NCBI GenBank assembly: GCA_033819885.1
Contig: JAQYUZ010000011.1
Span: 248,001 to 312,000 of the forward strand
Direction of reading: 5' to 3'
Length of the DNA stretch: 64,000 bases
DNA from: Microbotryomycetes sp. JL201
Lineage: Eukaryota > Basidiomycota > Microbotryomycetes
Below the pieces are notes generated by a model, which worked only from the letters and a program-made list of their open reading frames with translations, was not told where the DNA came from and searched no databases. The number at the start of each line of letters is the position of its first letter. Positions within the stretch are counted from its first letter, which is position 1. A program made the translations under genes and the position numbers. Positions 1-64,000 of this stretch are shown here, in pieces.

Positions 1-2176
1 TTTCGGCTCTGCTTCTTCGCTCGAAGTTGCTGGCCTATGCTTGCATGTCGTGACGATAGACTGAATCGAGTGCAGTGAAGGCGCGCGGCGTAGATGAGGA
101 CTCGAGCAGGTTGTCTGCCCTCGGCCGCTTTCGGCGTCATGGCTCGTCATGCCGCTTGTTCGTGAGTCTTCCAGGCGGAACGAGGAAGCCGAGTGTTGTC
201 TCGAATGCCGTCTCGAATGCGTCGGCGAGACGGGAGCCAGAATCGGTGACAAGTTTGGCGAATTGCCGGCTGGCGATGCCGTAGGAGTCGCCCGTCTCGC
301 GGAGGTGACAGATGATCGCCGTGCCATCGTCGCAGGTCCTTCCCCTCCAGTGACTTTCCGGAAAGCATTCGCAATTGGGCGCAAAACACCTTGGTTCGTC
401 GACTTAAGCTCGGGCGAACTCGCTTCGCTTTCCGCCGGCCAACCTCCAGGGACACTCGGTCGCTGCTTGGCTTTCGGTGTCGACTGCGCCGAGAAAATCT
501 CGTCGTCATCGTATTCATGTCCGATGTGCTCCTTTCCTACCGTTCGAATGGTGCGTGTTCTTTGCGTAAGCTTTTTCGTGATTGTTTTGAGCACAACCTA
601 TGACTGAGTGTCAGCTTTCTGCAATTGCCAAAACATGGCATTTAGACACTCCGCCTACCTGAAATCTGCGCTTGCCCTCTATCGCAAGCTCGTCTTTCCC
701 GCATAAGTCGTCTGGCGCCATGTTTTCCACGACCAACGATGTCTCCTCTCGCGCAGCTTCCGAGCCGTTCAGCTGCTCCCAGCAGTACCCGTCGAGTTGG
801 CTGCCCAAAGCCGGATCATTGACCAGTGAGGTGTCGTTCACTGCTCGAACGATTGTCGTGGTAGTCGTTCTGCTCTGGGACACCTCTATCTCAAAGTCGA
901 GTCGGTTGCCTAACGTTACTGAGCTTGCACGCTCTTCGAATTCGTTTAAAGCGCGTTGTACGGCCATCGGCAAGTCGTCCGTCTGCTCAGTTTCAACACC
1001 GTCACCACACAATCGGGCCAATTCTTGGAAGATCTTTGCTTCTTCTTCCTCATCTGTGCCGACGATCTTTTGAGCTTGAGTGTCAGCGCTTGACGCGTGC
1101 GCCATGTGCACTGCCACGCTCGTCGACCTCGAGCGACGCTGCGAAGTCGTGACTTCTTCCGTTTGCACGACGTCTGCTGCCTCTTCATCTTCGGCGTGCT
1201 CTGCGACGTCATTCATGAAACCTTGACCCTCATCGAGCACAGTGCAATCGTATATGACGCGCATGCGGGTCTCGCGAGCAGTTCGTTTCCGAGTCGCCGC
1301 TTGGAGGCAGACGAACGCTGTCAACGTGCGCGTCAACGTGATCAACGTCGTGATTGGCCCTTGCGAAGAAATGGCAGCAAAGTCTGGATCGTCGGTCAAT
1401 TCGGATCTGGCGAGGGAAATAATGGCGGCAAGTGCGCGAGAAGTTTCGCCAGAGCCAAGCAAGCCATCGAGCATGCGAACGGATTCTTCTGCGGCTGTGA
1501 ATCCGAGCGAAGCAACGGACGACGTAAAGGACAGACCAGCGATTGAGAAGAGCTCGGCAAGTGTGAAAGCGTGCGTGATCTACAATGACCGTCTGTATCA
1601 GGAAGCCGCGTTTCTTCAGATGAATCGCTCTTTGCACTCACGACATAAACTCCGACGTTTGTGTAATGGTCTAGCACTGCCAGAAACTTGTTTCTACTAC
1701 CGTACCAGGTCACATGTCAGCTTAATGTTCATACGGCCGGCACACTTCGCGCCAGTATAGGCATTGAGGCCTTGTGTGGCGTGAAAAGGGACTGACTCGT
1801 CCTTGTCGGCGAGTACAGCACGTTCCTGAGCAGTCCCTGCCTTGCCAGTCCAGTCAAGTCCTTGAGCAATGAAGTGCATCGTTCTGGCGCTCGAGACGGC
1901 GGCGATGAGCGCCCTGCGCGTTAGACCGAGTCCAACGAGCGTGCCGAGACGGATAGATTCGATAATGCCTTCAATTAAAAGCGCAGCCGACCTGATCGAG
2001 ATGCGGGTCGCTATTGAAATTGCCGATACGAGCGATGCAATTGTCTGTGGCAGCAACGTCGGCCCTGCCAATGCAAACGGCAAGTCAGCGCTCGGGCCGC
2101 TTGCGATTGTGTGCGGAATGTGCCTTGAGCAAGCCTGGCCATCACCATTGACCGTGCGAGGGTAGTTGTATGGCAT
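1..2176 (-). CDS. Conserved fungal protein, probable N-terminal part of an alpha/beta-hydrolase (lipase-like), 3' end outside window
   Basis: Four exons are visible on the minus strand, about 2176-1735, 1676-1642, 1579-659 and 597 to the left edge, where the frame is still open, so the gene is partial. The start MPYNYPRTVNGDGQ is the last ATG before a long conserved-looking hydrophobic stretch (LLPQTIASLVSAISIATRI). Next come DHYTNVGVYV, LAELFSIAGLSF and a GSGETSRALAAIISLAR block, then an acidic, Ser/Thr-rich region. After the 61-base intron the frame continues with a basic TITKKLTQRTRTIRTV segment and a Ser/Pro/Ala/Arg-rich, probably disordered tail. From memory this order resembles the N-terminal half of large fungal proteins annotated as alpha/beta-hydrolases or putative lipases. 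The catalytic GxSxG part would lie beyond the window, so the enzymatic label is inference. Its upstream neighbour PPCDC lies on the same strand, about 550 bases away. Confidence 0.5.
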
Positions 2177-2728
2177 GTTGACAGCTCTGCGGAGTGTTTT
2201 ACGAGCGCGATGCGATCGTCCATCGCGTGCACGCGCTCGGTTTCGTCGTCCGGCGCGTGCCTCGCGCGGTCTTTCGCGCACAATACGTGTCAGCAAAGCG
2301 CGATCAGCACACAAGTATATGTGTCGGCCGTATTGATGCCTGACGACCTGGTCACGCGTTGTTTACGAAGGCTAAACACGGCGCGGCAACCGATTTCGGT
2401 CGCGGGCCAGTGCCAGACGGATGTTCTAGAACTCCTATTATTGCAAGCGACTTGACACAGCAGTCGGATCGGAGCGGACAAGTGATCACGTTGCAGTCGT
2501 GAAAGTCTGACTGTAGAGCTAGTCGATGCCTGAAATGGTTTTCGACAGTGACGTTCCAAATCACACTGGCGCGGATTTGTCGACGGTTTGACAAGCAGCC
2601 AAGTGCCATGAAGCGGAGAGCAAATTGCGACGAAGAGTGAACGGCTGCACACATGGTGAGGCATAGGCGGGATAGCAGCCAAATCTGCTCTTGTGCTTCC
2701 GCTTGGCACAGGCATTCTCACGTATAAA
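2177..2728. other. Intergenic stretch upstream of the hydrolase-like gene
   Basis: This region lies between the end of PPCDC and the start of the hydrolase-like gene, both on the minus strand. The PPCDC frame can be read on without a stop to about 2290, but that read-through has no conserved motif and atypical composition, so I treat it as non-coding. It presumably holds the PPCDC terminator and the promoter of the hydrolase-like gene. I see no RNA gene or repeat. Confidence 0.4.
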
Positions 2729-3815
2729 TCAGAATGCTGGAACTGAGCCTTTACTCTCGCTGTCGTCAAAGCATGGTCAGCGAGCCTGAAATGATGCGCG
2801 CTTGCTCGATGTCTTGCCTTTAAACTAAACTTCTCCTCGACTAGCTTGACAATGTCGGACCACTCGTACATGGCGCCCAGACCTGTTTTTGCTCTACTAG
2901 TCAATAAGGCAAGCTGGACAATGCTTTCAATGTGGACGAACCGACGTCGCCACAAGCCAGCATTTTCGGTATAGGTCCGTGAATCTCGTAGCCGAGTTCG
3001 TCCTTGAGTTCGGCGAGATGTTTGGCCGTAAGTGGATGGGACCACATATGCGTGTTCATGGCTGGAAACACCATGATTGGCACGAAGCAAGGCATCGCGC
3101 GGAGAACAGCGGTCTGGAGATGTAGAAATTAGCGCCAAGTAGAACGGCAGTGGGAATGCACGGCATTGACGCACAACAATGTTGTCACACAAGCCATTCG
3201 AAATTTTGGCCAGCGTGTTGGCCGAGCACGGGGCGATCAGGACGATGTCTGCCCATCGTCGAAGCTGTCGTGTGGAATCTTAGCCGCACAGTCTTTTGTA
3301 GATGCCGACAATGGGCGAACCTCGATGTGCAGGATAGGATCTCCTATCTCTGACCATCCCTGTTAGTTGTAGGAAGTGCTCAATTGGCATTTGCTCGCTT
3401 GAACTTATTAGTCGGACTGACAGCCCACTCGTCCTCGTCCGTCCAGACTGTCACACCGCTATCAGACTCGACCTCTTGTTTGCTGAAAAAGTGCAGAGCA
3501 GAACTTGAAGCGGCGATATGCACATCCACGTGTTTGAACTATGGAAGGCGCGCAAAGGCTTGAGCTTGGGCCCCACCGAGCGAAGTGCGAGATTGAGAGT
3601 CGTCGCAATGGTTGTCAGCTTACCTTGCGCAATGAGTGGGCAATTAGGGGCACTTTGACACTGGCGACGCTGCCCGTGGCAAGTAGCAGGACGTGCAGTG
3701 GCCTGTCAGGATACAAGACGGGATCGCGCTCTTCGTCGCCACGCGCACCGAGCCCATTCGGCAGCTTGGAGCGAACATTCAGCCGTGTGAGGCGAGGATG
3801 CAACGGCGTTTGCAT
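2729..3815 (-). CDS. Phosphopantothenoylcysteine decarboxylase (PPCDC; Cab3/Hal3-type flavoprotein)
   Basis: This enzyme decarboxylates 4'-phosphopantothenoylcysteine to 4'-phosphopantetheine in coenzyme A synthesis, using FMN. Six exons can be joined in frame: 3815-3625, 3538-3422, 3359-3321, 3264-3175, 3113-2942 and 2882 downward. In order they give LHVLLLATGSVASVKVP (flavin-binding N-terminus), HVDVHIAASSSALHFF, DEDEW, GDPILHIELRRWADIVLIAP, SANTLAKISNGLCDNIV, the family signature PAMNTHMWSHP, then LACGDVGLGAMYEWSDIV. Asn of PAMN and Cys of ACGD are the family's active-site residues. At about 230 residues the protein has the size of a bare PPCDC domain, without the long acidic tail of yeast Hal3/Vhs3. 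The 3' end is uncertain: I use a short terminal exon ending at 2729 after a weak GTTTAG donor. The start ATG lies 93 bases from that of divergent NSP1. Confidence 0.88.
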
Positions 3816-3908
3816 GTTCGAGGATCAAAGGGCGGGCGGGACAGGAGGCAGAGGCTGAAAGTCAACCGGTCGCTCTACGGTCAAGCTCTTGCACCAAGAG
3901 CTGCCGCC
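3816..3908. promoter_or_regulatory. Shared divergent promoter PPCDC/NSP1 with 8-3-8 inverted repeat
   Basis: Only 93 bases separate the two start codons. At 3884-3902 lies a perfect inverted repeat, AGCTCTTG-CAC-CAAGAGCT, ending 6 bases before the NSP1 ATG. It could be a palindromic factor site or a 5'-UTR hairpin. No TATA box is evident. A GGGCGGGCGGG run at about 3829-3840 is the other notable element. Confidence 0.5.
3884..3902. repeat. Perfect 8-3-8 inverted repeat
   Basis: AGCTCTTG CAC CAAGAGCT, ending 6 bases upstream of the NSP1 ATG in the PPCDC/NSP1 promoter. Confidence 0.85.
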
Positions 3909-6372
3909 ATGGGTAAGCCAAGTGGCCTCCTCAATCTAGCACATCTGAGCACTGACTGTTCTTGATGGGCTCGCCTCGCCAGCATTCAACTTTGGTGGCT
4001 CTGGCGGCTTCAGCTTTGGGCAGCAACAGCAGCAGCAACCTGCAGCTGCCGGTGAGCATCGAACTCATGTATGATCCGGTCATGACTGGCTTGCCTCACT
4101 AACAACTGCATGCCTTTGTGCAGGTTCCGGGCAGGCTGCGCCGAGCTTGTTTGGTCAGCCGGCGGCGTCAACTGCTGCACCGACGGGTGGTCTGTTCGGT
4201 CAAGCATCGACTGCACCTGCTGCGAGCTCTGCTCCGGCTTTTGGAGGATTTGGTGCCTCTGCGGCGCCGTCGGCCGCCGCGCCAAAGCCAACATTCTCGT
4301 TCGGCGCGCCGGCGGCGTCTGCTGCGCCGGCAGCGACGCAGACGACGACACCCTCGCTATTTGGTAATGCGACGACGGCTGCTGGTTCAGCCGCAGGAGG
4401 CGGCCTGTTTAGCGCGCCGAAGCCGGCGGTGTCTGGCGGTGGCCTGTTTGGGTCGGCAGCTCCTGCAGCATCCACTGCACCGGCCGCGACACCGAACGCG
4501 TTCTCGACACCGGCACCGAAACCGGCCACCTCGTTCTCTTTCGGTGCTCCCGCAGCCGCGACAAGCCAGGCAGGTTCAACGACACCTGCTGGCACTCCTG
4601 CTCCAACGCTGAGCTTTGGCGCACCAGCCGCATCTGCTGCAGCCACTTCAACGACGCCTGCAGCAGCTCCACCTCCGACCTCTCTCTTTGGCGCCGCGGC
4701 GAGCGCCCCGGCCTCCAACCTGTTCGGTGGAGCAACTAAGAATCAGGCAGATGCGCCCGCCGCCAACGACGCAGCCGCCAAGAAGCCAATGTTCAGCTTT
4801 GGCGGTCTCGGAGCCAGCGCCTCAGCTGCTGCGCCTGCCGCATCAGCTCCCGCTGCAGCACCTGCTTCAACTGCTCCATCCTTGTTTGGAGGTTTGAGCT
4901 CGGCTCCGGCTCCTGCATCTGGCGCGGCGACTTCAACGGCCACGACAACACCGTCACTGTTCGGTGGTGCGCCAGCCACCACCGCTCCACCCAAGCCTCT
5001 CTTTGGCGCCGCACCTAACGCTTCCACTCCCGCTACCAGTGAGCTTGCCGTTGGTGCATCTCCAAGTCCTTGTATCTGACTCGTCTGTGTAGCTTCCACT
5101 CCTGCAGCGACGCCGAGCTTGTTTGGAGCGCCGACTGCTTCGACCTCGACGAGTGCGCCAGCCTCAAGTTCGGCCGCACCAGGTCAGTCGAGATTGACTG
5201 GAATTTTAGCGCCGGCTGACTTTCGTTCCTAGCGACATCGACTCCTGCCTTCTCCTTCGGAGCGCCGAAACCTGCCGCGACGCCGGCTGCGTCTGCTGCA
5301 ACGTCTGCGCCCTCTTTGTTTGGTTCGGCACCTGCGGCATCATCCACCTCAACCCCGGCTGCGTCTGCCCCTGCAACAGGTCAGGAACTTGTCTCTATCG
5401 GCTCAGCCAAAGCACAAAGCTAACGCCCAACTTTACTTGAGCATCTGCAGCCCCGACATTATCATTTGGGGCGCCAGCAACTTCCGCAACACCTGCGAGC
5501 TCGTCTGCTTTGTCGTTTGGTGCCAAGCCTGCTGCTCCCTCGACCGGATCAGCTGCAGGCGCATTATCGACCACAGCGAAACCGGCAGCCACGACTGCCA
5601 CAGCTCCGACACCGTCGATGCTTCGCGGCAAAACACTCGAAGAGATCGTGAACAATTGGAGTGCAGAGCTTGACGAAAGGACTCGAGAGTTTGGTGATCT
5701 CGCGGGTGAAGTGAGAGAGTGGGACAGAATGCTGAGGCAGAACAGTGAAAAGGTCAGAAATCACAGTTGGAACCTAGTCTGACTCGCTGAGCTGACGACG
5801 GGCTCTGCTGGGTCAGATCTCTGACCTGTACACTTCGGTTCTGCCCCTATCGTCTACACAAACTCAAATCTCGTCGTCACTGGACTACATCGAGTCGCAA
5901 CAAAAGGACTTGTCAGCCATTTTGGACAACTACGAGTCTCAAGTTGGTGACTTGGTGGAGAAAAATGCGACTTCGGCTGGTTGGCGAGGACATGCCGGTC
6001 AGGCAGAAAAGGAGCGCGAAAAAGCGTTCGTCCTGTGTCTTGTGTGCGGTCGGTGCTTCGCTGAAGTGAGAACGCAAATACAGATACAACCTCGCGACTT
6101 CATTATCCGACTCGCTGGACTCGACTTCGTCTTCGTTGACGTCGCTCATTCAGACTCTCAACTCATTGTCACCCTCATTTGGCTCGTTATCAGCGAATGG
6201 TTCTGCCTCGTCGACTGACGTGCCCGAAGACCCGCTTTCTCAAATTGCTTTGATTCTGAACGCGCATCTAGGCAGCTTGAGGTGGATTGAGGAGAGCAGC
6301 AAGAAGATGAAGAGAGAGGTAGAAGACTTGGAGATCAGGATTGGAGAAGTTAGTCGACGGGGCACACGATAG
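3909..6372 (+). CDS. NSP1: FG-repeat nucleoporin NSP1/NUP62
   Basis: This is a central-channel nucleoporin. The N-terminal FG domain forms the permeability barrier and the C-terminal coiled coil anchors it in the Nup62/Nsp1 complex. The first coding exon is only ATGG (3909-3912). Splicing to 3983 gives MAFNFGGSGGFSFGQQQ, then 4124 onward gives a long Ala/Pro/Thr-rich region with SLFG, GLFG, FSFG and LSFG repeats spread over five exons. The conserved C-terminal domain begins at LRGKTLEEIVNNWSAELDE (about 5620). It continues through VREWDRMLRQNSEK, ISDLYTSVLP, LDYIESQQKDLSAILDNYE, EKEREKA/YNLATSLSDSLD (across a GTTCGT donor) and DPLSQIALILNAHLGSLRWIEE, which are hallmarks of Nsp1_C. The spacers are strongly alanine-rich rather than the charged Lys/Glu/Ser spacers of yeast Nsp1. 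It shares a 93-base promoter with PPCDC. Confidence 0.93.
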
Positions 6373-6566
6373 ATAGTAATTCGGGCGCGAACATCCATTG
6401 CTGTTGAAATGAGTGCTCTAGTATGGCAGTTTGCATGACTGAGTGCTCAATAGAGAGTGTCTGTTGCTGCATGAACGAAAGCAAAAGGAACAAACGCTAT
6501 GCGAGGTCGGAAAACCCGATGCGGTTCTGTCCTAGGTCGAAAGTCTTTACGATATCAAGGTTGTTG

Positions 6567-9103
6567 TCAGCTGGGCAATAGATGTGCTGCATTGATATTG
6601 GAGGTGCTGCTCACAATGTACGCGCCCTTGAAGAATCTGAAAAACGCGCAGAATTTTCAGCCCAGAGGCAACACATGTTTGCATTCCCTCACAATTGGAC
6701 TTACGTATCGCCCAGAATCCATGCGTTCACTCCCACATCAGCTCCGACGACAGCGCCAACGCATCTTGAGCTTCCACTGGCCACTTTGCCCAAGTTTAAA
6801 TCTTGTCCCGAGATTGTCCACTTTTTGTCACTTGCTCCGAAAGAGAAAGAGATTGAAGGCGGAGACTTGCACTCGTAAGTGTAGTAGCCTTGACCATAGA
6901 CTGCAGAGTTTGGAACTTGGGCCCAGAATCGTTTGGCAGCGAGAGAAGGTGCCTGGTTCAAAGTTAGATTGGATCAGGGTGAATTCACTTTTGTCGATTG
7001 ACTTGAGCCGACACGTACCACTATGACGCTTGTGCCGCTATCTATGATGGCGTTGAAATTTGAAGCTCCAACGACATTGTTTGCATGAGCAGTTGCAGGT
7101 ACGATCCAGTCTGATGCATGAGAGCATAATCAATCATCTGTCAAATGCTGAAAAAGCATCTGAAACCCACAAGACTGGGAAACAACGTTGACCCATTGCG
7201 TCGAGCCCTGGACGAACAAGCTCGGATTCATACCGCCGAGATACAACTCGGATTGTCCCGTTTGGCCTAGCTTGAAGGAAAACTGCGGAGCAGATACTTT
7301 GCCTTGACTGACCAACTGCGCGAGCGGGGAAATAAGTTCAGCGTACCGCTCGGACGAGTCGTCATGACGTCGACGGTCAGACTCACAGTCTGAAACATGG
7401 GTGGTCGCTGGAGCTGAGAAATAGATTGATATCCCATGCCCATTAAGCCGTCCATCGGGTCGTCCTTCCAATCGCTGCTCAAACCGGTCGCAGCGCCAAA
7501 AGTCTGATTCTCGGCGACAAGCCCAGCCAACATCACCGTGTCCGTGTACACTGATCCAGTCGTTGCAGAACCATCCCCGTAGGAAATGGAAAGCTTTGCC
7601 CCAGAGACCACCTGCGATGTGGAAGAGCTCGAAGGGTCGAACTTGTTGTGTGGCGCACATGCATCGGAAGTGCAAGCTGAACTTGGTACCCAAAGATCAG
7701 CAGAGCTGTACGTGTGAGAACAAGTCAGTCGCAAGACAACTGAGGGAGCTGGACTTGACATCGGACGTACCCGGTATCAAAATCGATCAAGAATGTTTTC
7801 GCAGGAGTGCCGATTGACAGGGCCCCAGCCCAAACTACGAAAGAGGCTAGCTCAGAATATTTCGTACGAGCACTTGGTGATCAGACCCACGCATGTCATT
7901 GTTGTAGTTTGTCAAACTGTTTGCGCCGGTTTTTGGAGAAGCAGCGGCGGCTGCAGCAGCTGCAGACTTTGAAGCGGCAGCGGCTGCAGCGGCGCTTGAG
8001 CTTTTGGCTATTTCCGCCGAATAGCGGCTGGCAGCGCTTGCCGATGCTTGAGCTGCGTTGACGGTTGATGATCGCTGGGCGGCAGGGGTGATCAACGTAG
8101 AAGACTGCGGTTTAGCTGAAGTCGACTTGGAAGGATTGGTTTTGCCCTTGTTCTTTTGGCAAGTCTTGCTCCATGGATTCAGCGTGTAGCCAGAGTCACA
8201 GACTGTTGCACAAAGCATATTGCGAACGGGTCAGCCTGTCTCGGGCGGGTTTACTGGCCTGACTCACGAAAAATGCATTGCTTCGTTGAAGGGTTGCAAT
8301 ACGTGTGGGCATTAGCTGGGATATTCATTCCCGAGCACTGTGATGTTTTTGAACAAGGCCTGGCGGCTTTCGTGGTCTGCTGTGTCGACGTAAACTTGGG
8401 GTTGTCTGTGCGCTTCTCGAGCTCGGCTCTCAGATCATCACCAGTCGCCATGTGAGGCACTCCCTTGAAGCCTCTTCCGCCGTCAAAGAGCTTGTCGTCT
8501 TGGCCGCCGTCATCTCGCTTCCTTATCGTATCGCCAAACTCGTTTGCAAAAGAGTCGCCGACCCAGTCCAAAGAACCCTGTTCCGGCGTGTCCCAAGCCC
8601 TTCGCCCGAGTGCCGCAGCCGTGTCAAACATTCCACCAAATTCTGTTCCCGAAGCACCGCCAAGCAAAGGTTGGCCAGAATTCTGCAAGTATGTGGCAGA
8701 GCCTCTGACGAATTTGATATTCGCCTTCGCTAGATGTGCCTAGAATGAGAATGTGTCGAGTATCCCCCAGGCGGTAATGTCAGGAGGTTGAAGATGGTTG
8801 AACATGGACAAATGCAGAGATGGTGCGCACCTGCAGCCTGTCCCATCGCACCGAGCCGTCCGCATCTGTCAACTCTGCCGACTGCCGTTTGAGCAGCGGG
8901 ATCTTGAACTCTGATTGTTGTTTTTGCTGTTGCTGTTCTTGTTGTTCTTGCTGCCTTGTTTGTCGATCGGCAACATTGATCTGCTGACGTTTTGCCGGTC
9001 GACCCGCCACTGCGAGCGTCGGCTGAGTCGCGACGAGTTGCAAACTGGCGAGACATGCAAGCACAAACGCGATCGACAGAGTTCGGCTGTCGTCCAGCTT
9101 CAT
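6567..9103 (-). CDS. Secreted pepsin-like aspartic protease (A1 family) with cysteine-rich propeptide
   Basis: This is a secreted aspartyl endopeptidase. The start is followed by a signal peptide (LSIAFVLACLASLQLVAT). A long pro-region follows, with a Gln-rich stretch and two KR-type processing sites (PAKRQQ, LLKRQS), then a six-to-eight-cysteine segment (CSKTSQCSGMN, YCNPSTKQCIF, CATVCDSGYTLNPWSKTC). A Ser/Ala-rich linker with two alanine runs comes before the catalytic domain. The first catalytic motif, DFDTGSADLWVPS, is assembled across an intron near 7740. The flap region YGDGSATTGSVYTD follows. The second catalytic motif, IIDSGTSVI, lies near 7045, and WILGDT/FFKGAYIVSS closes the domain through a final exon ending at 6567. 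Both catalytic aspartates are intact. The cysteine-rich pro-domain in front of a pepsin fold is not part of ordinary secreted yeast proteases. Confidence 0.88.
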
Positions 9104-9606
9104 CGTGAGATCAGTAGTATAGACGAACGGCCAGAGGTCAAGAAAGACCCGTCCCTGAATTGGTGTGACGACCCCTTCTTTCGCGGTGTGCGCGCGCTCA
9201 GGCCTGCGCGGCTTCTATTGTCAGGACTCGGGGTTGCTGCGACCGAAAACTAGCTCCGGACGATTTGACAGGTCTCAAACAATTGAAAGTCGACTCAGCT
9301 CTGGCTGCTGAACATTTGACCCAAGCGGTCGTCGTCAACAGGCCATTTCGACGATTCCGGCAAATGGCTGGGGCCGCGACCAGACCCAGCCCATTTACCC
9401 CTTTCGAGACGACAATGCGCCGAATTCATGACCATCACAGCACACAAACAGATATATGGCGGTATGACGACATGCGGACCTGGAGGCCAAGACTTTTCAC
9501 AGCCGACGTATGCAGAAAGCAGTCGCGTGTTGAATGCCGTCACTTTGACGGCCACTCAACGGGTCACACGTGACTAGTTCTGCTTCCATGACCATGTCCT
9601 ATTACA
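9104..9606. other. Intergenic region upstream of the secreted protease
   Basis: These 503 bases lie between the 3' end of the dehydrogenase and the start of the protease, both on the minus strand, and so should contain the protease promoter. Short open frames here on both strands lack conserved motifs and splice logic. A TATATGG element is seen at about 9451 (plus-strand reading). I see no RNA gene or repeat. Confidence 0.4.
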
Positions 9607-10865
9607 TCACATATGCGAGTACTGCTGCATTTCCGCGCTATCCCACGACACGAACTGCCCGCTCAAGTCTTTCGAGGCTCTGACTGCCAGAGCGGCCAAG
9701 ACGGCGCCTGGCTCCTCTGGAGGAACCAGCTTACCTTCGGCGTGCAGACCCGTGAAGCGAGAGTGATCCTTCTCAGTCATGTGTTGAGCTCCTGTAAGCA
9801 TCGCATGAGTATCAGCTCTCACAGACGCTTTTTGAGGAACGTTTGCCATTCGGAAGGTTCCTCACCAATGCTCCGGATTGCTTCTTGCATGGCCGTATCG
9901 ACAACACCTGGTCTGACTGCAACGGACACGATTGAAGGTTCTTCGTTGCCCAATGTTCGTACAAACGAGTTCATGGCTGCTTTAGAAGCGCTGAGAGGCC
10001 GGCGCCAGCGAGTGATAGCGCATGTCAGTCTATAGGGCTCCTCGTCCGGGCGCCGAAAGTAGACTGACGAGTAAGGGCCCCACCCGGCGACCCCACCTGT
10101 GGCCGCGCCCGACGAGACCATGATGATTCTACCGGTGATATCGACATTTGAGCTTTTCTGTTTACTGTTGTCTCGCAAGTGTGGAAGCGCGTGCTGGACG
10201 AGAGACACGAGCGAGAAAAAGTTGACGTTGAATAGCTGCTTGTATTGATCGAGTTTGCCTGTGAGGGTTTCTGTGGTGCCGAGCGGATCGAGCGTGCCAG
10301 CGTTGACTGCATCGGGACATGCGCTGCTTAGGTCCAGAAATCGCAAGCATAGGGCCGCAAACAATCCTCACGTATGAGTGCGTCCAGCCTCTGGAATGCT
10401 GCCAGAGTCACGTCGACAGCTTCCTGAGAGGGGAGACGGAGCTTTGTCAGTCACGTGACTTTGTCTTTGGACGGGGTGCCCGCTCGTGCCTTGTTGTCGG
10501 CGTCATTGGCGACGTCGCCCTTGAAGATGTTGAGTGCTCCCTTGAACTTGTCAGCGAGAGCGACCAGGTCTGGCGTCTCTGAGCGCGACATTGCAGTGAC
10601 GTTGCATCCGGCGTCCAACAGCACGCGCCTGCATGTCTCTCGCGTCAGATCCGGATATAGTCAAATGTCGCTGTTTGAGACAAACGACGAACAGTGTTGC
10701 AAGTCCGAGTCCCTTTGATGCGCCTGCAGTCGGCGCCGGTCGAGCAGTGACGGCGTCAGTGCACTGTGGCGAGGACAGTCTCGAACATGGGGCACACCAT
10801 GCCGATTTGTGTGCCGCGTATGACTTTGAATGAACGGCTGACTGACCTGTCAGGATGACTGTCAT
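9607..10865 (-). CDS. Short-chain dehydrogenase/reductase (classical SDR)
   Basis: This is an NAD(P)-dependent oxidoreductase of the Rossmann-fold SDR family; the substrate is unknown. Splicing gives MTVILTGASKGLGLAT (cofactor-binding TGxxxGxG), then LLDAGCNVTAMSRSE, FKGDVANDAD, ILNAGTLDPLG (the NAG motif), QLFNVNFFSLVSLVQHALPHL, GRIIMVSSGAA and, after removal of a 78-base intron at 9991-10068, GPYSASKAAMNSFVRTL, which carries the catalytic Tyr and Lys. VAVRPGVVDTAMQ follows. The C-terminal exon ends at 9607. The size (about 250 residues) and order fit fungal single-domain SDRs of the YIR035C/sepiapterin-reductase-like group; that subgroup is inference. An alternative ATG lies 15 bases upstream (10880). 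The gene is divergent from the deubiquitinase. Confidence 0.88.
9991..10068 (-). other. 78-base intron without in-frame stop (SDR active site)
   Basis: Donor GTCAGT, branch-like CTGAC and acceptor CTCAG enclose exactly 26 codons with no stop. Removal restores YSASKAAM; retention would insert 26 residues between the active-site Tyr and Lys. Confidence 0.8.
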
Positions 10866-11105
10866 CTTGCTGTCGAGCATGTCTGCCGATGTGAGCTGGA
10901 TGTATGCAGCTCGCTGAAAAAGTTGGGCGGTCCGCGCGCGCTGGTTGCTTCGTTCCGGTCCCCCGACGCTGAGCGCGCTCACTCGCTAGCTCAAATCTCC
11001 CTCGCCTTTTTTTCCTTGGCGAGCCCGCTAGCCATAGCAGCTCTTGGTTTGCAGATCGGCGCGCGTCTTGGCCGAGTCCATTCGCGACTGTTTGCTGCTC
11101 GCGAG
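10866..11105. promoter_or_regulatory. Divergent promoter SDR/USP
   Basis: About 240 bases separate the two start codons. It contains the perfect 10-base palindrome GAGCGCGCTC at 10971-10980 and a GC-rich tract. No TATA box is apparent. Confidence 0.4.
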
Positions 11106-13439
11106 ATGACAATCATGACGACCACAACACACCCGGGCAAGCACAAAGATCTGGGCGAAGGCACGTCGTCCGGGCCAAAGTACAATGGCCTGCCCGGCAG
11201 CAAACCACTCAGCATCGCCAGCTTGCTCGAGTCGGCGCCAGAATTCGTGCCCGCGACGCGCATCTCGCAGGCCCCTCCAATCAACTTGGTACCTATCAAC
11301 AAGGTAACCTCGCTCTTAAAGCCGGTCCCCGGGCTTGCAAGACTGACGCTCAGCTCCGTGATCTCGCTCTTTCTTAGCCAAAGCCAGCCAAACAAGCTGC
11401 TACAGTTGCAAAAGACGACTCGCCCGCAGCGGCAGACGACAGTACAGCACCTACAGCGTCTCCAGTTGTACACAAGACAAAGAGCGCACATGCAACCGGC
11501 ACTGTCGCCACAATCAAAGGCAGCCCATTCCCTCGGATTGACCAGTCCACCTCGTGGTCGAAGCCACACGGCAGAGCTGCAGGGCTACACAACCTTGGCA
11601 ACACCTGCTACCTCAATAGTGCCCTGCAAGCACTCGTTCACACGGCTCCGCTCGTCAGATACGTTGAACAGGCTCAACACGACCCAGCAAAATGTGAGCA
11701 CACCGAACGCGTACTGGGTCCTTGAGCGCCATCCCAACTCAAACTTTCTGCAGGCGAATTCCTTGCAAAGAAGCACTTTTGTATGACCTGCGCCATGAAG
11801 CGACTTGTCGTTCAATCGTACGGTCGCAGAGGTAGTTATTCACCCGACTTTATCACAAAGAACCTGCGTCGTAAGTCCCTACTTGAACGCCACTGTGCAG
11901 TACGACAGTTTCGTCTGATTTTGGTCCTCTATCGCAGACATTGCCAAACATCTCAGGATTGGCCGACAAGAAGACGCGCACGAGGTTTTGCGCTTTTTGA
12001 TTGACAACATGCAGTTGAGCGAGCTGTATGGAAGGAACTCGTGAGCGCGCCAGGTGTTCTCGTCGCTCATAGTCCGAAACCAATCTGATCCGCCTTCTGC
12101 AGAAAAATGCCTCAGCAAATCAAAGAATCCAACTTTGTCCACCAGATCTTTGGAGGTCGCGTCCGTTCGCGAGTCATGTGTCAGAATTGTCACCAACCAT
12201 CAGACACGTTCGATTCAATTCTTGACCTCAGTCTCGACCTGAGCAGAAGGACGACGACGATCAAAGATGCTCTCGCTTTATACACAAAACCAGATCAACT
12301 CAAGGGCGCCAACAAATACAAATGTGAAAAGTGTGTCTGGCAGACAATCACGTCCTTGGAATTTGCGCGGGTCTGACTGGTTTTCCAGGTGCAAAAAGCT
12401 TGTCAACGCCGAGAAAAGATTCACGATTGACAGGGCTCCCATGATTTTAACGATTCATCTGAAGCGATTCACTCCTACGGGTCGCAAGATAACAGAGCCA
12501 ATCGATTACCCAGAGAGCCTTAGGCTAGGTCACTACATGTCGGACGTAAGTGCGGTTGGACCATGATTGCCGCGTCATCGAATGTCGGCTCATTTAGCCG
12601 CGTTGCAGCCTTCAATCGACCCGGCCTACAAATTGTACGCCGTCATTCATCACTCGGGTGGCGGACCCCACTCGGGCCACTACACGGCTTCTGTCAAGGC
12701 TTCCGACAACAAGTGGTACAGCATGAACGACGAGATGGTCTCGCCCATACCTACAGCACCTCTCAATCGCAAGAACGCCTACATACTGTTTTACGCTAGG
12801 GAGAAGGGTCAGGCGTTGAAAGAGGCAATTTACGGAGCCGTGACTTCCAGCTCGAACGTGAACGGAGGAGCCCGCATCAATGGTCTGACGAATGGGTCGA
12901 GCGGCATGGTGAACGGTAAGCGAGCGCGCTCCGAGACGGAAGAGGACGACGATGACGCGTCGAGCTCTGAGGACGCCGGTCGACCTGTCGCTTTGTCTGT
13001 CTATGGCGTCAACAACTCAGAGAACCAGGTTGACGACGACGAGGAGGAGTGGCACGGTATCCCGACGCCGTCAAACACGACACCTGTCCGAGAGGACAGC
13101 GATAACGACGAAGACTCTGATATTCCACCCCCAAAACCTCACATTGCACGTACGAATCCGTTCCTGCCCAACAAGATTGGCAAAACGTCGGCGCTGTCGG
13201 CAGTTGCGCAAGCAGATCACTTGTTCCCTACTGGCTTGACCCAAAACTCGTCTGCCGTGCGCTCAGTCCTTGAACGTGCGCAACAACAAGATCGCGAGCG
13301 AGACCGCGATTTGCCTGCACCGAAACGTGACGCCGCCGACCGAAAGGCGGCAGCCTTGAGCACGCTCGGACCTTTGGCTAGACAAAAGAAGAAAAAGAAA
13401 CTCGCGCACAGTCTTAAACCAAAGATGATCAGATCGTGA
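11106..13439 (+). CDS. Ubiquitin-specific protease, USP36/USP42-like
   Basis: This cysteine deubiquitinase removes ubiquitin from proteins. I chose the ATG at 11106 (MTIMTTTTHPGKHKDLG). After a disordered N-terminus and an intron, the catalytic Cys box reads GLHNLGNTCYLNSALQALVH. Across further introns come FCMTCAMKRLV, HLRIGRQEDAHEVLRFLID and the zinc-ribbon cysteines (VMCQNCHQPSD and YKCEKC). Then come IHLKRFTPTGRKI and the His box HHSGGGPHSGHYTASV with YSMNDEMVSP, so the catalytic Cys, His and Asn/Asp positions are all present. The C-terminal third is acidic, then basic (LARQKKKKKLAHSLKPK), resembling the nucleolar-targeting tails of USP36. In yeast the nearest relatives are Ubp10-type enzymes. 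It ends 170 bases from convergent SKI8. Confidence 0.92.
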
Positions 13440-13608
13440 GACGTCATGGTGTTGCGCTCTCGCCCTTGTACTGTTCTAGATCGGTTTGAGCACGAACGTG
13501 TATCTCTAGATGGTTCTCCCTTTCTTTTCGTTTGTTTGCATCGTTGTTGTAAGCGCATAGATCTCGGCTTGACAACATTCCACTTTGAAGACGACATTGA
13601 ATGCTAAT

Positions 13609-15156
13609 TCAACCTCCACCTCTCCACCATCTCAATTTGCCATCCTCGCCTCCGCTAACGAAATGACCGCCACTGAGGGCAGCCGCAGATCCACTGACGC
13701 CTTCAACGGTCGAAGACACCTGCTCGGGACACCAAGCCAAAGTCCACACGTCACCTGTATGATCTCTGAGCGTATTCAAAGCTGCTCCAGGCGAAGCCAA
13801 ATCGAACAATTTGATTGTACCGTCTGCCGAGCTATTTCCACATATAAGCAAGTTCAGCGGTCAAATTCAGATGCATCTTTAGAGGCCTATAATGACATAC
13901 CCGCTCGCGAGTAATCGATCGTTTCTCGCTTGAACGCACGTGACCCATCCTTCGTGGCCGCCCAAACTGGCAACTTGACCTCGCCGGTTTCCGACTGAGC
14001 CTGCTGACGCGCTTGAGCTCGAAGTTATGGCTCGCATGTCAAAAACGTTTATTCGTTTGTCATCGGAACCGGTCACAAGCAAAGAGGAAGTGAACGAGAG
14101 TGATCGGATCGGCGACGAATGGGCTGAACGATTCGAGAGCTCAACGTTAATCACATCGAAGCAAATGAGGCAACTGGATGTCAACTCACCTGGAAAAGTG
14201 GAGACAAGCTGACCGGTCTCGCTGTCGAATAGCGTGACGTAGCCCGTATCTGCCGCCACCGCAATCAATCGTCCGCTTTGACTCTGCAGCGCGCCGGCAA
14301 AGTCAGATAGCATACGCGACCAGCTTGCTCAATCGTCTCACGTATTGGACGACGCTGGCGAAATTCCCGGTTGCCTCCATTGCAGCGACGACCTCGCCAA
14401 ACGTGTCCTTGCTTGACGACATGATTTTGACCTTTGCCTGGTCGCCTGCCGTGACCATGTGCATCGACTTTGGGCTGAGAGACACTGCCCACGACTCGGC
14501 TACAGTTCGGAAGCCACTTGTATCAGATGAGTGCTTTCATGTGGGAATCGGTTTGTCTTAGTGACTCTAGACTTGCCTGGACCGAGCTCTTTGCGGCCCT
14601 CTGCCTCGCCTTGCAAGCTGAACCTGCTGATGACAGAGTCCAGCGAGCTTGTAACAATAAATTCTGACTGTTGATTGTCTATCCTGTTGTCGACGTCGAG
14701 CGAAACGATGCCTAGTGAGGATGGTGGCTGAATCGTGGTCTGTGGCACGCTGCCATTGCTCGGATTCCTACCGATATGACATTCCCAGTCAGATTAGCAT
14801 AGGTTTGTACGCTACAAGCCCGTTCCGAGAAAGTTTGAGACGCACCACAGCTTGATCGTGTGGTCCGCTGAGCCCGTGACGACGACCGAGTCTGTTCCGG
14901 TGAGTTTCGCCCATTTTGAGCACCAGATTGCGTCCGTGTGGCCGCTCTCGACTCCGCTTGGGCTCTTTGAATTAACATTGGTCGAGCCACCGTTGGCATG
15001 CGCGAGCTGTGGCGTGCCTGGCGCCGAGTCGGAAAGAGCCGAGCTCGGTCCTGCGTCGCTGATGTGCGCCAACAGAAACGTGGCAGACTGGTCAAGAAGA
15101 GCAAAGTCGTACTGACTTGAGTTCGGAGCAATCTTGGCCCTGACTGTATGCTCACC
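13609..15156 (-). CDS. SKI8: SKI8/WDR61-like WD40 protein
   Basis: This is a WD40 propeller scaffold of the Ski complex (3'-5' cytoplasmic mRNA decay with the exosome), also shared with meiotic recombination or the Paf1 complex in various eukaryotes. Recognisable blades are HTDAIWCSKW and VVTGSADHTIKLW near the N-terminus, then SQPKSMHMVTAGDQAKVKI, VAADTGYVTLFDSETGQLVST, HSSPIRSLSFTSSLLVTGSDDKRINVFD, LGGHEGWVTCV, DGTIKLFDL, DHTGDVWTLAW and HFVSGGEDGKLRWWRGGG at the C-terminus. The first coding exon appears to be ATG alone: ATG followed directly by GTGAGC, with the acceptor CTTGACCAG leading into SATFLLAHIS. The result, M-SATFLLA, resembles fungal WDR61 N-termini. An insertion of about 30 Ser/Gly/Asn-rich residues separates this from the first blade. 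It is divergent from NUP42 across 127 bases. Confidence 0.87.
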
Positions 15157-15283
15157 ATGGCGACTCGGCCCGCGCGCGAAGGGCCTGAGCGAGAGAATCA
15201 TCGAGCGCGCTTTGGCCCCTTTGACACTCGCAACATACCACGAACAGGACGCACACACGAGTCGCGCGAGCACACATATCAAG
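15157..15283. promoter_or_regulatory. Shared divergent promoter SKI8/NUP42
   Basis: 127 bases lie between start codons. The octamer GCGACTCG at 15160-15167 and its reverse complement CGAGTCGC at 15258-15265 sit close to the two ATGs, mirror-wise. No TATA box is seen. Confidence 0.4.
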
Positions 15284-17254
15284 ATGAGCGGCGTACAGCC
15301 ATGCCGGTTTTTTGCTCAAGGACGGTGCTCGTTTGGCGCAGACTGCCGCAACAGCCACGGCAACATTCCCACCAAAGGCAATCCGAACCCGCAAGGACTG
15401 CCATTCACGTGAGTGTCTCGCTATGTTGTCGTCCGTCAGGGCAATATCTTGACTCTTGCTTGCATGCTCCGCCCGGTTCGTTGTCGCTCAACTCACTCGA
15501 CCTTTCTGACGACGACAGGCGCGATGCCATCAGGCAAGATCTCACCCTCGAAAGACCGATATGGACGCTATCATCGTACGCGCCGGCCAAAAACTTGGGG
15601 AACCTCATCGCAGACATGGACATGAGCCCCGAAGAGCTTCGGCTGCAGTTCTACAAAGCTCGATCGTCAAACAACCCAAGTTTATACGTGCGTCTCTTTC
15701 CCTGGTCCATCAGGCACGCTACACGAGCGCAGAGAAACGCTGACCCTTGTTCTTGATGGCACGCGGCAGCCCGAGACAGAACTTGGCCAAAAGGCAGAAG
15801 CTGCAGTCCAGAACGTGCTCAACAACATGGAGCAGGCGTACCAGTTCGCGACAAAACTTGCAGGGGACGAATCAGGCGCCTCCCCCGCTGGCGGACCGAC
15901 CGCTGCACCAGCCCACCCGTTTGCGACGGGTTCAAATTCGGTGCCACCGAAACCGGCCTCTGGATTTGGAGCTTTCGCGGGGGCTACCGGCGCAACGGGT
16001 AGCGCGTTCGGATCAAGTGGTGCGACGAGTGCATTTGGAGCAGGTGGCTCGGCGGCACCAACAACGATAACGACGCCGGCGTTCGGCGCATCTGCTTTTG
16101 GTGCGACAGCATCCAAACCCGCCGCTTTCGGTCAGAGCGCGTTCGGCGCGCCTGCGACAGGAAGTGCGTTCGGGGTAGGTGGTACTTCAACCTTCAAACC
16201 AGCAACATCGGCATTCGGTGCTGGAGGAACAGCGACAGGCTCAAACGGCGGAGGTTTCGGAGCATTTTCGAGTGGCACGGGCAGTGCATCGGGCGCGGCA
16301 GGCAACTTTGGCGGACCAGGTTTTGGCCAACAAAAAACGGCGGCATTTGGCTCTCAAGCAGCTCCTGCCACTGGCTCGGCATTTGGAGCGGGTGGCACAG
16401 CGCCAGCGTTCGGACAGAGCGCGTTTGGCGCGGGTGGCTCAGCTGCGCCTGCATTCGGCCAGTCGGCTTTCGGAGCAGGCGCAAAGCCTTCAGCCGGTTC
16501 CGCGTTCTCGTCTGCTCCTGCGTTCGGGCAATCAGCGTTTGGTAGCGGGGGAATTGCAGCAGCGCCAGCTCAAACTGGATCCGCGTTCGGCGCGGGCGGC
16601 GCCTTTGGCTCGAATACAAAACCTTCAACCTCGACCACGAGCAGTGGTTTCGGTGCATTCTCGTCCACGAGCGCGTCGAGCGCGTTTGGCGCGGGAGGAA
16701 CCGCCACCGGAAATTCTGCTTTTGCAACAGGCGGTACAGCTGCGGTGCCGACCGCGGCGAGTGCATTTGGAGCTGGAGGAAGCGCTAGCTCAGGCACCAG
16801 TGCGTTCGGAGCGGGTGGAACGGCGTCCAGTACGGGTGCATTCGCCAAGCCAGCAGCGGGCTCGGCCTTTGGTCAGAGCGCGTTCGCGTCAGCCGGCACG
16901 GGCGGATTTTCAGCATTTGGGCAACCTCAGGCCTCCACTTCCTCTTCATCTCCTTTCGGAACTGCGTCTGCTGCGCCAACAGCTTCCGGGTCGACCTCGG
17001 CGTTCGGAACAGGTGGCACGGCGTTTGGCGCCACCGGCTCGACAAGCTCATCCGGTAGCGCCTTTGGTAATACAGGCGCAAATGCTTTCTCAGCTCAATC
17101 GATCAAACAAGCGATACAGATTGACGACCCTTACGCAAACCTCGAGGAGAAGGACGCCCAATACAGAAGTGCGGAAGAAATGGCGCTTTGGCAGGCGGAC
17201 AAGTTTACTTGGGGATCGATACCCGTCACTGCTCCGCCTTTGTCTGTCAGATAG
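15284..17254 (+). CDS. NUP42: CCCH zinc-finger FG nucleoporin NUP42/NUPL2 (Amo1-like)
   Basis: This is a cytoplasmic-filament nucleoporin that binds Gle1 and supports mRNA export. Exon 1 encodes MSGVQPCRFFAQGRCSFGAD followed by CRNSH, a C-x7-C-x5-C-x3-H zinc finger typical of NUP42/NUPL2. Two introns follow. The second exon, WTLSSYAPAKNLGNLIADMD, FSPEE-like SPEELRLQFY and the join to PETELGQKAEAAVQNVLNNM, match the family's helical N-terminal region. The rest is about 400 residues of FG repeats of a uniform SAFG/PAFG type spaced by GAGGTA or GAGGSA, then a conserved C-terminus (IKQAIQIDDPYANLEE, EMALWQADKFTWGSIPV) corresponding to the Gle1-interacting end. The repeats are very regular, so copy number may vary between strains. 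Confidence 0.92.
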
Positions 17255-17411
17255 TGTCACAGCCAGTTGCTCTCTCAGCTCATTTACTGTTGTTGTCATA
17301 TGCAAATTTGCGTTCGCCGTTCGTCTGTAGGAGCCTTTGCGCCGCGGAGTTGCATCCATTTTTCCAGCTTCGCCTCTTGACGCGACTCGTCGTTCACCAG
17401 CATCGTCAGAG

Positions 17412-18596
17412 ATGGTCAAGATCTCGTTGTGAGTGGCGGCGCTCGTGTGTCATACTGAAACGCATGTTAACGGATTGACTTCAGCGGGGCTCAATTTTGG
17501 TCCTGCGTTGCGACAATCACAAATCTCGTCCTTGCTGGGCTTTCTCTGTGGGCATACTTTCATATGAGTCATCTCAGACATGTGCTTGATACCGAATCAA
17601 GTAACCGCGGCGATGCCGTGACTGGCGCTCAAATTGCTGCTTTAGGTTCGCCGTGCACACACTTCATTCTAGGCCAATGGCTTACCTCTCAATCTCGAGA
17701 ATTTCAGGACTGGCAATCGGTTTCCTTTTTTCTTCGATCGCAAGTGGAGTCATTTCGTTCTTCGTTTTTAGAAGCGAGCAGCACATGCACCGATTGCATT
17801 ACGGTCTTTACTTTCTCTACTCGATCGTGGGCATTGTCATCTTGCTCCAAGTCGTTGCTGGCGTCACCGCTTGGATCGTCAAACTCGACGCGGTTGATTT
17901 CGCATGGTGAGCAAAAATTTTGGAGTCTTGTTTGAGGAGGAGAAGGAGGTGCTGAGCCTACGACGGCGTTAGTTCGATCATTGACGACGATTGCACTGCA
18001 AAGTACCTGAGAGTCGCTTGGATTTCTATACCGGCGAGTCCAAGCTAACCTTTCCTTATCGGCGATGGCTAAAGTCTGCCTCATGGCTTGTTTACCGTCG
18101 GTAGCTTCAGCTCGTGAATGTCGGCGCTACCGTTTGGATGTGCTACGGTTGTTGGAGAGCGTATCACCTGTTCAAAGCGCATGAATATCAAGAGCTTCAC
18201 CCAAAGAACAAGGTCAAGCAACCTCTCGTCAAAGGCAAAGAAGGCGACGGCAAGAAGCCAAAGCAAGACGACGAGGGAGCGGCTTTAACAATGTCCATGA
18301 ACAAACGGAGATCAAAATTGCCGTCAATTGCAAAGACGTCGCGCAGTTCGCAAGGAAATAGGGCACCGCCTCGAGAGCGGGGTTCTGAAAAGTCGAGGTC
18401 AACCTCAAGAACGAGACAACACAGCATGAGCAGAGAATCGGGGACTCAGGGATCTCGCCGATCGTCTTCAAGGGGTAGACAGTGGCAGGACAGCTCGTCC
18501 GAAGACAGCGAGTCATCAGAGTCGGATGTGCCGAGGTCACGAGGCCACGCGAGATCCTCGAACAGGGCGAGGGGCGGCTCACGGCCTCGTCGGTAA
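17412..18596 (+). CDS. Four-TM membrane protein with basic, Ser/Arg-rich tail (unknown function)
   Basis: I do not recognise a named family. The start MVKISF is joined through a short intron to FWSCVATITNLVLAGLSLWAY (TM1). Then come SGLAIGFLFSSIASGVISFFV (TM2) and YFLYSIVGIVILLQVVAGVTAW (TM3), a non-conserved loop exon around 17990-18110 and VNVGATVWMCYGCWRAYHLF (TM4). The topology resembles a tetraspan protein with both ends in the cytosol. The C-terminal about 130 residues are hydrophilic, first Lys-rich (GKEGDGKKPKQDDEG), then rich in Ser-Arg and Ser-Glu-Asp pairs, a likely phosphorylated disordered tail. Exon joints between TM1 and TM2 and around 17930-18110 are uncertain. It follows NUP42 on the same strand at 157 bases. 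Confidence 0.55.
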
Positions 18597-18868
18597 TCGA
18601 AGTGGGATAACAGCTGGAGCCGTGAATAAAAATGCCAGACGGAACTCAAAGCGCCGGGATTTGATTAGAGCGTAGTCAATGTCCGAAAGCAGCAGGTGGG
18701 CTTTGCTCGTTGTGTTGGTTTTTATCATTTCACATCAGAACCACGAGAATTCTGCGCTCTGAACAGAGGAAACAGAACAAAGCTTCTCCGTTATGGATTG
18801 TAGAAAGCAGAGCATTCGCTGACGAGTGGCCTGACTGCCTTCGCCCTCACATCCGCGTTCCTCGTTGT

Positions 18869-19327
18869 ATGACTGCCGTTAGAAAAGCTACAGGCCGGCT
18901 GTTACCTCACTTGACGCTGTTCACAGGCGGCGCCGAGTGCTCATTGTGCGAGGTTGCCAAGCAGGACTTGGCCGCCGTTCAACGCATCGCGCCCTTTCAC
19001 CTTTCGCTGTACAACATCCGTCGACAGGAAGGCGACGACCCTGACGAGTACAATCGGACAGCTTGGCGCAGGTTGTATCAAGTGAGCACTGGAGATGGCT
19101 CAACAGGCCAATCCTAAGCGCTGTTGCTGATGCTGAGACGCCTAAACTTGTAGTACGACATCCCCGTTTTGCATCGAGGCAGAGCCACAGACTTTTCGGC
19201 TCTGGCAGGCAGGGCAAACACACACGGCCAATTGATTGGGGGCAGGGTGATGAAGCATCGAGTCGACAAGGATAGACTCGCTCAACTTGTCAAGGAATGG
19301 ACTCGCCAGCTGAACGAGAGCAAATGA
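18869..19327 (+). CDS. Glutaredoxin-like protein (DUF836 / YDR286C-C5orf63 family)
   Basis: This is a small thioredoxin-fold protein. Exons 18869-19081 and 19154-19327 give about 128 residues: LLPHLTLFTGGAECSLCEVA (the CxxC motif CSLC at the start of helix 1), LYNIRRQEGDDPDEYNRTAWRRLYQ, then across the intron YDIPVLHRGRATDF (the cis-Pro region) and LVKEWTRQLNESK. The family is often mitochondrial. The N-terminus MTAVRKATGRLLPHL is basic and could be a weak presequence, but this is inference. Its biochemical role is poorly defined even in model yeasts. The stop TGA at 19325-19327 overlaps the beginning of the next same-strand gene, which is exceptional for nuclear genes (see findings). Confidence 0.85.
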
Positions 19328-20294
19328 CGCGTGAATCACAGTCTAAACACGCCCTGCGGTCGGAACCCCCCACAGAGCCTACTGCATTTTTCGTCGACCT
19401 CCAGCCGGAAATCGTCGATGGGGCATCCAGGCAAGCGGAGCACTTGTACGACTACATTACCACCGGATCAGACTCTTACGACGTCATTGCGATCCTAGGT
19501 GAATCGCCTCAGCCAGCACAGGCCGCTGCATTGCAAGGAACCGGAAGAGCCTGCTTCAACTGTAGAGGCGATCACGTGTTATCCGAATGCCCGTTTCACC
19601 ACGACAAGCGAATCATTGCAGCAAACCGCGCAATATTCAGAGAAGAGGAATCGGGTCGAACTTTGGGTTCGCTTGGCATCGCAAGCGACACTGACAAGTC
19701 TCGGGCCTTTCTGCAAAATTTCAAACCTGGACGCATCAGCGCCGACCTCTACAAAGCACTCGGGATGTTTGGCGGCTCGGATGCGCCGTTTTATTGGAAG
19801 ATGCGAGACTTTGGTTATCCGCCAGGCTGGGTCGCCGGGAAAGGTTAGTCGAGACTTGGTGGTATTCTCGGGCTCGCCTGACTCTGACGCAAACAGATCC
19901 ACTTGAAGCTGTTTCTGACTTGATTGGACGAGATCTCGACCTTGCATCGGTGCCGATGTTGAAGGTGCATGACTTTGACAAGGCTTTTCATAATGAAGAG
20001 GACGACGGATCCGTCGTCAAGCAGCTTGGCTCGTTCGTGTCGAGCTATCATAGGCCGTCGGTGGCGCTGTTGCCATCGTCACCGCCGCCGCCATTGCCTC
20101 AAGTCATGCCGCCTGTTCAAAGATGGGCGTGTTTCGAGACCCGTCTGTTCGATTGGCGAACTCTACCCGTCTACGACCCTTACATGCGCGCCTGTGGCAC
20201 ACCCGTCTCGTTGAGTAGAACCGATCGAGTGCAAACATTAGCCGACGACGAGAGCGTAGGCGAGGCCGACATGGACTTTTCCGACGACGAGTAG
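19297..20294 (+). CDS. ZCCHC8-like zinc-knuckle protein with PSP domain
   Basis: This is the likely fungal counterpart of ZCCHC8, the scaffold of the nuclear exosome targeting complex. Motifs in order: LQPEIVDGASRQAEHLYDYI, ILGESPQP, zinc knuckle ACFNCRGDHVLSECPF, then HHDKRIIAANRAIF and the PSP domain PGRISADLYKALGM with FYWKMRDFGYPPGW. A GTTAGT intron near 19853 is followed by DPLEAVSDLIG and an acidic C-terminus. The knuckle reads C-x2-C-x3-H-x4-C, one residue shorter than the usual CCHC spacing. In-frame starts upstream of the knuckle are only 19297 and 19324. Both lie inside or at the last codon of the glutaredoxin-like gene; no later ATG precedes the knuckle. Either the two genes share a transcript or an unseen upstream exon supplies the start. 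Confidence 0.8.
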
Positions 20295-20708
20295 CAATGT
20301 TTCATCGAAAAGAACAGCCGTGTCGGTACTCCGCTCGGGCACTCTTTGATCGGGACAGAGCTTTGTCCTGCAGACCACAAGGATCGCGACGGCGGTCGGC
20401 GTGTTTGAAAATGTGAAGAGACTCAGTACGGAGGGAAGACAAAGTACTTTTCGGGAGATGTCTCTGCCATCTGCGGCTCCCCGTGTGACTTGAAGGTTTG
20501 AGGGTTTCGCGTTCGCAGACTACGAAGAGCCAGAGGTGACTAATTGACGACAGCTCAGTCTGCGCGGATATGATATATAGGCTGTGATGTGGTCTGCTAT
20601 TGTCGAAATGCTACGATGTGTTTTCGAGCTTGCTAAAGAGTATAATGTGCCTCATTTTCTAAACTGGCGGCGCCCCACTCAAGCTGGGTCTCTATTCCAC
20701 CACTCACC
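20295..20708. other. Intergenic region
   Basis: 414 bases between the ZCCHC8-like gene and the cyclic phosphodiesterase, both on the plus strand. A TATATATAG-like element (GATATATAG) at about 20572-20580 lies 130 bases before the next ATG and may be its TATA box. No other coding or RNA feature is seen. Confidence 0.4.
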
Positions 20709-21410
20709 ATGCCGTCGGGCTATTCCCTATGGCTTAGCCCAAGCGGTGACGCAGGTCAGGCATTGACAAGTCTGCTCTCTCGGCTGTCCGAGCGCCACGC
20801 AACGCCTCTGTTCAAGCCGCACACGACGCTCGTTGCAGACTCGCTCACACCAGACGTGCAGCTTCAAGAGCTCGTCTCAAAGACGGAACAAGCTGTTCAA
20901 GAATGGAAGAGCAAGAGAGCAGCAGGACAGAGGCGTCCCATCAACGGCGACGGTGGCACGGACAGTGGCAGGCTGACCTTGTCATTCCACGACGTCAGAC
21001 AAGGTAAATTTGCAAGTGACAAAAGGCGCACACTCTCAAGAAGCTTGACACCTGCTCGCGCAGGAGACCTTTTCTACCAATGTGTGTTGGCGGCGCTCGT
21101 TCGAGACTCTGACCTCGTCGACTTGCACCAGACGATCAGGAGAGCATATGGCACTGATTCAAACCCAGATGCTCCTGTGTATTTTCCGCACACCAGTCTC
21201 GTGTACGGTGACCTGACACGGGAGAAAAAGGATCAGATTATTGCAGAATTGAAAAGAGGAGGCGAAGTTGAAGACTTGCCCGAAGCGACAGAGGACGGAA
21301 GCAAAGTGAAAATTGTTGGTCAGACAGGATACATTGCTGACGAGATCTTGATCGTCAATACGAGTGGGCCGACATCCGAGTGGGACGTGCTGGCAAGAAT
21401 TGCGCTCTGA
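20709..21410 (+). CDS. 2',3'-cyclic-nucleotide 3'-phosphodiesterase (CPD1-type, 2H phosphoesterase)
   Basis: This enzyme hydrolyses ADP-ribose 1'',2''-cyclic phosphate and 2',3'-cyclic nucleotides, downstream of tRNA splicing. The start ATG gives MPSGYSLWLSPSGDAGQALT. The two HxT/S catalytic motifs of the 2H superfamily are FKPHTTLVAD and YFPHTSLVYGD, spaced as in yeast Cpd1. The C-terminus GQTGYIADEILIVNTSGPTSEW fits the final strand. The 60-base segment 21004-21063 is an intron: GT donor, CTTGAC branch-like site and CGCAG acceptor. It has no in-frame stop, so an unspliced frame also remains open. Splicing gives DVRQGDLFYQCVLAAL, matching the family without a gap and a product of about 213 residues. 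Confidence 0.9.
   Translation: MPSGYSLWLSPSGDAGQALTSLLSRLSERHATPLFKPHTTLVADSLTPDVQLQELVSKTEQAVQEWKSKRAAGQRRPINGDGGTDSGRLTLSFHDVRQGKFASDKRRTLSRSLTPARAGDLFYQCVLAALVRDSDLVDLHQTIRRAYGTDSNPDAPVYFPHTSLVYGDLTREKKDQIIAELKRGGEVEDLPEATEDGSKVKIVGQTGYIADEILIVNTSGPTSEWDVLARIAL
21004..21063 (+). other. 60-base intron without in-frame stop (cyclic phosphodiesterase)
   Basis: Donor GTAAAT and acceptor GCAG enclose 20 sense codons. Retention would add 20 residues rich in Arg, Ser and Thr between two conserved blocks. Confidence 0.8.
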
Positions 21411-21485
21411 AAGAGACTGAGGACTCTAGCAGGAGCAGGGAATGGCTATCGGTGACACAAATGCAACACTCTGTAGTATGACATG

Positions 21486-22833
21486 CTATACCCAAAATTG
21501 GTCACGCTTGATATAGCGAATTGTTCGCGCGGGGTTGAGGCCTCGCCTCCTTCGTCCGCTTGGCGGCAATGGCAGCTTGCTGTCCCATTCTTGATCCTCC
21601 TCTGAGCTGTCGCATGAGCTCACATACCTGCGCGATAGCAAGAAAATTTCGTCTATAGCTCTGTCGTCGTTCCGCCTTCCCCGTCTTTGCCGTTCTCTTT
21701 CTCCCAAAGAGTGAGTATGCTTCTCAGAATGATGGTGAGCCTTTCCTTGTGAATGCTCTTGTTTTTCGTGAAGATGATGTTCTTTTTTCTCGGCCATCTC
21801 GCGCTCGCGGTGCTCGACCTCCTTCTTGCTCGCGAACCACGTTGTGAAGAGAAATCCCGTTCTGAGGTAATTTCGGCGGACTGCATGAAGCTCGAAAAAA
21901 GTCAGCGCCTTGCTGCTGAAACAGAGGCACCACTCGCTCATGATGAGAACGCAGATCAACGTAAGTGCCGCGATGCCGAGAACGGCAGCACAGCCTGCGA
22001 TTGTCCACGTTTGCACTTTGTCGAAGAACCCGTCGCAGTCTGCGTCAAAGAGCTTGCCGACAAAGTTGCTATAAATTGCTTCCTAAGTCGTTCGTTTGCA
22101 CTCGAAAGGGACGGCGGCAAAACTGACCAGGCTTCGTTGACTTTTTCTTCAAGCTCGACGATTTCGCCGGCGACTTTGACAATCTCCATCGCATTCACGA
22201 TCCTGTTCAAAATCGAGGCAGACGTCTCTGTCAGCGAGATTCAAATACTAGATGCAAGTTTCCACCGCTCGGGCGAGAGCGATCATGCGACTCGTTTGCA
22301 GATGCAGAAAAAAGCGGCCGAAACTCCATTTCTCACCATGACCCAAGCAGGTACACTGCATATCTGATCTGGCCAGCTTTGACTGAGTGGTCGTTCGCGA
22401 TGTCGGTAAGCAATATCGAACGGGGGTGACTCACATCCAGAGGAACACTGCACGTGAGGAGCCTTGTCAATCTCTCGCCGTGCTCTTGCTTCTCATCGCA
22501 GTCGAACTCACGCTGCACATTCAAGAGCGCACCAATAAAGCCGCAAACAGCAACGACAGTGTAAACTAAACAAACGTAGAAGTCACGTTTGATGATGGGA
22601 ATCCATTCATTCAATAATCCTTTAAAGATGTTGTACGAGATGATGTTTTCGTAGAGCGCCGCCACGACCTTCCAGACGATACGACGTAAAACATACGCTA
22701 TGGCGAAATATTCCTGACAAAGGACTGAGTTAGGAGCCATCATCGTAACAGATTGCCAGCTTACGAGTGCCATCACCAGGCTTGCAAGGACAACCCATCC
22801 TCTGACGGTGCAGATCCAACAAACAAGAGACAT
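21486..22833 (-). CDS. Multi-pass membrane protein, Cys-containing, with charged His-rich tail (unknown)
   Basis: I do not recognise the family. The start MSLVCWICTVRGW leads into WVVLASLVMALVSW (TM1). A lumenal or extracellular loop follows (CQEYFAIAYVLRRIVWKV, YENIISYNIF), then RDFYVCLVYTVVAVCGFIGALL (TM2). A GTGAGT intron near 22430 opens a cytosolic region containing EIVELEEKVNEAWSVLPPSL. The last exon has LFDADCDGFFDKV, with the spacing of an EF-hand loop start, immediately before TM3 (TIAGCAAVLGIAALTLICVLI). The tail is Lys/Glu/His-rich (EKKEHHLHEKQEHSQGKAHH). An ATG at 22908 would extend the N-terminus by 25 residues. Intermediate exon limits between 22430 and 22210 are uncertain. Confidence 0.5.
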
Positions 22834-23253
22834 TGGAGTCGGGCACCACTGTTTATGCCGAACCCGCGAGTCAGTCAAGCCAAACCCTGGACCACGACTG
22901 CTTACCATCTCGTGCTCAATATGCCATGGGTAAACAGAATTTCAGAAGGCGCTTGTGTTTGCCGCTTTTTGAAAGTCCGCGGCGCCCAGCTCCTGGGAGG
23001 TGGCGGCGAATCGGACGAGATGTAGATGGGTGAGATGACATTGCCCCACGAGATCGGCTATTTCGCTTCATTCAACACGTCTCTAGGCTTGAGAAGGATG
23101 AATTAATTTCCGCCAAACTCGAGTGGCAGAATGCTCGCTTGTGGAGCACCTTGCGTTATCCCTCGACAAGTGCCGGTCCTGCTCCGCTCCCGGCAGCCAA
23201 GCCACTTGGACACGGGTGCAGCAAACATCTGATCGATACTGTGCTGCTCTCGT
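22834..23253. other. Divergent intergenic region, membrane protein / LAA2-like gene
   Basis: 420 bases lie between the two start codons. An open frame upstream of the LAA2-like ATG extends to about 23123, but the acidic MDDNPWGKDE start at 23254 looks like the true N-terminus. No RNA gene or repeat is seen. Confidence 0.35.
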
Positions 23254-24894
23254 GATGGACGACAACCCTTGGGGCAAGGACGAATCGACGTCGCCGCATC
23301 CGAGTCCGCCGTTGACGACAGACGCGGCAAAGGCGCCAGTCGATTCATCCTTGCTCGACACCAATGCAACAACCTGGCCTGCTGAGGCTGCGAATGAGGG
23401 AGCCGACAGCCAGCGAGACGCGTCTGAGCGTGCTGTCGAAACCGATTCCGATGCAGACGAGCCGATTGTAGACGATGCAGCAACGAAAGTCGAAACAATA
23501 GGGCTGAATGAGGACAGTGGCGAGGAAGGTGCGACGCAAACGGGCGTTGCAGAGGTGCAGGACGACATCGAACCCGGAGAGCCGTCATCACCAGTCGACA
23601 GCGTCACAGACAGCCCGCCCATGACTGTACCAACCCTATCTATGGATACATCCTTGACTGAGCAAGGGCCACCGATGGACGACTTTCCAGACGACGACGA
23701 CGATGGAGTCGCTCCGGCTGCTGCTGCTCACTTTGACGACGATGACTTTGACGACTTTGGCGAGGCGGCTCAGCCTGGGGATGCCGACGATGATTTCGGA
23801 GACTTTGGTGACTTCAACGATGCCCCCGACTCTGGTGCACAAGACAATTTTGGCTCTGAACCCGTTCAGCCGCAGCCTCAACCGCCACCCTTTCTGCCAC
23901 AACAACAAAGCTGGACAGGCTACGAACCTCTCCATCTTGACTTGACAAATACGTCGCGCGCCAGTATTGCAGAGCAGCTCGATGACTTTTTCGAAGGCGC
24001 GTACCCGATGGCAAGTAGAGCAGTATCGAACGAACCCGAGAGACAAGTCGAAGGCGTGGCACAAATTCTAGTGACAGACGAGTTGTATGTAGACTCGCCG
24101 TGGAAAACCCGTACAAACGTCGACTCACTCTATGCTTGCGTACAGGCGCAACCTTTTGTCTAGCCTCTCATCAATGCCGGCATTGCGACCGCTCGATTGG
24201 CGGCGGTCTCGTGTACGAAGAGAACATCTCGTCGCCCTCGGCGTGCCTGTGAATCTGGACGAGGTGTGTTCAGTGCATTGCGTGCTGTCGGACCGGGACT
24301 GACGCAATTCATTGAAAGTCATTCGACGCCAAACCGCTAGCTTCACTCGTCTTGCCACCGATCAACTCGTCACCAGCGGCTTTGCAGCGGTCCGCATCTC
24401 CAGCTTTCGCCGGACAAAGATCGGCAAGTCCTGCATCCGCGACAGTCGTTTCTCCTGGCAATCGTCCACCGTCGAGGTCCTCGACACCTTTTGCAGACCG
24501 CGAGCGAGCTAGGCAAGCGTCGCAAGCGCCTCCGCTCAATCGCCAGCGAGCAGAAGAAGCATGCGCAATCGCGCCAGACGAGTTGCTGTCATACAGTCTC
24601 GCAAAACTTGAGGCATTGTCAACAGAACTTGACGAAATCAGAAAAGACGCAAGCAACGTATTGACTCATGCGCTCATGGCGAGGGAAAAGGAAACGTCGG
24701 ATGCTGAAACGTACAACGAAATGATTCAGGTCTGTGATGCTCATCAATCGACACTGAAGTGTGCGAAGTCTTGATACCGACCTTGCTTTTGATTGCAGGA
24801 TCTCGTCACGGCAGCAGCAAAAGTAAAGACGACGACCGGTCGGGCAGGTACGCCACCGATCCGATCAACTTCTGGCAAATTCGGACGCAGGTAA
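23254..24894 (+). CDS. LAA2-like protein (YBL010C/DUF5102 family, AP-1 accessory)
   Basis: In yeast, Laa2 partners Laa1 to recruit the AP-1 clathrin adaptor to trans-Golgi and endosome membranes. The start MDDNPWGKDE is followed by a long acidic disordered region. This holds repeated DDFGDF-type motifs (DDDDFDDFGEAAQPG, DDDFGDFGDFNDA), which look like adaptor-ear binding peptides (inference). Splicing at a GTATGT donor (24085) gives LVTDELRNLLSSLSSMPALR followed by PLDWRRSRVRREHLVALGVP and VNLDE, the most conserved family block. After another intron come disordered sequence, then PDELLSYSLAKLEALSTELDE and a last exon ending KTTTGRAGTP...GKFGRR at 24894. The acceptor of the third exon is uncertain. 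It converges on PPIL4 with only 60 bases between stops. Confidence 0.78.
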
Positions 24895-24954
24895 TGACGG
24901 CGCACCACGAGCAAAGAATTGTTGTAAACCATGTTGTCGTGATTGTCAAGCGAC

Positions 24955-26692
24955 TCAGTATCGTCTATCTCGATCTCGTCTGGGAGGGCTTCGTGACCTT
25001 GCCCTACCGGTATTGTCAAACCCTCTCCTTCTGTCATCGGTGTTATAGTCTCTTCTTTCTCTGCCGCCGTCGCGATCATCCCTTCGATATCCGTTGCTTC
25101 TCTTTTCGTCTCTTCGGTCATCACGTCGGCGCCTGTCATGATCATCGTACCGGTCTCGCGGTCTGTTCCTCGCCCGCTCGTCGTACTCTCCCATGTCAAA
25201 CACCATGTCTGATCGATTATGCCTTGATCCACTATGCGATCCTCTCCTGTCTCTTTCGTCACCGAGCTCGTCATCATCATAGCTACCGTGTCTTCGGCCA
25301 CCACCACCACCACTGCCACCTCCACCCCCACCCTTGTTTGGCGGAGGTCGTCCACCAGTACGCTTAAACACCCATGAATTGTGCAGCTTGGACACGGACT
25401 GTGACATTAGGAACGCCCAATGTCAGCCCGAAGGAAACACGCTCGGAAAATGCGCCAGAATCTAAAAAAGACTCGCCTGAGAAAAGTCGACGTGAATCCG
25501 TCTGTCATCAACCAAGACATTGTCCATTTTCAGATAGGCCCTTTCCGCGTCATCTTTGTTTTCAAACTCGATAAATGCGTACTGTAACGAGTCGCCTGTT
25601 TTTGGATCCGTAATGATTTCGCAGCTCAGAATTTTGCCAAACCTCGAAAAGATGAGTTCCAAGTCTTCACTCTTTGTGACTGCGTTGAGCTTGCAGACGA
25701 ACAAGACGTTCTCGGGAGGCGCAACGTCGGCGAACGGCAGGTCGCCAACCATTTCTAGCGTCAGCGCTTGAGCTCGTGCCTCGCGTTCTCTGCGTGCTTC
25801 ATCTCGTTCATCTTCGTCACCTTGCTCCTCGATCTCTTCTTCGTCTCCAACCCGGAGAGACGCAAGTTGCTTAGCGGTTGGCACGGGCGAGTTGGGTGGT
25901 ACGTCGAGTCCTTCTGGATCTGGAAACGGGTCATCTACGTACGACAGGCGAGCCACGTCTCAGTCAATACAAATGAGAACACCCGTGAATGAATGGTTGG
26001 AATGCTCACCGAGAACAACAACATGCCTAATACGAATGTCTCGCAGCGGCCTGCCTTCCTGGTCGACAAACGCCTCATTGATTTTGTTCAGCACGTCATG
26101 ACCTTCGATGACTGATCCGAATGGCGCGTGCTTGCCGTCGAGGTAGTCCAAATTTGGTGCGAGCGTGAAAAAGAATTGGCTGCCGCTTCCTCTCGAGTCG
26201 CCCTGACCTGCAACGGCCATCGACAACGTCCCAAAGTCGACGTGCTTTACTTTCGGGTACATTTCTGGTTGAAAGTACTTTGAAGGCGAGTAGTCTTTAG
26301 AGGATTTCGGCAGTTGGTGGAACACGCTCGAGCCACCCGAACCAGAGTCTGTCGGATCGCCTGTTTGGGCGATAAAGTTTTTGACAACGTTGTGAAAGGA
26401 GCAAAAGTTGTACTTGTACGTCTTGCAGAGTTTGAGAAAGTTGATGGACGTCTTTGGACACTGTTTCGTGTCGAGGTCGACCTGCATGCGGAAGCGAGGC
26501 GATGCGGGCGCGTCAGTTGGCTTGCAGGCGTGCACCTTTGAGCAGATGAGCCGTTGGCAATACTGACGATGATGTCGCCGAGCGACGTTTCGAACAAGAC
26601 GGACTGCGAAGCGGTGCACGAGGCCAAAGAGACAGTCAGCCGCCGCTTGACGTGTGTGCCGTTGTACAGCACATGGACTGTGAGCGCACCAT
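24955..26692 (-). CDS. Cyclophilin-RRM protein PPIL4/Cyp6
   Basis: This is a nuclear peptidyl-prolyl isomerase with an RNA-recognition motif, linked to pre-mRNA processing. Five exons, 26692-26690, 26603-26568, 26481-26010, 25934-25477 and 25398-24955, total 1413 bases (470 residues). The first exon is ATG alone, followed by GTGCGC. Joined sequence: [91 protein letters not shown], then the RRM ([49 protein letters not shown]) and [20 protein letters not shown]. The C-terminus is Gly-, Arg- and Asp-rich. The cyclophilin part is degenerate around the active-site Arg ([10 protein letters not shown]), as in other PPIL4 proteins. Intron 4 is GC-AG. Confidence 0.93.
25399..25476 (-). other. GC-AG intron in PPIL4/Cyp6
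   Basis: The donor reads CAG|GCGAGT and the acceptor GTCACAG|TCC. Joining gives [15 protein letters not shown], exactly the family sequence; no GT donor at this point keeps the frame. Confidence 0.8.
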
Positions 26693-26909
26693 GCTGAGTC
26701 CGCGAGACAGCGAGGCGGGGGTCTGAATGAGCTCACGATGCGCAAGAGAGCAACGAGGTGCATGCTGCGAGGCTCGAGCTCGTTTCCGCCATTAACCACA
26801 CGCGCATCCGTGCACTCCGACGTAACTGCAGGCGCACACTTCATCGACATTCCAACACTCGACAGCCGACCTCAGAGAACCTTGTGGCCGCATCGCGCTC
26901 GTTGTCAAT
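26693..26909. promoter_or_regulatory. Shared divergent promoter PPIL4/DRG2
   Basis: 217 bases lie between start codons. No TATA box is apparent. Short frames crossing it lack conservation. Confidence 0.4.
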
Positions 26910-29067
26910 ATGGGCATCACCGAAAAGAGTCTGTCCCCTGACCCTGTACCGTCTCGTCGGCGGCAGGGGCACTGACACACTCCAATATCCTGCGTCCTCT
27001 CCCGCCTTGCGACCCGCTAGTCGCCGAAATTGAAAAGGAGATGGCGCGGTGAGCGAATGCGCGCGCGCGACCCGCCGAGCGCCAACAACTGAGGCAACTC
27101 CCTTCGCAATCATCAGGACACAGAAGAACAAAGCTACAGAGTACCATCTGGGGACACTCAAGGCAAAGCTTGCACGGTATCGCGCCGAACTGCTCGAGGG
27201 AGACTCGAAATCCGGAGGCAAAGGCGCAGGGTTCGATATCGCAAAGTCTGGATATGGTCGTATCGCTTTGATCGGGTTTCCCAGTGTTGGTGCGCCGCCC
27301 GTCTCCATCCTTCGCCCGCTCTGTCTCTCTCGCGTGTTTGCGCCAACGTCCGTCACGTGACTCGACCTGACCCGTCCGCGGTCCCTCAGGCAAATCCACG
27401 CTGCTGTCAAAGCTGACTTCGACAGAGAGCGAAGCGGCAGACTATGCTTTCACGACTCTGACTGCAATCTCGGGCAGTGAGTCCTTACCTCGTTGCTAAG
27501 GCACGCGTGCGAGGTTGACCCGTTGTTATCTAGTTTTGGACTTGGACGGAGCAAAGGTGCAGCGTGAGTCGGTCGTGTCCTTTCTGATCAAGTCGATGGA
27601 TGAGCTGACTGATTCGCGCCCGCGCCAGTCCTCGATCTTCCCGGAATCGTCGAAGGCGCTTCTAGTGGCAAAGGTCGCGGTCGGCAAGTCATTGCAGCAA
27701 CAAAGGTACGCACGCATCAGAACCAGTTTTACAAGCTCGTCTGACTGGGCTTGTGATCCAGTCTGCCGATCTGATTCTGGTGAGCGAGAGCCAAAGTCGC
27801 ACATCCGCGACTTGAGCTGATTTCTTCCTCACAGATGATGCTGGATGCAACAAAGTCAGCTTGCGACTAACGATATATCAGAGTCTTGTGCTGATCTCCA
27901 ACACTTTCCAGGTCAAACGATCAACGCGAGAAGCTCGAGATTGAACTCGAAACCGTCGGAATGCGGTTGAATCGAAAGAAGCCGGATGTCATTGTCAAAA
28001 CAAAGGTCCGTCCGGCAGTATACCTGAAGAACTCTGCAGCTGACTGCCCCAACTCAGACCGCAGGCGGTATCACCATTAATTCGACCGTTACGCTCACAA
28101 GAACCGACGACCGAGCCATCCGAGGTGTCCTGGGAGCGTACAAGGTGCGCCAGCCTCGATCTTGTATCGATATCGTGCAGAATCTTACGTACAGAAAACA
28201 GATGCACAACGCAGACGTCATGATTCGCGAAGACGTAAGCAACGAATCCGTATTACTTTTGCCTGGAGTTGAGCATGTCGCTGAACGATGGTACGACAGA
28301 TCACAACAGACGATCTCGTTGACGTAATTCTAGGCAACCGAAAATATGTACCATGCCTGTACTGGTACGCCTCGCAAAGTTTGCACTCGAGCTCGTGCTG
28401 ACACGAAACGCAACGCACAGCTACAACAAGATTGATTCCGTTTCGCTCGAGGGTGCGTTGGCAAGCTCAGCGGCTTTCGCAACAAGCTATTGACGCTGCC
28501 ACTTCATAACAGAGGTTGATCGCATTGCTCGCGAACCAAACACGGTCGTCATTTCTTGTCATGCCGACCTCAATTTGGACGTCCTCAAAAAAAGGTGTTG
28601 GCAAATGATTGGTCTCGACCGAGTGTACACGAAGAAGAGGGGCGAGATGCCAGATTTGTCAGACCCGTTGATTTGCAAGAGGGACGCGTCTGTCGAGGCG
28701 ATCGTGAGCTTTAAGCGACGTGTCTGAGCTCTGCGCGCAATCAATTGCAAGAATTGGTGTGGCTGACCATCCAATCTACAGTGCAACTCTATTCACAAGT
28801 CTTTGTCGCTCAAATTCAAGTACGCACTCGGTCAGTACTGCGCGAATAATGGCGAAAGCAAGGATCGTGCTAACTCGTGACGTGACCCAACGTGATACAG
28901 TCTGGGGCAAGAGTTCAAAATTCAACCCAAACCCTCAGAAAGTTGGTCTACACCACGTGTGTGCGCCAGACGACGTCATTACAATTTGTAAGCAGTCGGA
29001 ATACCGTCTTCAGGCACGCAAACTGACGACCCCTATCATTACATGACGTGTAGGTACAAAAGTCTAG
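26910..29067 (+). CDS. RBG2: DRG2/RBG2 developmentally regulated GTP-binding protein
   Basis: This is an Obg-related translational GTPase (Rbg2, partner Gir2, in yeast). I can join 17 exons, several very short (19, 28, 30, 18, 20, 33 and 14 bases), into about 367 residues; human DRG2 has 364. The product reads [41 protein letters not shown]1 [15 protein letters not shown], switch region [31 protein letters not shown] (G3), [61 protein letters not shown]-like [20 protein letters not shown] with ID (G4 NKID), [38 protein letters not shown] and the TGS domain up to DDVITICTKV. The TGS part is slightly altered ([11 protein letters not shown]). DRG2 rather than DRG1 is indicated by ATEYHLG and ISFNST-like ITINST. 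Confidence 0.93.
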
Positions 29068-29146
29068 TGGTAATCAGTTTTTGCAAGATTTGCAGTACAT
29101 TCACCCTTGCCTAACGAGAGATGCAGTTTACACCTTGAAACTGTTC

Positions 29147-32100
29147 TCAGACAATTCGTGATTTGCTCATCAGACTGGCCAAGCCAGACATGTTATTTTG
29201 TGACGCTCCTTGACTTGGCCGTGGCATGAAAGTATCAGAATAGGAACCGGATCCGCCAGTGGTATGAGTCCGCGGGGATGTGATCGCACGTTTGACCTGC
29301 CACGATTCTGGAGGCGAGTATCCAGGAGGAAGAGCATGCCCTGCAGAGTCGCACAAGTACAGCGGCATCAGATCCTGCTCGTTCGAGCTTTACATAACAA
29401 ATCAACTCGCCTTCGCTCAAAGCCGTCCTCAAAATTAAACCGCTCGGATCAAGACTGAACAAGAACCTGAGCAGCTCGCGACACAGCTGTAGAGGATTTT
29501 CAGCGTCGTGCGTGATGACCCGAAGCCGCAGACCTACCGTCCATTCACCGGCTTGCATTGCTGCCTTGAGCAATCGAACAGTGTCTTCGCCACTCTTTTC
29601 CGGTGGTTCGAGATTGTGCAGCACGAGCAAGTATGACGCAGCCACTTTGAGTAATCCGCCCGCCATACATTTCTACGCAATGGGTTCAGTGAAATGAGCA
29701 ACAACGTTTGATGTGGCGGAGCTCACCTCGAACAAGTCTCTAGGACTGCCAACAACACTAAAAAGCATGTCCCAACGAGCCATCTCGGTTTTGCGAGCAC
29801 ATCCGACGACGACTTGAAGAGCCTCGTCAAAATGATCGAGAAAATCAACCACTCTCGGCAAGACGGCCTCTTTGTCGTCGATTATGCTGTGCTCGTCTGG
29901 CACATTTTTGGATGGTCGAGCGTCCGCTTCGTCTTCGAGAACGCCGTGAAGCAAAACTTCGAGCGCGTGCGTGAAGAATACAAGATTCTGGTAGTGAGAG
30001 GCAAAAACAACAGCTTCTCGAAGCTGGTTGCGCGTCAGATGGTATCGAATGATTCGATGCAAGAACAAGTTGGTCTTCACACGCGAAAGCCATCAGCCTC
30101 TAAGCTTTTCGGACAGATTCGTGAGACTCACGGTCGTAATGATCCTAAAGATGGCAAAATCGAGGTTCCGGCGCAACGATGTTTCTTGATCGACTCCGAC
30201 AATGATGCCCTTGTCCATAAGCACGGCTGTCCTCGCTTTGTTCAGCTCTCTTGACCTGGACGAGCGCCAAGTGAGCACTCACCCAAGGGATAAAAGTCGA
30301 CAGGCAGGGCAACGCTCTCCGTAACGGTCTCGTACGAGTCCCTTTTGACATCCACTTTTACTTTCTCGATCGTCAATGCGTCCAACCAAATCCTGATTTG
30401 CTTGCCGTCAAAGCCCCAGAGCGAGTTTTCTAGAGTGCCAATGCCAGACAAGTGTGTCCAGTAGAATTCTATCCTGTCGCCGAGTACTTGCAGATCGTAT
30501 TTGACTTCTTCATGCGCTGCTCTTCTCGGTCTGAGCAAGACGAGCTTGCCGTCAATGAGGAAAATGATTGTAGCAACATTCAGATCGTCGGCGGGGTCGC
30601 CAAAGCCTGTCACAAGAAACTGGATCAGTTCCCGCTGGGCGTCACGTGTTGAGCGCTGAACTCACGCTGTTGCGACTTTGGAACGAGCCAGCTGATACCG
30701 CGTACTTTCGCATGCTCGGATACAACACCTTCAAAGCCAATACTTCCGCATAATCTCAATCGCGTCGACCCACGAATGTTCGAGATCAAAAAGTGATGGA
30801 ATGTATTGTCGGCCGTGTACAGGAGCAATGAAGAATCGAACACAGCCATGACGAGCGGTTCTGACTCGAGTGGAATGACGTCGACAGTGTCGGCAAAGGT
30901 CAGTGGACGATCGCGTGAAAAGATTCGCAGCTGTCGTGATGCGCTGTCAGCGGGCTCAAAGGGCCGAAAGAGCCAGACAGACTCACTTGATAGCGTCCGC
31001 TCTCGATACAGCCCACAATGAGCACGTTGGCCCACCATGCCATGCCGCCGACAACCTTGATTGCGTCCTCCTCTTTCTCGAGCTCGAACAGTTTCCATCG
31101 ACCACTGAGGGCGTTGTAATGAGTCAATCCTCGCTGTCCAGCCACTGCAATCAATCTTGCGTCTGATGAAATGACAGCGTATCGTATTGGGTGTTGCAGC
31201 GCGATATACGATGCAGGGATCTGGAGGCACATGTCAGAAATGGAAAGTAGCCAACGAAGGCATGCCGCTAATCACCTTAATGTGTTGCCACACGTCCGAC
31301 TCCGGGTTGATCACGCTCATGTCTGGTTGATCTGCACCACGATACACGAGCACCCGGTCGTCAAGCTGCAAGAAGGCGTGCTTGGTGTTATCCTGTTGTG
31401 TCCGTGAACCCGCAGTTAGCATCCTGCTCAAGAGACCAACAAGTACACGCACCGGAGTGTGTAAGCTCGACACGGCACTTTTCGCAAAGGGCACAATGAA
31501 GAGTTGCTCGTCATGTGCTATCGAGACGGTTGTAAGCTCGAGTCTCGCCTTCAGCATCAAGCAGAGAACTGACGCTTGAGTTTCGGATACGTCGGCGGCG
31601 GACATAAGATGAACAGTTCAAGGTTGCCCGGGCTCCAAAACTGGGCAGCCCGTATCAGCGCTGCGTCAACCTTTGGAGGCATGATCGGGCTCACCAAGTC
31701 TCGCACACCATGCATGAAGTGGTCCTCGAAAGCCTCACTCTTCTCACCCTCTACACCGTACCCTGTGGCAAGGGATCCTTGCACTGACCACGAACCAAGC
31801 CTTCCATAAACTGACCAGATGCCCCACCCGAATTGCCAACCGACCGCGATGGCGTGCCCGTCGGACGTCCTTTGATCAAACCATTAGAATGCTGTAGCTG
31901 ATCACGCTGCAGCAAGACTGACCAGGACAGCGCCGTCACTCGGCCCGTTTGCAGGCCGCTTGTCGTTGTGTTAAGCGTTTGTCGCAAGGAGGATATGTGG
32001 GATAGTCGAGGTGTAGCAGGCGGTGAAGAGCCAATCGATGTAGGCTGCGACTCGCCCACTCGACTCGGAAAGAGATTGTAGGTAGCGAAAGTCCCACTGT

Positions 32101-33586
32101 ACGAAGAGGTTCAGTTTCTGCTGTTGAACAAGCGGTGCTTCTGACAAACTCTTCGCATCCCACAGCAACGAGGCTGAATTTCTCGTTGACGCTGACGGTG
32201 CTCCCGCCCTTGCCAGTATCTAGCTCTTTCTCCTGCGCCGCGACATCGTTTCCTTCTGGACGCTGTGGATGGAAACAAACGCCGGACCACAGCCACTTGG
32301 TCGTTTCTCGTGTAGACTCTTCACTGGCCTCATCCTCATCAAAGAGCACATTCTTCTCCGCGTCTTGCACTGCGCTAGTACGTCGCAAATGCGTCCGAGG
32401 AGCAGGCGCCTTGGCACCATCGAGCAGCGGCGCCCAGTTCACCAAGTATGCGCGCCCGTCTGACATCAGCATGACGAAACGCGTAGGCGTCCGAGTAGAG
32501 AAAGGATCGACGGTATTCTGATAAGACCAGGATGGCCTGCGTGGTCTGTATGGCTGAGCAGGATGATCTGCGCTGGGCGAAGACAAGGCGACGAGAGAAA
32601 GGATGCTCACTGTAAACTTGACATTAGTATGATCACGACGCAGCAACAGAGAGCCGCCTCACGGTCTTGTTGGTCTCGACCAATGAGCCATGGCCATTCG
32701 TCCAGCACGATTGCCTCAGTGTCTCCGGCGCTTTTGAGATGCGTCGGCAAGCTCTCCCACCCTGAGCCTCGCCGATCAGCGTTCGGTGGCGAAAGAGCCG
32801 TCTGCCGAGCTGTAGCAAACGTCGGAAAGGGCACGATACGAAGCGTAGGTGGATCTTGAATCGCTACGAGCAGCGAATGATCTGTGACGCAGACGCTGTA
32901 CGGCGGATGGTGTCGGTGAATGAGCCATTGCGCAGCTTGAGCAGTTACTCACCATCCTATTCCATCTCCTATTGCTGTACCACGCTCGCCCTCGCTCCGC
33001 AGCACGATGCCTTCCAGCTCGTGACCTTCTCCGGGCCCTTTTGGCCACTGTTGAGATGCCTTGCCCCCGCCAGGCAGTGTATAAACTGCATTGCTCCTTC
33101 TGGATCCGGGAGGAGTTGCTAATGTGATCGAGTAGAGCAAGTGGTGGCCTGACGTTGTGGTAATGATGAGCCTCGACGGACCGTGAAACGACACTATTGC
33201 GTTCGAGCCGTGCGTTCGGAGAGACAGAGGTGAGCGCTTGAGCTTGGCGAGGACTACTTTGGGCTACGAATATTACTTGCGTCAGCTTCATGCGCCAGCT
33301 TTTAGCACATTGGACGAACACGGATGCTCCAGACGCTAACGTCCTCCCTGCCGAGTGCGGCCCACAGTGCCTCGCCCGAGCCTTCCTCGTCTTCCATTTC
33401 AGGTCCGCGTGCAACCATGATAACTTCTTCTCCTTCTTCCTCCTGCACGCCTCCCAACGAGTCCCTGAACTTTGCTTTGCTACTGCGCGGCGTGAGCTTG
33501 GGCCGCGCGACGGGCGAGGGCGCGCTCGGTACCGCACCCGTTGATACGCTCAGCCGCGTCGTCGGCATTGGACTGGGAAAGTACAT
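29147..33586 (-). CDS. RIC1: RIC1, Rab6/Ypt6 guanine-nucleotide exchange factor subunit
   Basis: With Rgp1, Ric1 activates Ypt6/Rab6 for retrograde traffic to the Golgi. The N-terminus MYFPSPMPTTRLSV leads to a beta-propeller: EALWAALGREDVSVWSIRP, LIAVAGQRGLTHYNALSGRW, RFVMLMSDGRAYLVNW, and the signature that reads GWGIWSVYGR when spliced near 31800. The conserved RIC1 alpha-solenoid follows: FLHRIIRYHLTRNQLREAVV, YQNLVFFTHALEVLLHGVLE, LPRVVDFLDHFDEALQVVVG, CARKTEMARWDMLFSVVGSP, RDLFE, GGLLKVAASYLLVLHNLEPP and ELLRFLFSLDP. The tail (SQNNMSGLASLMSKSRIV) ends at 29147. At least ten introns interrupt it. I have not fixed every joint; the identity rests on the many family blocks. Confidence 0.9.
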
Positions 33587-34046
33587 GGCACCGATGAGCA
33601 GATTACGCGGCCTGCGCGCGTCGGCCGAGGCGGTAGCGACACCGGTTGGCTGATCGAAGACCGTGACAGGTACAGAATAGTCAGCCCGAAGCAGCGTCTT
33701 TCATGGTGCACCTCGAGTCTTGCTCACTTTCCACCTCTTGCTGTGAGCGTAGAGTCCTTGAACGACGGGCCACCCCGCCGGTGGCACGAGACAAGCGTCG
33801 GCGAAGATGGCCAACAATAAGAGCATTCAAACCCAATCATCCTATTTGGTGTTGACCTGAATTCAAAACGGTTATGTTCACTCCATGGTCAATAGTCAAA
33901 ATTTTTGGATTTTGCCACAGCCAGGGCGACGCTTCGCGTATTGCATCCAAGCTTGGAGCAACTCCTCTCCAGCCTTTTCATTGTCCCTGCTTGTCAGAAA
34001 ATAAGCTGATGCATTAGTCCCGGCCAGACGATGCCAAACCGACCGC
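33587..34046. other. Divergent intergenic region upstream of RIC1
   Basis: 460 bases between the RIC1 start and the next plus-strand candidate. AT-rich patches occur at about 33830-33920. Short open frames on both strands show no conserved motif. No RNA gene or repeat is recognised. Confidence 0.35.
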
Positions 34047-35580
34047 ATGCTCCGGACACAGTCAGTTCGGTCCGTTTCGAATGAATTTTCTCGTCCTTGC
34101 TTAGCACGGCAGCTCAGTCCTGTCTCAACCTGCTCTGCGCGTTGGGCTCTCTTCGACCTTTCGTGCACTGCCTGAGTCACACGAGCGGAATTGAGGCGAA
34201 ACGTAAATCAGAACCCAATCAGATTTGAAAGTCTGGATTGAAATGATTCAACTTGAGGATCTTATTGCGGCACACTCCGAGGAGTCTTAGCCAAGGACGG
34301 GACCGAGGCAGTGTTCAAACGATTTCGGGCCCACGCTTTCGTTTCCATGCACGCTCCATTTGCCAAAGTCGCGGATCTTGCTCTCAAGACGCTGTATGGA
34401 GTACTTCAGCCTCACAGACCAGTGCTCTTCCGAGTGCGTCGGGTAAAAGCGGTGGAATCTGGGGCGCTCAGGCCGAATGACTGGCAACCAGGTCGCCCTG
34501 AGCGCGCAACCAAGCTAGACGCCGACACTGAGGAGATGATTAAACACATGGGCGGCCAGAAACCGGCCGATAGCCAAGGTCAGAGGCACTAGCGTACAAT
34601 CCGAAAAGCTTTTTTTGGCGACTCATTTGCTTTGCCCTTAGACTGCCTCGATCTTTTATCTTGGCTCGTTTTCTCTCTTTTCAGTCTTTCGATACCTCGC
34701 ATACACCGCTCGTTTTACGCCGGACTGGCGCCACCAAAGCGCATTATCCATCTTCGAAAGTCCCCGCGCCCATATTGTAGGCTGGCGAGTGGCGTCAAAC
34801 TTCACTGAGAAAGAATGGGAAGCACTTGGCGCAAAAGAATACGTGATCATGTTTGTTCGAGATCAAGAATGGCCAGCGCGCAACCTCGAGGCGCCTGTCG
34901 GGACACAACTCAACCCGATGCCCAAACAAGTGACAGTTCCTCTACACAAACTACTCCCTGTGGGCTTCCGCGAGTCTCCACGTTGCGTTGGCCGGAAAGC
35001 GAGTCATAAGAGAAGGCTGAAGCGGAATGTGGCGCGTGGCAAGACCTCAGCATCGGCTCCGGCTAAAGAAATGTTGCAAAATCGAACCTCTCTGCGATCG
35101 TGCAAACCAAACCAGGCGAAAAGTCGACAGAGGCGAGACATTAGAGGCACGCACGTTCTCAGAATGACACTTGAGCATGCTAGAGACATGATCCCATTCC
35201 GTGGTGCCATTGACAATGCCGACTGGGTTGTCAGTCTTTGGCGCGGACGACTTCAGGCTCGACACTTTTATGCGTTTTTCAGATTGCTGGAAAAGTATGG
35301 TATCAATCGCGTCCAGCTTGGAGCGGCTGCACTGTCCGTTTACCCAGTCGAGACGTTGAACGAAGAGTGCGAGGGCAATGTGGCGCGAGCTCGTCAGAAG
35401 GTATGGCACCACGCTTTCTTGACAGATATTCTGCCCACTGACCACGGATATCATCTTCAGTTGATTGATTGGGTGTATGAATCGAGGGGACGAACGCCAC
35501 CACAGTTGCGGCAAGCGGCAAAGGCGCTGGCCGAGCTGAACGACAAAGAGGCCAGAGAATCGGGCTGCAGAAAGTCATAG
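34047..35580 (+). CDS. Unrecognised protein, possibly mitochondrial
   Basis: I do not recognise this protein. Two long open segments join well. One, open from about 34256, reads GTEAVFKRFRAHAFVSMHAP, VADLALKTLYGVLQPHRPVL and TKLDADTEEMIKHMGGQ. It splices at CAAG|GTCAGA (34583) to a segment starting VFRYLAYTARFTPDWRHQSA. That runs to the stop at 35580 through IFESPRAHIVGWRVASNFTE, ALGAKEYVIMFVRDQEWPAR, a Lys/Arg-rich stretch and ADWVVSLWRGRLQARHFYAF, FRLLEKYGINRVQLG and HAFLTDILPTDHGYHLQLID. No ATG opens the first segment. An upstream frame from ATG 34047 encodes MLRTQSVRSVSNEFSRPCLA, which resembles a mitochondrial targeting sequence and could be a spliced first exon. That exon and hence the start are inference. 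It may be lineage-specific. Confidence 0.4.
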
Positions 35581-35905
35581 ACGGCTCGGCACAAGACGAT
35601 GATTTGCTCAAGTCAGGCTTAGTGGATTGAGCGCCTGGCGATCGCGGTTGGGCAAACACCGGCGAACAAGGCTAAGACAAAGGTCGAAAAGCGCGGTACA
35701 CGAGCTGCCAAGCAACTGCATCTGCATCCCTTTCGTGCCATACGCCTTACCTTCAATACCATGCTATGCGTGATCTTGCATCCGTCCTTGCGCCCTTGGG
35801 TCGGCTTTAATCCACGGCCCTGGTCTTGTGACTGATTTGCGGAAACGTCTATCGTGCAATTGCAAACAAAGAATCCCTGTCGTCTCTGCAGATCAGACGA
35901 GTGTA
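35581..35905. other. Convergent intergenic region
   Basis: 325 bases between the stop of the unrecognised gene and the stop of SPF1, transcribed toward each other. It should hold both 3' ends. No coding or RNA feature is seen. Confidence 0.4.
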
Positions 35906-38900
35906 CTACAAATCCTTCTTGGCGAACGCTTGTTCGAGCGCAGCGTGTGCAGCCTTTTCTTGTTCGTCGCGCTCAGCTTTACGTCGAGCGTCTCGCCTCT
36001 CGATGCCACGAGTGATGATCGGCTTTGGTTTGTTGTTCGCAAAGTAATGCTTGAGAACAATATCGGCGAGCCAAGCGGCCGCATAGTCGATACCCATGCA
36101 AACACAAAGCTTGAACCGGAACGACGTCGACATGTCAACGATCTGAAGCCACACTGTAAACTCGGGTACGAAATTGGTTGCGCCGGCGATGACGACACCG
36201 GCGACGCCGAGTAGCGAGTAGTGCAATGCAGAGTTTTCGGAGATGTCTTCCCGGAAAGGTCGACCTTGGAAGTTGACGGCAAAAGTTGATACAGACTGCA
36301 TCGTAGAGAGCAGGAAGATGGCGCTGTTGAGCAGATTGGGGGAAAATTTCGCTTCAAGGTCGACTGGCATGTCGCCACGGCTGTAAAAGTCACCGTCATA
36401 ATCAGCTTGCGTACCGTAGAGACTTTCCACAAAAGCTACACTCACGGATCAATCTGCTCGCACAATTCGGTCACGTACAAGAACGCGGCGATATGGATCG
36501 CAAACTGGAGGAGGATCGAACCAACGACATATATGTTGAAGATGCTCGACAACGGCCGCTCGCGCGACAGCTTGTCAACTGGTCGAGCGCGCGAAATGCA
36601 CATGAAACAGACCGACATCAGGATACCTGTGATCGTCACCTGATAGTCGCCAAACTTGATGCCTTGCAGGTACTGCACGCTCAGCGCCCACGCAGAGATG
36701 AGGCAGTTGAGTGCGAGAATCTTGTACATCTGGATCGTTGCGACAAGAGTGCAGCGCCCTTGACGGATAATATTCACCACAGCGACAACGTTGGCAAGCT
36801 TTGACGTGAACGGCGCCGCCACTGACGCGTCACCGAGCTTGATCTGCGGCACGTCTTGCTCATCTTCCATCTCGCTCAAGCGGTCCATGATCGCCGACGA
36901 ATCAAACTTCGTAGCGACACCCTTTTTCCTGTCGTCCAATACGGTCTGTTGAGCAGCCTTTTGCGCGGCGACGGCTTCGGGGTACAAGTCGGCAATAATG
37001 GCAGGTACAGGCGGAGGCGGCTGTTTGAACCTGGCCGTGATGCGCAACTGCGATTCGTACACCTTTTTGACTCGCTCCTTTTTCTGATGCTCAAGGATCG
37101 CTTTGAGGTCTTCTTCTGTTCCGTTGAGCAAGGCGACACCAATGTTGGCCTGCTTGAGAGCACCAACGTCATTGGTTCCATCACCAGCCATGAGCGTGAC
37201 GTAACCGAGCGACTTGAGTGTCGTCAAAATGAACTCTTTCTGGGCGGGAGACACTCGTGCGTACACCCAAGTTCGCTGAACAAGCTGGTGCCAAGCGTCC
37301 GTCTTGTCGGCAAATTGCCTGAGTGCAACACCAGTCATGCAAATATCGTACGAATCGATTAAATCCTTGTCGAGAGGTTCTTCGGCGTTGACGGGAATGA
37401 TCTTGCTTTCGTCGGGCGTACGCCACACGAGATCTAGACAGCAGAAATACGTTAGCAAGATGACTATGATTGGAAAGCACGTTCGGAGTCACCCTTCTCG
37501 TCGGTCGCGCCGTCACGCAGGTCCAAGATGAGTACCTCGCGATCAACGATCTCTACTTCGCGCGCAACGTGCACGGCCGTCAACGGATTGTCGCCGGTGA
37601 TCATGACACAACGATGAGAAGCATCGTTCAAATCTTTCAACGTTTGAACGGCGTCAGACTTGAGTGGACAGTGAAAGACGAGGAAACCGGCAAACTCGAG
37701 GTCGCTCTCGATCTTCTCGCGCGAAACTGTGTTGATCTGAGAACGTGTCGAGAACGCTTCAGCGAATGATGACCTACAATAGGCCCACGATAACAACGCA
37801 CCTGGCTCGTCGACATCGAGTCGACCCACTTGTATCCGAGCGCCAAGACGCGGCTGCCTCGCTGGGCAAAGTATTTGTAAGTGTGCTCATACTCTTGCGG
37901 CACAGTCTTGTACATGGTCTTGAGCGTCTCTGGCGCTCCCTTGACGGCCACAAAAGTCTTTGTACCTTGGCCGGCAGAAACGAGCGAGATGGTCGACATG
38001 CGCTTGAGCGCGGAAGAGAATTGGAATCTGCGACGGACATGCACCTGGGCGCCATGCTTTGTATCGGAGCCCTTTTCAGGAGCGACACGGTCACCGGACG
38101 ACACTTTCCATTTGAGCGCTTCGATCGTTGTCTTTTCCATTGGGTCGCCGACGACACCGTCATCGAGGAGGACGAGCGCGTGCGCCGAAGCGAGCGTCAA
38201 CGTTGTTTCGTAGCTCGTGTCGGCGACGGGCACAAGGTGCTTGTTGTCTGATGCGTCGACGCCGGCGACACCTTCAACGAGCAAGTCCTCACCCGTGATT
38301 GTGCCCGTCTTGTCAAAGCAGCACACGTCGACGCGTCCGGCGAACGGAATCCTGAACGGCTCCGTGCAAAAGATGGAAAACTTTTGCAAGGCGACAAGCG
38401 ACGCATTGACGGCCATAGAGAGCTGCATGGGCAGCTCTGGCGGTACGACGGAGGTGATGATGATGACACAATCGAGCAGCAACTTGGATCGCTTCCGGTC
38501 TTGCTCGACACCCTTTGTCCAGACGTAAGCGCTTGCGGCGAGCGCAAACACGAGCAGGAACGCAATGAACAAGAATGCCTCAAGATTGTTGGCCGAGGCC
38601 GTCTCTGACGAAAAGATCATGGTGCGGACGAGCTGGCCCTGCGACGTGCCAAATCCAGTGCGCAAGACAATCGCAAGACACCCGCCATCGGGAGCAGCGA
38701 GTTTGTCCTTTGGATCGATGCCTGTCGCCTGCAATACCTTTGTCCCACCAAAAAGAACGCTGTTGCGGTCTGCGCCGTCAATGTCGAGCTTGTCTTGGCC
38801 CGGCCGCAACTCGATCGATTCTTTTAAAAGAGGGGTCGACTCTCCCGAAAGCATGGCCTCGTTGACGATACAGGAGCCGCGCAGGAGCAGCAAGTCGCAA

Positions 38901-40097
38901 GCGACGCCGCTGTCTTCCTTTGTGCGCACTTGAAAATCACACCCATACAAATCAGCCTCGGAATGACAGCGGCAGAGATCATACGCGCGTACCAACAGAC
39001 ACGAGGTCGCCCGGCAGAAGCTCGTCCGACTGAATTTCGATCCACTTGTTCTCCCGTCGTACCTTGACGGCATACGGTTTGATGTTCATACTCCTGAACT
39101 CGTTGATCGTGCGCAGCCTTTGAAACACGGTAGTGCATTCAAAGACTACCAGCATGAACAGTGTGAACAGCGAATAATACCAATACTCATCCATGAACCA
39201 GAGACCGACACAAAAGAGCTGAAACACAAAGAACGGCGCGACAGCGTGCTCGGCGAAAAGTTCTGCAAACGTCGGCACGGGAATGTCAAAGACGTTCTTG
39301 CCATAGTCAAGCCTGACATTGTCGATATCTTCGGTTGTGCGCAGGCCCTGAGACGGTTGAAAATAGGACAGTGGCGGCTTGTCGTCGCATGGGTATCTGA
39401 CGCGCGAGAACGAGCCAGTGTCGTACGAGAACAAATACTTGTCGCGTTGGTACGAGAAATGGATCAATGGAGGCTGTGCTGTTCGCTGGAAGCCCAGAGA
39501 TACGTGTCAGTTTTCAGCTCTTTGTCTAGTGTGATTGGGTTTTGCCACTGGCGGCTGACGCGATCTGGACGCACCTCTGTACGTTCGAGTGGAACAATCT
39601 CAGCTTTTCCTCTGTGTAGCTTTGGCGTGACCATGATGCGTTGGGCGGTGCGGATGTCTGTGATGTGCTTTGCCTCGCCGCGCGACCTGAACGCGACGCT
39701 CCACCTCGTGAACAGGAACGATAGCGCATGTCCTCCGAACAAGGCAATGCACAGCAAGAATGTCCATTCTATTCATGTGTTTGAGCGTGGGTACAGAAGA
39801 CAATGCACGAGGGAGAGAAGAAGAGCATTCGTCAGCGTCGGCGCCGGCGGCGGCAAGAGCAGGCATGGCGTGTCAGCACCTGTACGGACCGATTGACTGA
39901 ATGTACGTGTCATAATTGAGGTATGCGTACGCGGCGAGTGGGTATGCGACGAGCCACGGGCCGACGTACACACGCATGTAGGCCGGCAAGGGTTGGACGA
40001 GCGTCACGCGCTCGACGTCGTTTGATTCTACGGGGACCGAGCCATGCTTGAATGTTGTCGTTTGCGGCGAGCCCGCTGACGACGCTGGTGACGGCAT
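35906..40097 (-). CDS. SPF1: P5A-type ATPase SPF1/ATP13A1
   Basis: This is the endoplasmic-reticulum P5A ATPase that dislocates mis-inserted transmembrane helices. Start MPSPASSAGSPQTTTFKHGS; an alternative in-frame ATG lies at 40175. Sequence in order: YVGPWLVAYPLAAYAYLNYD (TMa), FLLCIALFGGHALSFLFTRW (TMb), the P5A-specific N-domain with FSYQRDKYLFSYDTGSFSRV, CVGLWFMDEYWYYSLFTLFM, ELLPGDLVSV, NEAMLSGESTPLLKE (actuator loop), TSVVPPELPMQLSMAVNASL (P5A TM4 signature PPELP), CCFDKTGTITGEDLLVEGVA (phosphorylated Asp), KGAPETL, MITGDNPLTA, LMAGDGTNDVGALKQANIGV, then six C-terminal TM segments and a Lys/Glu-rich tail ending at 35906. All catalytic motifs are intact. It is divergent from UTP16 across 109 bases. 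Confidence 0.94.
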
Positions 40098-40206
40098 GGT
40101 CCACGGCAGAAACCGATGGACGCGAATGTTTTCGCGTCTTTGTGAAGCGCAGAGGTTTGAATTCCTGCCGTTCATCGGAAACTAGCTAGCACTCGGGCCG
40201 ACAGCG
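40098..40206. promoter_or_regulatory. Shared divergent promoter SPF1/UTP16 with 8-4-8 inverted repeat
   Basis: 109 bases between start codons. A perfect inverted repeat GACGCGAA-TGTT-TTCGCGTC lies at 40119-40138. Each arm contains CGCGAA, similar to SCB/E2F-type G1/S elements. If the upstream SPF1 ATG at 40175 is used, the repeat would be coding instead. Confidence 0.5.
40119..40138. repeat. Perfect 8-4-8 inverted repeat
   Basis: GACGCGAA TGTT TTCGCGTC, centred between the SPF1 and UTP16 start codons. Confidence 0.85.
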
Positions 40207-41315
40207 ATGGCTCGACTGTCGAAAAGAGACGCCATGTCTTCTGACGACTCTGGCAGCAGTGACAGCGACGACGCGCCCGAGCAAGTGTCGCTCAAAACCG
40301 CAAAGACGACCGCGACGGCCGAACGACAGCTCGTACAGGACAAGCAGCGCAGGCAAGTTGGCGTGTAAGAACTCAATTCGGCATTGCTCATGGGCAGGTC
40401 GCGTTTGACAGGGATGCACAGCTGCGCAAGGACAAGAACAGGGCCAGGGACGAGCGCTTGAAGCTGCAAGCGACAGCCGCAAAGCGCAGGAAGGAGCACA
40501 GCCAGCATCAGAAACAACAACAAGAGGACGAGCAAGCAGAGGTGGACGGTCAACACGACGAGGCTGCGGACGCCGAGGACGCCGTCCGACACGAGCCAGA
40601 AGCCCCAGTGGCGAGCACGTCTGGCACAAAGATCAATTATCTCGACGACAGCCTGTTTGAGTCTGCCGCAAAATTCTACAAACCAGCAGACCAGCCGGCG
40701 GCAGGACAGGGCAAGATGGCGATGAAGCGCCAAGCGAGGGACGCACGCCGCCAACGAGGTCAAGCTCATCGCGAACGGGCACAGCACGTCAACGAAGGCG
40801 GTTCGCGCACAGTCGAGTAAGCTCAAGTAACGTCTCGCTCTCCTTGCCGTGTCTAGGCGCTGACTCATAATCGCACACCCCTTGCTTTCTCAATCAGTGG
40901 CGTCACGTTGCAACACTTGCCGAGCGCAGCTCACAAGGCTCAATCGCTCGTCACGACAGCCTTACCGTCACACACATCAGCCAACAAGTTCATCACCAAC
41001 AGGCTCTACTCGAAGAAACGCCAGCTCGCAGTTCTAGACGCAGGCAAACCTCGGCCATCGTCAGAACGTAAACGATCCAAAACCAAATCTGGTGGCGGTA
41101 TGAGCGAAGAGAGCAAGAAGTTGCTGGGTCTGGGCATGGACGATGGAGCCAGAGAAAAAGAAGCGGCAGAGGAGCAAGCCAGAAACAAAAAACGGTCATT
41201 GCTGCTGCAGGCTCAAGGAAAGCGAAGAAACGCCGCGTTGGCCAGACCTCTGGCTTCAAGTCGAATCAGAGGCGCTCCGGCTGCCGACTTTGCAGTCTCG
41301 AGCAGGACCAGATAG
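40207..41315 (+). CDS. UTP16: UTP16/BUD21-like U3 snoRNP protein
   Basis: This is a small, highly charged component of the small-subunit processome. Start MARLSKRDAMSSDDSGSSDS is followed by the family motif DDAPEQVSLKTAK and a long basic helix (KDKNRARDERLKLQATAAKR) after a short intron near 40365. INYLDDSLFESAAKFYKP is the conserved C-terminal block seen in Utp16 proteins. After a second intron at about 40817-40895, GVTLQHLPSAAHKAQSLV and NKFITNRLYSKKRQLAVLDA lead to a Lys/Arg-rich tail ending SSRTR at 41315. The donor of the first intron is ambiguous (GTTGGC or GTGTAA, both in frame). Assignment rests on the DxAPExVS motif, charge pattern and LDDSLF block, so it is good but not certain. 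Confidence 0.72.
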
Positions 41316-41514
41316 TGTTTGCTTCTCGGCTGCCTAGCGAGGTCTTTTGACTCCTTGTTTGTTGTAATGCTCCTTTGCCTCTTCCCTTGCATCAGAAAGC
41401 ACAAGATACACTCGGAAAAAAAGAACGATTGAAAAGAAGAGAACCCAATGCAAGGCTCATCAAACGCGAAATGGAAACCAAAGAAGATATTTTTTCCCTG
41501 AACGCCATCAAGCT

Positions 41515-44500
41515 TCACTGCTGCAAATAGGCTGCCTGTTGTGCCTGGGCTTGAGCGGCTGCAGCAGCTTGAGATTGCCACTGGTGACGACGAAATGCAG
41601 CCTGTTGTACTCCGTACAACGCAGGACCTGGTGCGTTTATAGGTGCAGTGGCACTTGTCGGCGTACCGGGACTGCTGCCGCCTGCTGAAGCCGTAGATGA
41701 CAACGTCGGAGCAAGAGTCGGAGGAGGTAATGATTGTGGCATAATGACAGGAGACACCGACCCATACCTGTTCGAGTCGACAGATGCCTGAGACTGGTGA
41801 CCAGCGTTTCCGCCAGCACCTTGACGCGTAAATGACGCACTTTGTACTGGCCGAGGTTGCGCGAACCTATATGCCATTTGCTGGTGGTATTGAGTGCCGT
41901 ACGGACCAGCAGATACGTCCCTGTACCCGGCATTCATGATGCGGCCGTAAGAACTGGCATTCTGTGCCACACCGCGTTGTCCGATGGCGCCAACGGCACC
42001 GTAAGCTCCGGCGCCATAAGCGGCGCCGTAGCTCGCGTACGTGCTCGGGTGTGCTGTGACTTGTTGAGCGCTCATTATTGGGGACTGGTAAACTGCGGCG
42101 GCGGCGCTCGGATAGTACGAGTGGTGCTGGGCGGCTGAATTCGTCTGCCCAGCCGAGCTAGTCAAGGTTGTGTAAGAGTAAGCTGAAGTCGGCTGGCTAT
42201 AAGCAGCAGCGCTGGCGTGCACCATCATAGGAGAAGTCGACTGGGCGTAACCAGAGTGCTGTCCGAGCGTCGGCTGCGATAACGTAGGGTACGCGACGCC
42301 GACGGGCGATTCTTGGCGGCTACCGGCGTAGTCGTACGCTGATGAAACGCCCGCTGTCGAGGCCGTCGAATGTTCGAAAGAGCCTGCGAGCGGGTTGAAC
42401 GTTGCGAATGACGGCGCAGCGGCGCGCAACCTCGCTTCATCCTTGTTGTGTGCGCCCGAATCGCTCAAGACTTCATTCGAGACTTCATCCTCAGTCTTGA
42501 GCTCTGCAAGTGAGGTAGGCATCACCGCTGCCGGAAAATCGTCGTCCGCAAGCCCATGGAGGGAGTTCTCCGGCTTGATGGCATTGTGACTGATTGACCG
42601 CGAACGCGCGGGCGATTCACCTGGCGTAGCAGACCACACAGACATCGAGATCGGATCGAGAACAGCGAGGGACATGGGCGCCTTGCTGGACCAGTTGACA
42701 GCAGATGTCGGAGTCATGGCGGCCGAATGCGACTGAGATCGGTCCGTTGGAGGCGGCGTTGCCGAAGTTTGCTTTTCAGCGGAGACAGCACCCTAGTCAG
42801 ACACATGCACAGGGAAGGAGACCGATTTCGCCAGACTCACATAAGTCGGGTCCGCTCCAGGGGCAGTCAGGGCCTCCTTCGAGCTCGTCTTGACAATCTC
42901 CCCATCCAACTCGCTCGTGACGAGCCGCGACCGCGGTTCGCTGTCACCACTTGGTACTAATGCACGCTGCCGCACAGCTTCGCGCGATGGTCTCTCCGGC
43001 GAGAGGTCAAAGAGCGCAGCTGCTGTCGGCGCCGTCGTCGCATCTAGGCCATCGTCCAGATAGTCTACACTTTTGTGTTCGGGCACACTCGAGAGTCGGA
43101 CCGGTGCCGCTTCTCGTACGTTGATGGTGTCTCTTGGCACGTCCGCCCACGCGATCTCAGATTTTCGTCGAATTCGACGTCTAGGTATTCTCACGGCCAC
43201 GTTGAGTTTTCCGCCTTTGTAATACGGCTTTGACAACAGCATTTCGTCCCTGGACAAATTCGGACCAAGAAACTTGAGAGGAGGCTCGAACGACATCGGT
43301 CGCACTGCAGACGGCTGGAATGGGTCCGCAAAGGCTTTCGCTTTGCCAATGGGCGTCGGCCGACGAGGCCTCGAGATGGCAGCCAGTCGAATGGCAAACA
43401 TGCGCCAAGCTGGAGGAGGAGAAGGCGAACGAGCTTCTCGAGACCGATCAAACTGAGCGAGAGGCTCCCTCGATTCAAACTTTGGCTGCATCGCTTGCGT
43501 TTGTGCGCGAGACGACTTGCGAGACTCTTGCCTACCTCGCGGCGCCTCCGTATGAGCTGCCGGCGCTAGCCTGGCTCTAGGCAATTTCACGCTCGGAGTT
43601 TCGCCTGGCACGCTCGCGTCAGCAGCAACGCTTTGCTCCGTTGATGACGGTATCTTGACTGCAGGCGCGCCAACTGGGAGCGATTGCGAAGCAGGCTGCT
43701 TTGTCTGGGCAGCCGGTCTTGACGCGGGGCTCGTGGACTTTTTGGCACCGCCGTCGGCTGGCGCTGGCTCGGATGGTTCCAGTTCACGCTTGCGCTGATG
43801 ACTTGACGGCGCAAGCCGCTCGTCCGCAGAAGCCTGCTGTTGAGCGTTACTTGACCGAGCAGGAGCAGCCGCTGGTTCCGTCTTTGAGACAGAGTTGCGG
43901 CTCTTACGCTCTTTGGGAATTGGCTGGCTAGTCGGGAATTGCGCTGCCGTTGCGTCTCCAGGCTTGGAACCTGCGCTAGAGACGCGGCCTCTGCCAGTCG
44001 TGGCCTGTAATTTCGCGTCTGACTGTCGCCTGACAGCGCCTGTCTCTTGGGAGGCGACACTCATCTTTGTCGCTTCGGTGCTCGGCTCGCGCGCCAGAAT
44101 GCGCATCGGCTCTACCTGCTTCGCTGGAATCTGTCCCGACGACGCAGGAGGAGACGTCACTGAGGGTCGCCGTCGCCACGATTCCGCCTGATCGGCCGAT
44201 TGCATCTTCGTCGTCTTGTCTGCATCTGCCGCCTTCGCCGAGGCTGCTGCACCTTTCTGCTTGGCAGCTTCTTCTTCTGCCTTCTTCTGCTTCTCCTCGA
44301 GCTCGGCGGCTTTTTTGCGTGCCCGTTCGACTTGCTCGAGTCGTTGCCGTTCCTCTTCTTCCCGCCTTTTTTTGGCTCGCTCTGCAGCAGCATGCATCTC
44401 GCGAGCGTGAACAGTCTCGATATCTTCTGTAGGAGCTTCTTGAGGTTTCGTGTCACCCGACTGCTCCGAAGGTGCGGGCGCTAGCGGAGCTGACGAGGCT

Positions 44501-46451
44501 TTCGGCGGCGACAAGACGGAAAGGGGAGCTCCTCGTGGGGGCGACTTGACGCTCGCGGCGGCGGCAGCCATGTGCGGAGGTAACTGTCGCCCGGCACTGT
44601 CGATGCTCGGCTTCTTCACTCCCAAATCGACGCTTGGCCTCCTGGCGGTAGCCGGAGTTTGCGCCGGAGGCAACTTGTTCCACGGGTTGACCGCTGGAGG
44701 TTTGGCCTCTGGTTTTGCCGTCGCCGCTCCTGTCGAGGGCCGGCGAGCACGGTCGCTCTCGGGACGTTGGCTGCCAGCGATGCGCACCGGACCTTGCGCG
44801 CCTTTGTCCCTCTTCTCGGCGTACGTTTCCAGTCGGCCGAGTCGGTCATTGTACAACGTTCGAGATTCAGCAGCGCCCCCTGCAGCTGTCCGCCACGTCC
44901 TGTCATAATCGTCTTTGAATCGTTCAGCTCGGGTCGTTTCTTCTCCGGCCTTCGCGGAAGTCGCTTCCGGAGCTTCATCGTGCTCTTCCGACGCGCTGGC
45001 AGCAAGCTTGGCCGCCTCGACTTCAGAAACTTTGTACTGAGTTCCGTCACCGAATTCGATAGTATCGTCTAGAAAATCATCGTCGTCCTATCAAGAATGT
45101 TGTCAGTCGACACGACAGAAAGCGCAAGGCTGCGCATACTGACTTCGTCCCAGTGGGCCGCATTAGGATCGAGATGCTTGCCGCGGAACGCGTCAAGTTG
45201 TTCTAGCAAGTGAGCGTTGGCGGCCGCGCGCGCTTGCAACGCCTTTTCTTTCGCTTCCATCTGCTCGGCGAGAGCGCGCGCCCGAGCGTCTTTGGCTGAG
45301 GGGTTATGTCAAATCAATGTCAGCTGCCCGTTCAGAAACAATGCCGACTGCAAGACGTCGTACCTTTTGCTGCTTCTGCCGCAGTCGGGAAATCACCGCC
45401 AGACCATCCTCCCGACCGCCCGCTTGCGTCTCCCTTGCGACCCCACACTGGTCCAGATCCTTTCGTACTGAGCGTCGACCCGAATCCGTCTCGCGAGAAA
45501 GCGGTAGGTTCGCCCGGACGCTGTGGCGTTGGACGAGGCAGCCCGGCATCAGACACCGGAGCCCTCCACCCTGTTGGCGCTGCCGTAGGTTGTCCCTGAG
45601 AGGCTTGAGAAGCCGAAGGAGCCACTGAAGAAATCTTGCCCGTCAACAGTCGAGGATGAGACGTAGAGACTGGCGCGGCAATTGGCGGCGTGGCCAGACG
45701 TGCGGCTGAGCAAACGCGCGGGGGCCAAGGTCAGCGGCGGTTGTCTATGCGCCGCTCCACCATGACACTCACTTGTGGGCGTTTTGATCTCTGGCTTGCT
45801 CTTGTCCGCCGCCTTTTCGAGGAATTTTTTGTTGACGGCGAGCGAACTTTGAAACTTCTTGGCGGGCGCGGGGGAAATAGACGGGCCAGGCGGGGCAGGT
45901 GACGCCGTCCTTGAAGTAGAACCCTTGACTTCGAGCGTGTGTGTCGATGCAGGTTTCGCGATCGATGTCGCGTCTGTGATCGGGCCCTTGTTAGCCAGAA
46001 CCTCCAAGGTCCGCCGACCAAGCTACCGACCTTCAGCAGCGTCTAAAGACGTGGTGAGTGCCTTTGCGTTACCGTCTGTCGCGCTTGTGCCGTTCGCTAC
46101 AGGCGGCGAGCCGGCTTCAGATGGGTCTCGAGCAGCCTGCGCCGGCACTTTGTCGCTTGTCGATGGCTCGGCAGCATCCGATGGCATTGTTGTAGACAGT
46201 CTGTCCTTGGATGCGTCTTGCAAAGGCGTGTCTTGCTCGCCGTCGTCCCCGCGTCCCGCTGGTTCCACGCGATGACCGTCATCGCGTGTCGTCGCCTGGT
46301 TCTCTGTATCACGCGTCTCATTGTCCCGCGTCTGCTCGTGCGGTGCCTCGTCGCTAGTGGCAGACGCGATTTGTGGCCCGCTGTCGTCGTCGCGAGTTGC
46401 CGTCACGCCCGAGGACGGATGCGCTGCAGCAACGTTGTGTCCATCTTGCAT
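41515..46451 (-). CDS. Long disordered conserved fungal protein with FGDGTQY motif (unknown function)
   Basis: This is a large, mostly disordered protein of roughly 1500 residues. It is assembled from minus-strand exons beginning MQDGHNVAAAHPSSG (46451). Ordered-looking islands are LEVLANKGPITD, KKFQSSLAVNKKFLEKAADK, GDFPTAAEAAKG followed by a coiled coil (ALAEQMEAKEKALQARAAAN), LLEQLDAFRGKHLDPNAAHW with DE, DDDDFLDDTIEFGDGTQYKV, ERFKDDYDRTWR, LYNDRLGRLETYAEKRDKG and the C-terminal PMSLAVLDPISMSVWSATPG. From memory this order of short motifs occurs in uncharacterised basidiomycete proteins, but I cannot name the family. The middle holds a Lys/Glu/Arg helix rich in ERAKKRREEEE, and the end is Ala/Tyr/Gln/Ser-rich (AAAYSQPTSAYSY; terminal QQAAYLQQ), prion-like in composition. 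Such proteins are often RNA- or translation-associated; here that is inference only. Confidence 0.65.
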
Positions 46452-46669
46452 CGGCAGTCAACAGTCTGATCTATATTCGAGATGACTTGCACGCCGGTGT
46501 GTGCGGCGAGAGTCTGCAGAGAGATCCAATGAAAGCACGAGCCTCAAACGCGATACGAGCGCACGCCGTACATGATATTCATTTGGCAACTCGTCCTTCA
46601 AATGCCAATACTAGCAACACTTGATCGATAGAGTGTGACCACTGCAAAAAAATGGGACACACATCTCAT

Positions 46670-48951
46670 CTACACTTGCGCCCTCGCCGATGCCATTGCC
46701 GCCTGACTGTCCTCGTCTCGCTGACGTTGCTCTTCAGCGCTGAGCGGCGGCGGCGGCGGTGGTTGAGCAGCAGCGCTTGCAGGAGCTTGCTCTTTCAACG
46801 TCCTCTGGGCTTCTTCCCTCACTTTGCTGATGGCGTTTGCCTGCAAACAATGAGGTCAATTGCCGCCTAGTCCAAACCTCAAAAACCAATCATGCTCACC
46901 TGAGCGCGCATTCGATGTTGAATATATTCGGAGCCAATGATCCTTGAGAGAGATCCTTGTCAGGAAATAGTTCACTTCCAAATGTTGCTCACCGCGTTCG
47001 TCGACATCTAAAAAGACTTACTCGACCGACCGTCGGATGATTTCAACCATTGCGTCTTCAACCCATTCATTCTCTTCAAACGGTATATCAAGCCATGCAG
47101 CCGGCATAGATTGAGACAAGCTCGAGTGAACCAAATTGTGCGTCGGATCCCTGAGCAAAAGCAGGAAAAACAAGACTTGACTTGCTTTCGGTCCTTCGCC
47201 TTGACTGGCCGTCGTCAATGATGGCGGCAGGAACGGCAAATTGGCCAAGCATGGTTGGATGCGCATGTATACAGGGCAAGTATGAACAGGCACGGTCATG
47301 CCATTGTCGTCTTTACTTTTTGTCTGAGGCTGGAACGACGATTTGACCAGTTCATCAAGCTTGACCTGCAATCTGGCGTTAGCACGAGTACGCGAGGCAA
47401 CCAGAACCGACTTGTTGGAGCTACGCTAACCTCGGCACCTTTCCATCCCTCTTGCAATCCGTTGATGACGTTTAGATTGCGCTCGTCATCATCCGAAGTG
47501 CTTTTGCGCGGGCGGTCGTCCTTTTGGTTCAATACAAGTGTACCTCCTTCAACGGCTTCCATGACCTGAAACATTCCAAGTCAAGACCGGCAGACGACGA
47601 GCAATGACCAGAGCAAACAGAGCCCACCTTGGCTAGGCCACGGTAGACGAGAGTTTCGACACCCTCGTAGCCAACCATGTCGTGACTGAGGGTAACCTCG
47701 ATCACTTCGTGCTCTGCGATGGGTGGCGCGACCGCATTGAGCAGATCGGTCAAGCCCTTCATCGTAGTCGATTTGAGGTTCTCGCCTGTTGGCTCCAAAC
47801 TGTGTCAGCTCACGAACGGCGCCAAGGCTCCACATGGCGTGTGCGAAGCAAGGAAGGTAAATGACTGACCTAGCTGATCCAAATGAGCATTTTTCGCGTA
47901 CTCTCTGACGCCTTCGCTCCATTTTTTGGCTTGCTCGCTCTCGCCAATGACCTTTGACGCCGTCTTGACTTGCTCTTCGGCTACGGTGCGGGCCTGCTGT
48001 ACAACGTTTGACGCCTGCGAGATGACGTTGCTTGCTTGACTCCAAACGCTACTCCAACCCCACCCTCCTCCAGTGCCACCGCCACCCCCTCCACTGCTCG
48101 GAGCAGGATGTTGTGCGACAGGTTGCGTTTGAAATGCTTGTTTTGGCGAAGACTCGGCCTCTTCGTCCTTTTCGATGACGGGTTCGTGAAAGTGTGTGGC
48201 GGGTGGTGGGCCAGGTTTGGCCGCGAATGACGACACGGCAACGGTCGCGTCGTTGTTGCTCGGCGACGGGGATGCAAATTTGCTGTTAACTGCTGGGGTT
48301 GCCGTCTTTGGTGGCGGCCCCGATGCCCTGGGCGACGTTGGCAGATGAGTTGGTCCGGTGCCAGTGACTGAGCGCTGGCTCCTGACGCTGTCTGTGCTCC
48401 TGCGGGGCGCGCTGGCACCTGGCGTCTGCGGCGCATGTTGTACAGTGTTAGCGGCGGCTGTCCCACCTGGCTGTGCCGAGGTTGTTGCGGCTGTGGATGC
48501 GCCTGCGAGGCTGCGATTGCTGGTCGACTTTGCGAGGCCACCAGGCACAGAAGTTTTTCGGCGAAGGTCGCCTGATGGCTTGACTGGCGCGGTTGGCGTC
48601 GCCGAACGCTGTGTGATTTCGTCAAGAAAGTCGAGCACGCTCTGCGCCTCGTCCGCCGTCTTTGGCGCGCCACTCGCCGCTCCGGACGCTGCGAGGGCGG
48701 CAGATTTGGTTCTCGATGAGCCTGTGCTGCTGGCCGGTGGCCGACTAGCTGCCGATGGTGCCTGGCGGAGTTGTTGTGGTTGTTGGTGGTGGTGGTGCTG
48801 CTGCTGCGGCTGCGGCGGGGGCGACGAGTACGTGTCGAGACTGTTGAGGAACGATAGAACGTCCTCGTCGCGGTTACCTCTGCCCTTGTCTGTCAGCTGT
48901 CGTCACTGAAAGTGCGTGCGCGCCCGCTCACCTCGTCGGCGGCTGGGCCAT
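46670..48951 (-). CDS. MTC1: MTC1-like protein (DUF5427)
   Basis: Mtc1 is a Golgi/COPI-associated protein of uncertain mechanism, named for a telomere-capping phenotype in yeast. The first exon MAQPPTR is spliced through a GTGAGC intron to DVLSFLNSLDTYSSPPP. Then come a His/Gln-rich stretch, SVLDFLDEITQ, a Ser/Pro/Thr-rich disordered region, and the family core: GWGWSSVWSQASNVISQASN, VQQARTVAEEQVKTASKVIG, LTDLLNAVAPPIAEHEVIEV, TLSHDMVGYEGVETLVYRGL, MEAVEGGTLVL, PVYMRIQPCLANLPFL, LRDPTHNLVHSSLSQSMPAA and VEDAMVEIIRRSVE. The C-terminus is a helix with a run of seven prolines. The stop is TAG at 46670. Family blocks are in canonical order, so identity is firm. Confidence 0.88.
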
Positions 48952-49050
48952 GTCGCGGTTGTGGCTGCTGCCGACGTCAACGAGCCGAAAACAGCCAGAA
49001 CTTGGCCCTCTGCGGCGATCGCCACCCCTCTCATTTCAAATTGTCACGGA
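48952..49050. promoter_or_regulatory. Shared divergent promoter MTC1/COX14
   Basis: 99 bases between start codons, with the perfect 10-base palindrome GGCGATCGCC at 49014-49023 and the hexamer GACGTC. No TATA box. Confidence 0.45.
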
Positions 49051-49435
49051 ATGGCGGCTCGATTGACAACGGCAGACTACTTGCACCGGACACTGGTCTC
49101 TGGTCTGGCCGCACTCAGCGTCTGTCAGTATCCTTTGCCTGTCATCCTTGCCACTCCTGCCACTGCTCTCAAGACTGACTCGCCACACTCATTGTCATCC
49201 ACACGACAATGATGCAGACGGCTTGTACGGCATGTACAGGGTACACAACGACAACATGGCCGCAGCAGACGCAGCCTACAAAAAGCACCTTGCTGTAAGC
49301 ACAGCCGCCGCTCACCACCCGTCAGAATGCTCATGCACTTTCACTCAATATTCACAGGAGCAAGCAGAGCAACTGGGTGCACAGTCACCGCTCGCACACG
49401 GTTCAGTCAGGCCACCGCCACAACGGCCATCCTAG
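49051..49435 (+). CDS. COX14: COX14-like cytochrome c oxidase assembly protein
   Basis: This is a small single-TM protein of the inner mitochondrial membrane that couples Cox1 synthesis to complex IV assembly. Three exons, 49051-49123, 49218-49294 and 49358-49435, give exactly 228 bases and 75 residues. The sequence MAARLTTADYLHRTLVSGLA, LSVYGLYGMYRVHNDN has the family pattern: a short matrix segment with D-x-L-H-R, one transmembrane helix and Y-G. The tail (AAADAAYKKHLAEQAEQLGA) is hydrophilic. The first donor is GTCAGT. The gene is too short and fragmented to be seen as one open frame. Recognition depends on length, single TM and the LHR...VYG motif, so there is some risk. Confidence 0.75.
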
Positions 49436-49625
49436 AGATCGACGGGCGTGGAACCCTTCTGATCGCCCCGTGTACTCGTACTCTCATCTACTACCGTCGT
49501 TCTTTTGTCGCAAATTGCAAAAAAATTCGTTGTTGACAGAAACGAACAAGGTCACTCGCTTCGTGAAACCGGATTCCTTTCAAAGGCCACCCCGACTACT
49601 ACAACACAACTGACAAATTCCCGTC

Positions 49626-50987
49626 CTAAGCCCTCTTCTGCTTATTCATCCTGTTGACAGCCTTGTCAAACTTGCCTCGCTTGCGCTTGCTGCCTTCGTC
49701 CATAACCCCACTCGTGCTCGCTGTATCTGTCGTCACCCGCGCCCGTTTCGCAGACTGCTTCATCTTTTTCATTTCGTCGTACGCGGCGTCATTCCTGCCC
49801 CTGTCCATCTCTCCCAACAAGTCATCAAACTCTGCACCAAATCCGCCCAACCTGCGACGACCATTCTTGCCAGAACCCAATCCTCCGAACGCAACTTCTT
49901 CCTCCTGAGCTCGACGCTGACGAGCTTCCTTTTTGGATTTGCGCAATCGTGTAAAATTGGCCATTTCGTAATCTTCGATTTGCTTGAGGTGGCGTGCCGT
50001 GCCAGACATGAGTGCTGGATCGACAGCGACCGACAAACCAGTCGTCGTCTCTCCATACGGTGTCGACCCTGACAAGCCGATGGACATGTCGTTGACGAGA
50101 TGTGACGTCGGTGGGCGTTTCGCTTTCTTGCCTAAAGAAAAAAAAAAACGCATGCCACAAGGGCAGCGATCGTCAGCGGGCGATTCTCTTCATCCTCCTG
50201 TATTGGCATGCGCGCGTACCCTTCGCAGGACCTTCGGCATAGGGCATAGCAGACACTCGTGGCGGCCTGTATACGCCAGATTTTGGCCTGTCGTCATCGT
50301 CTTCGTCTGCAGATGCGCGGCCGTCGTCCGAAACACCACCGCGATCGACCATCAGAGTGTCAGGGTTGGGTCGGAATGCAAGAGGATCTGCAAATGATGC
50401 AAAGTCTTGGTGTGAGCAAACCTTTACGGAGAAAATGAGTCCCAAAGACAAGCAAATAGGGAACTTGCCATTCGCGACCTGGTCGTCGTCCTGAGGCTCG
50501 TCTGCCTGGTCTGCTTTGCGCACGAGCTTTTCGATTTGATACTTGAGTCGTTGCTCTAGCGGTGCGACTTTTTCGAGCACGACGCGCAGCTTGACGAGCG
50601 TCGCCACCACTTGGCTACCTTCGGCCGAAGTCAACGACCTCGCTTGCAACCGCAAAGCAAACACGGCAACGAGGTGGTGCACGTAGGACAACAAGAGTTG
50701 ATTTTTGAGTGACAAGAGCGAGATGCCTTGGGGGTAAGAGAGCTCGGTCGTCGAATTGAACCTGTGTGATTATGCGCCAGTTCAAAAGTCAGCCACGACG
50801 TTGCCCTCGAGACGAGTCCTTGGCCGGGCAATGTTCAGGCGCACTTTTCTTGCCAGGCTGTGACGCTGTCTGACACTGCCTTGACGCCGTGCTGCACGTC
50901 TGCGAGCAAAGTCCGAACGAGCTCGAGTTGGTCGTCGTGCGCGACGGCTGAAGATAATCCAGCAGTGGTTGCTGACACGTCTGACAT
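49626..50987 (-). CDS. LCP5: LCP5/neuroguidin-like ribosome biogenesis protein (Sas10/C1D family)
   Basis: This is a U3 snoRNP-associated factor for 18S rRNA maturation. Start MSDVSATTAGLSSAVAHDDQ; exon 1 has LELVRTLLADVQHGVKAVSD followed by SVTAWQEK. Next comes FNSTTELSYPQGISLLSLKN, QLLLSYVHHLVAVFALRLQA, VVATLVKLRVVLEKVAPLEQ and RLKYQIEKLVRKA, the Sas10/Utp3/C1D domain. DPLAFRPNPDTLM, GVYRPPRVSAMPYAEG, GLSVAVDPALMSGTARHLKQ, IEDYEMANFTRLRKSKKEAR and a Lys/Arg-rich end (KRKRGKFDKAVNRMNKQKRA) complete the typical order. The intron before GKKAKRPPTSHLV carries a run of nine T on the coding strand in front of its acceptor. Stop at 49626. It is divergent from uS13m. Confidence 0.9.
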
Positions 50988-51252
50988 GATCTCAGATGTC
51001 GACAAATGCGGCTTCAGCGCGCGAGATGAAGATGTACGGGCGGATGAAGGCGGTGAACAAGAGCCGCTCAGGCTCGCTTCTTTTTCGCTTCAAAGGCCGA
51101 CACGGCCTCGGATCCGCCGCGTCAAGCTTCTACGTCACGCTTACAACAACCAGACTCGATATTAGCCAATCGCCTACGTATTGCAACGTAACTCACAAAG
51201 TCGCTTTGATCCTTTCAGCTCGTCCGACCAGCCAGGGCAACTGCACTTCACG
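50988..51252. promoter_or_regulatory. Divergent promoter and 5'-UTR region LCP5/uS13m
   Basis: 265 bases up to the first base of the split uS13m start codon. It contains ATGs on the plus strand at 51026-51043 that would precede the uS13m start if transcription begins far upstream; none is in the spliced uS13m frame without a stop. No TATA box is clear. Confidence 0.4.
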
Positions 51253-52061
51253 AGTAAGCACGCATCATTCGCGCGGTCTCGCCCGTGTTCCCGCTCATCA
51301 GAACTTGCCTTCTGTGCAGTGGTCAACTTGCTCGGCGCGACGCTGCCTGACCGCAAGCTCGTCAAGGTGAGCAGCTCGCACCGCAAACCTGCCGTCGAAC
51401 GTCGGCATGTTCCCGTCTCACTTCGGTTTCTGCTCCTAACTTGTCATCTTCTGTTATGGCGCGCCGTCATGTTCCAAAACAGGTGGCCTTGCTCGCGTTT
51501 TACGGCATCAATCATCACACGTCTTCGCGCATCATGGCGCGCTTGCAGTTTCACGACCAGCTGCGAGTCGGAGACATGACTGAGCCACAGCTGAATGCGT
51601 TGTCGGCTCTGTTATCCTCGCCTGCAGCCGCTGCGAGACCGTCGACGCCACTGCGACCGTTCCTTTTGCCCGGCGCCCAGTCTCAGGCATCCACGTCGCG
51701 AGCCCCGCAAATAGACCTTGAGCAACGCGATCCTCCGCCACCCGAGCGCGATCCAATCTCGTCGCTCGTGATTGAAGAAGATTTGCGACGACGAATGCGC
51801 GCCGACATTGCTCACCACCGCACAGTTGGCACGCTCAAAGGTCGTCAACATGCCATGGGTTTGCCTGTCAGAGGACAGAGAAACAAGACGAACGCGCGAA
51901 CGGCCAAGAAACTGAACAGGATCGAGAGGCGGTACATGAGCACGGCCGTAGTGGCTACCGCAGATTCGAGGCTATCCTCGTCCTCAAGGTATGTCCATGA
52001 ACCTTTCTGGGTCGCTCTTGGCACATTATACAAATCCAAGTTTAGACAAGTGAAATGCTGA
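51253..52061 (+). CDS. Mitochondrial small-subunit ribosomal protein uS13m, start codon split by an intron
   Basis: This is mitochondrial ribosomal protein S13 (Sws2-type). The coding frame MVNLLGATLPDRKLVK requires a start made by joining the A at 51253 to TG at 51320-51321, across a 66-base intron (A|GTAAGC ... GTGCAG|TG). No ATG is in frame upstream of GTCAACTTG without splicing. A second intron (51367 to about 51482) leads to VALLAFYGINHHTSSRIMAR, LQFHDQLRVGDMTEPQLNAL, then a Pro/Ser/Gln-rich insertion of about 70 residues, and IEEDLRRRMRADIAHHRTVG, LKGRQHAMGLPVRGQRNKTN, ARTAKKLNRIERRYMST. H2TH-like helices and the C-terminal GLPVRGQRT motif are canonical. The 3' end is uncertain: a good GTATGT donor near 51990 could add another exon. 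Confidence 0.85.
51254..51319 (+). other. 66-base intron that splits the uS13m ATG
   Basis: Donor GTAAGC and acceptor TCTGTGCAG are standard for this genome. The exon base before the donor is A and the first two bases after the acceptor are TG. Confidence 0.75.
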
Positions 52062-52426
52062 AGAGACGTCCCATCGGGCCCACAGTTCGAGATGTTCGCC
52101 AGTGCTGGAGGGATTGCGGGCGTTGCGTTTGGCATCGGGCAGGCCATCTCTGTTTGCATCATTGTGATAGATAATGTGCACCTTTGCTTTATTGGTTGCA
52201 ATGCGTATAAAGTCCTTGAAATTCGCTGTCACCCTGTTTTGGCCTACTCACCTCACCGTCGGTGCGCGTGCTCGTCCACCTCGCGCAACACTCCTGGTCA
52301 CGCATCGTCGAACGGCTTGTTGACGGCACTGATTGCCACCTGCTGCGCTCTTGAAGCAGAGCCGACCCGCGCACAGTACGGCGCGCCGCATCACACTCTC
52401 GCTCACTCCCCTACGAACCTGTCACC
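52062..52426. other. Intergenic region upstream of ISY1
   Basis: 365 bases between the uS13m and ISY1 frames, same strand. It may contain a last uS13m exon beginning near 52087 after CCCACAG. Other open frames lack conservation. No RNA gene is seen. Confidence 0.35.
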
Positions 52427-53735
52427 ATGGCACGCAATGAAGAGAAAGCTCAGTCGATGCTGTACCGGTTCCGAGAAAGTCAAGCGGCCGAGCTAGGCTT
52501 GGGCGTTAGGTCAGACCGTCGACCTCGCGTCGCTGCTCATTGCAAAGACTTGAGGCAAGCAGAGAGGTGGAGGGGTGAAATATTGAGAGAGATCAGTCGC
52601 AAAGTCTCAAAGATCCAAGATGGTCAGTTTCGAACAAAAGTCGAGAGCAGCCCACGGACGTTGGGCGAGGGCAGCAGAGGGCGCAATGCTGACGATTGAA
52701 TGACCTTTATGAATCGGCAGCTGGATTGACAGACTATGAAGTACGAGATTTGAACGACGAGATCAACAAGTTGCTGCGCGAGAAACGACACTGGGAGAAC
52801 CAGATCGTGTTCCTCGGCGGCGCAAACTACAAGCGCGCGGCGGGCTCAATGACGGACGCGTCAGGCAGAGAAATTCCAGGCATGAGGGGCTACAAGTGAG
52901 TTGACCGATCAGAAGCGGCTCGCCGTGCCTCGATAGACTCAGGCTTGGTCTGACTACCCGCTTTGCGGCGGTCCACTAGATATTTTGGACGGGCGAAGGA
53001 CTTGCCTGGTGTCAAGGAGTTGTTTGCGTCAGCTGGTAAGCGATTGATGCTTTCGATTGTATTGGAGTTTTGGAGTTTTTGTTGACTCACTACTGGGCAA
53101 TTGCAGCTGCTGAGAGCGAGGAGGCCGAAAAGTACAAGCATCAGCGGCATACGATCTTTAGCAACCCAGGGCCAAATTACTATGGAGAGCAAGATGATCA
53201 AGACGAAGCGTTGCTGAAAGCAGAGAGAGAAGCGGAAGAAGAGGGTGAGGAATGCATGCTCGCGCGACCGTCTCGATCAAGAAACCTCTGACGCTGATTA
53301 TTCTTCCCTTTGTCTGCTCAATTTGATGCTCACGCAGCCTGGGAAGACGCTCTTGACAATTTGCGCGAAGTGATTCAGCTACCGGATCCAGCACCCGCCG
53401 CTCCAGAAGCCCGATACATCACCCTGGATGGTTCGGCCGACCAAAATGAAGATGCAGACGATGACGACGACGCGCCGCAAGAACCAGCTGTCGAGACTGG
53501 AAAACGCAAAGCTGCAAGCAAAAAGAAATCGACTGCCAAATCTACGAAAAAGACAAAGACGGACGAGGGCGCGGTACAGTCGACAACAAGCAAGCCGCAA
53601 GGAACAGGGTTCTTGAGCGTGCTCAAGGCTTCGGACCTGAGACCACCGAAATTGTTGACAGCAGACGAGATGGACAAGGTGATTGTGGCTGCCCAGAAAA
53701 AGCTGTTGCTGGAGGAGTATGCATTGCAAGGGTGA
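52427..53735 (+). CDS. ISY1: Pre-mRNA splicing factor ISY1
   Basis: This is a spliceosomal protein of the NineTeen/Prp19-related complex, acting at the first step. Start MARNEEKAQSMLYRFRESQA, then RDLRQ-like KDLRQAERWRGEILREISRK and VSKIQD. Across introns: AGLTDYEVRDLNDEINKLLR, EKRHWENQIVFLGGANYKRA, GREIPGMRGYKYFGRAKDLP and GVKELFASA. Then come AAESEEAEKYKHQRHTIFSN and GPNYYGEQDD, a further intron, and AWEDALDNLREVIQLPDPAP. The C-terminus is acidic then basic (GKRKAASKKKSTAKSTKKTK) and ends EYALQG. Every conserved ISY1 block is present in order, and the family's invariant NYKR and GREIPG are intact. At least four introns. Confidence 0.94.
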
Positions 53736-53827
53736 CGAGAGACTTTTGGCAAGGTGTAACAAAGAAACATGTCGTCACCAGATCACAGTACAACAACATG
53801 AGAAACAACGCGCTGGTCGAGACGAGT

Positions 53828-55531
53828 CTACCTGCGATACTTTCTACGTCTCGCGCTAGAAAGGGGACGGCCAGGAGTTTTCACATTGGCAATGGCGTGC
53901 GCTTTTCGTTTGGCAGTACGCACACGCGCTTGCTCTGCTTTGAGATTCTTTTTTGCTTGGTGACCCGACACAAGGTCGACGCCACCGTCCGAGGCTCTTT
54001 GTAGGTAGCTCGTCACTGCGTCAGACACTGCCGAATCGATTCGAGGTGGATCGACAATGAGCCCGTCCTCACTGTTGGCGTTTGCTTGATCTGAAACTTC
54101 GTCTCGAGTCACGTAGCTCGGCTCGATAAACGTCTCGTCCGTGCCGCGGTCGCGAGCTCGTTGGCACTCGTTGGCAACGTCCACCGCCTCGCCTCCCCTG
54201 CCGAGTCCGTCCAAAGTCCATCTGCCAAGCTTACCTTCCCTGAAAGCTTGGATCAACCACCTGCCCGCAAAATCAATGTCGGGTTCGCCGCCTTTGCGCA
54301 TGGCTGCGAGTCTGTGTGCGAGTGCGGTGAAGAATTCGCTCGGCTGCTCAAGTGGCGTGTCGCGCGCGAGGTGCAAACAGTCGAGAAGCGTGTCTGCAGA
54401 TCGTGAAAGTACAGACCGTGTCGGTCAAAGTACGTCGAGAGAGACACGTGTGGCTCGTCCCTGCTCACCCGAGCTGTATCCCTCGTCTCGAGTTTCGCAC
54501 CTCATCCTCAGCCTCCACAGAAGGTACTCTGCCAAAGTTTCGGTCTCGAACAAACTCTCCTTGATGCCACCCGTCAATGCGAGTTTGAGTGCGGCCTCGC
54601 TGCCACTGACGCCTCTGCCCAAAAAAGGGACCATGATCCCCGGCGTATCGTACACGTACACGGGCGGACGTTCAGAAACTTTGATCACGGTGGACAATCG
54701 ACGGGTGTGACCAGGCATGCTCGAGGTGGACGCTGCCTTGCCTGTTAAGGACGAGATTGTCAGAGAGCCGAGGAGTAACACGAGCGGTCAATCAGCAGCA
54801 CGACTGACCTTTGCGCACACCAACGCGCCTCAGGGCGTTGAGAATGGACGACTTGCCAACGTTGGGCATGCCTGCGATCAAGACTGATATTCTGTCTTCA
54901 GGTCCAGATAACGGACGATCCGCGATTTCTAGGGTCATGGCATTTCTTAGCCAATGCCATTCCATTACGGGTACTCGCTGGACGAGTCCTCACCGATGGC
55001 TTTCTTGAGCAACAGCCTGACTTGAGCGTCGGTACGCGAGTCTATAAACATGACATGGTTGTGGCCATTGTCTGCAAGAGCTTTCGCGAGTGGCTATGGC
55101 GCGCAGTCGTCAGCCGAGAACATGATCGGGCGGTCGAGCTGTCAAAATAGCAATATCCACCTTTTCAAAACAAGTCTGTGCCAAGTCTGACTTGTTGTAG
55201 ACGATGAGACGCTTGGCAAAGGGCGCAAAGTCACTGCCGGATAACGCCCTCGTCTCTGCTGCGTGCTCTGGCGGCCTGGCAAAGTTGACCATGCGCTCAA
55301 ATGCCGGATTGATGGATGTCAACGGTAGTCTGGCGTCGCGCGTCTCGATGATCAAGTCTACTTTTTGCGCTTGGACGAGTTGTTGCATCTCGCGCATCGC
55401 TCGCGTCATGTGTCCTGCCAAGTGACATGTCAAGCGCGCTCTCTAACATGCAAAATCACGAAACAGCGGTACTCACCAATGTACCATGTCGCCGGCAACG
55501 TCGGAAACGCAAACGGCCCGACCTTGGTCAT
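53828..55531 (-). CDS. MTG1: Mitochondrial ribosome-associated GTPase MTG1
   Basis: This is a circularly permuted GTPase acting in mitochondrial large-subunit assembly. Start MTKVGPFAFPTLPATWYIG is spliced to HMTRAMREMQQLVQAQKVDL, IIETRDARLPLTSINP, RLIVYNKSDLA (G4 NKSD), HNHVMFIDSRTDAQVRLLLK, ISVLIAGMPNVGKSSILNAL (G1), AASTSSMPGHTRRLSTVIKV (G2), VYVYDTPGIMVP (G3), then the C-terminal helical region EFFTALAHRLAAMRKGGEPD with AGRWLIQAFREGKLGRWTLD. G4 precedes G1, as expected for the permuted class. A C-terminal basic extension of about 130 residues ends RRRKYRR. The short hydrophobic/aromatic N-terminus (PATWYIG) and following HMTRA motif are typical. Divergent from the DSC2-like gene across 108 bases. 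Confidence 0.92.
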
Positions 55532-55639
55532 GTGACCTGAGCGTGAACTAAGGAGCCGATTACAAACGCCTACTCTCGGAGTAGCCTCGGCCTAATGCGC
55601 AATTGAGCGCTCGCAGCTTGAGCTCGTGCGCGTCGACGA
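55532..55639. promoter_or_regulatory. Shared divergent promoter MTG1/DSC2-like with 6-3-6 inverted repeat
   Basis: 108 bases between start codons. CTACTC-TCG-GAGTAG at 55570-55584 is a perfect inverted repeat in the middle of the interval. Confidence 0.45.
55570..55584. repeat. Perfect 6-3-6 inverted repeat
   Basis: CTACTC TCG GAGTAG in the MTG1/DSC2-like promoter. Confidence 0.75.
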
Positions 55640-57051
55640 ATGTCATTCGAGGGCGCACCCGTCACGCGCGGTCAGTACATAGAAAGCGTCCGGACGGCTG
55701 GCAACGAGCCGACGAGCTTAGTCATTGCGTCCATGCAGGCCTGATCGTTGCCGTGTGCGGCGTGTCGATCGCGGCGGCGGTTGTATCACGACAGTACCTG
55801 TTTGACGTGCCATTGGTGCCTCACTTGACGCGCGACCACCAGTTGTGGCGCTTGGCGCTGCACCACCTTGCATTCACCAACAGCAGCGACTTGTTCGTGA
55901 GCGTCCTGTTGCTGTATTACACGAGCGTCCCAGTCGAACGCAACTTTGGCAGTCACAAGTTCGCAGTGAGTTGGCTCAGTTTCGGCTTCGAACGTCCAAT
56001 CTGACCGTCTCCCGTCGAACGCAGAGTTTCCTCGTCGTAATCGCTGGACTCAGTACTACGCTCGAACTCGTCGCTCTGCTGCTCGGCTTCAGACTTGGTT
56101 TCACAAGCATCCCGGCAGGACCATTTGCCATCGTTTTTGCCATCATGTGAGACACTGGGCCGACCATCGTTGTCAGTAGCGTCACTGACGACGCCACCGT
56201 TGCTGCCCCTCCAGCTTCCAATCAACAAGACAAGTCCCAACGCTCTTCTACTGGAAATTATTTGGAGTCGAAGTGACAAACCGGATAGCGCGGTACATTC
56301 TGCTCGTGCAAGCAAGTCGAGTGCTCTCCAAAATTCAGCCGCTGTAACGGATCCGCAGCTGACGCGCCTTCATGTCACTAGCTGCTAGCCTCGAACCCAC
56401 CGGCAACGCTGATTGTTGCGTCAATAGGCGCTGTGGCTTCTCAGATGTACCTCTCCAACTTTTTACAGCTGCGAAGGTACCGCATTTCTTCACGCACGAC
56501 CGACTTGCTCGTCCGGATACTGCAACCTTTGTCGCCTAGTGGCTCGTCACATGTACAAAGAGGTACATTTGCTACTCAACAAGATGCTCTAAGCGCGTCT
56601 CCAGCTGTCACCGTCTCGAATGGCGGTCTGCTTATGAGGTCGGCTTGGATGGGTCGAGCGGCAGGACAACAACCACAAGTTCCATCACAGGTCAACGCAA
56701 CACCAAACGACAGTGTGACGCCTTCAAGACAAGCCGCGACGCCGGCGACTGCTGCAACTGCTCCAGGTGTCCCTGGCGCGACACCTGGACAAACTCCCGT
56801 CGCCCCACCTGGGTTTATGCAGCAATGGGCCGCTGGGTTGGGCAGGCAACAGATACCAACAGCTCAGCAAGTGTCCGAACTTAGCTCGATCTTTCCAGAC
56901 ACGCCAAGAGATTCTATCGTCGCTGCTCTGCAGCGGAACGGGCTCGACGTCGGCAGAGGTAGGTTGACTGTCAAGTCTAGTTAGTTTCTGGATACCCAAC
57001 TAACAGTCCGTTTGCTATACTGCAGCCGCTGAATCTCTGTTGACATCGTAA
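55640..57051 (+). CDS. Rhomboid-like UBA protein, DSC2/UBAC2 family
   Basis: This is a rhomboid pseudoprotease with a C-terminal ubiquitin-associated domain. In fission yeast Dsc2 belongs to the Golgi Dsc E3 ligase; human UBAC2 acts in ER-associated degradation. Exon 1 (55640-55670) encodes MSFEGAPVTR. Splicing gives GLIVAVCGVSIAAAVVSRQY (TM1), VPHLTRDHQLWRLALHHLAF (the rhomboid-like HxxW.L...F block), DLFVSVLLLYYTSVPVERNF with GSHKFA, SFLVVIAGLSTTLELVALLL (TM), GPFAIVFAIM, LFGVEVTNRIARYILLVQ-like sequence and LIVASIGAVASQMYLSNFLQ. After a Pro/Thr/Ala-rich linker the UBA reads VSELSSIFPDTPRDSIVAAL and QRNGLDVGR, spliced to AAESLLTS (stop at 57051). No rhomboid catalytic Ser/His pair is apparent. 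Confidence 0.85.
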
Positions 57052-57190
57052 ATATTCTAAGCAAGCGTCGCATCTGTTTCATTGTAACTTCATTCAATTT
57101 TGCACGCATGCTTTCGACAAGATCGCGCCATGCTACAACACAGACAAGTACCACAATTTTTTGAGTCGTTCATCACATACAAAAAGTCCA

Positions 57191-62863
<5,673 letters not shown>

Positions 62864-63048
62864 GTGAAGGCGTGCTACACCGACGCGCGCACAGCGGAGA
62901 GCGCCGGGCGAAGCAAGTTCGTGATGCGACAAAAAGACGCAAATTGAGAAACAGGAGGGAACTGTAAATGTTTACAGCGTGTTGACGGCTGCTTGTATAC
63001 AAACTAGTGGCTAGATTGCATGACGAGTGAATAAATCCAAAATTCTCT

Positions 63049-64000
63049 CTACAACACGTAACGGAAACCTCGAGGAAAGTGCACGCCACGAAGAATGTTG
63101 GCATCGCCGCGCTCATCTTGCTCTGCGAGCGACTTGTTGTCGCGCGCCAACGTCCACCGATGATAGGTCAGGCCGGCCATGCAAGCGACAAAGCAGGCGA
63201 GGGCGATTCCGAAAGATTTGATGTACGAAGGACCCCATTTGGAGGGGTAAACATAGGATCCAGCGATGTTGCCCAATTGCGACAAGCAGTTGATGAGCGC
63301 GAGAGCACAGGCGCGTCGCATAGCCGGGCGCGGAAATGTCGAACTGATCCACGCGTAGAATACTGTGAAAGCTGCGTAGCTTTGCGCCATGAGGAACAGG
63401 CTGACGTAGCGAGGAGCAAATGACGATGTAGTCATGGCAATGATGAAGCCAATAATTCCAACGCAAAGAGGGCCAATGATGTGCCAGTATCGCTCCTGAG
63501 TCTTGTCCGAATGCCGAGAAACAAGAAAGGCGACAATGGTGGCGAACGCGAAAGGCGGGGCACACAGCAGCAAGGAAATTGTGCGACTGTATCCGAGAGT
63601 TGTCGTGATTTGCGGGAAGAATTGATTGAAGGATAGGCCGACAACCATGGCGATCAGAGACAAGGTCATGACCCATGCCTTCGTGTCGAGCAAGACCGCC
63701 TTGAGAGATGTCCAAGCAGACTCGTTGTCGTCCTCATTCTTCGCACCGTGATCCTCGATCATGCGCAGCTCCGCCAGCGCGCGCTCTTCTGCAGAGAATC
63801 CGCGCTTGCTATTCTCCGGAAAGTCAGGCAGCATGACGCAAGCCACGATCGCAAAAAAGCCTGTAAGACTGCCTTCTATGACGAAAAGCCATTCCCAAGC
63901 AGGGCGGCCGAGCTTATTTTGCATGTTGCCGAGAATGCCTGCCGCGATCAACGGTCCAAAAGCGTTTGAGATCAGCGAGCCACAGTACAGCAGAGTGTTG
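63049..64000 (-). CDS. Major facilitator superfamily transporter (anion:cation symporter/Dal5-type), 5' part outside window
   Basis: C-terminal part of an MFS carrier, open to the right edge. It begins within LLYCGSLISNAFGPLIAAGI, continues with WEWLFVIEGSLTGFFAIVAC (the conserved RWLFIIEG-type block of the allantoate permease group) and VMLPDFPENSKRGFSAEERA (the P-D-P/W-L-T-x-E-E-R type loop). Then come six TM helices of the second half: AWVMTLSLIAMVVGLSFNQF, ISLLLCAPPFAFATIVAFLV, HIIGPLCVGIIGFIIAMTTS, FLMAQSYAAFTVFYAWISST, ALALINCLSQLGNIAGSYVY and FGIALACFVACMAGLTYHRW. RRACALALINCLSQLGNIAG and YVYPSKWGPSY are typical of fungal vitamin/allantoate/nicotinate-type permeases. The substrate cannot be told. 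The C-terminus HFPRGFRYVL resembles group members (DxxHPDFRYVL). This 952-base part carries no intron. Confidence 0.88.
   Translation of the reverse strand, partial: NTLLYCGSLISNAFGPLIAAGILGNMQNKLGRPAWEWLFVIEGSLTGFFAIVACVMLPDFPENSKRGFSAEERALAELRMIEDHGAKNEDDNESAWTSLKAVLLDTKAWVMTLSLIAMVVGLSFNQFFPQITTTLGYSRTISLLLCAPPFAFATIVAFLVSRHSDKTQERYWHIIGPLCVGIIGFIIAMTTSSFAPRYVSLFLMAQSYAAFTVFYAWISSTFPRPAMRRACALALINCLSQLGNIAGSYVYPSKWGPSYIKSFGIALACFVACMAGLTYHRWTLARDNKSLAEQDERGDANILRGVHFPRGFRYVL

Follow-up and report, generated by a model that had tools for sequence, protein, structure and literature searches.

In Microbotryomycetes sp. JL201, a short intron very probably splits the initiator ATG of the gene encoding mitochondrial ribosomal protein uS13

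Where translation begins is the question raised by a gene at 51253-52061 of the DNA analysed here, a stretch of 64,000 nucleotides from contig JAQYUZ010000011.1 of Microbotryomycetes sp. JL201 (the window). By homology, this is a nuclear gene for the mitochondrial ribosomal protein uS13 (uS13m). No ATG was found in the unspliced uS13 frame between the nearest upstream stop and 51321, nor anywhere on the plus strand between 51044 and 51407. The original prediction for this locus was that an intron separates the A of the start codon from its TG, and that the codon exists only in the spliced RNA.

The letters at the locus accommodate this reading. The plus-strand flank ...CACTTCACGA ends on the A at 51253, which would be the sole coding base of exon 1. 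It is followed by a putative intron of 66 nt (51254-51319, GTAAGC...GTGCAG, with the 3' end TTCTGTGCAG) and then directly by TGGTCAACTTG, that is, TG GTC AAC. The donor abuts the A and the acceptor abuts the TG, and removal of the intron joins the two into ATG-GTC-AAC, with a spliced product that begins MVNLLGATLPDRKLVK. When the second predicted intron (51367-51482) is removed as well, the protein reads MVNLLGATLPDRKLVKVALLAFYGINHHTSSRIMARL... and ends at a TGA at 52059-52061. The coordinates first given for the split codon and its intron, 51253-51321, are correct. Features of the gene and of its surroundings are collected in Table 1.

Table 1 Predicted features of the uS13m gene and its upstream flank (positions in the window)
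Feature	Position	Strand	Basis
Short intergenic stretch, inferred promoter and 5' leader of uS13m	50988..51252		Gene model
Putative initiator A, only coding base of exon 1	51253..51253	+	Letters; homology puts Met1 here
Predicted intron 1, 66 nt, GTAAGC...GTGCAG, length a multiple of three, stop-free in the uS13 frame	51254..51319	+	Letters, splice scores
GTG formed by the acceptor G and the TG when intron 1 is kept, in the register of Met1	51319..51321	+	Letters
Exon 2, TG + GTC AAC ... AAG, residues (M)VNLLGATLPDRKLVK	51320..51366	+	Letters
Predicted intron 2, 116 nt, GTGAGC...AACAG, phase 0	51367..51482	+	Letters, splice scores
Exon 3 of uS13m, up to the TGA stop	51483..52061	+	ORF, letters, Pfam
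ATG of Met34, first ATG if intron 1 is kept and intron 2 removed; uS13 frame	51534..51536	+	Letters
Possible in-frame intron of 57 nt inside exon 3	51989..52045	+	Acceptor weak (6th percentile)

The identity of the protein was assessed with Pfam and by comparison with PDB chains. It matches the Ribosomal_S13 domain (PF00416) with an E value of 5.5e-19 and 69.3 bits, against a cut-off of 31. Among the 109 PDB sequences that matched, of which the best 60 were listed and five alignments viewed, the four best relatives are mitochondrial uS13 proteins rather than cytosolic ones. Together, the domain match and these relatives confirm the assignment to mitochondrial uS13 that had been made from the letters. 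One copy of uS13m was found in the genome (17,152,241 bases in 92 contigs); the family search returned it and one other gene, on contig C12, which reads as cytosolic RPS18. Viral contigs, when scanned, yielded no relatives. Neither Rfam nor tRNA scanning of the 64-kb window gave a match. Gene content, short introns and a G+C of about 55% fit a fungus, most likely a basidiomycete. The possible intron inside exon 3 is stop-free and a multiple of three in length, so that the same stop is reached with or without its removal.

The PDB alignments also bear on the position of the first residue. Chain 6yw5_MM, which we take to be from the mitoribosome of Neurospora crassa, begins MVFILGVNFNEHKLVQ, and its first residue is matched with the first residue of the spliced product. 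The alignment with SWS2 (8d8k_M), presumably the Saccharomyces cerevisiae protein, begins at query residue 2 and chain residue 3. From these alignments, the initiator methionine is expected exactly at the splice junction, with no extension ahead of it; the family N-terminus begins at the junction.

To place the splice sites among those of the genome, we used a two-strand gene model trained, without RNA, on 264 kb of contig C3 around and including the window. An earlier model that handled the strands apart was discarded; it had merged the uS13m region into one gene. The model retained 80 genes scoring above 20, with 629 introns of median length 61 nt, intron 1 itself being among the 629. Against this set, the donor of intron 1 (6.87 bits) stands at the 45th percentile, the acceptor (8.30 bits) at the 93rd, their sum at the 81st and the length at the 64th, all within the distribution of local introns. 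No donor in the interval 40-260 nt upstream of 51319 scores better than 51254, and no acceptor within the 260 nt that follow 51254 scores better than 51319. The branch-point candidate is weak: the sole one is a CTCAT, 23 nt before the intron ends, and the motif favoured in the genome is CTGAC. A CTRAY motif was found in 52% of predicted introns, and CTNAY turns up in 35% of shuffled ones. Judged by their scores, the splice sites of intron 1 are ordinary to good by the standard of this genome. For intron 2, the donor stands at the 96th percentile, the acceptor at the 38th and the length at the 97th. In the gene model, a start at the split codon also scores 12.9 nats better than one at Met34.

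How readily such a pair of sites might arise by chance matters for another explanation, in which there is no intron at all and the GTG at 51319-51321 is either the true start or a sequencing error for ATG. This GTG sits exactly at the position of Met1, as that explanation would have it, but any intron placed between A and TG with an AG acceptor leaves a GTG there, and nuclear genes rarely start with GTG. The plus strand of the window has 25 acceptors equally good as that at 51319 and 35 equally good donors with an A before the GT. The chance of an equal acceptor at the exact base, together with an equal A-ended donor 42-99 nt upstream, is 3.9e-4 x 0.032, or about 1.2e-5. Without an intron, the 93rd-percentile acceptor and its matching donor would be a coincidence of about 1e-5, and we regard a GTG start or a miscalled ATG as exceedingly improbable. 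The letters, the splice-site scores and the N-terminal homology all favour an intron between A and TG. The two lines of support named in the original prediction, splice signals and the family N-terminus, are borne out by the 81st-percentile pair of sites and by the residue-to-residue alignment with 6yw5_MM. We consider it very probable that the start codon of uS13m is cut into A and TG by a short intron and rebuilt by splicing.

Two further explanations would place the start upstream, in the short stretch between uS13m and its divergent neighbour. The neighbour lies on the minus strand and has its predicted ATG at 50985-50987 in the gene model; we take it to be an LCP5/neuroguidin-like gene from a reading of its protein. 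Between the two genes, a CCAAT occurs at 51166, one of 49 on the plus strand of the whole window. An open frame of 76 codons (51026-51253) is also present there, with a basic, presequence-like N-terminus and a content like that of intergenic DNA. Downstream of uS13m, the next gene on the same strand lies at 52427-53735, and the gene model fused it to uS13m; from a reading of MARNEEKAQSMLYRFRE, it is presumably ISY1, a splicing factor.

The first of the upstream starts is the ATG at 50996, followed by an intron at 51034-51218, a small exon at 51219-51253 and then intron 1, which would put the extension MSTNAASAREMKISSDQPGQLHFT ahead of MVNLLG. The gene model gives this arrangement a margin of 0.36 nats over the split start, and retains it when split starts are allowed. 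Such ties weigh little, because the model likewise extends RPS18 upstream of its conserved MSLVVPE. Moreover, the extra intron has a donor at only the 8th percentile and is 185 nt long, compared with a 95th percentile of 99 nt and a 99th of 177 nt. A mere 9 nt separate this ATG from the one predicted for the divergent gene, so that the transcript would have to begin in or at the coding end of that gene, and the extension is absent from the N. crassa and yeast proteins. We therefore think a start at 50996 very unlikely.

Alternatively, a presequence exon that begins at the ATG at 51026, 51032, 51044 or 50996 could be joined from a donor at 51222 to 51320. Its frame is open and the peptide is rich in Lys, Arg and Ser, as a presequence might be, but, according to which ATG is taken, its score is 12.9 to 14.8 nats short of that of the split start. 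Its content, -8.5 to -10.4, is like that of intergenic DNA (747 overlapping intergenic windows have a median best-frame value of -9.5, and the 1st percentile of 114 exon starts is 0.4). The donor at 51222 is at the 10th percentile, the CCAAT lies inside the exon, and both the N. crassa and the yeast protein lack such an extension. Its coding content and its weak donor led us to reject the presequence exon, and its probability appears minimal.

With the start placed at the split codon, the upstream exon drawn by our own gene model is probably a false N-terminus. A gene finder that favours an intact ATG would either truncate uS13m or give it such an addition, and the same annotation error can strike other genes of this genome with introns close to the start. 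The earlier suggestion that the arrangement escapes most gene finders is supported to the extent that a program which favours an intact ATG can go wrong, as our model probably did by placing an upstream exon here.

We propose the following course of events for the split start. Transcription probably begins upstream of 51253, in the stretch that lacks an ATG, and the spliceosome would take out 51254-51319 as part of routine, presumably constitutive, processing. As no plus-strand ATG occurs between 51044 and 51407, the junction AUG would be the first of the mature mRNA if transcription begins after 51046. Its context, TTCACG AUG G, is good: position -3 is an A and +4 a G, and these are also the commonest bases at the 80 predicted starts (A at -3 in 30, G at +4 in 34). 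Translation from this AUG would yield MVNLLGATLPDRKLVK... with no N-terminal extension, like the N. crassa and yeast proteins.

It had also been proposed that dependence on splicing makes intron 1 a built-in on/off switch. Conditional retention of the intron, shutting the protein off, is compatible with a split start, and if intron 1 stayed in the RNA while intron 2 was removed, there would be no ATG after 51044 before Met34. However, the splice sites are ordinary, and the retained intron is stop-free with a GTG in the register of the start, so that nothing marks an off state. Being stop-free with a length divisible by three is a property shared with 94 of the 629 predicted introns. Because the in-register GTG and the in-frame ATG of Met34 remain, we infer that retention would not shut the protein off cleanly, nor would nonsense-mediated decay necessarily follow. 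In Yarrowia lipolytica, splicing is most efficient for introns near the start codon, and genes with introns there vary least in expression (PMC13309789), which also argues against a switch. With ordinary sites, unclean retention, efficient splicing of the published class and nothing that hints at regulation, the switch is not supported, and we assign it a very low probability.

A related idea, with a slightly smaller chance of being right, is that incomplete splicing of intron 1 is put to use, the level of splicing tuning mitoribosome supply or import. If so, initiation at the GTG at 51319, the ACG at 51250 or the CTG at 51241 would give a normal or an extended protein, the extension being Ser/Arg-rich and presequence-like (SKHASFARSRPCSRSSELAFCAV), and a protein without its first 33 residues would result from scanning to Met34.

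Whether introns lie close to start codons elsewhere in this genome was addressed in several ways. Across the 80 predicted genes, introns are denser near the start: over the 30 nt that follow the ATG, their density is 0.00875 per nt per gene, and further in it is 0.0046 to 0.0054 (0.0048 at 123-303 nt). From the densities of 0.0048 and 0.00875, we extrapolate, rather than count, a split ATG in about 1 to 2% of genes, provided that introns hit the codon as they hit its surroundings. We also took the LSM family, whose 14 matches fall in 13 genes (L043 and L044 belong to a single gene), and read the starts of 10 of the 13 genes by eye against the N-termini expected of these proteins, leaving out L031, L034 and L039. 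An intron seems to follow the ATG directly in three of the 10, L032, L033 and L037, which we take to be Lsm2, SmG and Lsm4. In L032 (G000:C2 near 175,950, minus strand), the letters ATG/GCAAGT...CTGCAG/CTCATC point to a GC-AG intron after the ATG; in L037 and L033 the introns are GT-AG. A model that accepts GT donors alone instead picks an in-frame ATG that lies within the L032 intron. Two other loci, L035 and L040 (presumably SmF and Lsm7), have an intron 12-15 nt past the ATG, and the SmE-like L038 has one at 15 or 33 nt, according to which of two in-frame ATGs is chosen; L036 and L043, read in the same way, have no intron near the predicted ATG.

Three ribosomal protein genes read for comparison, RPS18 (L022), the uL14/RPL23-like L030 and the uS12m-like L026, have intact start codons. 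The first intron lies at 114 nt in L030 and at 431 nt in L026, and in RPS18 a CAG that resembles an acceptor stands 5 nt ahead of the ATG. In the window, a gene at 26910-27049, which we take to encode a DRG1-like GTPase, has a probable intron 19 nt past its ATG whose acceptor was misplaced by the gene model. Overall, introns hugging the start look frequent in this genome, and no second A/TG or AT/G start was seen among the genes read by eye.

A survey of the 264 kb with split ATG codons allowed returned no A/TG start, uS13m's own included, and two AT/G starts, one of which scored above 20. Nine false start codons served as a control and gave ACG 2, ATC 1, GTG 1 and 0 for each of the other six. 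With similar counts from the false codons, the survey shows no excess of split starts and has too little power to detect one.

Within this genome, the closest likenesses to uS13m are the short start-adjacent introns of the genes that we take to encode Lsm2, Lsm4 and SmG. These introns follow the G, leaving the ATG intact in the DNA, whereas that of uS13m follows the A. The proteins 6yw5_MM and SWS2, presumably of N. crassa and S. cerevisiae, share with uS13m the extension-free N-terminus and the C-terminal half. They differ over about 46 residues (62-107), a Pro/Ala-rich segment that lies between the two conserved halves of uS13m and is unaligned in both.

No entry found in our literature search named a uS13 with a split start. 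The gene as drawn is in line with leader and intron lengths in Cryptococcus neoformans, for which one report gives a median leader of 105 nt and a mean intron of 63 nt (PMC7049704). The arrangement itself is already known from Y. lipolytica, and a claim of novelty is not supported. In that yeast, one study counts 47 genes with the lone A of the ATG as the first coding exon (PMC2911113). Another counts 42 introns with the 5' splice site just after a nucleotide of the start codon, be it A, T or G (PMC13309789). In the latter, whose class takes in introns after A, T or G and not A/TG alone, introns close to the start codon are spliced most efficiently, and expression across 12 conditions varies least in genes that carry introns there (PMC13309789). 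Y. lipolytica belongs to another fungal lineage and has a median intron of 196 nt, compared with 61 nt here (PMC13309789). The studies in that yeast had cDNA or transcriptome data; the uS13m intron is predicted from sequence. The A-only exons nevertheless offer the closest parallel in the available descriptions: as predicted for uS13m, a spliceosomal intron lies between A and TG, and the AUG exists only after splicing.
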